Both the position numbers and the translations under genes were made by a program. Below, piece by piece: positions 1 to 64,000 of a stretch of DNA of 64,000 nucleotides. This DNA comes from Microbotryomycetes sp. JL201. Lineage: Eukaryota; Basidiomycota; Microbotryomycetes. Numbering within the stretch: the stretch's first letter is position 1; every line of letters begins with the position of its first letter. A model generated the notes under the pieces. That model saw only the letters and a list, made by a program, of their open reading frames with translations. It had not been told where the DNA came from and ran no database searches. The DNA lies in assembly GCA_033819885.1 (NCBI GenBank), contig JAQYUZ010000043.1, positions 62,001 through 126,000 of the forward strand. The letters are read 5' to 3'.

Positions 1-1641
1 CAAGAGAGCGTCAACAAGCTTCTACGACCGAAGTTCCTGCTTCAGCTGGAGGCATGTCGTCGTACGAACGTGAGGCCCGACAGGCTTTCGAGACTGAGCA
101 GCGCGAGCAGCAACAGCAGCAGCAACATCATCAAGACCAAGCGGGCGCTGTCACGGGTCGCAGATCATTCGAGAACAACATCGGTGGCACGAATCTGTCT
201 CCTGTAGCTGAGAACCCGACCGAGAGGCCAAGTCTTGACAAGGAATTGGCCGAAGCTCAGGAGACTGAGCGGGCCGATTTGGAACGCAGAGGTCAGGACA
301 AAGTCGCCGCCATGAATGCTCCTTACCAAGAGTCAAGCTCGGCCGGTCCCCCTTATGCAGCTGGACCACCAAGGTACGGACAGTATCCCGCCGACAGCAG
401 CGAGCAATCTTTTGTTCGGTCTGAGGGCGCCGAAGCATATCCGACGACGCGAGGCACGATGCCACCGGGTGCTGCGCCTGCCGAACATTCGAGTAGTGTC
501 TCGAGGGTGCCACCACCTCGTATCATGACTGCGACTCCACCTCCTGGCGCCCTGAACACGGTTTTGCCAGTCAGTCCAGCAGTACAAAGTGAAACGCCTC
601 TATCTCCAGCTGCTGGCACGCCAACGGCCAAGTCGCCTCGTCAACCCGTCATGATTCGAGGTGAATCTGCTTTGGGATCCAAGTACGGAGACGTGTTTGT
701 TCCGAATCGAGCGGCAATTGACGGTGGAGCTTTGAATACTCTGTCCAACCCCTCGACCCCTCCTGTCGGTGGCTCCTACTCGCCGAATATAGTGAACGGC
801 GGACAACAACAAGCTTCCTCTGGATATTTCCGAGCTGGACCTGAACAAGTGGATTCACAAGGAAGAAAAGTCATCTCGGCAGGCGCATTCCAACAACGCA
901 GACCGAACAACAACGAGTTCTACGATCAACAACCTCAACCTCGATCGAGTGGATACGGCGTGTCTAATACTCTAGGCAGCCCGAGGTTTGGATCTGCCGT
1001 TGAGGGTGGCCAGACGCAGGCGGACGTGATCAGGCAGGAGTACTTGAGTGCCCAAGTGAGGGCTATGGGTGGAGAGGGACAAGAGCCGACGGACGTCATG
1101 GGTCCCGGGGGAGCGCCCAGTCCGAGATTTGACGTGAGTGGTGGCCGACGCGGAACCGCGCATGATGGAGAAACTAATCAAGTATGTTGCTCAGGTTTCG
1201 CCTTTGCATGTCAACAAGAGCAAGCAGCCCTCAAGGCCTGGCTCTGTACCGTGAGTGTATCAACTTGCCATTCGTGATACTCGGAGAGTTGACCTTTCAT
1301 CGATGGTCAGACCTGGGGCAGAAGGAGGTTACGCCGCTCCGGCACCGATCCGAGGATCATACGGAACTCCGCCGCCTCAACCTGCTCGCGAGTACCAACC
1401 TCTGCTGGACTCTGGTCGTCCGGCTTCGGTCAAAGCGTCTTCGATCGGTGGTGGGGCCAACAACAATGGTCACGCTTACGGCAACATGGCAGGTATCGGT
1501 GCTGGTCAAGCTTCGACACTCAGCGGCTCAAGTGCCAGACCGCCTTCGTATGTCGCGCCACCCAGTACAGAGATGGATCCGACGAGCGCGACCAGGAGTG
1601 CTGGGTTTGGCCAGCAGCAATTTGTGACCAGATTGGATTGA
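1..1641 (+). CDS. 3' part of a large disordered, Pro/Gln/Ser-rich protein
   Basis: The frame is open from base 3, before the first ATG at 54, so the gene probably begins outside the window. Three exons are seen: up to 1133, 1195-1250 and 1311-1641. Two introns (1134-1194, 1251-1310) have GTGAG donors and CAG acceptors. The joined product is about 540 residues here and ends in ...QQQFVTRLD. It is low in complexity, with a polyglutamine run near residue 20, then Pro/Ser/Gly-rich sequence with PPP, TPPPG and SPR motifs and no visible globular domain or membrane segment. Such tails occur on fungal plasma-membrane and cell-cortex proteins, but the defining N-terminal part is missing, so no function is assigned. 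The reading frame and introns are convincing; the identity is unknown. Confidence 0.7.
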
Positions 1642-1950
1642 ACGAGTCTATTCCTGTGCTTCTTTTTTGTAGTCGTCGCGACTCGAATTGGCTGAAACAA
1701 TGTATCTCTTGTTGCAAGATAAGTTTATACCTCCTGTTTTTCTGGTGCGCAGCATTTGCGCGAGGCGCCACGCTCGACTTGCGGAGCGGATCTCTGGCCA
1801 TACGCGCGACCTTTACCTACGCTCGACTGCGGGGGTCTACCGACGCTCAAAGGCACACTTTCTTGTCCTTGCCGCCTGGCTCTGTTGCTGTGTGCCTCGC
1901 CCTGACCTCGCCGCTTTCGTCGCTCGAGACGCCAGTCAAGCGCTTTCAAT
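1642..1950. other. intergenic region upstream of PP2A gene
   Basis: Non-coding gap between the stop of the disordered-protein gene and the PP2A start codon. Both neighbours point right, so it should hold the 3' untranslated region of the first gene and the promoter of the second. No clear TATA box or repeat is seen. Confidence 0.5.
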
Positions 1951-3617
<1,667 letters not shown>

Positions 3618-3831
3618 ACGAATCTTTGCGTATCGCCTTTTTTTCAGGGGAAAAGCGCATGCACACAGAGAACACACTTGCCTATCCTCTGCCTTTTCTT
3701 CCCGTTCACTTTGTAATTGTCTCTGGCTTTGATTACTTTGTACTGACAAAAAAGAGAATACCTAAGAGGGAGATACTGCGCTCTTGAGTGCAGAGCAAGA
3801 TTTATGAAAGATAGTTGCGGAGCGCGGCTCG

Positions 3832-4879
3832 TTAGCGCCTGAAAATTTTCTTAAAGTCATCAGCTGCGACGCGTGCATCATGATGCCAGCTACGTCCGCC
3901 AGGTCTAGGTCGAACATTATCAATTGTCGGTAACGGATCGCGGTCATGCGTCGGTTCATGTCGATTCCCAATCACAGGTACCGAAAAGGTCGACCCTGTC
4001 AACGTAACGGTTCTCATGAGCATTTCTTGTACGACAATACATTTCGGCAGACCCGAAACAGCAAGAGCCTGGCTGACCTCGTGGTCTGTCGAACGGTGAA
4101 GGTACGTGCAACATGTTTGCGTCATGACGCTGCGGTGGAATTGTGTTGTCTGTAGGAATTCTGGCACGGGGAACGTAACGATCATGGACAGGTGACGACG
4201 GTCGAAGTGGCGAGATTGTCCCAGCGAGTCGTCCTGGATCTGAGGATGAGCGGACTCGAGCGTTGTGTGCAGCGACAGAGTCTTGTACGTCTTGATGCCA
4301 CGAGTTACGGTGTCCTTGAAGACCGCCATCTACGCACATGAAAATCGTTGTCAAATATACTTCGTCTCCGCTTGCTTCGGCCTGGTGAGACACTCACGGT
4401 GATACCCTCCCCTTTCTGCAAAGTTTCATCATGACTTGGTAAGCTCACACGTCTTCAACTAGCGATCCAACCGCTCACTGATGGCTTCTTCCTGAAAAAA
4501 TGGAAGCGCAAAACTCGATCAACCTTGTTTCTTGATCGTAACAATTGCACTACTCACAGCTTCTTCAATGTGCTCCTCTGCCGCGTCAATCCTTTTCTGC
4601 ACTCTCTTGAGCTCGGCCTCTTCCTCGGCGGTCTTGTGCGGGATGACAGCCAGGCGCATCTTTTCTGTTTTCTGCTCATTGGACAATCGTGAATCCACAG
4701 AGATGAGATGGGAGAAGGGCAACTAGAGAGTTCACCAGTCGCTCGAGCTGTTTCTCATAAAACCTTTGTGTTCGCTTGATATCTGCAACGGCGAATGTTC
4801 AGCGGGCACTCCGCCGTGCTGCATTAAAGTTGAACTCACTCTCCAAGCCATTATCATCGTCGTAAGGAATTGTCAACAT
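3832..4879 (-). CDS. Small coiled-coil protein with disordered tail, unknown function
   Basis: Not recognised. Splicing by GT-AG signals and phase gives one open product from the ATG at 4879 (MLTIPYDDDNGLE) to the TAA at 3832-3834, in about seven exons. Residues ~15-75 are strongly helical and charged (IKRTQRFYEKQLERL, then EEEAELKRVQKRIDAAEEHI), a likely coiled coil. The rest is Arg/Pro/His-rich and looks disordered, with a VPSPFDRPRG segment and the C-terminus ADDFKKIFRR. An acceptor (CAG) lies six bases before the ATG, so there is probably a 5'-UTR intron. An unspliced 165-codon frame (3832-4329) overlaps the same exons, but the spliced frame is supported by consecutive phase-compatible introns. 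The gene start lies only about 170 bases from the 3' end of the giant gene, which is transcribed in the same direction. Confidence 0.55.
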
Positions 4880-5047
4880 TCTTCGCTGTAAGGGAAGGAG
4901 GAAAAAGAGAGGCAGAGACCACGCATGGTCAGAGAAGCTCAACTTGTTCCTCGAGGAGCTTTACAGCAACTCCACCTCGGCGATTCTCCGATCTAAGTCC
5001 CGAAAACCACGTGATCCGAGCGCATCACTTAAGGTCACATTGCAGAA

Positions 5048-8000
5048 TCACCCCCGATGCTTGTGTTTACGACTATGCTCGTGAGCTCGCTTGCTTCTTT
5101 CCTCTTTCTGCTTGCGAATGCGCTCCAGAACCTTTGCCCGTCTCTTGCGAGACAGTTTTTGTAGCTCGCGCTGACGCTTCTCCGCCTTCTTCCTCTCTTT
5201 TGCCGCCCGCTTCTCGGCCTTTTTCCGCTTCGCTTCCGCCTCTCGCTCATCATGTTCTCGCCGCCTTTTCGCCTTAAGCGCCGCGTCCTTTTCCTCTGCC
5301 TCGCGTCGTTTCTGCCTCGCCTCTGCTTTCCTACTCTTTCTTTCCTTTCTTCGCTCCTCGTACTCGTGCTTCTCTCTCTCCTTCTCTTCACGCGTCTTGT
5401 GCGCGTGCGCCTCCTTCTTCTTCCTACGTTCAGACGCTTGTTCCTCTTTAGCCTTCTTTTCAGCTTTTCGGCGCTCGCGACGCGCGACGCGCTCATCATC
5501 AATCTCTTTCTGTCTGCGAGTGACAGGCTCGTGCAGGTCTCGCTTCTTCTGTTGGTGTTTGTGGCCGTTGCCACTAGCAGATTCTGCAGCTTTTCTTGAA
5601 GCCTTGTTTGCCTTTGCCTTCTGGCGCTTCTCTTTCTTCTGTTCCTTTGTCAAACGGCCGTGCTTGTCATGTCCACCGTGCCTATCAATGTGAGCAACAT
5701 GTTGATGGTGCAAACGGTCCATCTTGATCTTGCGGTCATCGACTCGTCGACCCAAGTTTGCGATTTCTCGCTCATGGTGCTGAACGTGCTGTACGTGTTC
5801 ATTAGCGTCACCTGCGCCATTGTGGTGAGTTTGAGCAGTAAGGTGAAATCGGTGGCGTTTCGAATGGTGTTGTTTCCCGACCTCGTCGTGCTGCGTACGC
5901 TTCTGATGAGATTCGTACAAGGTATGACCAGCTTTGTCGTCTGCAGCAATACATCGGCCTCAACAACACAAGACTGTTTCAGAAAAGTGACGGAGCTTAC
6001 GACGGGCCTTGGCGTGACCATGCAATTCTTCCGCCGTCTGCACCGCCGCGAAGGCCTGCTTGTATTCGTTCGAGTCTCTTCCAAACTTATCCTCGACTTG
6101 AAGCAAATGTTCGCGGGCAGCTGTAAGCTCTTTCACGCGATTGTCGAGGTGCTCTCGTGACTCTGCACACGCTTGTCAGCACCGTCATCGAAATGACCCC
6201 ATGCAGCTCACTGTGATGCTCTTGCTTGTGCTTGCGATGCTTCTGCTTCAAGACTGTCGTTTTCAAATGCCATCGTGCCCTGTTTCTCTCATCTTCTGCA
6301 TGCTTGAGCATCGCTTTCGTCTCTTTCGACTTCAAATGACGATGTGCTTCTGATGCATGCTTGTACGCTTCATCGGCCTTTTCTGCTGCAGACTGGTGCT
6401 CTTGGTGCTCGGCTTCAAGTTGTGCTTGTTTCTCCTCACGAGCTGTCAAGCCCCGGAATCAGCCCAAGCCTCATTTCTCAGTGTGCCTCATCGGCAACGC
6501 ACATTTCTTTGGCTTTGACGGTTTTGGCTCGAATTCTCGCATGACGTGATTTTTGCTATGGGGTTTCTCGTGCGCGGTCTCATTGTCAGATAATGAAGAG
6601 CCTTCATCGACAGGTCTCTTGTTGCCCTTGTCATGCTCGTAGTGAACCTGCCCTTGGGGCTGATACTGTGGCACCTCGACCCGGTATACAGACACGGGTT
6701 CCTGCCTCGGCACCTCTTGCGGCGTCAAAATGGCCGCCACCCCTCTACCCGATCGCGTATTTCGTCCATGTCGCCGGACATGAGTCGTCTCCATCTCTTC
6801 AAGCTGCTTGCGTAATTGAGCTTGCTTTTCTCTATGTCGAGCAGCTTTCTTTTGAATTTGAGCAGCTTCATCTTGTGAAAGTTGACCGCGATCTAGCTTG
6901 CTTTGGTGATGTCTGTCGAGTCGTTCGTAGCTGTTGAGAACGGCAGAGCCGTGACCGCGATCTGTGGAAGCGAGTCAGTCCGAGACAGTCACTGGTCAAT
7001 AAAGGAACGTACGATCTTCATGAGCCGCATGATGCTCATCTTTTGCCGTCCGAAAAGCCCGAGTAGCTTCAAGGTGTTCAGGAGAACCCTCGCCAAACTT
7101 TGTTTTCGCTCGTTCTCGGCGCTCCTGCGCCTCGTTGAGCTCGACTGATTTTGCTTCGAGGCGCTGGCGTGACTCTTTCAAACGAAAAGCGTGTCAGCTG
7201 GATTCACCTAGCCTGTCAGAGACTGACCATGTAGGCCGTGCTTGTACTGATGGTGCTCGTGCTTCATCATGGCATCATGGTGGGCCGTCTGAGCCCTGTG
7301 GAGCTTGCCCTCGGCGTTCTCAACTGCCACACGCGTTTCATCGGAGTCGTCGTTGCGGTGCTTGTCCGTGGCCGCTTGATGCTGACGGTCTGCCTGGTTC
7401 AATCGGGTGCGCGTCTGAGCAACTTCGCCCTCGAGTCGTTTCGAACGAGCATGATGGCGGATATCTGACTCGTGACGGTCTAAATTGTTGACGGATCAGC
7501 AAATTCGAAAGACTGTCTTTCAAAGCACGACACTGACCAAGGTTGATTAGAAGTTGTCGCTTCTGATCGCGCCTGTGCCGCTTCGTCTCAAGCCGTCTGA
7601 TGGCGTCGGCATGGTATGCAGCTTGCTTGGCGTCCTCAGAATCTTCGCTTGACTGTTCGTGGTTTCGCTCCTGATAACGCTTGTGCATGTCTCGATGCAT
7701 ATCGAGCTGTGCAGCTTCATGCTCGTTGAGGTGGCCGTGAGAGTTGTACAATGCGGAACCATGTTGTTGGACATCACGCTTAGCTTGTTGCTCTTCCTTT
7801 TTCGCTTGGGTCACCTCGGCTTCCGCACGCTGTCGAGCTTCAACATCATCGTGATTAAAGCCAGCCAGATGCCGGCGTGCTCTGCTCAACCGAGTCTGCT
7901 TCTCGTGGTGGATTTTGCGAGCGACGTCAAAATTGTGCTTGTGCTCGGCATGCTTGATCTTGAGCTCTGCTCCTCGATATTCGCTCTCTACCAGCTTGAC

Positions 8001-8940
8001 ATGTCCGGAAGCATGTTGAGCGGCTTGCGCGGATGATGGAGATTGCTTTTCGCGATAATGCGATTGAGCTGCGTCGTGAGCCTCTCTCGCCTCTTGGAGT
8101 CTCGTTTTGTGCTGCTGCAACTGAGTCTGAAGAGTGTCGTGTCGCGTCGAGTGATCTGCAAAGCGCCAGTCAGAAGATCCGACTCGAGAAAATATTCTTG
8201 CTTGCTCACGCTCATTGACCAAGCCTTGCTGCTTGTCTCGACGCTTTCGCACATCTTTTTCCAGCTTTGCAATTGCCTCGGCTTCCTCTTTGGCTCGCTC
8301 GGCGTGCTCAGGGTCATGTTCGGCTCGCTCGAGGTGATGACGGTGGCGCTCACGATGTAATTGGAGCTGCTGCTCGGCGTCATCAATGAGTCGAGCGTGC
8401 GAACGGTGTACCGCGTTCTCAAAGCCACGATCTTTGATGAGTAAATATCAGCTGGCGTCGAAGAAGAAGAGGAAAAGCCAATCAGACTCACGTTGGTGAC
8501 GTGCAGTCTTGTGCTCCTGTCTGGCTTTGTCGTGCGCTGCTTGCGCCTCCAAATGCTCGCGCGAGGAAGCGCCAAATCGTTTTTCGGCTTCGTGCATGCG
8601 TTGGCTGGCTGCAATCTCTGCACCACGCTTTGCCTCGACATTCTTCTTCGAGTCTGTGTCGAAAAAAACATCAGACTAGCCGATATGAGCGACAGAATTG
8701 TTTGCGAACCTTCAAGCGAATGCTTATGACGCCAGTGCTCAGCCTTGTGCTCAATTCTCTGACGCTCAAGCCTTGCAAGATCGTGTCTTGATTGGGCGTT
8801 ATTGAGATGCGCCTTTGTCTCTTCAGTGCCATGCTCTCTGTGACGCTGTCGGGCGCGTTCAAGCTCTCCGCTGGTCTCGAGCTCGTGCCTCTCGTGAACA
8901 GCTGATGAATCCCTCAGCTTTTGTTCGCGTTCTTGAAGAC
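5048..8940 (-). repeat. Threefold three-exon block in the C-terminal part of the giant gene
   Basis: Three copies of a three-exon set. First exons: 8710-8940 (231 bases), 7228-7479 (252) and 6212-6442 (231), sharing a late ET(K/R)....A...........H...KH pattern. Second exons: 8492-8653, 7013-7174 and 6001-6162, each exactly 162 bases (54 residues) and aligning without gaps around (K/R)FG..S.E(H/Y), for example KRFGASSREHLEAQ, TKFGEGSPEHLEAT and DKFGRDSNEYKQAF. Third exons: 8210-8431, 6503-6961 and 5048-5940, whose starts share H....G...L.S (HRGFENAVHRSHARL, HRGHGSAVLNSYERL, HDDKAGHTLYESHQK). An extra 618-base exon (7538-8155) has a similar HGSALYNSHGHL segment, so it may be a fused or intron-lost copy. 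All joins are phase 1. Confidence 0.82.
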
Positions 8941-11900
8941 CTGTCGGCTTTGTCTCAGCTGCCAATTCCCTTTTTGCGTTCTCAGGGACCTCGCGTACTG
9001 AGTTTGACTTTGCGCTGATCAGGTCTGTGCGGGTTTTGCTCCTCTCGGGCGAGCTGTCGCTTTGACTGTGCTGCCTCGTCATCCGACATGGACTCACCTG
9101 GCAGTTCAGCAACGTAAGGAGGCGGCGAAGGAACGTGATAGTTATGAACCGTAGAGTGGCTACCGCCGTTCTCCCCCTGATGAAACTGTGCGTTGTGCTC
9201 ATGCGATGCCGGATGAAAATGACCGTAGTGTCCTCTACGTGAAGTGTTTTCTGCTCGCTCTCCATCCGAGAGTGAGACGCTCTCTTCGTCGTGAAGGCCA
9301 TGTTCTGAAAAAGACCGGCGCCGTCAATGAGGAATAATCCGGAGTAGAGCGCCATCCACGCACCCCGCTCGAAGGCTCTCAGCTTGGCATGCTCGAGCTC
9401 CGCTGCTTCTACATGTGAGCAAGAGACGACAATCTATACCAGCGGCCGACGCACCAGCTTGAGCTGCCGCTTGACGTTCTACGCTGTGCGGCTGGTGCAT
9501 ATGCACTCGAGACTCCGCGTCTGCCGAGGGCAATTCGATGAGCTCTCGTTGAATCGTCGCACCGCAAAAATCAGCTCACGCTCATGTTTCGCCTGCAAAA
9601 GCTTGCGCTGTTTCCGTTTGAGACGTTCTTCGGCTTCCTGCAAGCGCTGTCGCGCATGCTCATCATACGGAGAGTCATGCAAAGCTTTCTCGGCCTCTTC
9701 GACTTCTTGATGCGCCTTCTGCAGTCGATGCTCGCGAGCCGATACCTGGCGCGCGTGAGCGTCTAGCACTGCGGTACGTTCCAATCAGCAGAGGTTCGGG
9801 TTGGAGCGACTGCTGCAGCTTACGCTGGACTCGGTGTGCGTGCTCCTGTTCGGCCGACATTCTTGATGTATCTTCTCCTCGCAAGCCTCATAGAAGCAAG
9901 TGTTGGCTGCTTGTCTTCGTTATCAACGGGCAGTTTCGAAGGCACTCACTGTGCAGTTCGTCTTTCGTCTTCCTATGTTCGGCTTTTGCCACCGCTTGTT
10001 GTGCAAGTGTGTGGCGCTGTTGTGCATTTGCGAGCAGTCCTCTCGCAGCTCGATCATTCGGGTTCCGCTCGGCATGTTCTTTGGCGCGCTTCAACTCCTG
10101 CTCACTCTGCTCGAGGGTCTCTTGATGACCTCTCAAGACGTTTTCATGAGCATCAAGTACTACAGGTGACTATCAGTAATGTTCAATCTACCAGTGGAGA
10201 TCGAGCTCACGGTTTTCAAAATGACGGCGTTTCTGGTCTTTGCTCATGCCGCTAGTATCCGCCGCCCGAAGCTCTGAAGAAGATGCCGCAGTGTCAATCT
10301 GTAGTTTGTGTCACAGATTCCCCGGTGAATAGCACAGCTTACGTCTCAAGTGACCATCTGTAGACCTCTTAGTCAGTTCCATTTTTGCCGCATCAGAGCT
10401 GCTTGTATTCACCATGGTGCGCTTTCAGCTCGTTGTGGGCTTCCGCGTGCTGCTTGCGGTGATGCTCGAAAGCTGCTTCGGCGTCAGCCAGCCGCTTCCT
10501 CGCCTGGTCGTCGCGTGGGTTTGCCTCGAGAGCCTTACGAGCCTCTTCGACCTTCGCTGAAGCGTGCTCGAGCTGGTCTTTGTGCGCCCGCACCAATCTC
10601 TCCTGAGCGCGGCGCACTGATGAAAGCACAACGTCAGCCGGGTACTCATCCCTGATCACATGACGCACGATCGTCCTGGTGCTCTTCATGCTCAGATCGT
10701 GTCATGCCCGCGATGTCACGCTCCTTTAGTTCTGGCTCGCCCCAGCCCCACATCAAGGTCAGCGAAGGCGTGATCAGGAGGAGGATGACTGACTCTGTAG
10801 GCCGTCTTCAGCTTCTTGGCGAAAAGCTTCGGCTGTGTAAATCTTCGTCAGCTTGATTGTATGCCGTAATGAGCTCTGCACTAACCTCGATGACTCTGCT
10901 TTTCAGATTGGCTGTCTCGCCATTGGGCTGTTTTGCGTTGCCATCGCGCTTTGGCTTCATCCGCCTTGCGTCGCAGCTTCTGATCGTTCGGACTGGCTAG
11001 GGCGGCATCATGAGCGGTTGCATACTCTTCTCGAGCGCGTTCCATCTTTTCTCTTCGGGATTCGACAACTCCTCGATGTGCCTCATGCACTAGGGAGGGC
11101 AGGCACCAAACATTTAGCTGATACGGATTACTCAAGCTGCAGACATCTGCGTACAGTCTTCGTGGTGGCGCTTGAGCTCTTCCGGGGTCATGCCTGACGT
11201 GTCCTTCTCTTGCAGCTCTGCATTCAATGCTGGCCGAGTGAGCTTGTTGCCGCCTCGCGAGGGTGTTCAAGCGCACCTTTCAGATTTGACTTCGCCTCAC
11301 GATGACTTGCGGCTTGGTGATGCCTTGTGCCTTCGTCTGCGACGCGGGGGTCAGCCGACGGGACAAAAAGGGGCCCAAGAAGCAGCTTACGCTCGTCTTG
11401 CAGTCTTTCATACGCTTCGTCCTTTTGCCGCTCGAGACTCTCGAGTTTTGCTTGGGCTTCCCTGATTTTTCGCGGGTCATTCGATGCCTGTGCGTTGCGC
11501 AAATGCTCCCGAGCTTTCGCGACTTTTCTGACAAGCGCCTTGTGCTCTAGCGCAACTGTATCCGACTGAAGGTCAGCTCAACTCAAACGGGATATAGTGA
11601 GTATTTACCTTCTGGCTTTTGCTGGTGAGATGCCTCGGCATGGTACTCTGTCTCTCGAGGCAAACGGTCCTGGTTTTTCGAATCTCGAGCGTGCTGCTTG
11701 GCGCGCTCGAGAGCTTCTTCAGCTCGGAAGACCTTTTCTTTTGCTTGAACGACGTTTTCTTCCGCTTCATCGCGTTCCTCGTCGGACGCATGCCGACCCA
11801 AAGTGTCCAAATGCTGCTCGGCCCACCGCAATTCCTGCTTGGCGTGTTCGAGGGCCTGCTCGGCCTCTTCCACGGTGAGCACTGGAATAGATCACGATCA

Positions 11901-14900
11901 GGGCCTGCTCAAAGTGCTTTCCAATAAGCCATATCTTGCCTTCGCCTCCGTGAGAGCCGGGAGCGTGCCTCGAATCCCGGGCGTCCTGTATTCTCTTGGC
12001 TTGTCGCTCAAGTTTGCCTATCTCGCCTCTGTCTTCTTCAAAATCCCACTCTAGCTGTTGAAGCACTGTACAAGCAGTTTGAGACACCATTTTATCAACC
12101 TGCACGACACTCACGCTCGAGATAGCGATGCGCTTTGAGGTGGAGCTCGTGAGCGGTCGGGAGAGGCACCCGTGGTCGCCCTGCAAAGGGCAACGAGTGA
12201 GCATTCGACGAGAATAAGAGCGCAATGCAATAAACTGACTCTTGCGACCTTGAGGACGCATAGTAGCTTGAATCTCGCGAACAGATCTCAGCATTTCTAA
12301 CGCTCTTTCTGCATTTCGATAGCTTGGCGAATGGTGAGCATGCGACAGCGCACGATGGTACTCGGAGATGGCCTCGGCTTCCCGTTCTTCGTCTTCTTCT
12401 TCTCCGGTTCGTCGACTTCTTCCTCTGTCGATGTCGTCGAAATCTCTGTCCTCTCTGTCAAGCCTGTCGTCGCGAGGGTCAAGATTACGCTGAGAACCAT
12501 CTTGCATTCGGTCAAGGTCGTCACGATCGCGATCAAAGTCATATTCTGCCAAAGTCGTAGTCAGCGAAAGTTGCATTGTTTGGCAGATCGATATCACCTC
12601 GTCCTCTGCTATCGCCACGGCCACCGATGCCGTCATCAAAACCTGCGCCTCCACCCAGGCCGCCATTGTATCCTGAGTTGTCCCTGTCGCCGTAGTCATC
12701 ATAGGAAGAATTGCGCTGTCCACCGAAACTTCCACCGTTACCGCCACCGTAACCGTCGTCTCTATCGTAATCATTTTGGGCGCCGCCACCGCCACCGCCG
12801 CCCCAGCCTCCGCCTCCGCTTGAGCCCGAGTCATAGTCATCATTGTACCCTGTGCTCCCGCGTAAACCACCACCTCCTCCTCCTCCGAAGCCATCATCGT
12901 ATGATTGGTCTTGGCGACTTCCTTGGTCATTGCCAAGTCCTCCGCCGCCAAAATTGTCGCCGTCATCATATGATTGATTGCTCTGACGTCGGCTTTGATC
13001 ATTGTCAAGCCCACCATCGCCAAATGGCTCATCACGATTACCTCGTCCGGGAACAGCGTTATCAAAGCTGTCCCCGCCCGCATTACGCGAAGAGTTGTCG
13101 TTGATTCCATCATCGAGACCGTTATCCGCGCCAATTTGAGAAGCCGGCGTGCCGAATGCGTCATCTAGCAGTACGTCAATGTCAACAGGGCCTGCAATCC
13201 CACTCAATGGTGTGCACACCTTTTGGGTCGACGTCAGCACCGCTGAAACCGTCACCGCCGAGGTTTGCTTGTCCCGGCTTCGAATTTGTCATCTCGGCGT
13301 CGGACAGATTAGCACCATCCGACTCGCCAGCACCTGCCCCCAAGCGTATCAGTTCATGGATTCGCATAAACGTAAGAGCAGCCTGACCCGGTTTGCCAAT
13401 CGAATGTTGCGAGCCAAAGTCGTCGTCACCTGGTTTTGCCGCTGCTACAGCGTTGGTTTTGGTGTCGCCTTGATCAAGGTCAGACAGGTTGGCGTCATCA
13501 ATATGGGTGCCACCTTTGTGAGGGACATCAGCGAATGTCCAATGTGGGGTGCATGAGTAGTCTGCGGCATACCTGCTTTGCTCGTTGGGTTTCGTTGATC
13601 GAACTCGTCATCATTAGTTGGCTGACCCGTCGACGCGCTCGCAAGAGGTTCGTCTCCTGAGTCAACATCTGACAAATTGGCACTCCCTTGCAAGCCAGCG
13701 GCAGAATCGCCATCTTTTGTACTGCCTACAAAATTTGCAATAGTCAGTATCGTGGGGGTCTTGTACTTCACGCTTGAACTCACTCCGCTTGTCTGACACA
13801 TCCATAGACTGCGCCGCACCTTCATCGCCTTCAGAGCCCACCGGAACGCGCTTGTCTGGTCCATCCATGTCATCGTCTGACAGATTTCCACCGAACCCGC
13901 CTTTGTCTCCATCGTCCAGACCCGGATTTGCAGCACGAGATTCGAAAGAGTTTTCGCGAGCGCTTTCTCGCTCAACCGCCTCGCCTCTATCGTTGTCAGG
14001 ATCTCCATTGTATGCTTCCGAATGGTAGAACTCGTCCTCGGACATTGCTCGTCCACTATTCTGATCAAGATCAGGGTCCGAATTGCTCATATCCGACCCA
14101 GAATTATCAGCCGAGCTGTCGCGATTCAAACCTCGTGGAGCACGCCTGAAAGAATCATCCCCGGACTCGTCGTCTAGCGGCCGCGATTCTGGTTCACCTT
14201 TTTGATCGCGCCGAGGCTGTTGATCAAATTGTTGATCCGAGTCCGAAGCCGAGTCATCGTTGGTATTATATCTAGAAGCATGATCTCGAAAACTTGGTTC
14301 TCGGGAGATCCCTTCCATACTCGAGTCTGTCAGGTCCCTCGTATCCGGCTCTTGAAAAGTAGACTGTGATTGAGGAGCACGTTTTGGATAACTCGAGTCC
14401 GAAAACGAGGTGACGTCTCCCCTTGCTTCGTCGTCCATCGAATCCGCGCCGGCACCGGAACGAAGGTTGGGTTTTCGGTCTTGAGTGTCGACAGGTGCAC
14501 CATCTCGAGCTGTTTGTTGCTCATCGTCAAAGCTAGACACTGAGTTGACGTCTTGTGGAGCACTATCTGTTGGTCGAGCAATCGGGTCTGCGATGTACGC
14601 ACCAATTTGATGTCGATACTTCCTTCTTCGTGTACTTTGAGCTGATTCTGGTAGGGCAGAGTCGGGTTGACTGGCCCGACGCTTATCCAGGGGCTCCTTG
14701 CTACCACTCGAGTCACTTGCAGCGTCTGTCCAAGACCCATCTACGGTTGGTGTGCCGGCCGGTTGAGCATCAACGAGCTCATGAGAGGTCAGAGCACCGT
14801 CATCTGCCTCACTCTCGCCACCGTCGTAGCCAGATGCGACAGAATCTGTTCGTTGACGACTCGGTTTCGACCGAAAACCTTGGCGTCGCTTGCGTACAGG

Positions 14901-16753
14901 CGGATATGAAGGAGTAGGAGTGTCTGAATCTGATGCCGCGCCGACATCTGACGCATCACGATAGCCTGGCGTAGTCGTCGCATCAGCGGCAATGTTGTTG
15001 TTTGCCCCCAAGTCAGGGCTTAAGCCAAATTCCGACGACTCAATGCCTGCATCGCCTTCTTCCGCCACCGGTGAGCGGTGAGGGTGGTGATGATGGTGGC
15101 GATGATGATAGTGGTCCCGACGAGTCCCACTTGTCGGCCTGCTACCCTCGGGTTTTGCGCTGGCATTCTGACTTGACCTTTGGCGATTTACAAACGGTGG
15201 CAAATCGCTTGATCTCAAGTCGGTATTCGATTCAATCGAGACGTCTTGGTCATTGTCACTCGATTGAGGTGTCATAAAGGGCTCCGAATCAGAACTCGTC
15301 GGAGCTGACGTGGTTTGAGCGCTAAAACGTCGGCTAAGTCCCTGCTCTGGAAAAGGAACAGATGCAGGTTTCGAGCGGTCATCCGAGTCCAAAAAATTTG
15401 TGACCGGTAGATCCACAGATGAAGAAGTTGATGGAGGCCGGAGTTGCTTCGGGCCAGTCACGTTGCTCAGTGGCTGAGACGGTGTGGGCTGAACAGGCTG
15501 AGCTGGCGAAACTGGTAATTGTGTTTGCGGTATAGGCTGCTGGCTCGGAACCAAGTACACAATTTGTGGCTGAGGCTGAGGCTGAGTTTGAGGCTGCAAT
15601 GGAGCTGCTGCGTTGACCGGCAATGATGTGCGACTCGAATTCGCCACGCTCGATGGCGACGTCGCAAACTGGAACATCCTCGGAGCTGGAACAAAGCTTG
15701 CTGGGACGGGCAACGGGGGCGCATCAGGAGCTTGCGGTCTCTGCTGCACAGACTCCATTGGTGGCTTGGAATTAACCGTACGCCGAGACGTTGGCATAAA
15801 ACGAGAGTCTACAGGCTGTAATGACCCTGGCGGCTGATACACTGCTGGCTGGGATGCTATTGAAGGTGACGGAAACGGAGGTGGCGGAGCATATTGCTGG
15901 AATAGCGGCATCGGAGCGTTCTGTGGGGTAAAGTACGGCGTAGTGGACGGTGGATTTTGTACGTTGGCGTAAGCATAGACGACAGGCTGCGAATATGTTG
16001 CTGCGCGATAGCCGTCAGCTCATACATCACTGTAGTGTTCCACGACACCTTACTTGCGACCGGCATTTGATTCTGAAGAACAGGCACAAACTGGGGTGGC
16101 GCCTGTGCCTGTTGCATCAAAGGACTTCCCTGAACATTGTACGGATTGAATGACTGCTGATACGGCCCAGGGCCGGGATTTGTCTCAGTAGCAGACTGTG
16201 ATCGTGCGGGAGTCGGAATCTGCGGCGGAAAAGTCGGCTGAGACGATGAAATCTCTGGCTGTCTCGATGCCGCAGACGCAGCCATGGGTTCGAATCGACC
16301 CTCTTCCGAGTCTGAGCCCGTGCGAGATCCCATTGGAGGCTTTGGCGCAGGTTGAAGTGCCGCGTCAACCCCCGGATCTGATCGTGGGCACCGTCAACGG
16401 GGACTGTCAATTGTCGGGAAACTCGTCTACTGACCTGGTTGTAAGCTCTGCTCCTGCACAAAACTGCTTTCACGAGCACTCTGATCGACAAGGTCGTCTC
16501 CTTCAGCAACTGGTACTGATCCACGTTCATCTGCCTGGTGGTGTTGATATCTGTGATGGCGATGCGGCAACAATCTACGATGATGGTTCGAAAGCTGAAC
16601 ATGAGACATGTCGTTCACGCTCAAAGGCTCATCATCTCTTCGACTGCTTGCAACATTCGCAGGCGATTGTCGATCTCGTCTACGTCGTGGTGTGTCTTCT
16701 TTCCTTTGCGACGTAGGTTCAAACGGATCGGAGGTTGAGCGTGGCACTACCAT
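5048..16753 (-). CDS. Giant multi-exon repeat protein (Ala/Glu/His-rich helical modules), undescribed
   Basis: One reading frame threads about 36 exons from the start near 16753 to the TGA at 5048-5050, giving roughly 3,250 residues. Every intron I could place is phase 1, one of them GC-AG (11882-11939). Order, N to C: disordered Arg/Pro/Gln-rich exons (16054-16746); a 739-residue Pro/Ser/Asp-rich exon (13784-16000); three small exons carrying ANLSD motifs; a Gly/Asp-rich exon with GGGGGGG runs (about 12.6-13.2 kb); an Asp/Arg-rich exon; then many helical exons rich in Ala, Glu, Lys and His (5.0-12.1 kb); finally a Lys/Arg/Glu-rich tail that may form a single charged helix. No signal peptide, membrane segment or enzyme motif is seen. 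The start is uncertain: an in-frame ATG at 16753, or an ATG split by an intron at 16747-16804. Giant repetitive fungal tethers such as Woronin-body leashin ('involucrin repeat') are a loose architectural analogy only. Confidence 0.75.
9580..11217 (-). repeat. Four tandem copies of a two-exon protein module in the giant gene
   Basis: Four copies of a short exon followed by a long exon. The short exons are 11155-11217, 10669-10731, 10211-10273 and 9824-9886, each exactly 63 bases (21 residues) with the pattern xL...D(T/I)(S/A)xM.......H. Examples are ELQEKDTSGMTPEEL, KLKERDIAGMTRSEH, QLRAADTSGMSKDQK and SLRGEDTSRMSAEQE. The long exons are 10886-11089 and 10413-10616 (204 bases each), 9950-10159 (210) and 9580-9768 (189). 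Each codes a 63-70-residue helical segment with a central (N/S)P.D......L..A motif, for example EANPRDDQARKRLADAE and ERNPNDRAARGLLANAQ. Copies 2 and 3 are preceded by tiny exons (10794-10832, 39 bases; 10343-10357, 15 bases), and copy 1 by a 60-base exon (11277-11336). This is tandem duplication of symmetric phase-1 exons. Confidence 0.85.
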
Positions 16754-17127
16754 TTGCAAAGCGTCAACTCCGCTCGTTCAAAGTAAGCCTTTATACCCAC
16801 TTACTTGCGACGCCGTGGCGAGTCAAACTCGAAGAGGGATTGACAAGGGCTACCAGGACTCCTTTGTTCTATCGAAAAGAATCTAGCGCGGTGAAAGCAT
16901 GTCGCCAACAGCTGAAACGTTTGAATCACGGCACTGCTGTAAGGCGCGCCGCGGAAATTTACACGAAAGACTCCTCACTGTTGCCGGCGAACTGTCTGCC
17001 CGAAGCTCAAAATTGAACGAATACGGATGACAACATGAAGTGACAAAGTGTCGATCTATGTCTGAGGAAATCCACCGACGTCAGCAACAAGCTCGGGAAC
17101 ACGCGTTTCGCCACTTGCATGAAATGC
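16754..17127. other. intergenic region upstream of the giant gene
   Basis: Lies between the giant gene start and the stop of the cyclotransferase-like gene, both on the minus strand. It probably holds the giant gene's promoter and 5' untranslated exon, including a well-formed intron at 16747-16804 (GTAAGT donor, TTGAC branch, GTAG acceptor). No other coding sequence can be supported. Confidence 0.5.
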
Positions 17128-18208
17128 TCATGGATACCCTCCTTCACCCTCGTTTCGATACCCACTACCTGCTGCGCAGCTCAGCGCCTTTTCAACAAGT
17201 CTGACAAAGTAGGTTTCGACCGTTTCTGCGGCGCTAGCGAGCCGTGCGGCGCCCTTGTCAACGATTCTCGGCCAAAAAGACAATCGCGAAAGAAAGACGG
17301 CGGGCAAGTGGACAAAGAGGTATCTTGGCAGCATGACGGAAGTCATTATCCATGAAGCGAATCGTTTGCGCACCGTCAAGTCCGGTTTGAAAGGTCTGAT
17401 GAGCGACAAATGGCCGAGAAAAGGCTGAGACAAGCTCGAGAAATGGGCGCCAATCAAAACAAGCCTGAGATAGCTGCAGCATGTCGGACGACGCTTAAGA
17501 TCAGCCGATGAAGATGGAACACGAGCGACGAGATTCTGACGGACCGCAGGGTGGGCTGCATGCCTGGCTCTTGATTGGCATCGTTCATGAACGTCGGCAG
17601 ATACACCTCAATCTCTTCGCTCTCGTGACCAGTGATTGAGCTGAACATGACAGCTCTCACTCGTACGAGCGACTGCCCGACTTGTAAGCGCGCCTGAACG
17701 CGTTCAAAATCCTTTTGGGTCATTTTGTACGCCACGCCCTGATGAGATTGCGTCAGCCGGGTCTCGAAAAGGGTAAAAAAAAATCGACAGACCTCGAGGA
17801 AAGGCGGCATTGAACCCGTGTAGTCCAAACCTGGACAAGACCGCTGCCAGATCCATCGTTTAAAGTCTTCGTCGTTGTCACAATCCGTCTCTCTGGTACC
17901 GATACGGGGTTGGTCATTGAAGCCTCGTACGATTGCAGTCGCCAAGCATGGTTCGATGAAAGGAACGCCTTTACGCGTAAAAGCTAGCCACGCGTCTTTG
18001 ATTCTGACCGTCTCGGTCGCGAGTGGCGCCTTTGGCATGGCCAACGGTTTGAATTGGGCTGTGAGTTCCGTGAAGCGAGAGTGAGTTGATTGATATGACT
18101 TTGAATGTAATTAAACAACTTGCGATGCAAGTTTGCACCGTAAAGGCAGAACCAGACCGAGTCGTCATGGTTTCTGTCGGTCATGTCGTCGTTGCGGTCG
18201 TGCAGCAT
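17128..18208 (-). CDS. Gamma-glutamylcyclotransferase-like (AIG2/GGCT fold) protein
   Basis: Resembles fungal gamma-glutamylcyclotransferase-like proteins, which may act in glutathione turnover. Starting at the ATG at 18208, exon 1 ends in VWFCLYGANLH, the position of the family's YGSN loop, here with Ala for Ser. A GC-AG intron (18059-18123) leads in frame to PQFKPLAMPKAPLATE and then the family-typical AFTRKGVPFIEPC. A later exon starts GVAYKMTQKDFERV, matching the usual GVAY.L...D. A final intron with a GTCCGT donor joins PTLR to YLRLVLIGA. The last part (LPRYLFVHLPAVFLSRLSFW) is hydrophobic and may be a membrane anchor. The TGA is at 17128-17130. The family call rests on several motif islands; the substrate is unknown and the YGSN change leaves activity uncertain. 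Confidence 0.65.
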
Positions 18209-18600
18209 TCGGAGAGGAGATCAATAGTGCAGTGACGACTGATTTGTGGCTGGCAAATGTGGCCATGCGATGTGTTTAGCGGACGGCTTCCGAGTTAAAT
18301 CAGCAACCGGCTGTGGAATGCAGCGGACGGTGGTGCTATCCAAGTATCCAGCTCAGGTTGATAGAGAGAGGGGATCCCGATTGGCTGTCGATACTCGGCA
18401 ACAAGGGAACGGGTGTAGGCGGGAAACACGAAGCAGCTTCTCAGAGCCAGGAGCCAAGAGCTGTATGAAACCAAATTCCTTACGAATTCAAGACGCAACC
18501 GTTCTCATCCCATACACTATGTCTAAAGGGTCCTCGGAATTACAACAATCTGACCACTTGACTCGTGCGAACGACCTCGACGCTCGCCACTTGTAAGAGC
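18209..18600. other. intergenic region, nothing recognised
   Basis: Gap between the cyclotransferase-like gene start and the VAM7 stop, both on the minus strand. It should contain the former's promoter and the latter's 3' untranslated region. No conserved coding frame, RNA gene or repeat is seen. Confidence 0.4.
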
Positions 18601-19796
18601 TCACAGCTTTTTCATCTGCTTCTCTGCCGCCTTGATCTTGCCCTTGACCCTGTCTGTCGATTTGTCTATATCATCCAATACCTCATCGTGCTCTTTCAGC
18701 TCTTGGTGAATCATCTCTCCCAACACCCTTTGTCGCCTCAGAGCGGCGGTTAAAGAGTCCAGCTTCGAGTCTTGGTCCTGAATATAGGTTTGCTGGAGTT
18801 GCAACAGGCCTTGGTTGTCGAGCGGACGAGTTTCGGACGTTTCGGCGATAGGTTGACGAGTGGCATTGTATCCGAGGACGCGAGCGGGTTGCCCGAGAGT
18901 GCCTCTAGTTGCCTGACTGGACGTCAGTAGATGTCGCCGGTCCACCGTTGACGATGAAGTACCAGAAACTCCGATCCGCGGAGCTGCATTAATTGCTTGA
19001 CCGACACGACCTAGCTCGTCTTGCAGCTGTTGCACAATGTCGCCACGCCGTTGAATCTCTCCATCTGCCAGTTGACCTCTTTGGCTCAGCTCTTCCAACC
19101 CTTGAGCGAGGTTGCCCGTCCGTCTGACCAACTCGACCAGTGACTTTTTCGATTCGCTCGTCAACTTGTGCACCTCTGACCTCTTGTCTTGCACGAGCTT
19201 GTCTCGTTGAACCAACTGATCTTTGACAAGTCTTGTTGCTTGCCGGACAGACTCGCTCTCGTTTGTCCAACCTGCAACAGTCCATTGACCGGTCCGATCT
19301 GTTGATCCGTTCGAGCCGTCATCCGCTCCTCGCGCGTCCGAGGATGCAGCTCCGACCAAGAAATCCCTCAAAGGTTCGCAGGTACTCCACCTCGTGTCTC
19401 TGGATCCTACAATCGTCTTGAGGTACCTCTCCAACCCCATCCTTCTTTGAACTAAATCGTCCTCGTTCAAGCCTTTGATCGTACCTTTGACGGCTTGCTC
19501 GTCTTGCGAAGAGAAAGACGTTGATGATGATGATGATGATGTCGAACCGCACGTGAACCATCTCGACACACCAGCAAACTTGTATTTTGGCGGCAACACG
19601 CCAGGACTCGGACGTTCGCCAACAGCTCGACACAATTCTGTCTCCAACCGTTCAAAATCAGAATAGCGTTTTGATGTAGTGAACGTTTCTAATGAAGGAG
19701 ATGTTGTCGTTTTGATTTGAAAGAGGACGTGAGGTGAGGGAGAGGTGCAGATGGAATGGGAAGGAATAGAAACAGAATGGACCGTCCAGGCCGTCA
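18601..19796 (-). CDS. VAM7: Vacuolar Qc-SNARE Vam7-like, PX domain plus SNARE motif
   Basis: Single-exon gene of about 398 residues, read from the ATG at 19796 (MTAWTVHSVSIP). Residues ~5-145 form a PX domain: a beta-rich start with FTTSKRYSDFERLETEL, a PPKYKF proline-rich loop and RRMGLERYLKTIV, as expected for PI3P binding. A long coiled region follows. The last ~65 residues are a SNARE helix (LLQLQQTYIQDQDSKLDSL ... EMIHQELKEHDEVLDDI) with a glutamine at the expected ionic layer. PX plus C-terminal Qc-SNARE without a membrane anchor is the Vam7 layout; in yeast Vam7 drives vacuole fusion with Vam3, Vti1 and Nyv1. A TGA/GAT trinucleotide run near 19525-19541 codes a serine tract inside the PX domain. 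The frame continues upstream without another ATG, so this start is chosen. Confidence 0.88.
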
Positions 19797-20146
19797 TCGC
19801 GACAACGTCGGCGGCGAAATCTATCTTTGAGCCACCCAAGGCTGGCCCGACCTTTGATGCGTACGATCCCTATGCACGGGCGTGCGCGGCGTTTGCGGTC
19901 CCTCGCTATGACGCGGCAGACGGACTTGACGCGGTGACTATGTAGGGCCTGTCGACGCTTTCGCAAACTCTCAGTGATCGTCGAGCTGGGGTGGCAGTTG
20001 CTCGAGTCCACCCGGCGGCGAGCTGGAAAGCACAAAGACGGGAGACACGGGCGAGATCAAAGTCATGTGGGGTTTCAAACCCTGAGTTGCAAAATAGAAA
20101 CCAACGACGACGTAAGAGGTACTTGTCGACATGATTGTTCGCAAGC
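19797..20146. other. intergenic region between VAM7 and TMA46
   Basis: Holds the 3' untranslated region of TMA46 and the promoter of VAM7, both on the minus strand. Long frames here are read-through of the last TMA46 exon in the wrong frame. Nothing else is recognised. Confidence 0.4.
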
Positions 20147-21698
20147 TCATGCAGCTCCACCACCGTCTTGCAAAGACACGCTTGCCACTCCGCCCTCGAG
20201 CGCTCGAATCCTGCCAGGCGTGCAAGTCCAAAGTCAGCGACCGAGAGAATCAGACGAATGCGTATCCGAGAATACACTGACCGCTCTTCTTCTTTGAGCC
20301 GCCTTTCTTCCTCTGTCCGTTTCCTCAAAGCGACCAGATCCCATTCGTCCTCACCCGCCTCGTCCTCTGACTCGTCCTCGAACAATTCGGCGTTAAACTC
20401 TAGCATCTCCCTGCCGCTCAATCCAGCATGCTTGCCAGCAGCAGCGGCGGCGCTCTTTGAAGCCTTGATGGCTTCCTCCTCCGCCTTGCGTTTATCCATC
20501 CTCGTCTTTTTCCATTCCGCAAACGACTCTTTCGTCACGGGCGTCAGTTTGGAATGATCCAACTTGTGCCTCTCGACCTCCAAAAATTCTTCGAGCGTGA
20601 TTTCTGCTCGCTTGGCAGCGTCTTCGTCCTTTTTCTTTTGACTTTTGAGGACGAAACCAGGTGGCAAGGCGTGCCTGTATTTGCACGATTGTCCTCCGTT
20701 TGGACACTCCCAGAACCAACCGTACGTGCCATTCTCGACAGCCTCGATAAAGTACTTGCACACAATGTCTGTTGTCGCTTGCGGATTGCCCTTTTTCGAC
20801 ACGACCTGGCGAAGTTTTTCATCGTCCCATTTATCCATCGTGTCTGGGTAACGGACACTCGAATCAGACTCTGTCGAGTCTCAAAGAAATCTTATTGTGC
20901 ACACCTTTTGATTGCTCGTCACGCTGGTCGGCGTAAATGGACGCCTTTTCAGCTTTCCGCTCTTGGTTGAGATCGTGAGAATATTTGCATTTTGATCCTG
21001 TTTCATCGAGTCTGAGCACGGAGTAGAGTATAGAGACAAGATTCGAGCAGAACGCGTTCGCAGCCGAAGCGAGTAGCGGCAGGTCGACCCTTACCTTTCT
21101 GACATCTTCCTGCCTTGTGGAACGCACACAAGACTGATTTCGGGTCTGTTGAGGGTTGCGGCACGCACAGTTAGGCCGATACGTTGAGCGGTACAAGTCT
21201 TCAAGTTTGGACTGACCGACTCCGAACGGGACTTTGGGTTGAACAATGTCGATCGGCTTGAACAGCTCGTTCATCTCTTCTTTCTTCCTCTTTTCATCTT
21301 CCTTCTTTTTCAACAATGCTTGTCGTTCTCGCTCTTTCTGCTTTTCTGCTTCGCCCTTGCCTCGTTGGGCCGCTTGCTGCTGCAATTGTTGGACATGAGC
21401 CTGGACTTTGGCAGACTTGTTTTTGTTTTTGAGACCGAATGTCTGCAATTGCGCGCACGCCACAAACGAGTATTGTAGACGGTGAGGATGATGGCAGTAA
21501 GAAAGACGTCAGCGCGCGCGCGCGCGCGTGCACGACCAGGCAAGCAAGCGAGACGACGATGGACGAACCAAGTCTGCTTTGACCTTGTTTGCCGAGCCTT
21601 GTTTCTGTTGCTGCTGCTTCTTTGGTGGCACTGCGCACCAAGGAACGAGCGTCAGATGTGCATGCGACTGGCTCGAGCCGGCGGCCAAACGACGCACT
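20147..21698 (-). CDS. TMA46: CCCH zinc-finger protein Tma46/ZC3H15 (DFRP1) family
   Basis: Homologue of yeast Tma46 and human ZC3H15/DFRP1, which bind ribosomes and partner the DRG-type GTPase Rbg1. The family N-terminus MPPKK appears only if the start codon is split: A at 21698, intron 21631-21697 (GTGCGT...CAG), then TG. Later exons read [30 protein letters not shown], a first CCCH finger ([11 protein letters not shown], then GSKCKYSHD), [15 protein letters not shown], and a second finger (CKYFIEAV...[13 protein letters not shown]), followed by a charged helical region. The last exon ends in [16 protein letters not shown], giving the stop at 20147; this final splice is less certain. The second intron carries a 17-base CG tract. 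The gene is head-to-head with DUS2 across about 270 bases. Confidence 0.88.
21512..21528. repeat. CG dinucleotide tract in a TMA46 intron
   Basis: Pure alternating GC run of about 17 bases inside the second TMA46 intron. Alternating CG tracts can form Z-DNA, but this one is short and may be a simple microsatellite. Confidence 0.7.
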
Positions 21699-21964
21699 CT
21701 TTGTGGGCAGTCACAGGGCGAGCGAGTCAATAGCCGATGCCAGTCCTTTGATATTTGTGACAGGTGATCGCAAATGTGGCAGCACACTTGTCGGAGGGGC
21801 TCGTGCGCGCGTTTGAGTGAGCGCCGAAAATTGGCGAAAGCAAACGAGCGATCCTGAGCCTTTTCTGATCCGCACACGAGGACGTGTGCATGCTCACACG
21901 CTCAATCAGTCTTGTCTCGTCCATCCTACATCCCTGCCGCACTCGACACAGCTTGTATCTCGCC
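21699..21964. promoter_or_regulatory. Shared upstream region of TMA46 and DUS2
   Basis: About 266 bases between the split start codon of TMA46 (minus) and the DUS2 start (plus). It must hold both promoters. It also contains an in-frame upstream ATG for DUS2 at 21890. No TATA-like element is obvious. Confidence 0.45.
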
Positions 21965-23531
21965 ATGTCTCTGTCGACAGCGAGCAGCTCCTGCTCGTCT
22001 GCGAGCCTCGCTACAGCGCCATCGACGCCGCCTCTCGCACCTCCATCGCCACGTGGAAACAAAAACAACGCAGAAAAGGTCGATTTGACCCCGTCCGACG
22101 TCAAGGATGAGCGTCCGCTGAAGCGTTCGAGACTCGACGACAATTCGACCGCTCCAAGCTCGAGCAAGGTCTACACGACAACGCTCCCGTACAACAAAGG
22201 CTTGCACTTGGCCCCAATGGTCAGAATTGGCACACTCCCAGTCAGGCTAGTGGGTAAGCCCCTTGGCTCAATCGGACGCTCTCAGCCGCCACCGCCGCCG
22301 TTTGACTGACACATGACATTCGATCACGCCTGCGCGCCATCGCACACACACGCAGCCCTCGAACACGGCGCATCGATCGTGTGGGGACCAGAAATCGTAG
22401 ACAAGGCCATCATTGGAGCAGAGCGGGTCGTAGATGGTCAGTTGTGCACAGATGGCCTATTGCCCGTGGCCCACTTGCTGACCTTTGCACTCGCGCCAGC
22501 TTCGTCTGGCACAATCAAGTACATCAAGAACAACCGACAAGTTTGGGAGACGCACCCGATCGAGAAATCAAGACTCATCTTTCAACTCGGCTCGAGCGAC
22601 CCAGACCTTGCCGTCCAAGCGGCCAAAGTGGTCGAGCAAGACGTTGGAGGCATCGGTCTCAACTGTGGGTGCCCTAAGCACTTTTCAATCCAGGCTGGCA
22701 TGGGAGCCGCATTACTGAAGGAGCCTCGAAAGCTGTGCTCGGTCAGCTTCTGCCGCAACCGAAGCCGCCGTCTGAAGCTGACCACTGTTCTTCGGACCAG
22801 ATTCTTCACGCACTCGTTACCAACTTGTCTGTGCCGATTGACGTCAAAATTCGATTGTTTGACGAACCTCAGGAAACGTTCGACCTCGTGGAACAGTTGC
22901 TCGACACTGGTGTGTCTGCGCTGACGGTTCATTGTCGAACGAAGGAAATGAGGTCGCGCGAACCTGCCATGCTCGACCGGTTAAGCGATATCGTCAAAAT
23001 TGGTCAACGTAAACGCATCCCCGTCATTGCCAACGGCGATTGTTTTTCGGTGCAAGACAAGGACAATATTAGACAGTTGACCGGAGTCGACGCCATTATG
23101 ATCGCGAGGGGGGCCGAAGCCAATCCCAGCTGTTTCGACGAACGAGGGTACCGAGATTTGGTTGACGACGTGATTCCTCGGATTCTGAAAATTGTGGGTT
23201 GGCATGCCGTTCAGCAACACAAGGTCAGACGCCATCTGACGTGCGTTGGTACATTGTGATGCAGGCCATCAAGACTAATCAACCTTTCGGCAACATCAAA
23301 TACATACTCAATTCGCTTGATTTGACGAAATCGTCCGTCAACAGACCGCGCGACGCCAGAACAAAGATCAAACTCGGCATCAACCAAGCAAAGACTTATG
23401 AGCAAATGATGACAGTCGTCGGCTTGGACGCAGACCAAGTTGTGCAGGAAGTCAAGCAGTGCAGTTTGGAGCATCTTGTGCCTAGATGGAACGAGAGGAG
23501 GAAGGATATTGCTACATCGGACTCTATGTAG
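21965..23531 (+). CDS. DUS2: tRNA-dihydrouridine(20) synthase Dus2/Smm1
   Basis: Flavoenzyme reducing uridine 20 in the tRNA D-loop with NAD(P)H and FMN. Five exons join in frame. A Ser/Pro-rich N-terminal extension is followed by the TIM barrel: LHLAPMVRIGTLPVRLVA, then ALEHGASIVWGPE; SRLIFQLGSSDPDLA; GLNCGCPKHFSIQAGMGAA with the catalytic cysteine in NCGCPK; then VKIRLFDE, LTVHCRTKEMRSREPA and VIANGDC, and IMIARGAEANPS for FMN binding. The C-terminal helical domain ends in ATSDSM. The order and spacing match Dus2 rather than Dus1, Dus3 or Dus4. An in-frame ATG at 21890 would add a basic, hydroxylated leader (MLTRSISLVSSILHPCRT) that could target mitochondria. The fourth intron is only about 40 bases. 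Confidence 0.92.
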
Positions 23532-23897
23532 TCACGTGACTTGGTGACATGCACATTTTGATATCACGAGCCACGTGACATCTCGAGATGGGTAGTCAGC
23601 AACGTCGTCTTGCCTCGAGCGCCACGTCGTTTGCATGGCATGACATGTCTCACTTGTCGAGCGCACTGACCTTTTGACGCGCGCGCGGGCCCGTGTGATC
23701 TGCTGGTCTTGCTGCCGACCTTTCGACGCAGGAACCGCCGCTTCCGGGCAAAACACGCGTCACTTGCCCTGTTCAAGTCTCTGACGTGTCTCTCCGAACT
23801 GCTTTGTCTCTGCCTGTGCGCCGCGAACCATACAAAACTTGACGCGGCCCGTGCGCGCACCCACTACACTCAGGGCGTCGCCTTGCAACGTCCGATC
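23532..23897. other. intergenic region upstream of the O-fucosyltransferase-like gene
   Basis: DUS2 3' untranslated region and promoter/leader of the next gene, same strand. The downstream frame stays open back to about 23709, but that segment is Cys/Leu/Arg-rich with no family features, so it is taken as untranslated. Nothing else is recognised. Confidence 0.4.
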
Positions 23898-26232
23898 ATG
23901 TCGTCCACGCCAATGCTACCGACATTGAGCTCATCATCAACGTATTCGACCTCGTCAGTAGGCTCGCAAGCGCATCGTCGCGCGACATCGGGTTCGTTCA
24001 GGATCGACGTCGATGCCTCTGCACCTACACTCGATTCGCCGACAAGGTCACCAACGTCAAAGCCCAGGATAAGGCTACGAGACGTTTTTGAAGACGCGTC
24101 GAGCTGGCGCGTTGGAGGAGGATCGTCAGCACCCAAATGGACTGGACTGGCCAAACGCGCGTTGAGCAGCAAACGTACCTTGTTGCTCGTCTTGGGCGCA
24201 CTGTCTCTGTACGTCTTTTCAAGCGCATCAGGCGCCTCATCCGCCAGAAGAGACAAGCTGCCGGATCCGTCGAATGCGACTGTGAACGATCTCGTGCCGG
24301 TCGTCGACCGCGCCGCCATCGACAAGCTGAGGCTGCTCGAGATTCATTTTGGAGCAGATGAAGAGCAAAGTGACGAAAATACAGCACCCGTGGATGGTGT
24401 TGGCAGCAGGGGGCAGGCTGGTCTAAGGCAAGACAGACAAACAACCGAGGACCAAGGTGGCGAACGGCAAGGCACGCGTGATGAAGCGGACGACGACGAC
24501 GACGACGACGCGCCACCAATGGTCGTCGATGTTCCGCAATTCATTAAGCCTGATCCTTCCATGCCGGAACCGCTGGAGAGGGTGCCTGCGAGCTTGCTTG
24601 ACAGTCAAGTCTGTCCCGAAAAGGCCGGCAGACCTTGTTCTTTCTTGCTGGCGGCGTGGCTCGGTAAGCTTTACCCGGCTCTTGCGTCTGACGACTTGTA
24701 TCGTTGTCTCGAGTTTGCTGACCATTCTTTGTGCCGCAGGCGAACAAGAGACAAAGGCTCAGCAACACTTGCACCAGCTCGGCATGCTCGCCATGTCACT
24801 CAATCGTACTCTCGTCTTGCCAAACGTTTCCAAGTCTCGCATGGGCACTTGCTATGCCAACCCATTTGATTTCTACTACAGCGCCACGTCGCTGTCCGAT
24901 TTGGGTATCCCGACGATCACGCACGAAAACTTTGTAGCATGGACATTGCAGCGCGACCCGCCACCAACTGCTCAAGTCATCAGCATGATGAGCGCCAAAT
25001 CGACTTACCCTCAAGGAGCTATCGAGATTGACAGCGCTTCCGACCCGAACCTGGTGCCGAACAAGCCGACGCGCAACTTTTGTCTGAGACCGCCTCGGAC
25101 TCGTCTAGACTTTACAAAGCGGTCGCCACTTGTTATTTACCCACCCGAAGGGTATCACAAGAATGACAACAGTCGACGATCGTTCGGCGAAAGCGCCGTC
25201 AACACACTCAAAAGTCAAGATGTCGCTGCAAGGTCTTCTCGAGCTTTCGTATTTGACGATTCCGAGGACTTGTTGCCCGACGTTTACGCCTTCAACTATG
25301 AGCTCCGATACCCGATGATGTCTCCGGCAGTTGTTACCGCTTTTCAAACCGATTCAACGTCGACGACAAACTCGAACGAGGTTGTACCATTGCCTGAATT
25401 TAGCCATTTTGACTATTCGGACTTGTGGCACGATCTGGCAGACGTCATTGTCGAAAGATTGTCACCGTTTATTGCGATTCACTGGAGAACCGAAACACTG
25501 GTCGCTCAAAACTTGGTTCCTTGCGCCACTCGATTGGTCGACAGACTCGTCAAACTCAAACAACAATACCCAGAAATCAGCAAGGTTTACTTGGCCACGG
25601 ATTATCCTATCGAACCTTTACTCGATTCAGCAAAGGCTGAGTCGACGGTCGCCGCTTTGATTCCTCATTCGGGCACGTTTGCCAAATCAGTTTTGCCTCA
25701 ACATCATGAGGCGTTTAGAACTTTTATCAAATTGTTTGACAAACAATTTGGACGAGGACGAGGACGTGCTCAGTCGCTTGAACTGACGACGTTTGCGCGA
25801 GAGCAAGCGAAACTCGGAGACGAAGTGCCCGACTCTGTCAAAGACAGAATCTTTCCTTTACTGAGAAAGGACGACGACGAAATGGATCAGAGTGCGAATG
25901 ACGGTAACGATCAACAACAAAATAACGAAGTGGACCGCAATGTCGAGTTTGACGTTGGATTGATCGACCCCGGTTTGTACGGTATACTCGACAAGTTGAT
26001 CGTCACTCGATCTCAAGTCTTTTTGACGGGCTTGCCAAGCGGTGGCGGCTCTTCTTCGTCAACCGACAATGCTTGTGCAAAGCTGTCTAGCTTTACGAAT
26101 CAAATGATTGAAGCAAGAGAAAAGCTGGTCCAGCTGCAAAGTGATGGAAAAAGTTCTGGCGATGAGAGAAAAAGAGAAGAGTTGTGGAATACGGTCAATC
26201 ATTGGTCAATGAAGGCAAAATTAGACGATTAG
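23898..26232 (+). CDS. Type II membrane O-fucosyltransferase-like glycosyltransferase
   Basis: Two exons with one 76-base intron (24664-24739) give about 750 residues. Residues ~1-95 are a cytoplasmic Ser/Thr-rich tail, followed by one membrane anchor (RTLLLVLGALSLYVF), so a Golgi or ER type II topology is likely. A variable acidic stem with an Asp run (a GAC microsatellite at 24489-24510) leads to the catalytic region, which has LLAAWLGEQETKAQQHL, the diagnostic FIAIHWRTE (the H-W-R-x-E motif of GDP-fucose O-fucosyltransferase-like enzymes), VYLATDYP, and a late FLTGLPSGGG segment. Fungal members of this family exist but their donor and acceptor are not established, so fucose transfer is only inferred. 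The start is the ATG directly before Ser/Thr-rich sequence. Confidence 0.75.
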
Positions 26233-26392
26233 ACTTATGGGTTGCCGCCCGGGCGCGCGAAACAGAGAAAATAGAAAGGGTGTAGTGTAATAGTCGCAAC
26301 TCGTTAGCATGTCATTCCATCAAATCAACTAGAGAGCCCAAGCAGTCTCGCGTGCCAAAGCATCAGACTCTCGACATTGAACAACCAGACAT

Positions 26393-27550
26393 TTACTTTA
26401 TTCCAAGCGCCACTCCATTTTTGACACAGTCCTTCACAAATGCATCGACCCAAACCTCTTTGTCGGTCCACTCGTATCGTCGCTTGCTAGAGTCGACAGC
26501 GTGTCGGAGCGCATCTCGCATCGTCAATTCTTGCAAACCGCCGAGTAGCAGCCGCAGATCTTTGTCACTCAAACTGAACAAGAGGTCAATCGGTACGTCC
26601 ATACGTTTGAGTGAAGCCGACTCTTTTCGGACGGCCGTGCCAACCAAAATTTGTTTTTGGAATTCCAGGGCTGATGAGCGATCCTGCTTCTTTGACGATG
26701 TTGACAGTTTGAGATGTTGAATTTCTTCGAGTAACGATCTCGTATGTTTTTCGATGACTTGTTCATGTTCTGCTGTTGTCGTCGTCGTCGTTGATGCAAG
26801 GTGAAAATCGAACGTGCCCAAAGGTCGCATCAGGAGCGGATCAGATACGAGTTTGACAGTGTTGATGACGTGCAACAAAGACAACTTGTTGAACGCTTTG
26901 GCTGACAAGATGGATTTGGCCGAACAAGGTGAGAAACAGGTGTCGTCAAGCGTGAGCGCCGTTGTGTTTGAAAACGCATGGGTTGAAGCCAATTCTCGTC
27001 CTGGCCGACTGTCGACAAAGGCCGAGTTTCGAAAGACGACATGTCGGATTTCAAAGTTGATAGGTTCACGTCTTTGTGTTGCCGTATGTCGAAAGGCAAG
27101 GTTTTTGAGCTGCGACAACCAATTGCTCTCGCCGCTCGTCGACAGCGCAAAATCGTCCATTGAAAGGATGAGCGCGTTCGAAACGGTGAGTGAATCCAGA
27201 CTTGCGGTCCCGTCGACAAAAAGCGAGTCGAGTAATTTTGGCAGCGTCCTCGTCACGTTCAACCTGAAGCCAACGAGTCTTGTCGATCGGTCCAATCCGT
27301 CGACAGTGACGTGGCGGACGAGCTTGCGCAAGCCAGGGTTTCGTGACACTGTCCGCCTGAGCGAGTCCATTTGCTTTGTGGATGTCAAGAAAGGACTGTC
27401 GTACAGGCGTTGTTGGCTCCACTGCGCGATGCTCTTGCTGACGAGCGCGACGTTGGCGAGAAGATTCTGATGAGTTGTCGGCTCACGAGTGACGGGCTCG
27501 GTAGCGATTTCGAGGATGTACAAAACAAGTTCTGATGGCAAAAGAGGCAT
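26393..27550 (-). CDS. F-box-like protein, unknown target
   Basis: About 385 residues, essentially one exon. The N-terminus MPLLPSELVLYILEIATEP resembles the start of an F-box (LPxEL...IL..), followed by LLANVALVSKSIAQWSQQRLYDS, typical of the small fungal F-box proteins that link substrates to SCF ubiquitin ligases through Skp1. The remainder has scattered Leu-rich segments (SLDSLTVSNALILSM, LTLDDTCF) that could be degenerate leucine-rich repeats. A good acceptor (CTCCTGCAG) lies four bases before this ATG, so an upstream non-coding exon is likely; the frame extends to 27700 without clear protein features. It is head-to-head with the CSN1 gene. The fold is plausible; the partner is unknown. 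Confidence 0.6.
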   Translation of the reverse strand: MPLLPSELVLYILEIATEPVTREPTTHQNLLANVALVSKSIAQWSQQRLYDSPFLTSTKQMDSLRRTVSRNPGLRKLVRHVTVDGLDRSTRLVGFRLNVTRTLPKLLDSLFVDGTASLDSLTVSNALILSMDDFALSTSGESNWLSQLKNLAFRHTATQRREPINFEIRHVVFRNSAFVDSRPGRELASTHAFSNTTALTLDDTCFSPCSAKSILSAKAFNKLSLLHVINTVKLVSDPLLMRPLGTFDFHLASTTTTTTAEHEQVIEKHTRSLLEEIQHLKLSTSSKKQDRSSALEFQKQILVGTAVRKESASLKRMDVPIDLLFSLSDKDLRLLLGGLQELTMRDALRHAVDSSKRRYEWTDKEVWVDAFVKDCVKNGVALGIK

Positions 27551-28100
27551 CAACCTGCAGGAGCGATTCAGCAAGTCAGTCGAGGTACGTTTTCCCGACG
27601 GACACAGGAAAAGATTGTCAACGTGCCTGCAACTGATACCGCACTGCTTGGCCGACGAATGCTTGTTGACGAGCATGGATGCGAGGCTCCTTAAGAGCAT
27701 AGAGAAGGTCAGTCAAGAAGTGAAAGCCTACCAAAGCCTGCTCGGTTTCATCGAGTCACCTCCGCACGACTTGCGAGCAACAGTCAGCCGCCGGCGCCGG
27801 TCAAGGGTCGACCGGCGCCGGCGCTTGCGAGCCATGCACGAAAGCGGCGCCGGCGGGCGAAGATGGGCACGACAAATCACTACAAGCGCGCCCATGTCAT
27901 TGAACAGCGGACCTCTGATGAGTGTCGCGCAGAGATGCGTCACGTGATCTCATCCAAGGCAAGAAAGTACTTTCGAGACGATGAGCACATATACACACCT
28001 ATCAAGACCACATTGGCACAGTAGAGACAATTGCTCTGGTACAAACGCTGAGGCCCGCGCGCGCTTCGATTCGCCTCGGTTAGGCCGCCCCCACATCGTC
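27551..28100. other. intergenic region between F-box-like gene and CSN1
   Basis: Divergent promoter region of about 550 bases. It includes the probable 5' untranslated exon of the F-box-like gene and a strong GC-rich inverted repeat at 27789-27823. No further coding sequence is supported. Confidence 0.45.
27789..27823. repeat. Perfect GC-rich inverted repeat (hairpin)
   Basis: Two 14-base arms (27789-27802 and 27810-27823, left arm CGCCGGCGCCGGTC) are exact reverse complements around a 7-base loop. It sits between divergent genes. It could be a cruciform, a palindromic regulatory site or an accident of GC-rich sequence. The right arm is followed by a further related GGCGCCGGCGGGC stretch near 27846. 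Confidence 0.75.
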
Positions 28101-29880
28101 ATGGAGGTTGACGGCGAGCACGACGAGCTCAAGCGGCAGGCGCCTTTGACACAGGAAGCCGAGTTGGACGCTGCCGAAGTAGTGCAGGTGCCTGCAGACT
28201 GCCCATTCGAGCTCGAGCAGATCGCGTCGTTGTACACAGGCGAGTGCCTCCCTGGCGACCTCCTTACAGGCGCTGATAGAAAGTATACAGGGCGATCTCG
28301 GATCACACACCTGCTGACGATCGCGGCGCGATGTCCGGCATGGGCTGGCCAAGCGCTGACGCTCGCGTTGGACGCCATCAAGCTTGACACGCTCGACACG
28401 GCATTGTACGAGCACGCGTACGACATGTACAAGCACCACTGTCAGGCTGTCGCAGACGGAACTGTCACGGACCCGCTCGCCAAAGCCTGGTCAGATCAAC
28501 ACTCGCCCGTCCAACTTGATTCTGCATGGCTCGATCGCACGCGCAAAGAGTACGAACAGACGACAGCAAGACTGGAGACTGAGCTCAAGGGCTACACCAC
28601 AAATCTGATCAAAGAGTCAATCAGGGTGCGCCGTGTCGTTTGTCGATCGTTTGCCACTTTGCGACTGAGACGACACCCGGCTTCTTTGCTCTGCAGATGG
28701 CGCATCGCGATTTGGCCAGACATCAGTACAAATCAGGAGACTTGCACGGCGCCATTAGGTCATACTCCAAAAGTCGCGAGTACTGCACCACCAGCCAACA
28801 CGTGCTCGAAATGTGTCTCGGAGTGATCGAGGCAAGCATGCTTTGTCTGTCTCACAGTCGCAATACAGTACTGACACCCATGACAACTGTCATCTAGGTC
28901 GCGCTTGAACTGCCCAACTACTCATTCGTGCGCACGTACGTCGTCAAGGCAGAGTCGGCGCTCGAGGCCATGCACCAGCCAAATCAAAACAAGCCGAGAC
29001 AGCAGCAGGTCAACCTGCCTGGCATGGTCGCTCCAGCTGCTGACCCTGTCGAAGTCGCGAAAGACAAGGAGCGCAAGAGTTTGACAGAAAGACTGACTGT
29101 CGCTGGCGCCGTCGCCATGCTCGGTCAGCGGGCCTACGATCAATGCGCGCTCGCTCTGACTTCGATCGGAAAAGAGGCGCTCGACTCCAAGGAAGGACAT
29201 GTACGTCTGCTCTCGCTTGTCGCGCTTCTCCTCTCGCCCGACAGCTGACCCGGTGCACTCATTCCGCCGTCAAGTTTGTTCCGCCTGCAGACATTGCGCT
29301 GTACGCAGCCATCACCGGTTTGGCCACGTTCACACGCAATGACCTGCGTGCGAGGTTGCTCGACAATGCAAATCTACGACCAATGTTTGACTCGGAGCCG
29401 TATTTGCGCGACATGGTACGCTCATTCTACAGCAACAACTTTAAAGACGGCCTCCAAAGCCTTGAGCGACACAAATTGCGTCAACGACTTGATCCGCACC
29501 TTGAATCTCATTTGGTCGACTTGTACGACATGATACAGTCGCGCGCGATTGTCACGTACTTTACGCCTTTCGCGACCGTGTCGATGCCCCGCATGTCTGA
29601 AGCTTTTGGCTGGTCCGAACAACATTTGCTTGACGCAGTTACCCATTTGATCGATAAAGGTCATCTGCAAGCGCGCATTGATACACGGTCTCGCACATTG
29701 GTTGCCAAAAACAAGGACGCGCGAGTTGAAGCGTTCAAAAACGCTTTGAAGCAAGGCGATCAAATTCAGAGGAAGACATTGGCAAACCAATTGAGGTTGA
29801 AACTGATTCAACATGATCTCGTCGTCAAGATGCCAAGGGCCAAGGACAGCCATCAACAGCAGCACATGATGGAAGCTTGA
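28101..29880 (+). CDS. CSN1: COP9 signalosome subunit 1 (PCI domain)
   Basis: Subunit 1 of the COP9 signalosome, which removes Nedd8 from cullin ubiquitin ligases. Five exons. A GC-AG intron (28240-28290, donor GCGAGT) restores the family motif SLYTGRSRITHLL. A GT-AG intron then leads to MAHRDLARHQYKSGDL, and a second GC-AG intron (28832-28897) joins MCLGVIE to VALELPNYSFV. The TPR-like helices are followed by the C-terminal PCI domain (FVPPADIALYAAITGLATF, then MVRSFYSNNFKDGL, SRAIVTYFTPFATVSM and HLIDKGHLQARID). The length, about 460 residues, fits the family. The proteasome lid subunit Rpn7 is the nearest alternative, but YTGR.RI..L favours CSN1. The 3' end is about 120 bases from the convergent hydrolase gene. 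Confidence 0.9.
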
Positions 29881-29999
29881 TGTAACCGTCTTGATTCGTT
29901 CGGATACTTGCAATTCTGAGGTAGATTGTTGTTCTATATGTCCCTTTTTTCCAGTACATTTCCGATCATTCTTCCTTCTCTCCTCCGCGCGCGGACTGT

Positions 30000-32534
30000 C
30001 TACGTTGGCTCATCGGTCGACGTCACATTCAGCCCTTCCATCTTTCGGTCAACTTCGTCTACGTTTGCGCTCTTGTTCCCGACCACCTCTTCGTCTGGTC
30101 CGCTCGATATCTTTGCCCAACTCGTCAACGCAAAACTCTTGTCCTTTGGCACAACGTCAACGCTTTCGGCACACTTTAAAGCCAATCGCTCATCGAACCA
30201 ACCTGCCACCGAACACAACGGTGGATTCTCTCCTCTAAATTTCCCTTTAAGAAACCCATTCTCTCGAGCCAACGTTCGGTCGTTGATTCTGATCGTTCTA
30301 AACTTTTTCAAATCGTTTGAAAACTTTTCATCAAACTTCATTCGTTCATCCAACCATTTTCTGACGGGTTTCGAGTGCAGTTGACCGATATCGTTTCGAT
30401 CGATTTGACATGCTTGTAATTGATCGACAGGTTCAAGAGGTCTGATTTGACCTTTGATCGAAACCCTTTGTCTCAAAAACCTGTCGGGACCGAACGAAGG
30501 TAAATGTCCAGTGACTTTGATGACGTTTGATGAGGTTGTGGTCGCTCCGTTTCCGGTTGAAGTGTCGGTGTTGATCCCACTGGTCGTCGTAGCTCGATCA
30601 TCGTCATCGTCCTCGTCACTGCCGTTCTCGTCTTCGTCTGATTGATAAGATTGAGAATGCTCTTGCTCGTTGGCTTTTTCGAAATCTGTTGATTCAATCT
30701 TTGGCATCGTTCTAGGCAGGCCATGTTTGAAACTCGTCTTTGAGGACGACAAAGACGATGAGCCAGACTTTGGCGATTTTGGGAAATTTAGATCCTCTCT
30801 GTCGCCATCATGATTGTCACGTTGATGTTTGGCTTCTGAAATGATTCGCTCGTCACGTTTCTTGGCAGCGCTGAGAGCCCACAAACCAAAATTGGCGGCA
30901 CCTCTGTATTGAAATTTGGCCAATGCCGTGATTGATAACGTCGTCGCGACATGACAACCATAGTCAAACACTTGCAGTTGGACTCTGGTCCTATCGTACG
31001 ATTGTTCGAAATGTCTTTTCTGAGATGGGTAATCTTGGAAAACTTGGTCTGAAGGCGCATAGTCATGAGGTCGAGAAATTTTGTGAGCGAGATACACAAT
31101 CTCGTCTCGCAAAAGCTCTGCTGATCCGGCGGCGATGTAAAGCGGCGGTAAACCTCCCAATGAACCTTGGTTGATTGGTGAAACGAGCGGATGGTTCAAC
31201 AGGGCGTTGCTGCAGTACATTTGCATTTGTTCGGGTAAGCCTATCGGATCTTGTTCGCCGACGAGTGTCGTCGTAAACACATTTTGCTCGTCAATGCACG
31301 GTGGCCACTCGAGGCCTGGTCGATAGTGAAAGCCCTTTGAAGGAATGTAATCGCCAGAATCGTCTCCACTTATTGAAGGGAACGAGTGTGCCAAGTCGAC
31401 CCAGGGTGAAATGAGTATGGCTCCCGCAGGTAATGCAATACCCGAATCTCGAAGCAAGACGAGCAGAGACAGGGCCAAACCGCCACCAGCAGAGTCACCT
31501 GCGACGAGAATTTGCGCCGGCTTGAAATTGCCACCTTGCGGGCTGATCAGGTACAGGTAAGACGCAAGTGCGTCGTGCAAGGCACAAGGGAACGGGTATT
31601 GTGGAGCGAGTCGGAGATTGACTGCGAACGCTTTTGCGTTGAGCTTGCGCGCGTGTCGCTGGATCTGGTATCTGTTTTGATGAATCGGTTCAGGGTGAGC
31701 AGACAGAGCTTCGAAGCCGTTAGTCGCCCACCTGTGCGTCTCCAGTGATGAGAAATAATGTGCACCTCCGTGAAAGTAGAGCAGGATCCGATGCTCGTCG
31801 CGGGGCTGATTCTGTCGCCACTGCCTTTGATTTTTCATCTACGAGGAACGGACCCTTTAGAGATCCTGTCTTGAAGGCGGACTGCGTTCACTGTGTACGC
31901 ACCTCTACCCATTCAGCGGTCAAGTCCCTGCCTCGGAGTTGCCACCATGTCGCGCCGCCGACGCGCTCTGCGCCTTTCGGGTCGACGGACAATTGTTGCC
32001 ACAGCAATTTCGCGGCTCGATCTACAGCAAAATCAGGTACTTTCACTATCTGCTTGGACACCCATCTGGGAGTAGGCACTCTCATGGCAGTAAAAGCCTG
32101 CAACTCGGCGACTGATTGTGCGCGCACGCAGATGGAATTCAGTTCACAGTACAAGCAGCAGGTGGACACGTTTTGGACTGACGCGTATGAGTTGACGCAT
32201 ACTGCAAAAAGGTCTTGACGATGGCGACTCCCTCGGCATAGCTGAGCTCTTGGCGTGGATGCCCCAACTTCTTTGCTTGACGGCGTTTCGTCAAGAATTT
32301 GAAGAACGAGGTAAAACCTGGGGATAGGGTAGTGGCTGGAGAAAGTTAGCGGTTCCATGCGAGCATGGCGTGCTGCCGATGGGCTCTATCGCAGTGCGAG
32401 TCGCTCCGCTGTTCGATGACGTCGGCGAACCAAATGTCTGCATCTCTGTATCAAGACTCACCTGTCGGAGCCGTATGAAACGCAACCTTGGTGGTCGACA
32501 GCGGATGCCGTGGTCCGCCAATGTCGGCGGCCAT
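30000..32534 (-). CDS. Alpha/beta hydrolase (HSL / steryl-acetyl-hydrolase-like) with acidic C-terminal extension
   Basis: Hormone-sensitive-lipase-type esterase. Four exons from the ATG at 32534 (MAADIGGPRHPLSTTK): exon 2 begins FTSFFKFLTKRRQAKK and continues HPRQELSYAEGVAIVKTFLQ; exon 3 has AFTAMRVPTPRWVSKQ; the large last exon starts just before ILLYFHGGAHYFSS. Oxyanion motif HGGA and nucleophile motif GDSAGGG are intact; the catalytic His may be in FDYGCHVATT. Family members of this layout deacetylate sterols or hydrolyse other esters. After the ~350-residue hydrolase core comes an unusual tail of about 270 residues: Ser/Lys/Asp-rich, with an acidic DEDENGSDEDDDDD stretch, then a basic segment. 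No membrane segment is certain. The substrate is unknown. Confidence 0.85.
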
Positions 32535-32981
32535 GTTTGTCAGAAACAGAACGCGGGCCATGCGGGCGCACGTCTGATAGATGTCACGTGACTTGATTGC
32601 CCGTCATGAAAATGCAGCACTCACGTCCATGCAATAGGCAGGAACTTGCTGTGCTACTAACCTCTACACGCGCGCGTTATCGGCCCCACGGGTACGTCAT
32701 GACTACTTCGAAATGGAACGCGGCGGTGGCGTGCAGTGTACCAGGGAGAGCGGCAAGGGCAATCGTACTCTTCTCACATCATGTGCTGCAAACATTCACT
32801 GTAAATGTTGCCGATAGTGTGCGGGGAAAAAGGCCCTAAGAAACTTTTGAGGCAGTCTTTCGAGAACCGCTCAGCACCGTCGTTTTCGCAGACGTGCCGA
32901 CTTGCCAGTCAGCCACAAAGCCGACTCTGTGCGCTAGACTGACGGCTCGTGCCCTCTGCATAGAATACACGACTGCGCGAA
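32535..32981. other. divergent promoter region between hydrolase and importin genes
   Basis: Upstream sequence for both genes. Short frames lack protein-like composition. It includes a CACGTGAC palindromic box at about 32584, which could bind a bHLH factor. Nothing else is recognised. Confidence 0.4.
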
Positions 32982-35900
32982 ATGTCGTCGTTGAGCCAAC
33001 TCGTCGCAGCCCTGCAGTCGTCTGGCCCTGAGCGCGCATCGGCAGAGGCACAACTCGACTCTGACTTGGCTCAACGTCCTTTCGAGGTGCTCGCTGGCTT
33101 GCTCAAGCTCGCGCGAGATGGCACAGACGAAGGCGAACGCGTTCTGGCGCTCGTCTTGTTCCGCAGACTCGCTTTCAGGGCCGCAGGCGACGATACATCC
33201 GCCGCAGAGCTCTTGTCAAAGCACACGTGGGACGTCCTGGCCTCGCAACAGCGCCAGCACGTGCAATCCGCCCTGCTCGAGCTCCTCAAAGTCATTAACT
33301 CGCGCAAAGAGAGAGAACGCTCAGTCACATGCGATGCAGTTAGTGCAACAGCCAAATCTTCAATTGACAGACAAGGTGAGCATTTCACGGCTTACGCAAC
33401 CCATCTCCTTTCAATGTCAATTTGACATTGTCTGCCTTTCTATTCTCTTAGCCCCGTGGCCGGCCTTGTCCGCGACCTTGTCGACCATGTTTGGCTCGCC
33501 AATGCTCGCAGAGCGAGAAGCTTGCTTCAGAATTTACTCTGAATGCCCCGCTCTGCTTCAGAGCGAATCTGCTCAAACTGTCACGACAGGTCTCGGCGCA
33601 GGCCTGAGTGACGACAGCCCTGGTGTCAAACTCGCTGCGCTGGCAGCCTGCTGTGCTCTGCTTCAACAGGCAGAGGTGTCAGAGATCACACGCTATGGGG
33701 ATCTGGTTGTGCCTATGCTTCAGGTGAGCGCGTTTGCCCTTTTTGGCTCCTTTTTTCTTGGTAAAGGATGGGGCGGTGGCTCAACCGATTACTCGCTATC
33801 TCGTCAGGTCTTGCCGCCGCTCGTCGAACAACGCGCCGAGTCCCGCTTGACGACTGCGCTGCTGTCCCTCATTGAACTGGCAAGTACGCCTAAAATACCA
33901 TCGCGTGTCTTCAAACCGCACCTGCCCCAACTCCTCGACTTTGCCTTGTCCGTCTTTACGCCGTCACCTTATGCTGGCTCATCCAATTATAGTTCGAGCG
34001 CTCTCGACGAGACAGTCAGACAACCGGCCATCGAATTGCTCGTGTCGATCGCAGAGACGGCGCCGGCAATGACGAAAGCTTTGCCAGAGTTTTGTCGCAA
34101 ACTCGTGCCCGCCTTGTTGCAAGTCATGACTGAAGTTGAAGAAGATTCGGATTGGCTGTACGAGGAAGTCATACAGGATCACGAGGACGATAGTATCGCC
34201 GTCGTCGCAGAGGCAGCTCTTGATCGAATCGCTCGAGCACTCGGTCCGTTTCGCCGGGAAAAAAATCTCTTTCGTTTCCCGATCTGATCGAGACCTTTTA
34301 CTTTTGAATACAGATGGAAGTGTTTTCGAGCCTTTTTTGCAGCACGTCAGACCGATGGTCGAGTCGTCGAGATGGCAAGACCGACACGCTGGCTTGAGCG
34401 CGATCGCGGCCGTTGCAGAAGGAACGTCACTCAAGATGCAAGACCAATTGCAATATTTCGTCACGCTCGCGGCAGGTAGCGTCAAGGACGAACACCCTCG
34501 CGTGCGATACGCTGCCGTGTTTGCCCTCGGACAAATGTGCACCGACTTGGACGGCCAAGTTCAGTCAGAGTACGGAATCGATGCTCTCAGGGCTTTCGTT
34601 ACCGTCATGAACAATCAAGAATCTCGCCTGCAAGCTTTTGGAGCGGCAGCTCTCGTCAACTTTTTCAATGGCGGAGAGCCTGACGCCGTCGAGGACGTTT
34701 TGCCAGACGTGTTTCAACAATTGTTGGTCTTGCTGCAGAGAGGAACAAACTTTGTCAAAGGTAATGCGCTTGAAGCCATGACGCTGTTGGCACGCAGCAT
34801 GCTCGATAAATTCAGTCCGGTCAGCTGTCCACTTTCCTTTTGATGATGTCTTCCATGCAAAAGCACTGACGTCGGTCTGTCGCACTTTTTCAGTTTTACC
34901 CACTCATCATGCCCGACTTGCTCAACTTGCTCGAAACGACGTCTGACGAGCTTGAACAACTTCGAGCAAAAGCGCTCGACTGCACAGCTTCGATCGCCGG
35001 ATCTGTCGACTCTTCCTATTTTGCGCCAGACGCTGAGCGATTGTTGACTACGATGCACCGGATGCATGAGACCCTGCCGGAGGATGATGAACAAACGAGG
35101 CCGTTCTTGTTGAACGCCTTCAGCTTGTTGGGATTGACGGTCGGACCTGAAGCGTTTGCGCCATACCTGAACGACGTGTTTCCGCATTTGTTGAAGGTTG
35201 CCAACCGCAAGACTGAAGCGACAATCGGAGGAGAAGAAGGTGACGAAGAGGAAGGTTGGGAGACGGTTGAACTCGACGGTGGAGAGTTGATGGCGATCAG
35301 GACAGCCGGATTGGAAGAAAAGGCAGACGCCGTCGGCAATCTCGTCTTGATCGTGCAAGCATGTCGTGAAAAGCTGCCAATTGATGCGTTGCATCAGGTG
35401 TTGGAGACGGGCGTATCATTGCTCAGTTTCTACTTTGATTTGCGCGTCAGAGAGTCTGCCGCAGCGCTCGTGGCGGTCGCTCTCAAGGGTGGGTGCAGAT
35501 GAAAGTTGTCTTGAGGACGCTCAGGTCACTGATTGCACTACGTATCGTGTCTTCCTCAGCTCTATCGGGCACATCCTTGCCGGAAGAGCAAAAAGCACTC
35601 GCGCTCAACACGTGCAGCGACGCGTTCGCCAAACACATTGCTCAAGATACCGACGCCGAGATTGTTGCGACCCTTGTCGAATCTTGGACAGCATCCGTCG
35701 GCGCTTTGCCAAACTCTTTGTCTCGCCAATCACGCCAGACGATCCTGAAAGCGCTCGAAAGTCAATTGACGTTGCTCGTTCAAAGAGAACAAGAACGGTC
35801 ACATGCTGTCAACGGTTTGGGAGGTCAACAAGACGCCGATGAAGACGATTTGCTCGAACTTGAACAACTTGCCGAGCAAGAGACAATTGTGTACTGGGCC

Positions 35901-36844
35901 ATCAATCTCGCCATCAAGTGGTTGGTCGAACAGTACGGATACGAGCTGCCGGTCACGGTTTTGAAACCATTTTTGAATCTGATGACGGCGAGCAAAGTTC
36001 CGAGGGAGTTTGGGTTGAGGTTGTTTGCAGACTTGACGATCGCGGGCGAGCAAGTCGTGACAGTGCTGGCAGAACATGCTGAAAGGGTGCTCGAATCTGT
36101 CTCGGATCTGGGTAAGCGTGTGACTTCTCTGACGAGTCGTAAAACTACCGCTGACGAAAACGCACTTGCGGGCTCTTTAGACGAATCGATTCGAAGGAAC
36201 GCGGCGTATGCTGTTGGAGTGGCAGCCGAACGTATCCCAGTCGGATTTGAGCAGTTTGTTGTTGCGGCGATTGAGCCATTGTTTGCTTCGATCGGACCTG
36301 TTGACACTGTTGATAGCGATGCGCTCAGCGCGAGGGACAATGCCGTCTCTGCTCGTGAGTTGATTCCATTCTGATCAGAATCGCGCTCGGCACACTGACA
36401 CTCGCGGCGGTGAAACAATTTTCAGTTGGAAAGATCATCAAAGCGCTGTCCCATCGTCCAGACGTGCAGGCGTTGTTGCCAAAGTGGATCGAGTCGTTGC
36501 CTGTTTTGGTCGACGGGGACGAGATGACGGCTACGAACGAGCTGTTGATCAGCCTGATCGCCAAGTGAGTTTCTTGGTACAATGGGCGCGAGCATGTATG
36601 ACCGATCGACGAACGCTGACGGTTTTGCATCTCACGTAGCAATCATCCATGTGTCTCGCCGTCGAATGGCGCCGTCGCTCGACACATTGTCAAGTGTTTT
36701 GTCGCTACGCTTCAAGCTGATGAAATTCCTGCGACGCTCGAAGCTCCGGTTGCTCGGGCTCTGAAGGAGTACATGTTGCGCATGCCTGCTGACGCTGTCG
36801 AGTTGCCACCCCGAGACGTGCAAGAAAAGATGAGAGTCGTTTGA
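32982..36844 (+). CDS. KAP121: Importin beta karyopherin Kap121/Pse1 (importin-5)
   Basis: Nuclear import receptor built of HEAT repeats. About eight short introns; joined length about 1,100 residues, normal for the family. It begins MSSLSQLVAALQSSGPERAS with a first HEAT repeat containing RVLALVLFRRLAF. The central part has the family's acidic-loop region DSDWLYEEVIQDHEDD and the repeat RWQDRHAGLSAIAAVAEG with HPRVRYAAVFALGQM. The segment EEGWETVELDGGELMAIRT is diagnostic for Kap121/importin-5. Later repeats include PVTVLKPFLNLM and RRNAAYAVGVAAE. The last exon ends VELPPRDVQEKMRVV. It is head-to-head with the hydrolase gene. Importin-4/Kap123 is the nearest alternative, but the WETVELDG segment argues for Kap121. 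Confidence 0.93.
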
Positions 36845-37184
36845 GACAACGTGGCGTGGCGAGCTTGGCTTGGTGACACATTACGTGTGTTTGTTGTAAA
36901 TTGGTGGCCAAATTTACATGTATGGCACGAATAAAATGTGTAATGGGGACCGGAGGGGGGCCGTGCCGTGCCGTGCGGAGCGCAGTCGATCGCCGACGTG
37001 AACCTCGCCGACACTCGCTTGCCCGGCCGCCGCCTCTGCTCGGCGAAAGACCAAGAAGGACACGCCAGTGCTGGACGTTCTGCTAGGACGACACGCGAGT
37101 GTCGTGTGGCAACGACGAACTGTTTGCCTGTCGTCTGCAGTCACTCGATTGGCGAGGACGGTGATCGCTCAGCAGTCTGTGGCC
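36845..37184. other. intergenic region, KAP121 to FAD1
   Basis: 3' untranslated region of KAP121 and upstream sequence of FAD1. The FAD1 frame is open back to 37068, so the protein could start up to 39 codons earlier, with an Arg/Val-rich leader. A GTGCCGTGCCGTGCGG repeat occurs near 36961-36976. No separate gene is seen. Confidence 0.4.
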
Positions 37185-38491
37185 ATGTTGCACACCAGCA
37201 GCGACACTGTGAACGGATCATCTCGCATAGGAGCGGCCGCTCAAGGAGCGAATGGCAAACAACGAGCAGCAATGACAGTGACAAACCTGGCTCGCCGGTT
37301 CGACTTGAATGACGCACGGGCAGTGTACAAACTCGCAGCTCAAAGTGCAACTGCACAATCGGGTGATCATCCAGCTCAAGACAACGAGCTGAGCGCCAAA
37401 GTCAATGACGCGCTCGGTGTGATCGAACAGGCCGTGGACAAGTTCGGGTCAGCTGAATGTAGTGTTCAGGGCATGTGGACGTGTACTGATTCGTCAATTG
37501 AACAATTACAGCCTCGACAGACTCGCTTTAAGCTTCAATGGCGGTAAAGATTGTGCGTCCGTCCCTTGTGTGGACGCGAGCGAGAGCTGACTCGCGGCAC
37601 TCTGTGAACTCCTTACAACAGGCACAGTCCTCGTTCACCTGCTCGCAGCGGTCGCAGTCAAGAGATCAATTCCACAGTCGCAGTTCCTTGAAGAAGAAGA
37701 GGAACCAGTAATGGAAGCCGAGCAGCCTGTTAAGCCACCGACGCCGCTACTGCCGACTCTGTCGTCCGTCTACGTCAGGTGTCTGTCACCATTTCCGCAA
37801 GTAGAGTCATTCGTCAACGAGTGCAGCGAGTGGTACAACCTCGAGCTCGAAGCTGTCGAGGGTGGCATGAGAGCTGCGCTGCAGGAGTACCTCGACAAGA
37901 TCGAGCACAAAAGACGTGCTCAAGGTCGGACAGACAAGATTGAAGCCGTGCTCGTCGGCACGAGGCGGAACGATCCTCATGGTGGCAAGTAGTGATGCTC
38001 GTCTTACGTGCAACATGCGACGCAGCAGCTCGAGCTAACGTCGTTCCCGTTTTTCCGACCGTCGCCAGCTCAACTGACTGCGTTCGATCGCACGGACAAA
38101 GGCTGGCCCGACTTTATGCGCGTGCACCCGATTCTCGACTGGTCTTATGCTCAGATATGGGATTTTCTGAGACACCCTCAATTAACCCTCGGTGGCGGGT
38201 CACTCGAGTGGTGCGAATTGTATGACTATGGGTCAGTTCTAGCCGGGTTCGAGATTTTCGAAAGCGGAAAGAGCTTATTCAATGTTCGGGCGCTGTAACA
38301 GATACACGTCGCTCGGTTCGACTCACAATACGTTCCCGAATCCGTTGCTGAGGTCGATCGAGGACGGAGGCGCGGGTGTTGGAGGTTGGCGACCGGCTTG
38401 GGAATTGCAAGATGGATCGCAAGAACGAGCGGGCAGGTGCGTCGACGTATGCGAGCGGGTGGTTCTGAAAGGTGCCAATGTGCGAAGCTGA
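37185..38491 (+). CDS. FAD1: FAD synthase (FMN adenylyltransferase), PAPS-reductase fold
   Basis: Adenylates FMN to FAD. Splicing restores the family: VDKFG joins to LDRLALSFNGGKDC (PP-loop ATP-binding SFNGGKD), then TVLVHLLAAVAVK after a second intron. Next come YVRCLSPFPQVESFV, AVLVGTRRNDPHA (the G.R..DP motif), and after an intron LTAFDRTDKGWPDFMRVHP with ILDWSYAQIWDFLR. The last join gives YDYGYTSLGSTHNTFPNP, the conserved C-terminal signature, and GSQERAGR. Four introns. The start is uncertain: ATGs at 37185 and 37272 are both in frame. The product ends VVLKGANVRS; alternative splicing of this last segment is possible. The length, about 340 residues, fits fungal Fad1. Confidence 0.92.
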
Positions 38492-39028
38492 CGCGCCATC
38501 GTAACGGCAATCGTCACGCAGGGAGAGACTCGCGGACGACGTGTCAAGGATACAACAGCAGGCCGTTGAACCAGAGTCTGGTGCTGCCAATGCGACGATA
38601 TGAGAGTAAAACAACACTTTTGATTTTGCAGAATCAAAACCTGTGCATGTTGTAAATAAAGGACAGCGCGTGAACCGCGCAATCTAAAAGTGAGACAACT
38701 TGCGCCGCGCGTCGAGGCGCGTCGACTGCGAGGACGACGTGAATTTCCTGAACGTGAGCGAGATCCGACGACTGCAGTAAAATTCTGGTGCGTTACTTCC
38801 CTTCCAAGGTGTTCGTTTGCACCAGTGTCATGCTCAAGAATCCCGCTTTGTTGAGTGATGAGCGCTCGGACCGTTGAAGTCGAATGTCACGTCGCGACTG
38901 CGCGTCTGTCGACTTTCGCTTCTTTCGCTCACGGCTGCTGGCCAGCTCTTTCTTCCTTCTCCATCTGCGTTTCATCTCTTTCGTGTACATCTCCAACAAA
39001 ACTCGACGATCGTTTGCTCGGAACTATG
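38492..39028. other. intergenic region, FAD1 to PPS1
   Basis: About 540 bases holding the FAD1 3' untranslated region and the PPS1 promoter. It contains a pyrimidine-rich stretch near 38926-38985 just upstream of the PPS1 start. No conserved frame, RNA gene or repeat is recognised. Confidence 0.4.
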
Positions 39029-42000
39029 GCCGTTGCGATGCATCCGACGGCGTCGCGCTACGGTGGCACAAACGGCGCCGCTGCGTTCTCGACGCCATTT
39101 TTCCCTCCAGTCGAAGCACTCGTCAGCAACGACAAAGAACAATCGTCGAGGCCGTCCTTGACACCGACGCAGAGCCGCTTTGATGCGCAGCAGCACCGCA
39201 GAGCGATCGGCGGCAGCGAACTGACGCGCTCGCCAACGCGCGCGCCCGTGCACGGCTTGACAGACCTCGACGCGTCTCGGTATCCGACGTTGTCCACTGT
39301 ACTTGGTCACTCTGGCTCCTATACGTCTCAATTGGACGACATCCACGTCTTGACGGCAGACGAGTACGCGCGGTGGGCGAGGCGTCACACGCGCCTGACC
39401 TTGCCCGAGCGCGAGCTGTTTCCGTGGAGCCATGGAGGCGCAGACATGCCCTTCACGCCGGCGAGCCAATACTTTGGATTTGCAACAGGTCGAGCTGCAC
39501 AAACACCGAGGTCAGTCTTGCTTCTCTCGGCTGGCGACGAAACCATGCGCTCCACACTCGGCGCTCGGCGCAACGACGCGCTCGGTGCACAGCTACGAGC
39601 GCAGCAGCGCGCAATGGGCTAGTTTGAAACACAAGCTGACACGCACTCGGATTGTACATTGTAGCTACCGAGGTCTGACGACCGTGCACGCACCAGCTGC
39701 GCCTGTGAAATCGTCGCTCGCTTGCGCGAACGGTCTCTTGCGCGGCTTGTACTCGAACTGGTCAGATGCGTCTTCGTCAGCATCCTCATCGACCTCGTCC
39801 CGCTCGACATCTCCTCCATTGTCCGGAGCCTCCTCGGATCACAGTGTGCCTGTCTGCAGACTCGTCTCATCACTCGCTCTCGACACGGTCGTCCGAACCA
39901 ACGATCACGGCCGCACGAGCTTTGCCCTGCCAGACAACAGCTCGTTCGAGACAGTCAACCTCAGGCACTTTGCACTTCAAGGTGCCAAGTATGCATCAGT
40001 CTCTGACGTTGTCGTGTACGGCGAGCATGGCATCGACGATGGCGTCGTCGATGCGGCCATCAAGATCAAAGAGGCGCAGGACGCCATATTTGCTCAGCGA
40101 GGGGGTGACGGCGTCAGGTATAACGTCTTTGTCGTCGCAGGTGAGTATTCGCGCGATAGCAAACGACAAGAATTGCCATTCTCATTACGTATTGAACTTT
40201 TGCGGACAGATTCATTCTCGACATTCGAGACGCGACATCCGAGACTGGTCGCGATCGATTCGAATGGCTTTGTCAAGAACAAGCTCGATTTCTTGGAGCG
40301 CGAGCGTGAGGAGATGAGAGTTTTGACAGAGGCGGCAGAGATTGCCCCGAATGTTTGGGTCAGCAGCCTACTCGCCCTCTCTCACAAGATGAGCTGCGCT
40401 GACAGCTGTTCCGCTTCACTTTTCGTAGCTGGGTAATGGTCAAGATGTCCCTTGTGCACCGTTCGCGTACCACTACTCTTCGGATTCTGCGTCGTCTCTG
40501 AGTGACGACAATGCAAACCCTCTGTCGCTTGCAATCTGCATCGAAGCGCACGATACTGCCGCTCCATTGTCGCTGTCAACACTGGCTGCCGCCGACCGTA
40601 CATTGACGTTGCTTGAACGAACCGGCATGGCGTTTGACGAAGTAAGGCGATTGGTAGAAGACGACTGCGATCCAACCAAACTCGTCGAGATGCATACGGA
40701 CGTCCTGCGACCACATGTGCAAGACATTGTTCATCTCGAGACGCCGGCGAGCATCTCTCGTGCAGGTTCCAACGGTCGTGCGCGCGCTCAATTCATCAAC
40801 GAGCTCGTCGACACTGCCCTGTGGATGCGTATGCAAGCGACGCCCGACATGGACTCCAACAAGGTTCCGAGACGCATCCTGCTCCACTGCACGGATGGAT
40901 ACACCGAAACCAGTTTGCTGGCGTTGACGTATGTCATGCTGGTCAAGAGGTGCAGCGCGCCAGATGCGTACCTTGACCTGCAACAAGAGTGTGGACGGAG
41001 CTTTTTCGTCTACCCCGCCGACTACAAGGCGATGCCGTTGATTGAGCAGCGCGTTCGTGACGTGCTGGAGCGCGAAGCTCAGGAAAAGCGCGATGCTCGA
41101 CGAGGTCAATGGGACGATGAGACGGAACACGGTCACCCTTCTGTCGCAAGCAGCGGTATGGAAAGGAGCGATTCCGGATATGTATCAAATGACGGAAATT
41201 CGTCGTCGTCGCAAAGGCAGAGCATCATGTCTGCTTTCTTTGGTCGCGCTTCATCAAAGAAGAAAACGACGGGCTCGGACAAAGTTGAAGTTGTTCAGGT
41301 CGATGGATGCCAAAATGTCACGCATGAGCGGGACGCGTTGCGAGATCCGTTCACCGAGCCCGAGCTCGAATTGTCGACGGCTCAGTCTCACCCGTGGTTC
41401 TACGCCGATACGTTTGACGGACACTTTCCGAGTCGAATCCTGCCGTACTTGTACCTCGGCAACCTGAATCACGCGATGAACGCTGCGATGCTCAAAGAGC
41501 TTGGCATCACTCATGTCGTCTCTGTCGGAGAAAGCGCTCTGCATGCGCCAAAGGCGCCTTCTTCATTCTCCTCAATCGGCAACGCCTTGTCAATCTCAAA
41601 CGTGTCTGCCGAACAATCGTCGTCACAGACCGGAATCAGTTCGTTATGGCTAGAAGAGCGACTGGGCAACGTTTCAGTGCTCGATATGAAGAACGTGGCC
41701 GACGACGGCATCGACAGCATTCAACCTCACTTTGATTCTGCACTCCAATTCATCGAACATGCTCGATGGCAAGGAGGCAGAGTTTTGGTCCACTGCAGAG
41801 TCGGCGTGTCGAGAAGCGCGAGCATCGTCATTGCATACTTGATCAAGCACATTGAATTGGACCTTGCTTCGGCGTACTTGTTGACGAGGTCGCGCCGTTT
41901 AAACATTCTCATTCAGGTGCGTCAGAACATGGCTTTTTCTTTCCCGAGGCGTGAATTGACTGACCTCGTTTCCGTTCTGTTTTGGGCCGCCGTTTCTAGC

Positions 42001-42239
42001 CCAACTTGCCATTCATGGCCGCTCTTCACTCTTTTGAAGCGGATTTGCTTCGTCAAAAGCGTCTCCGTCACCGTCAATCGACGTCTTCAAGCTTGAACCA
42101 TATCGCTGATCACGAGGTTGATGACGAAGAAGACGATCAATATTTGGGCCAAGCAGGACTGAAAGAGTCAAACAGGCTGACTTGGAACGCGCTCGCGACC
42201 GAGATCAGCGCTCTGAACGCGAGATTTTTGCTCTGTTGA
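39029..42239 (+). CDS. PPS1: Dual-specificity protein phosphatase Pps1-like
   Basis: Large phosphatase resembling yeast Pps1, which affects cell-cycle S phase. Five exons; the first four joins are AG|CTACCGAGG, GCAG|ATTC, TGG|CTGGG and CAG|CCCAAC. The N-terminal exon (MAVAMHPTASRYGG) is disordered. A first phosphatase-like region ends in RILLHCTDGYTETSLLAL, which has the Cys but no Arg of the HC(X5)R loop, as in known Pps1 proteins, so it is probably non-catalytic. The second domain has LPYLYLGNLNHAMN and GRVLVHCRVGVSRSASIV, with catalytic Cys and Arg intact. The last exon starts PNLPFMAALHSFEADLL and ends with an acidic HEVDDEEDDQ segment. About 920 residues. Function in this fungus is inferred from homology. 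Confidence 0.9.
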
Positions 42240-42762
42240 GCGCAACGACCACCAATCTACCTACCTGCTCGACCTCGTCACCTGCACATCGGTGCACAGA
42301 CGACACGAACGCCAACCCAACAATTAAATCCGAATACACGAATCTCAATTCTCTTTTTCCCGACGGTACACATGGCGAGCCACTTTTGTTGTTTCTTTCT
42401 GCGCTGAGATGGAGTTTGGCTTCGTTTTTGATCTAGTTTTGCTTCTCTTGACTTTTGACGCTTGTACGTTTTTGTTTTCCGGTTTGCTTTTGCTCTTGCT
42501 CTCGTGAACTCTTAAGGTTCTTTGTGTGTGTCTTTCTTCCTCTCTGCACTCACTTCTCCTCTCTAGTTTTGGTCAATGTAGCATTTGTCTGGCTTTTTCC
42601 GTTCATGCTTTGCACGATTTGCAACCGGAAAAGAATATACAAAGACTTGACAGAATTCTCGAGAATTGGTGACACCCAACGCAATTGTATGGCAGAAAGC
42701 AGACTTGTACGTCTTTACGCTACAAAGAGCTAGAGAACGAGAGAGGGCAAATCTTTTTGCTT
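42240..42762. other. convergent intergenic region, PPS1 to QCR8
   Basis: Holds the 3' untranslated regions of two convergent genes. Strongly T-rich on the plus strand between about 42430 and 42620, with TTTTTGTTTTCC-like runs. No coding sequence is supported. Confidence 0.45.
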
Positions 42763-43337
42763 TCAAGGAAACTTTCCGGCGATTTGACCGTGTTTCGAGT
42801 TTCGGAAATGGTTGTCCTTGATGGCCCATGACAAGATGCCGTAGCCTGTGTGAAATGCGACAGCGCGCGTAAGCTCATGTCAAAACGAAGCGCCGCATAA
42901 AAACGGGTGAAGGAAGCGCGCGGAGGATTGTTGCTCACCGATTGCGACTGGGACGGCAAAGTAGATTGATTGTTGGGCAAGACGTTTGTAACCGTTTGTG
43001 ACGTAGCCTCTAAGCGCTCCCCTGAAGACAGATTGACGGAACGGAGACACGCCTGTGCGAACGGATCCACAGAAACGGGGAGACGTCAGTGTATGTCTGG
43101 CAAGAGGGCAGTAGGAGCCAAGCAGAAGTGAGACTGACTGTATTGCGTGATACCCTTTTGCTTAGGTCCTCCCATGTCTCCCCTGCATGCGTGTTGTGCG
43201 TGTCAGCGCCCTCGGTCGCAGGTTGTGCGTGAGCGCGTCGGATGGGTTGGTCAAAGCCACCTCTGTAGCCAAAGTGAGGAAGGAAGAACTAACCACCAGC
43301 CCATGAAGGGATGCTTCTGCGAGTTTGATGTGGGCAT
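42763..43337 (-). CDS. QCR8: Ubiquinol-cytochrome c reductase subunit 8
   Basis: Small complex III (bc1) subunit, called QP-C in animals, of the inner mitochondrial membrane. No single long ORF shows it; four exons must be joined. From the ATG at 43337 they read MPTSNSQKHPFMGWW, then GDMGGPKQKGITQY, then SVSPFRQSVFRGALRGY with NGYKRLAQQSIYFAVPVAI, then GGYGILSWAIKDNHFRNSK and HGQIAGKFP with the TGA at 42763. Introns have GTTAGT, GTCAGT and GTGAGC donors and CAG acceptors. The MGWWG.MGGPKQKGIT..S(V)SP pattern is diagnostic for Qcr8, followed by one membrane helix. About 105 residues, normal length. It is convergent with PPS1 and divergent from SEC26. Confidence 0.9.
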
Positions 43338-44113
43338 GCCACTCGCGACGGGTGCGGACGGCCTCATCTATTGCACGACAGGCAAGACGCATGCAGTCAG
43401 TATCCGTACGGGAACAAGGCCACAAATGTGGAAGCAATGTCGGCGCAGCGTCCTGATGCTCGAATGCGCTATCGGCGTACAAACGGCCAATCGACGACGG
43501 GCGTTTTTGGGATTTGGCGCACGCGCGTCGGCGCTCTGATCCTAGACGACAGAGATGGCAGCAGCGAGCATCATAGGACGTTGCGCCGTCTGGCACGGTG
43601 TCTGCTGGCGCTTCGAGGCTGCATGTTTGTCGCAGGCGTGACGCCGCGACCGACACAAACGCGCGGCGTGGTCTCGGCCCGCCATGACAGGGCAAAGTCG
43701 CTCTGTCCAGGCCAACAGGTTGGCGCAAGTTTGACGAAAGACATTCCTACCTTTGCAGTGTGTTGATTGGATCGATGCGGAACGGAGTGGTTCGGAGGCA
43801 GTCGCTGCGTTCACCGGAAAAAAAGGGGGGTGCCACATGCTGGTTTCCGTCACCAGCTCTCGCCTCAATGATCAATCAGCTTTTACAAGCGGACAGGCTG
43901 TTTAACTCGACGGGGTCCTGCAGCTCAAATGGTGATTGAAATGACAAGTTGGACGCACTAGAGCGGATTCATTACTATCATGGTATGATCAGGTAAATTG
44001 CAATGCATTCGACTTGAAAGCTCGAGTTGAATGGTCAGTCAACTGGCATTCAAGCGGTTCCCGACGCGAACTCAGTTGGCGTCCGCTGTGCCCGAAACGA
44101 GACCTCGCCCCAT
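43338..44113. other. divergent intergenic region, QCR8 to SEC26
   Basis: About 780 bases, the longest gap in the window. It should contain both promoters. Frames in it (for example 43371-43766 plus and 43542-43868 minus) overlap each other, lack intron-compatible continuation and show no family features. A run of A then G occurs near 43820-43830. Nothing further is recognised. Confidence 0.4.
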
Positions 44114-47100
44114 ATGTCGGCCGACAAGGGCGGCTCGGGTGCCGGTCAAGGCGGCAGTGGTGCCAACAACCTGAGCTTTACGCTCGTCGCCGAAGATGTC
44201 GACAGCATGGCCACGTCGCAAGACTTGCGCGCCGCGCTCGAAAAGGGCACGGACGAGGTCAAGTATGAAACGTTGAGACGAATCATCATCAGCACCTTGA
44301 ACGGGCAGCCGCACGTGAGTCGCGTGTGCTCCGCTGCGGGCTCGTGTTGCTAACGCGCGCCGCGCACGCAACACCTCAAACGCGCGTCCATCCACGCGAG
44401 CACGCGCCCAGCTGACACTTTCTGGCTCTTCACCGACACAGCCGACCCTGCTCATGCCCATCATCCAGTTCGTGCTGCCCAACAAGTCAAAGCACATCAA
44501 GAAGCTGCTTCAGTCAGTCTCGTCGTCGGCGCGTCGCGCGCAATCGACACTGTCGACAGGACTCAAACTCGTTCCTCTGTACTGCAGTTTCTACTGGGAA
44601 GTCTGCCCCAAGCTCGACGAGAACGGCAAGCTCAAGCAGGAAATGATCCTCGTTTGGTGAGCTCACATGCGCGCGCGCCGTCTGCGCCACCGTCAAGCTC
44701 CGAGGCTCTGCAGCTGACCATTGCACCGTGACACATCACCAGTAACGCGATCCGGAATGACCTCGTGCGTGCCATCATCGACAGGCTTGGAGATTGTCCC
44801 GGCGCAGAACGACCAGGCTGACTTGTCTCTTTGTGTGCTCTCTGCTTGACAGCAACATCCTAACGAGTACATTCGCGGAGCAACTCTGCGTTTCTTGCAA
44901 AAGATCAGGGAACCCGAGCTTCTTGAGCCCCTCATTCCGACCTGTCGAGCGTGTCTGGTAAGCACGGTTTCGTATCCATCACTTGATTACGGAGCTGCCA
45001 GCTGAACGCAACATGCTCGCAGGAACATCGACACAGCTACGTCCGCAAAAACGCCGTCATGGCAGTGTTTATGATCTACAAAAACTTTGAGTTTTTGATT
45101 CCGGATGCGCCAGAATTGATCCAAACGTTCATGGCTGCCGTGAGTGGGAATATTTTCGCGCCTCGTTCATTTCTGACACGAATGGCATCCTTGATGTCTA
45201 GGAATCCGACACGACCTCGATCCGGAACGCGTTCGTCATGTTGCAAGCAGTCGCACCTTCCCGCGCTATCGAGTACTTTCTTTCCGTCTATGAGCAAATC
45301 CCCAGCTTGGACGAGATGATGCAGTTGGCAGTCATAGAGCTGATCCGAAAAGAGAGCAAAACGGCAAACAGCGAAGGCGCGCTCAAGGTCAGTCGCGAGT
45401 TCCGAGGCTTCGGAGAGCATACCCTGATCAACATGCGGTCGCACAGGCCCGATTCATCAAATGCATTTTCGAGTTGCTCAACTCTGGTTCTCATTCTGTC
45501 AAATACGAGGCTGCGACGACGTTGACGTCGCTCACACAAAACCCGGCTGCCATCAAGGGTCAGTACTTCGCAATCTGTCCAGTGGCAAATCGAACCGTCA
45601 ATCAATCTGACATTCTTTGCTCTGACGTCCAGCCGCCGCGAGCTGCCTGATTCAGTTGACTCTGCAAGAGCCTTCTAACAACGTCAAGATGATCGTGTTG
45701 ACGCGCGTCGCTTTGCTGCACTCCAAGCACGAGCACGTCATCGACGACCTCGTCATGGACGTATTGCGAGTCTTGGCCTCGCCCGACATGGACGTGAGGA
45801 GAAAGGCTTTGGCTATCGCACTCGACATGGTCTCGAGCAGAACCGTTGAGGAGGTTGTCGGGTTCCTGAAAAAGGAACTTATGCGAACGCTCGACGGCCA
45901 ATTCGAGAAGAACCCCGAGTATCGTCAACTACTGATCCAGACGATTCACACATGCGCCATCAGGCATTCTGAAGTCGCTTCAAACGTGGTGCACGTCTTG
46001 ATGGAGTTTCTTGGCGACGCTTCAAACGCTTCGGCCGTCGACGTCATTGCATTCGTTCGAGAGGTCGTCGAAAAGTTCCCAAAGTTGCGCAGCAGCATTG
46101 TCGAAAAATTGTTGGCGACTTTTGGAGAAATCAAGAGCGGAAAAGTATACCGCGGCGCATTGTGGATCGTCGGAGAGTACTGCGACTCTGCAGAAGATAT
46201 AAGAGAGACGATTCAACAGATCCGCAAGGTGCTTGGTGAGGTCCCTATTTTGGCCTCCGAGCAGGTCAGTCTCGCTACCGGTGCCCAGATCTGATCGTGC
46301 GATATGCTGACGAGAGTGATGACGACAGCGACTGCTGGACGAGGCGGAATTCGCAGCAGCAGCAGAAGCAGAAGCGGCTGCTGGCGGCGAAAAAGCCCAG
46401 CCAAAGCAGACGACGACGACTCGAGTATTGGCCGACGGCACGTACGCAACCGAGACCGTGTTTTCGCAGCCGACATCGGCCAGTCTCGAGACTGTCATGG
46501 CCGCCGCGAAACCACCTTTGCGAGCTTTGATTCTCGGTGGCGATTTCTATACTGCCTCGGTGCTCGCTAGTACCTTGACAAAGATGGTGATGCGATTCAG
46601 CGAACTCAGCACCGACACAGCCGCCGTAAACGCGTTCAGGGCAGAAGCCATGCTCATCATGACATCCATTATCCGCGTTGGCCAGTCTCAATTTGTTCAA
46701 GTGCCAATCGACGAAGACGCACAAGAACGCATTATGAATTGCTTGCAGTCGTTGGCCGAGTTTGGGTCGCGCAAACCGCAAGAACAACCTATCAAACAAA
46801 TTTTTATGCACGATACTCAACAGGCTTATGCCAAAATGGTCGCGCACGAGGAAAAGAAGGCGGCGGAAAAGAAATTGCAAGACTCAAAAGCGGTTGCGAT
46901 CCAGGCAGACGACTTGATCTCGTTCAGACATTTGGCAAAGAAGAACAACGGCGGGGATGCCGACGAGTATGAGCTTGACCTGAACAAGGCGACAGGACAG
47001 GCCGATTTGGCAAAAGACGACTTTATCTCGAAACTGAACAGGGTGGTTCAGTTGACTGGCTTTTCGGACCCCGTGTACGCGGAGGCGTACGTCAACGTTC

Positions 47101-47994
47101 AAGGCTTTGACATTTTCCTGGACGTGCTCGTTGTCAATCAGACTCAAGAGACGTTGCAGAACTTGACCGTCGAGTTTGCGACGCTTGGCGACCTTAAACT
47201 GGTCGAGCGACCGACCCCGCACACGCTCGGACCCCACAGTTTCCAGAGCATCAAAGCGACAATCAAGGTGCGTGCCGACCTGATTTCTGCATCTCGTTTC
47301 CTCGCCGAAATCTGACCGATGCCCTGATGATGAGCAGGTTTCATCGACCGAGACTGGCGTCATTTTTGGCAACATCTTTTATGACGGTGCAGCGAAATCA
47401 GACAGCCATTGTGTCGTTTTGAACGACATTCACATCGATATCCTCGACTACATCCAACCCGCTTACTGCAATGAGGGACAGGTCCGTAGTCGCCTTCGTG
47501 ATCTGACCCTCGACGCTGAAACTTGTCTTTCGCTCGACAGTTCCGAAGCATGTGGACAGAGTTCGAGTGGGAAAACAAGGTTGCAGCATCGTCACCTTCA
47601 GGTGACTTGTATGCATGTGAGTCACTTTGATTTGATGCACCCACTTTGATGGACCAACTCACATTGCGTCTTCACAGACTTGCAACACCTGCTCGAATCT
47701 ACAAACATGAAGTGTCTGACGCCTATCGACGCCACGAGCTCTCAAGACTGCTCGTACTTGAGCGCAAATCTGTACGCGCGGAGCTTGTTCGGTGAGGACG
47801 CGCTCGCAAACGTTTCTCTCGAGCGAACGGCCGAGGGAAGTTTGATTGGACACATTCGGATCAGGAGCAAGCAGCAGTGAGTGATGTCAGATTTGTCATC
47901 ATTACGTCGGGTGCGATACTGATTACGGTCTGGCGCTGGCAGGGGTATCGCCTTGTCGCTTGGTGACAAGATTACGCTGCTTCAGAAGGCTTGA
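44114..47994 (+). CDS. SEC26: COPI coatomer beta subunit
   Basis: Beta-COP, part of the coat that forms Golgi-to-ER vesicles. About thirteen introns; the joined product is about 960 residues, normal for the family. It starts [12 protein letters not shown], then [19 protein letters not shown] and [19 protein letters not shown]. Splicing restores [35 protein letters not shown] and [19 protein letters not shown], all typical adaptin-type alpha-solenoid sequence. The middle has [19 protein letters not shown] linker sequence. The C-terminal appendage includes [18 protein letters not shown], then [19 protein letters not shown] and [14 protein letters not shown]. The last exon codes [16 protein letters not shown]. 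It ends only 78 bases from the convergent ketopantoate-reductase-like gene. Confidence 0.96.
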
Positions 47995-48072
47995 CTAGGT
48001 GGTGCCTTCTGGTTTGTCCCCACTCGGGTCATGTTTGTAATATGCATCAACCGCTTTCAATCTCATCCGCTC

Positions 48073-49582
48073 CTACGGCTTCTGCTGCTGATGCTTCTGA
48101 AATTTAATATCCAACGCCGTCATGATTGCCACGCAAGTCTCTAAAACTGGAGTCTGCAAGCCGAGTTGCTTGGCGTACCGCAAGGGAGCTTGAAGGATCA
48201 CTTCAACTTCCATCGGCCTCTGATTCATTGCGTCCGTGTACATTGAAGAAATGACTTTTATCAACAAAATCGATTGAGGTTGCCCAGGTCAGTCATCGTC
48301 TGTGTACCATTGATCGGACGATCGATCTATTCGATGACTTACTTCCACCTTGACGCAGATCTGGTCTCGTCAACAAACTCTCAAGATAGTCGTCATCAAC
48401 CTCGTGTCCGAGTGTACGAGCGATCAAGGCCATTTCTTGACAAAGCGCTCGCGCAGTCGATTCGGCTGCTGGCGACGACGACAAAAAGTCCTGTTTAGGT
48501 GAGATGATACGTTCATGTGAGATCTCTCGAATGATTTGTAGGAAACGCGCATCAACTCGCTTTTGTGTTTGATAAAGTGGCGGCCGTCAGAGTATTCCAG
48601 ATTGCGTTCCTGTTTTGACCGTAAACAATTTCTTTCAGTCTCTAGAACTTGTCGCTGCTCGCACAACTGACCAAATTGTTTTCTGTAGGCGTCCAACAGA
48701 AGAAGATGTGAGCCAAATGAGTCGACTTGGTGAATCTTGCGACTCATGAACGAGCTGGACGCACCTTCCATCGCCATTGTTGAATATTGTCGACAGCCAG
48801 GTATTCACTTCCAGCCTTGTCGAGCATACCAACAAACACGTTCAATCGATCTTGTTGAGTTTGCTTGTCGAGATCGTTTGACCATTCAACGCCAATTTCC
48901 ATCTTTTCGTTCGACTTGTGCACGATCGTCCCCGTTTTCGGTTGAGCGGCGTTGACCCAAGTCTGGCAATCACGACATTTGAGCTTTACCCAGCGAAGCT
49001 TTGCAGAAAGTGAAATTGACGTACGACAGCGCTGATGATTACGTTGTCCGGGAACCTCTCTCTGAACTGGTCCGCATTGCCGACACCGTTTTGAATGATG
49101 ACGATCGTCGTTTGTCGGGACACGATTGGCGCAATTTGTTCGCTCGCTGAAGGTGTCATTTGAATCGCCTTGTTACACATGACGACGAAGTCAAACGTTT
49201 GTCCCTTCAAAATGTCATCCGCAGGAGATTCGACGACTGTCCCGTACAACACGAGCGGTCTTGAAATCCTCAGCAGCTCACAAGAAGGCTACTAAACAGC
49301 AACTGTGCTCACCTTGATCGAATTTGACGACGGAATTCCCATACTTCTCAGATTGAAAGTCGAGTCCATGCTCTTTGGCGACTTTGGCGTTTGACCTGGC
49401 CGCGATCGTCACTCGAGCTCCTGCCTTTTGGAATATGTAGGCGTGTACGGAACCGACGCTGTATCATGTCGGGCAGAAACATTCAGTTCTCGATATTCGC
49501 CAGTCTCGGGCCGTGGGTTCCGGTTCAGGACTTACGCTCCTGCGCCAAACACGAACACGTTGAGCGGTACGTTCGAAGTCAT
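48073..49582 (-). CDS. 2-dehydropantoate 2-reductase-like protein (ApbA/PanE family)
   Basis: NADPH-dependent reductase family that makes pantoate for coenzyme A; yeast Pan5 is the usual comparison. From the ATG at 49582, exon 1 reads MTSNVPLNVFVFGAGA and exon 2 VGSVHAYIFQKAGARVTIA, together forming the dinucleotide-binding G.GA.G motif. Later exons have FDFVVMCNKAIQ, TTIVIIQNGVGNADQFRE (the conserved QNG loop), WVNAAQPKTGTIVHKS and, at the C-terminus, SSMYTDAMNQRPMEVEVI with LGLQTPVLETCVAIM, the ApbA C-terminal domain. The splice between exons 2 and 3 near 49260-49320 could not be resolved cleanly in frame by eye, so an unusual splice or a sequence error is possible there. Several fungal paralogues exist, so the pantoate role is not certain. 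Confidence 0.8.
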
Positions 49583-50210
49583 GGCTAGGAAAGGATGAGA
49601 CGGTGCTGCTGCCGTCCTGATCGGGGGAACAAAGGGGCAGCAAGAGTTTGAGCTTGGCGCGTTCACCCCAGACGAAGCGGCGCGAGCGGACCGCCGTGCC
49701 GCCATGCGGGTCGTTCCTTCTGCACGCAAACAGGAGAAAGCATGTAAGCCGGAAGCCGTTCAGAATATTCAATAGCATTCATACAATTCTAGACCCCGAA
49801 ATCGTACACCGGGAAATTACAAATCTAGCGTAATCTCAAGGTCAAACTCCAACCGTGCCCTGCATGCTCTTGGGCTGTAATATGCTTTCAGTATTTGCTT
49901 GCGACCATGTTTATGGCTCATTCGGACTCGCGGGCTCCACTGCCGCCGCCCAGCATACTCGAGCTTGGGCCGCTTGATCCAGTCGCGACAATGTGCATGC
50001 CAACAGGCTTCAGATCACGAATCAGAAGTAGCTTTGATTCAAATCATCATGTAGCCTCTTTCGATTTAGTTGAGAAACAGCGCCCCTCGGCAAAGCTCGG
50101 CAGAGGACCCTCTTGATCATGTGGCTCCCAAAAGTGGCGCACCGCAAGCGAAGAGGAACCGACAGGCTTGCTTTCTCGTTCCCCTTGATACTTGCCTTTA
50201 CTCGCTCAAC
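49583..50210. other. divergent intergenic region, reductase to IDO
   Basis: About 630 bases with both promoters. No conserved coding frame is seen. The IDO frame stays open upstream to about 50070, but that part is without family similarity. Confidence 0.4.
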
Positions 50211-51921
50211 ATGTTGCGCACGACGAGAGGACTCAATCCTGCGCGCAAGTCTTGCCTGACGCGCACCCTGGCATCACATGCCTCGATCACACCACCTCCC
50301 GAGCTCGTTGAGGGTTTTGCCGTCGACCAGCGCGACAAGCTGCCCATCTTTACCGTTTCTAAAGAGCGAGGGCACGTCGTGGACATGTATATCAATCAAC
50401 ACACTGCTGACATGGGACGACATTTTCAGTTTCCTGCCTCGCGTGGATCCTCAGCAAATGCTGCCAAAGGCTTTCGCCCCGCTCGAGAGCTTGCTCAATC
50501 GAATGACCATCATTCAGCGCGACGGGTCCCGTGGGTTGCTCGCCTTGGGCCAGTTTGGCGACGCTGTCAAGTCTGAGCTCGACACTGCCGACCTCATCAG
50601 AAAAGTTGAAAACGTCATCAAGGCCGGAGACCGTCGACTAATTTCGGCCCTCTTCCGTGATTTTGGCTTTTGCACGTCCGCATACTTGCTCGAGCCAGTC
50701 GACTTGTCCTTCCGCGCAACAGGACAGTACTCTGTCGGTCGAGATGTGCTGCCAGAGTGTCTGGCGAAACCGATGAGTTTGTTGGCAGACGCCACCGGCT
50801 CACACGCCTACCTTGATTACGTCTCTTACGCTCTTCAAAATTACGTTCGTCTCGACCCACAATCGTCCGCTGAGACGGTCGGCGACCCAGCGGCGTGGGC
50901 CCCAGAGAATTTGGCTTTGATCCGGGCTTTCGAAAACTCGACCGGCAGCGAAGCGGGATTCATCCTGGTACACGTGGCAATGGTCGCCTATACCGGCCAA
51001 GTTGTCAACCATACCGAAAACGTACTCAAAGCTGCCAATGAGCGAGACAGAGTTGGGTTCCGCCACTCAATGTCGGCTTTGCTCGACGTCTTTCGCCAGA
51101 TTAACCGCGCTATGGACACCATGTGGAGCTGGTCACGCCCAGTTGACTACTTGAGCTTCAGGACGTTCATCATGGGTCTGGCTCCAAAGCATGGAAATCG
51201 CATGTTTCCGACTGGTGTCATTTATGAAGGCGTGTCGGACGAGCCTCAATACTTCCGGGGCGAGAGTGGAAGTCAAGACAATATCATCCCGGTCGCCGAC
51301 AATCTGCTGCAAATCACAAAAAGCCTGCCTGACAATGAATTGACTCGCACTCTTCGAGAATTCCGACACTATCGTCCGTCGGCGCAGCGCATCTACGTCG
51401 ACACACTCGAAGCCCGCGCCACGGAGGCAAATGTGGCGGACTTTGCCAAAGCCGACAAGCAAAGTCTTGGTAAGTCATTCGTTTCGCCTGCTTGGAACAC
51501 GGGGGTCGACCTGAAAGTACATTCATGCGCAGCCTATTACATACTCATGCTCGACCAGGTTCGCGAATTCCGAGACCGTCATTGGCGCTTTGTCAAATCC
51601 TACATCATCAAGTATTCGGACTACAACATCGCCACAGGCGGTTCACCTATTCTGCACTACCTTCCAAACAATTTGCGCACGGTTCTTGGCGTCATGGCTG
51701 ACGCCTTTACGCTCTTGCCGTCATCAGCAGACTTGCCTCCTGAGTTGGCCGCTCAAGTCGACGCTGTTCGAGGACGGGCCGAGACTCAATTGCGTGTGTT
51801 GGACCGTGAAGTGACTCAGTTCGAGTCTCAAGTGAAAGGTGTTGATGACAAGCGTGCGTCTACTTGGCATGATGGCACGCGCTGGAACAAGGGAATGGTC
51901 GGGTGTGATGGTGTCGGTTAG
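50211..51921 (+). CDS. Indoleamine 2,3-dioxygenase
   Basis: Heme enzyme that opens the indole ring of tryptophan, first step of the kynurenine route to NAD. Three exons. A GC-AG intron (50372-50429, donor GCACGT) restores the family motif SKERGFLPRVDP. A GT-AG intron before AYYILMLDQVREFRDRHW follows KADKQSLA. Other family features are VSYALQNYV, FILVHVAMVAYTGQ, FRTFIMGLAPKHGN, MFPTGVIYEGVSDEP and, near the end, NIATGGSPILHYLPNNL. About 530 residues, slightly long. The extra N-terminus MLRTTRGLNPARKSCLTRTL is basic, lacks acidic residues and looks like a mitochondrial presequence. No other kynurenine gene is adjacent. The fungal subtype (alpha, beta or gamma) cannot be told by eye. Confidence 0.93.
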
Positions 51922-52283
51922 GCTGCCAGTCATTGCGTTGGCCTCAGTGTCGGTTTTGTCTGTTGCTTTGCTGCTGTACAGTACCTCGGACACGGTTGGC
52001 TTGCAGCAACGACAAAAACAAGACGCTTGTCTGCCTAATTGGGAGAGTAGCTAGTCTGATCTCAATGCTCTCGCCGACTTTTTTTTTGTTGGTTTCTCTT
52101 TGTATAGTCCGTCTGTCTCCGAGTTCAGTATACTGATTGGCGTTGCAAAGCAGTTCTTTATGTCTTCTACGACTCGCTGTCAGGCCACAGAGCAGGCACG
52201 GCCGTCTGGACTTCTTTCGCCTCTTCTACAAACGAAAACCACAACAATACATGCTGTCAGCACTTTGAAAAGCGAGCTCCAGG
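51922..52283. other. convergent intergenic region after IDO
   Basis: 3' untranslated regions of two convergent genes, with a T run near 52077-52087. No coding sequence or RNA gene is recognised. Confidence 0.4.
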
Positions 52284-53011
52284 TCACCAGCGAGACTTGC
52301 CATCTTTGAAAAACGCCAAGCGCTGACACTGCAAATCGCAATCGCGATGTAATTCTTCGATCTCGGTGACTGTAGATGTTAAAAGGTGCTGCACGGCAGA
52401 CTGAATTAGCGCGTCAGTATCCTGCGTTGACAATGCTGTGTTGTTTTCGGTGGCACAAAGAACAAAAGGGGAAGCGCACCGCGTGTTGTTCGAGGATGGC
52501 AGACATCTGCTTGAGCAACTTTGGTACTTCATTCTCAAACTCTGTTTCTTTCGCCGCTTGAAGCTTGATCAATTCATCACTGTAGTCAACCCTTGCCATC
52601 GTCAGCTCATTGACCTGAAAGACGTGCGCACCCTCGCGTCTCGCAAGCGACTTGGGACTCACATGCGAGCTTGGTAGCTGCTCAACACGTCCCTAACTTT
52701 GGTTTGATACTCTGCCGCGGTCTTTTCAGCTTGAGCAAGCGCCGTCGTCGCTTGAGCTTTCGACTCGCGAGCCTCTCTAATTGCCCTCTCGCGATGACGC
52801 AGCAACAACTCGCTAACAGCTAAGAACTCGTCAGCTTCGCAAGGAACCGTTACCGAGCGGGGATAGTCCGCTCGTTCCCCATTCGTGCCGAATTTGAACG
52901 GTACCGAAGCAAAAGGCGGTCTTTCTGATGCATAACTCACAGCGCCTTGTCGTCGCTCACCAAGCTAGAATCGCTATTTTGGCGTGCAGCCGATGTCCTA
53001 TTGGGCGCCAT
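52284..53011 (-). CDS. Small coiled-coil protein, unknown function
   Basis: Not recognised. From the ATG at 53011 (MAPNRTSAARQNSDSSL) about four exons join into roughly 145 residues. The central exon is helical (VSELLLRHRERAIREAR, then AQATTALAQAEKTAAEYQ). The next reads VNELTMARVDYSDELIK and ETEFENEVPKLLKQMSAI, and the last VQHLLTSTVTEIEELHRDC, ending FFKDGKSRW with the TGA at 52284. The heptad-like spacing predicts a long coiled coil; small kinetochore, spindle-pole or tethering subunits look like this, but no signature is visible. The first donor is ambiguous (two GTGAG sites), so the N-terminal join is tentative. Its upstream region is only about 130 bases from the FIP1 stop, on the same strand. 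Confidence 0.55.
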
Positions 53012-53139
53012 CACCCAACAAGCGCGATTTCTGAGTGAGGGAGAGAGAAGAAGAAAGTACAAGAACAGATCTCGGGACAGGCTGACGCCATTTTTCGTTT
53101 GCAATCGAGTCGACAGCTCAAGACAGTACAAAAGCGATG

Positions 53140-55841
53140 CTATCGGTTATCCAGATCTTCCGTCCTGCGCGACCTCGTGCGCGTTGAGCGGCCCTCGGGT
53201 TCATCTTCCGCTTTGCGTTTCCTGCATCGAATGTGCGTCAGTAAAGACACGAAGACTCGGTTTATGGCATATCGGTCAACCCACCTGGGTTCGTCATAAT
53301 CATCGTCATAAATACGACGCGTCCGGCGTCTTCCACCGTCATAGTCCTCACTCTCGTCTCTCGAACGCCGCCCATCGTCGTCGCGCCTCGACCTCGACCT
53401 CTTCGAGCGACCGAGCTCGTCTTCGTCATCGTCTTCCTCGTCGTACCTCGTACTTCTGCGCTCGTCGCCCTCGCCTCGTCTCCTCCGACTACTCGAATCA
53501 TCTCTGTCATAGTCCCGACGACTAGATCGCCTGTCCTCTGGTTCCGCAGAGTCCCTGGGCGTAGCAGAATGCGCACGACCTTTGACCTTGAAGGCTTCGT
53601 CTTCATGACCGTCTTCGTCATCATACTTGCGCCTACTACGACGCTCGACGCCGCCACGTTCTCGCGAGTGGTCTCGCGAGTCGCGCCCGCCCCCTGCACC
53701 TCCAGGTCCTTCGTCATCATACCTCGACGATCGTCTCGCAGCTCGGCGACTATCCTCATCGTCATAAGGCAAGGGTTCGCGTTTCGGTTTAGGCGAGCTT
53801 TGTGCAGCGCCACCTCCTCCATAGTCGAGTCCTTCGTTTGTTGAACCTTGTTGCTGACGGTCTTTATCGAAATAAGTCCGACTTGAACGAGGGCCGGTGG
53901 GGACTGGACCGGCATTTCGAGGACCTGTGGGTACATTTGGTGGCAAACTGGCCCTCGGTCCTGTCGGAACTGCTCAAGGTCAACGCATTAGTCAATGTCA
54001 GGCGAACGCAGACGAAACTCGGACGGCTCACCTCCTGGCATAGGCTGACCTGGGAAAGCTTGACCTGGAAATCCGGAACGACCCGGCATTTGCATGCCCG
54101 GCATGCCAAACGGTGGCCGATTCATCGTTCCGAAACCTGCCATGTTCATACCCGGTTGCTGCCCCATCTGCACAAGACAAAGGTTCAAGCGTAAGCAATG
54201 ATTTCGTCAGAAGCGAAATCACAGCGTGACTTGCTTGCTGCGGAGGCAAATTTGACGGCACGCTGTTGTTGTCGCCGCCTTGCTCTGGCTCCTGTTTGAC
54301 AGTGCCTTCACCGTTGCCATTTGTCGCTTTTTGATCGACCTCATTCAAGCCGCCAGTACCATTGGCATGGGTAGGCTGCATGCCATTTCCCCCAGGGACG
54401 CCACCTTGCATCGGGTATCCTGCCATGCCTTGCATACCACCCTGTCCTTGCATTTGTGACGTTCCCTGCATATGACCATTGGGCATTCCCATCATGGCGG
54501 CCATTCCAGGCATGTTTGGCATGCCCGACATGGCTGGCATAGCCGGCATACCTCCCGGCATTCCCGGCATTCCTCCGCCTTGCATGCTTGGCATGCCTCC
54601 CATCTGACCCATCCCAGGCATCATTCCCATCATTGGTCCTGGCATCTGAGGTCCACCACTGCCAGGCTGGAACCCGATAATGGTTGCCATCAGGACGGCC
54701 TTGTTTTCGGGCGAGAGCTTCTGCCAAGCTTCGGCGAGATCTCCTGATGCGAAAGCCTGTCGCAGACGAGCATCAAGCGATCAGTCTATAGATTTGTCAA
54801 AAATCGAGACCGTCAGTGCGCTTACGGCCCAGGGGTTCATGTCTGCGTTTTCAGACTCTCGCAATCGTTTCTGTTTGAGCACGTAATTTTTCCAAGCGAG
54901 CTCGTTCATGCCATAGTTGAAGTAGTCGGCCTGATTGGCTCCCGGTTTGCGCCAAGGCTTGTCTTCCAAGCTGTCAATGTCGAGGTCGAACAAATCGTTG
55001 CCGTGCTCGTCCTTCATGATGGCTTCCACGTCGATGCTCGGTTTCTCGAGGTACTCAAGTGGGACGAGTGAGCCCTTTGGTACAAGACTCGGCACAAGAG
55101 ATTCGGCCTTCTGCTCAGAGTCTTGGGCAACATCGGCCATGGCTTGGTCGTCGGCAGTTGAAGGAGGCAGCAAAGGGTTCGTCTGCTGATTGGCGGCTGA
55201 AGGCAAAGCGCCTGGCCTGTCGAGCGGTTGATATTCTGTGGTCGCAGCGGGTGCTGATGCTGTGGCTTGACACCGCGAATGCTGTGGTCAGCTGTGTTGC
55301 GAGCTGGTCAACGACGAGGGTTCGTTGACGTACTCTTGGCGGGAGCGGGCGCAAGCGGCGCGGCAGGCTTGAGTTGACTGTGAAGAATGGATCTAGGTCA
55401 GATGAAGCTGGCGAGTAAGCGCTTTGGAGTGCAGAACTGACGGCGGGGGTGGGGCGGTCGCGTCGCCGTCGAGGATGATCTCGACGTCCTAGTCCGAAGC
55501 GTGCGTCAGTATCAGCATTCATCTGTGTTCGTTTACTTGCTCACATCCTCGCTGTCTTCGTCACCGTCGCCGTCATCGTTCGCTGCAGGCGCCGTCGCCG
55601 ATGCAGTCGCGCCAGCGGCAGCGGCGACACTGCACGACCAAGACTCATTCAGCAAGCTTTCGAACGCAACACTGGAAACCGACTGACTTTGCCTCCGACT
55701 TCGTTCGAGCCGCTGCGCAGGCGAAATCAGCCCGTCAGCGCCTGTGCACGGACTGACTGCCGATGATGACCTACCCGTTGGCTGAGTCGCTTCTTCGTCA
55801 TCCGTGTCGGCTCCATACAGAAACTCTTCATCTTCATCCAT
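53140..55841 (-). CDS. FIP1: Pre-mRNA polyadenylation factor Fip1
   Basis: Fip1 links poly(A) polymerase to the cleavage and polyadenylation complex. The N-terminus [17 protein letters not shown] is the family start. A small exon codes [16 protein letters not shown], another [13 protein letters not shown]. The Fip1 core follows: [16 protein letters not shown], then [18 protein letters not shown] and [17 protein letters not shown]. Next is a Met/Gly/Pro-rich region with many GMPGMPGG-type repeats (54470-54640), more Gly/Met-rich exons, and a long Arg/Asp-rich tail ([36 protein letters not shown]). The last intron joins DEPR to [12 protein letters not shown], ending TEDLDNR. This layout, with an Arg/Asp/Glu tail, is closer to animal FIP1L1 than to short yeast Fip1. 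It is head-to-head with ATP23 across 154 bases. Confidence 0.9.
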
Positions 55842-55995
55842 GGCTGTCGAGGCGCGGAGTTTAGGTGCTGGCCGCGTCAGGAATTGCTCGAAAGGCCAAG
55901 CCGAGAGTTGAGCTGATTTTCATCAGCTCGAGCTCGCCGCGTCAATCATTCACTTTTCAAACTTGACGTGACACGTCTCGCAAGCACTCGCGACT

Positions 55996-57127
55996 ATGCC
56001 GCTCGATACTGAATCTGTGTCATTCAAGCGCTCGTTTGAACGATGGCGCTCAACTATCAGCTCGCTCGTTTCCACGACCACGGCGGCGCCGTTGCACTGC
56101 GAGCCAAGTTCAGCCATGGATCCAAATTGGGAGGACGGCAAAGTGATGCAGCAGCAGCCCGCAGCAACAGCAAACGAAACTGCAGAGACGATGGACGCAG
56201 CCGCGCTCGACAAGGAACGGAAACGATTGCGCAAAGAGTGCAAGACGTGCGAGAAGTGGAGAGACGAATTGACACGAGAAAGTCAGTACCACTTGCCTTG
56301 TGTCTCTTGCTCCTGTTCTGGTCTCCCGTCCAGGCTCATCTGTCCCGCCGCGTGCACGTGACCTTGCTCCTTCTGTACGGAAGCTGATCCTCTACGCGAC
56401 CTCATCTCGTTCTCATGAATTAGGCCCAATTATTCGGTTCATGCTGCAACACGTGTCGCTGCTCCCTCCACCTCCGAACGCTCCGCCTGCCGAAACCTCG
56501 CCAACGCCACACTTGCCTCTGCCTATTGTCTGTAAACCTTGTCCGCCCACATTGGCCGGCGGCTACTCGTCATCACTCGGCATCTTGCTTTGTCAAAATA
56601 GATTCATGAGCAAGAGGCACGTAGAAGATGCACTCGCGCACGAGCTCGTGCACGCTTGGGACGAAAGGCGGTTCGAGGTCAAAGGAGAGTGGGCCAAAGA
56701 TTTAAGGGCGCACGCGTGCACAGAGGTTAGCCTTCTTCGATCAGTGAAGGATCCTTTTTTTGCAGAACTATTCTCTGACATGTTTGAGCGCACTAGATCC
56801 GCGCAGAAAACCTCAGTGGCGATTGTAGATGGGGTCGCGAGTTTACAAGGCGCAACTGGTCCTGGACAAAGCAACAGCAGGTACTTGTGACCAAACTTCG
56901 AATTCGCCAAGATTATGCCGAGCTGACATGCTTTGTGCCATTTTTGCAATCAGGCTTGCGTCCGCAGGAGAGCCATCTTGTCCGTCGCGGCAAACCCGAA
57001 TTGTCCATCGCGAGAAGCGGCAGAAAAGGCCGTCAACGAAGTATTTGAAAGCTGTTGGAGCGACACGCGGCCGTTTGACGAGGTGCGCGTCTTCGAATCG
57101 TCTCGATCAAGCCAAATTAATGATTGA
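55996..57127 (+). CDS. ATP23: Mitochondrial inner-membrane metalloprotease Atp23
   Basis: Zinc protease of the intermembrane space that, in yeast, processes Atp6 and assists ATP synthase assembly. Four exons. Exon 1 ends [14 protein letters not shown] and joins [13 protein letters not shown] after an intron with a GTCAGT donor. The active site is [16 protein letters not shown] (HEXXH), with LRAHACTE continuing after an intron as [16 protein letters not shown], a family signature. The last exon starts [15 protein letters not shown] and has [14 protein letters not shown] and TRPFDEV. About 260 residues. An N-terminal extension of about 40 residues precedes a second possible ATG at 56116-ish (MDPNWEDG). 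It ends 49 bases from the convergent HIS6 gene. Confidence 0.92.
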
Positions 57128-57176
57128 CTGCTTATTGCTACCAGATCTATGCGTGATTCCAATGGTGCCTGGCGCG

Positions 57177-58604
57177 TTACGACTGCTTCGAAACTTTTCT
57201 CTTGTTGTATTCTACCAACTCGTTGAACTTGACCTGGCTGCCTCCGAAAATGTCGAGTGCGCTGAACGAGGGCAAAAACATCAGTCACAGTTGCTCCCAT
57301 CGTCTATCAAACGATTCTCACCTTCCGTAAGTAAGATCCACTTTTCCTTGCGACAGTCTGTCGACAAGATCAAGGTCGTTCACACCTGTAGAATCCGCTT
57401 GTAAGTGCATTGCGCGCGCGCATTGATATTCGTTGGATCTTACTCTTTGCGCCCCCTGCATACGTTGCAGGAATCTTCGACCATTGACCGAGCTCTGCGG
57501 GAACGTTTGAAAAGTCAGGTCGACAATACAGCGTAAGAGGCACTTGTGTTTGCTCACTCTCGACCAGCTGTTCGTCAATGCCTTGGCACAAACCTTCGAC
57601 ATCTGCTGCGTGAATCAAAAATTCACTGACGACCATGATCGAATTCATCAGTCTGGCTGACTCGGAATAGCGAGGCAGCAGCGTTGGTCTGACCTAGAGT
57701 GTTCTGCCAGCAATGCGAGAGATTCTGCAAAGCGAGCGCGCCCGCGCGCGCACGAAAGACGTGAGCATCCGAATGGAACAGATCTCACGCCCAACATACC
57801 CTCGTTGACCTCCATATCTGTCAATTCTTGCCACCTGTTCATGGCGACGATCCACTTGTTGTCTCTTCTTCGACAGCTGAGAGTGGCAGTCACAAGTGTG
57901 TCAGTCGCCGTGGGTTTTCGGTTCGGATTTTGACAAGATGCTGGCTGACCTGACATCGACGACGAGTCTTTGCCTCTCAACTTTTTCCGACAATCTTCGT
58001 AGTCGGTCTAGATCAAATTTTGCAGAAGGAAACAAGTAAGAGGTGACGATGACCTGTGCGATGGTTTGCAAAAGCGTCAGCAAGCGAGCGACCTTTCTTT
58101 TGGTATCACGGCACGGGGATGCGATAGAGTACCTTTTGAGCCCCGGCATCTATCCAATCTAGCGCGTTGGTATCCGTGATGCCTCCTCCAAGGTGCAATC
58201 CATCTGAGGCGCGAGAGACGTGTCAATCGTTAAAGAGAGGCCCGAGCGTGCGTTGACTTTTGACAAGTCGATGAGCTCGCACCTGGCCATGCCTGGAGAG
58301 CCTGTCGTGCTGCATCATCGTTGCCAGGTCCAAGTTTGATGACGTGACCGCCTGTGAGGCTGTGCGTTCTGTACAAGTCTGCATAGTACGACGGCGGATG
58401 GCTGCGAACAAAGGACGGCGGCGGCCAAGGTCAGCCGCGCCAAATTATGCCATGGAAGCAGCGTGAAATCGAAAATGTCAGCCGAGACGCATAGACTGAC
58501 GTCGACACAAAGTTTGTTGTGAGATTGTCCGTGTCGAGGGTGCCGCCGACGATCTGCTTGACCTTGCCGTGGTGCAAGTCAATGCATGGCCGGAACACGC
58601 TCAT
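57177..58604 (-). CDS. HIS6: ProFAR isomerase (histidine biosynthesis, HisA/His6)
   Basis: Phosphoribosylformimino-aminoimidazole-carboxamide ribotide isomerase, the fourth step of histidine biosynthesis, a TIM barrel. From the ATG at 58604: [19 protein letters not shown] with the first catalytic Asp, then GGTLDTDN; after an intron [16 protein letters not shown] and [15 protein letters not shown]; then [51 protein letters not shown]; a later exon with [18 protein letters not shown]; and [20 protein letters not shown] with the TAA at 57177. About seven introns with usual signals. The eukaryotic family insertions (for example in [14 protein letters not shown]) are present. It is head-to-head with the HAT2 gene across 166 bases. 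Confidence 0.94.
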
Positions 58605-58770
58605 ATCTGGCTGGAAAGGAGTGCTCGGCTAGACGCAGCGAGTATGAAAGGCCGGTCCAGTTGTGAGAACAGAGTGGGAAAGCACTTGACTTTGTCCGGT
58701 CGGTCGCTCGCAGCAGCTCTTCTCTTGTTCCTCCCCGCGCCTTGCACGGCCAGAGAATCGGCCTGAAGCA

Positions 58771-60724
<1,954 letters not shown>

Positions 60725-61398
60725 ATGCAAATCATTGCTTCTTGCTTGCAACAAGCTTGTTATTGAATATGGACTTTTCGTGCAAAGTCTCTTTGGTGGA
60801 ATACGGTCGCAAGCGAGAACGGGCTTTGCGTTGTCCCCCGAATGAAGACAACTCTGCACATATTCCGATGAGCGCCGTGTCGGTCGTCGCATGTTGTCTG
60901 TTTGTTTGTTTTGCAGACAATGGCTTGGCTGCTTTTGCTGCGTGTGTCACGATGTTGCGCGCGCCCGCTCGAGTTGTCGTCGACCAAAGCAAACGCAAAC
61001 CGCCGCATGCCCTGCAACCGCGCACGCCTCGATCGGGCGGCGCAGAGTTGTCATGGACCCCGTGTGTGTGTGTGAGTGTGTGCGCGCTTGTTTGGTGAGA
61101 GATGCATCTCGACGGGAGCCCTTTGTTTTGATGCCCGCTCAAGACGGCCTCAAGTGCCTGCCTGTAGACGATCACAGTCGACGCGCACGCTTTGACACTC
61201 GAATTAGCGCGTTCGCTTGACGGAGAATCATAATATAGTTAGTTTGCAATCGGATGGGGGATGTGATGTCTTGTGTACACTGTTTGCTCTGAAATTCCGA
61301 GTCACGTGCTCGCTCGCAACAGGGTCGACACGTTTCGCGCTCGGCTCGCGTTCGTGACTTGGTAATCGTCTCGAACGAACCTCGTGGTGGCACAAGTC
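60725..61398. other. intergenic region, HAT2 to RAMP4-like gene
   Basis: About 670 bases, both genes on the plus strand. It includes a GT-rich simple repeat at 61061-61082. Frames on both strands overlap and show no family features. The promoter of the small ER protein gene must lie here. No RNA gene is recognised. Confidence 0.45.
61061..61082. repeat. GT-rich microsatellite
   Basis: Imperfect GT dinucleotide run, interrupted once by GA, in an intergenic region. Confidence 0.7.
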
Positions 61399-61890
61399 AT
61401 GGTCAGTCAATTGTGCCGTCAAGAGCTCGAGCTCGGTCCGCACGCGCGCATACGTGTGCGACTGTAGTCCGTTCCCGTCAACGCGACGCACACTGTAAAC
61501 TCGCACGCGTCAGCCAGCAGCACTGACCTCAACCCTCCTCTCCTCTCCCGTCTCGATTCATTTTGTAGCCGACGAAACAATCAACTCCGATCGCGTTGCG
61601 CAAACGCAACGACGCGTTTCACTCACGCGCAGGCAAGCGCACACCGCTCAAAGCTCACGACCCGCTCGAACGACGACAGGCTCTGCCGCGTTGGATCGTT
61701 TGGTCCTTACTCGTCTTGCTCGGCGGAGGTTGTGAGTAGTCCGGTTCCACGCACCCCTAAGGGAAATTCAAGCACGCATTGACATCATACCATGGCATGG
61801 TCCCGGCTCGACTCGACTCGACTAGTCTTGTTTGAGCTCGCCCAACTCGTGTTCAACTATTTCTCACCACCGCCGCTCAAACTCAGGTAG
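61399..61890 (+). CDS. RAMP4/SERP1/Ysy6-like small ER membrane protein
   Basis: Tail-anchored translocon-associated protein of the RAMP4 family. Three exons: the first supplies only the ATG (61399-61401) and is followed directly by an intron (61402-61568, GTCAGT...GTAG). Exon 2 (61569-61731) codes PTKQSTPIALRKRNDAFHSR, then AGKRTPLKAHDPLERRQ and ALPRWIVWSLLVLLGGG. Exon 3 (61826-61890) completes the membrane segment with FLFELAQLVFNYFSPPPLKLR. The total is 76 residues: a basic N-terminal half and one C-terminal membrane helix with GGG-FLFEL, as in this family. The phases agree exactly. The first exon is the least certain part, but no other ATG lies in frame upstream of exon 2 and the family begins within a few residues of this point. 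Confidence 0.75.
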
Positions 61891-62142
61891 TCTTCGCTCT
61901 TGAACGGACCAGGATAAACCTGTTGTATTGATAGCTATCGCGTGTGCGAACGGGTCCAGGGAGGGGGGCGCTCGAGCTTTCCGCCTCCAGAGACGACACG
62001 AAAACGAAAACACAACACGTCGATTGCAAACCCGGCCACAAAACTACATCCGGAAAGGTGACACAGCTAGCCACGAGTCCAATAATAAACAACGGAAAGA
62101 CGAAAAGAACAAGAAACAGACCGCGAAACCCGATGCTCCGGA
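61891..62142. other. convergent intergenic region, RAMP4-like to SMC4
   Basis: 3' untranslated regions of two convergent genes. A-rich on the plus strand near 62085-62115. Nothing else is recognised. Confidence 0.4.
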
Positions 62143-64000
62143 TCACGATATAGACCTTTGCGTTCGATCAATCGCATCTTCGTCATCTGCCGTCAGCTCC
62201 TTGTTGTCTGTGAAAGCACGCGTCAGCTTTGAACAAAGCCCGACCAGGCAAGGACCATCAACTTGCCAATGGCAACGCTCTGCGTCTGGTTCGCCACCTT
62301 GTAGATGCCAATCAATCGCGACGACAGCTCAAACATGTTCTGTCCAAGGCGAGTTAGTGCACTACTCACAGTGTTCGCTTGCCAGCACAAACAAGACTCA
62401 CGTTTCGCAGCGAAATGATGATAAATTGAGCATTCCTGTCCACATGACAATACCTTAGCATTCTCATCACACAAAGCATGGCTCATCAAGCTCACTTTGT
62501 GCGGTCCTTGATATAATTCGCCACGATAGAAACGTTGCGGAAATCGAGAGCGGCATCAATCTCGTCCATAAAGTACAATGGCGTGGGCTAAAGATGTCAG
62601 CAGCAGAGAGGTTAACCACAACGAATCCTGTCATATCGGGTCATCAGTACGCACCTTGAAGACGTGCAGAGCAAACACGAGCGCGAGCGACGACAAGGTT
62701 TTTTCTCCTCCAGACAGGTTGGAAATGTTTTTCCAGCTCTTCTTTGGCGGCATGACGCTGAAGATGATGCCTTCAGAGAATGGATCAAGCGAGTCTACGA
62801 GTTCAAGCTCAGCATTGCCGCCGAGCGTGATCATCTGGAAGGAAGCAAAGAACAAACACAGAAGTCGAATCAGTGGCCAGCGATAGATATGCGGCAATGC
62901 GCACTTACCTGATACATCTCTTTCAACTTCATGGAAATGATGCCGAAACCTTCCATAAACTCTTTCAGTCGCAAATTGCGCAAGTCGTCGGCCTTTTGCT
63001 TTGCTGCATCGCGCTCTTTTGTCACCGCTTCCAGGTCGGCAGCGCGCTGCATGAATTCCTTCTCGCGGCGCGCATACTCGTTTAATACTGACAAGTCTAG
63101 ATTCGTCTGTGCGATGCGTTCTGTGTAATGTAATCGACGTCAATATGCCGCGTGCCTCGATTGGCCCTGAATGATTTGACGGACCCTCGAGCGCAGAGAT
63201 CTTGGCTTTGAGAACTTTTGTATCAAAGTCTGCGAGCTCCTCGATTGTCCATTCACGCAACTCGGCGTCCAACCTTGGAGCTTTGTCTTCGGAATTTTCC
63301 TCGTCGCCGTCATCACTGCCAGAATGACGAATCAGATGAGGCGCTCTCTGATCGCGAGCCACAGATCCGACTGACTCTACCAGCTCGTTGAGTTGAAGGC
63401 TACCGAGCTTGCCGACCCAATGATCTACGGCTCGCTTATCCTCAGCCAGCAACCTCTTGGCTTCGTCCCTTTGTCTCGTCAGCTCAGACTGTGATTGAGC
63501 ACATCGTCAGACCGACTCTCCGCCAGGCACGGCACACGCTTACCTGGCGCTTCCTGAACTCTGTCATGGCAGATGTTTTCTCGTCCAAGACCGCTTTCAT
63601 CTCGTTCAATTCTTCCTTCTTCTCGTCCAATACTGCCTGGGCCTGTTCAACATGCTTTCTGACCGTCTCGGACTCTTGTGAGCCGCCTTCGATCTGCCTC
63701 GTCAACTCGTTCAAGTCGGCTTCGGCCGCTTCAACAGCTTGCTCATTCGTCGTGAGCGCTTTCGTCAACTTGGCAACATCCTTTTCCGACTTGACTTTGC
63801 CAACTTCAGCTTTCGTCAGCCTGTCGTTGGCCGCGTCAATTTGAGCTTTGAGGTCGGTGACCAGCGTTTGTTGGCTGCGCAGCTTGATGCCACCGACTTC
63901 AAGAATCTTGTCTTGAAGCTTTTTGATTTTGTTCTCAATCGAGGTCGTCTCTTTCTGCAGAGATTCGAGCTCGTTCTGCAAGGCAGCGATCGAGCGATCG
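62143..64000 (-). CDS. SMC4: Condensin subunit Smc4, C-terminal part
   Basis: ATPase arm of condensin; the gene continues past the right edge of the window. Visible here are the second coiled-coil arm (LESLQKETTSIENKIKKLQ, then TKAEVGKVKSEKDVAKL) and the C-terminal head: EFMEGFGIISMKLKEMYQ, MITLGGNAELELVDSLDPF, GIIFSVMPPKKSWKNI, the ABC signature LSGGEKTLSSLALVFALH, Walker B PTPLYFMDEIDAALDFRN, and AQFIIISLRNNMFELSSRL. The last exon is reached by a GC-AG intron (62208-62266, donor GCAAGT), joining TQSVAI to DNKELTADDEDAIDR, and the TGA is at 62143-62145. The acidic insertion SGSDDGDEENSEDK interrupts the coiled coil. MPPKKSWK and the GFGIISMKLKEMYQMIT block favour Smc4 over other SMC proteins. 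Confidence 0.94.

Follow-up and report, generated by a model that had tools for sequence, protein, structure and literature searches.

Metazoan class 1-1 genes such as those of titin and other muscle proteins carry serial symmetric exons flanked by phase-1 introns, and in the available part of one review the most-used class 1-1 modules are described as mainly beta, the share of mainly-alpha ones being negligible, and an explanation is sought for the restriction of exon shuffling to Metazoa (PMC8001218). Fungi are not entirely outside this subject, since exon shuffling has been analysed in one of them, Cryptococcus neoformans, as the accessible portion of that study records (PMC3045794). No fungal gene of symmetric or phase-1 exons was found in titles and abstract openings of the open-access literature, among the matches listed, and no papers were found under the names of the strain treated here.

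OIV83_005334 (P0001) is an undescribed hypothetical protein of Microbotryomycetes sp. JL201. In the curated model its gene runs along the minus strand of the window (the whole stretch of 64,000 nucleotides analysed) from the ATG at 16753 to the end of the stop codon at 5048, and comprises 37 exons and 36 introns of 45-73 nt that encode 3,223 residues in a frame without internal stop. The original prediction, a single frame of about 3,250 residues from some 36 exons, agrees with this model, coordinates included. Both gene ends were set by hand; automatic runs merged the neighbours into the gene (e.g. 3832-18208 with 55 introns). The start is doubtful, as a candidate intron at 16804-16747 overlaps the 16753 ATG and the deposited model begins at Met 16609. 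In every one of the 37 exons the chosen frame outscores the other two on codon usage, by a codon table that, like the splice model, was trained on the very window containing the gene. Splice signals, unbroken frame, intron phase and the deposited model together point to one transcript and uphold the predicted single gene. The deposited protein shares 29 of 36 junctions with the curated model and departs from it at seven (8, 10, 11, 24, 25, 27 and 28), with several exons altered or omitted. It also bypasses the stop and appends the next gene via a phase 0 join, 5131-4886, which exposes an error in the public annotation: OIV83_005334 fuses two genes.

Features of the gene and its downstream neighbour (window positions; exon coordinates run in the sense of the minus strand)
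Feature	Position	Strand	Details
Whole coding gene	5048..16753	-	37 exons, 36 introns, 3,223 aa; ends hand-set
Exons 1-3	13784..16753	-	16753-16435, 16377-16054, 16000-13784; Pro/Ser/Gln-rich, then acidic Ser/Asp-rich
Exons 4-6	13220..13725	-	13725-13573, 13513-13388, 13333-13220; one ANLSD motif apiece
Exon 7	12598..13164	-	Gly-rich (32% Gly)
Exon 8	12354..12545	-	Asp/Arg-rich; next intron 45 nt, taken as coding by deposited model
Exons 9-14	11277..12308	-	helical half begins
Repeat 1 copy 1	10794..11217	-	S 11217-11155 (63 nt), M 11089-10886 (204 nt), linker 10832-10794
Repeat 1 copy 2	10343..10731	-	S 10731-10669 (63 nt), M 10616-10413 (204 nt), micro-exon linker 10357-10343 (15 nt)
Repeat 1 copy 3	9950..10273	-	S 10273-10211 (63 nt), M 10159-9950 (210 nt), no linker exon
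Repeat 1 copy 4	9455..9886	-	S 9886-9824 (63 nt), M 9768-9580 (189 nt), linker 9520-9455
Exons 26-27	9098..9402	-	His-rich linker with SLSDGE motif; next intron 9097-9025 ambiguous
Repeat 2 copy 1	8210..9024	-	A 9024-8710, B 8653-8492 (162 nt), C 8431-8210
Repeat 2 copy 2	7538..8155	-	A+B+C within single exon 31, no introns
Repeat 2 copy 3	6503..7479	-	A 7479-7228, B 7174-7013 (162 nt), C 6961-6503, tail with SLSDNE
Repeat 2 copy 4	5048..6442	-	A 6442-6212, B 6162-6001 (162 nt), C opening exon 5940-5048, basic charged tail after
Separate downstream gene	3832..4879	-	fused in deposited protein

The predicted order of regions, from Pro/Ser/Gln-rich through NLSD, Gly-rich, Asp/Arg-rich and helical parts to a charged tail, is found as described. 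An acidic Ser/Asp-rich stretch sits between the Pro/Ser/Gln-rich region and the NLSD exons, and the composition of exons 1-3 suggests that they are disordered. Additional to the original prediction are the uniform phase of the introns, the order of the blocks, the lack of introns in one repeat copy and the fusion in the deposited model.

All 36 introns of the curated model are in phase 1. With no phase prior, an automatic run places 36 of 39 introns within the gene bounds in phase 1, the remaining three lying inside or bordering exon 3, an open frame of 785 aa. In a run with GC donors forbidden the count is 35 of 37 between 16434 and 5941, with one intron in phase 2 and one in phase 0. The exon 9-14 region has a GC-AG intron at 11939-11882. 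Threading of the deposited protein onto the window gives 33 of 33 upstream of its fusion join. Among 78 other genes phase 1 accounts for 275 of 875 introns, and the most phase-uniform of the 56 with at least six introns reaches seven of eight. The gene thus combines repeated modules, introns of one phase and exon lengths divisible by three, as class 1-1 symmetric exons do. Just six of 666 forward exon joins create a stop codon, and since the exons are symmetric, nearly any exon or run of exons could be gained or lost without a break in the frame. Duplication alone is insufficient to account for every intron, as the non-repeat exons are also in phase 1 and similarity among them was seen for exons 4-6 only (exons 4 and 5, P=2e-4; 5 and 6, P=0.013; 4 and 6, P=0.08).

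The helical half contains two exon-block repeats, S+M in four copies and A-B-C in four copies. Exon duplication, as originally proposed, is borne out by the recurring exon lengths (63 nt for S, 189-210 nt for M, 162 nt for B) and by significant similarity both between exons and between units. When 378 exon pairs were compared (exons 9-37 minus exon 20), each of the 17 top-scoring pairs linked members of one group (S, M, B or A/C/31), with E<=0.054 for 12 of these pairs, and all 12 unit-to-unit pairs reach P<=0.0013. Composition-only shuffles may inflate the likeness of charged helices, for which the numerous dissimilar cross-family exon pairs serve as control. In an alignment blind to introns, copies 1, 3 and 4 of repeat 2 have both introns in identical columns, 84 and 139, and copy 2 has neither. 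The S-M junction of repeat 1 occupies the same column in all four copies, and the M-linker junction agrees in two of the three linker-bearing copies, the column of copy 4 differing from that of copies 1 and 2. Introns accordingly mark the S-M border in four of four copies and the A-B and B-C borders in three of four, and they fall within predicted long helices rather than at clean domain edges.

Corresponding introns show no similarity in 12 pairs (z -1.5 to 2.0; 97 other pairs gave a mean z of 0.1, sd 0.94), and 11 exon pairs are still similar at the DNA level (z 1.9 to 8.4). Paired introns have decayed, and the paired exons stayed alignable. Between modules, the E values from hhalign are 0.0012 for A-M, 0.0021 for M-exon 12 and 0.0041 for B-M, all at a probability below 20%, and the other 12 of 15 pairs are weaker. 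The M profile matches exon 12, a weak M-like hairpin (E 8e-4), and the A profile matches exon 22 (E 6e-4). These values are no more than suggestive of a common ancestor of all hairpins. Searches of the JL201 genome with exons 19, 24 and 31 returned nothing outside the gene better than E 0.71; they are weak searches, as most sister copies were missed too and exon 31 recovered itself alone.

AlphaFold2 predicts exon 19 as a helical hairpin (pLDDT 93) and exon 31 as three long helices (pLDDT 90, pTM 0.63). Hairpin predictions cover the M, A and B modules, and the C module is probably a hairpin as well. Hydrophobic periodicity exceeds that of shuffles in both repeat regions, and the tail is not clearly above shuffles. 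A heptad coiled coil was rejected, with periodicity peaks of 3.58-3.76 in both repeat regions against 3.50-3.54 in a control stretch of SMC4. An 11-residue periodicity of the LEA or apolipoprotein kind is a tentative alternative on a weak signal. The whole protein has a net charge of -42; its helical repeats are rich in Ala, Glu, Arg and His, and its Lys/Arg/Glu-rich C-terminal tail has a net charge of +48. The absence of any hydrophobic segment (top 19-residue mean 0.59) and of Cys from all 3,223 residues fits a soluble cytosolic protein.

The proposal is of one gene that expanded as symmetric class 1-1 exons, singly or in blocks, were duplicated again and again, and whose product most probably serves as a structural scaffold or spacer in the cytosol; we give this reading an even chance as a whole. 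Within it, construction by exon duplication is well supported, and the scaffold function is what we infer from the architecture. The acidic, disordered N-terminal half would make contacts that are weak and multivalent, a series of some 12 to 16 antiparallel helical hairpins would build a rod with a length determined by their number, and the strongly basic C-terminal part would grip an acidic surface such as a membrane, RNA or a filament. The cytosolic place, binding at the two termini and a use for exon skipping are likewise presumptive, as are the scaffold or tether role and any location in the original prediction. Titin has its length tuned through exon skipping. By analogy, a fungal gene almost entirely of class 1-1 exons with helical hairpins might adjust how long a giant scaffold is in the same manner, which is offered as a tentative suggestion.

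A different history would have the repeats arise in an intron-poor gene that later received introns in phase 1, by chance or by insertion preference. The intron-less exon 31 may be a remnant of such a state and phase 1 does extend to the non-repeat exons, yet this course of events is unlikely given that both intron columns are exactly common to three copies of repeat 2 and the S-M junction to every copy of repeat 1, and that the other genes sampled show no excess of phase 1. Proto-splice insertion in phase 1 would moreover be expected to split Gly codons, according to the accessible text of the review (PMC8001218), and Gly codons make up two of the 36 split here. A misjoining, by every model, of two or more separate genes, one disordered and one helical, is very improbable: in the curated model all introns are 73 nt or shorter and the frame runs through without a stop, and the phase is constant over both halves and shifts at the start of the wrong fusion. 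The halves are nevertheless unlike in composition, neighbouring genes were fused to the giant gene by automatic runs and deposited model alike, and the giant leashin locus of Neurospora proved to be two transcription units, as stated in the available part of its description (PMC2690989).

As to what the protein is, the expectation that it lacks known domains holds: three pieces spanning all residues other than 1001-1270 match no Pfam family at E<=0.1, spectrin repeat, BAR and bMERB profiles included. Single M exons give only sub-cut-off matches, each in one of four members, led by WXG100 (E 0.0047) and TPR_20 (E 0.013). Serial membrane- or Rab-binding domains of BAR, F-BAR or bMERB type are a distinctly improbable identity for the helical modules. 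The module predictions share long helices and short turns with spectrin-type and BAR-type long antiparallel helices; fold comparison of the predicted hairpins yields generic helical match lists, and families outside those lists may fit as well. No relatives besides the deposited copy emerged from three protein searches that have little power for diverged orthologues. That copy was the one match at E<=0.01 for residues 1270-2900 (7,999 candidates sharing most words), P0001 itself was the one match at E<=0.1 for 151 of its residues (875 candidates), and the helical half had none at E<=1 among 7,997 scored, P0001 with 3,317 aa being beyond the length limits. By our reckoning the word filter often misses orthologues near 40% identity, so the protein is an orphan at this search sensitivity only. 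A septal pore or organelle tether akin to leashin of filamentous ascomycetes would likewise be large, repetitive, rich in low complexity and lineage-restricted, but is improbable. In the portions of the reports available, leashins are predicted at 5,936 to 10,821 aa, well above the size found here, the Neurospora protein has a charge of -1088 and Pro/Leu/acidic repeats (PMC2690989), and leashin is Pezizomycotina-specific (PMC10023807).

Growth by frame-keeping copying of whole exons is well supported for this basidiomycete gene, and is a style of gene building known mainly from animals. The JL201 gene offers a compact natural test case for how symmetric exon duplication begins, how a duplicated block ends up without introns and whether frame-safe exons serve to vary protein length. 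It resembles the metazoan class 1-1 genes in its serial symmetric exons and very long protein, and differs from those described in the available text (PMC8001218) in being fungal, in its helical modules and, as far as the weak own-genome search extends, in having its module copies within one gene. With leashin (Lah), the Woronin body tether, it has in common that it is giant, repetitive, apparently lineage-restricted and fungal with two unlike ends, whereas leashin, in the accessible account (PMC2690989), is longer, strongly acidic and ascomycete, with Pro/Leu/acidic repeats instead of helical hairpins. From spectrin-type and BAR-type long helices the JL201 modules differ in having no sequence match and, within the fold lists obtained, no match beyond the generic level.

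The giant gene of Microbotryomycetes sp. JL201, carried on an assembly of 92 contigs and 17.15 Mb, is distinguished by the uniform phase of its introns and by exons that were duplicated within one gene. The gene model comes from a gene finder for which the window served as training set, and it was afterwards curated by eye. Automatic runs fuse the gene with its neighbours, for example into a single gene at 3832-18208 with 55 introns (phases 1/0/2 = 43/6/6), and its ends were therefore placed by hand, at a stop at 5048 and an open frame at 16753. By codon score the chosen frame beats the other two in each of the 37 exons, with a codon table that includes the giant gene, and under the same training the mean donor, acceptor and branch scores of its introns are at least as high as those of 165 introns of neighbouring genes. 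An intron-like GTAAGT...TAG stretch with an internal TATAAA box (16747-16804, minus strand) overlaps the presumed start codon, so that the true 5' end may lie elsewhere. The protein contains no cysteine and eight tryptophans in 3,223 residues.

Giant gene, repeated exon groups (exons numbered 1-37 from the ATG) and downstream neighbour
Feature	Position or exons	Strand	Description
Giant gene	ATG 16753 to stop ending 5048	minus	37 exons, introns 45-73 nt, 3,223 residues
S exons	15, 18, 21, 23	minus	63 nt each
M exons	16, 19, 22, 24	minus	189-210 nt
B exons	29, 33, 36	minus	162 nt each
Short downstream gene	3832-4879	minus	fused to giant gene in deposited protein

The protein is already in the database, undescribed, as OIV83_005334. 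Threaded onto the window with the fewest introns and GT/GC-AG borders, this deposited protein confirms 29 of the 36 junctions; its join from 5131 to 4886 bypasses the stop and enters the next gene, it omits some exons of the giant gene, and it may itself be a mere prediction. The short downstream gene gave no Pfam match at E<=0.01. For the upstream gene (17374-18058, minus strand) the AIG2-like match is weak, its E of 0.0077 falling short of the curated cut-off, and was obtained with an approximate query of joined exon peptides whose leading residues are inexact. Among 879 predicted introns of other genes, from the window outside 3832-18208 and 19 of 20 ten-kb stretches, the first three bases are GTG in 335, GTC in 273, GTA in 144, GTT in 27 and GC- in 100, so that GTC is frequent. 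In the PP2A gene, exons joined via GTCAGT and GTCCGT donors match the conserved protein.

All 36 introns of the curated model are in phase 1. An automatic run without a phase prior placed 39 introns within the gene, 36 of them in phase 1, and recovered 35 of the 36 curated introns; its four other introns are located within exon 3's open frame of 785 aa or at its border. An earlier run that forbade GC donors gave 35 of 37 introns in phase 1 over 16434-5941, the two exceptions being a phase 2 intron within exon 3 and a phase 0 intron next to the GC-AG intron. Over the same interval the threaded deposited protein has 33/33 introns in phase 1, followed by phase 0 at its wrong fusion join and by a mixture of phases in the fused gene. 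The background, 78 other predicted genes from 19 stretches of 10 kb and the window outside 3832-18208, shows phases 0/1/2 in 348, 275 and 252 of 875 introns, and its most uniform gene, among 56 with at least six introns, has seven of eight in one phase. At one third per intron the chance of 36/36 would be 7e-18, an overstatement since copied introns inherit their phase; with about 21 independent positions it is still about 3e-11 by our own arithmetic from 275/875. Insertion at Gly-coding proto-splice sites is ruled out as the cause of this uniformity, as only two of the 36 split codons encode glycine.

Exons 9-37, minus the 5-residue exon 20, were compared all-against-all, and the 17 best of the 378 pairs are confined to the S, M and B groups and the pairs 30-31, 31-32 and 32-35. 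In order, the repeat groups form two tandem blocks, repeat 1 with four copies of S+M and an optional linker, and repeat 2 with four copies of an A-B-C unit of ~205 residues each. All 12 unit pairs are significant (P 2e-7 to 0.0013, some unit ends being hand-trimmed). In an alignment blind to introns, copies 1, 3 and 4 of repeat 2 carry introns in the identical two columns; copy 2 holds A, B and C within the single exon 31, and has either lost its introns or preserves the pre-intron state. The S-M junction column is common to all four copies of repeat 1, and the M-linker junction agrees in two of the three linker-bearing copies and differs in one. The ANLSD exons 4-6 may constitute a third repeat family, judging from their three pairwise comparisons (4-5, P 2e-4; 5-6, 0.013; 4-6, 0.08). 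Similarity is retained in 11 corresponding exon pairs while no similarity is left in the 12 pairs of corresponding introns compared, a pattern suggestive of old copies with constraint on their coding parts. Searches with three modules against the same genome found no copy outside the gene better than E 0.71 and missed most in-gene sister copies too, so that modules may still have moved between genes.

The exon design is frame-safe, the frame staying open in 660 of the 666 possible forward exon joins, the 36 native joins included. It is proposed that the cell may exploit this through exon skipping, and the general architecture would be consistent with a scaffold.

Protein searches, weak for diverged orthologues, returned the deposited copy or nothing. 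Like leashin, the Woronin body tether of ascomycetes, the gene is giant, repetitive and lineage-restricted, but the size, charge and repeat type of its protein do not match those of leashin (PMC2690989). Pucciniomycotina are described as having relatively high intron densities among fungi, which would ease growth by exon duplication (PMC8476143). Modular genes of class 1-1 exons, flanked on both sides by phase-1 introns, have been described for animals, where the diagnostic marks include a single phase, module-intron agreement and movement of modules between genes (PMC8001218). The giant gene differs from these in that its modules are helical, and shares with them both the one phase and the agreement of modules with introns.
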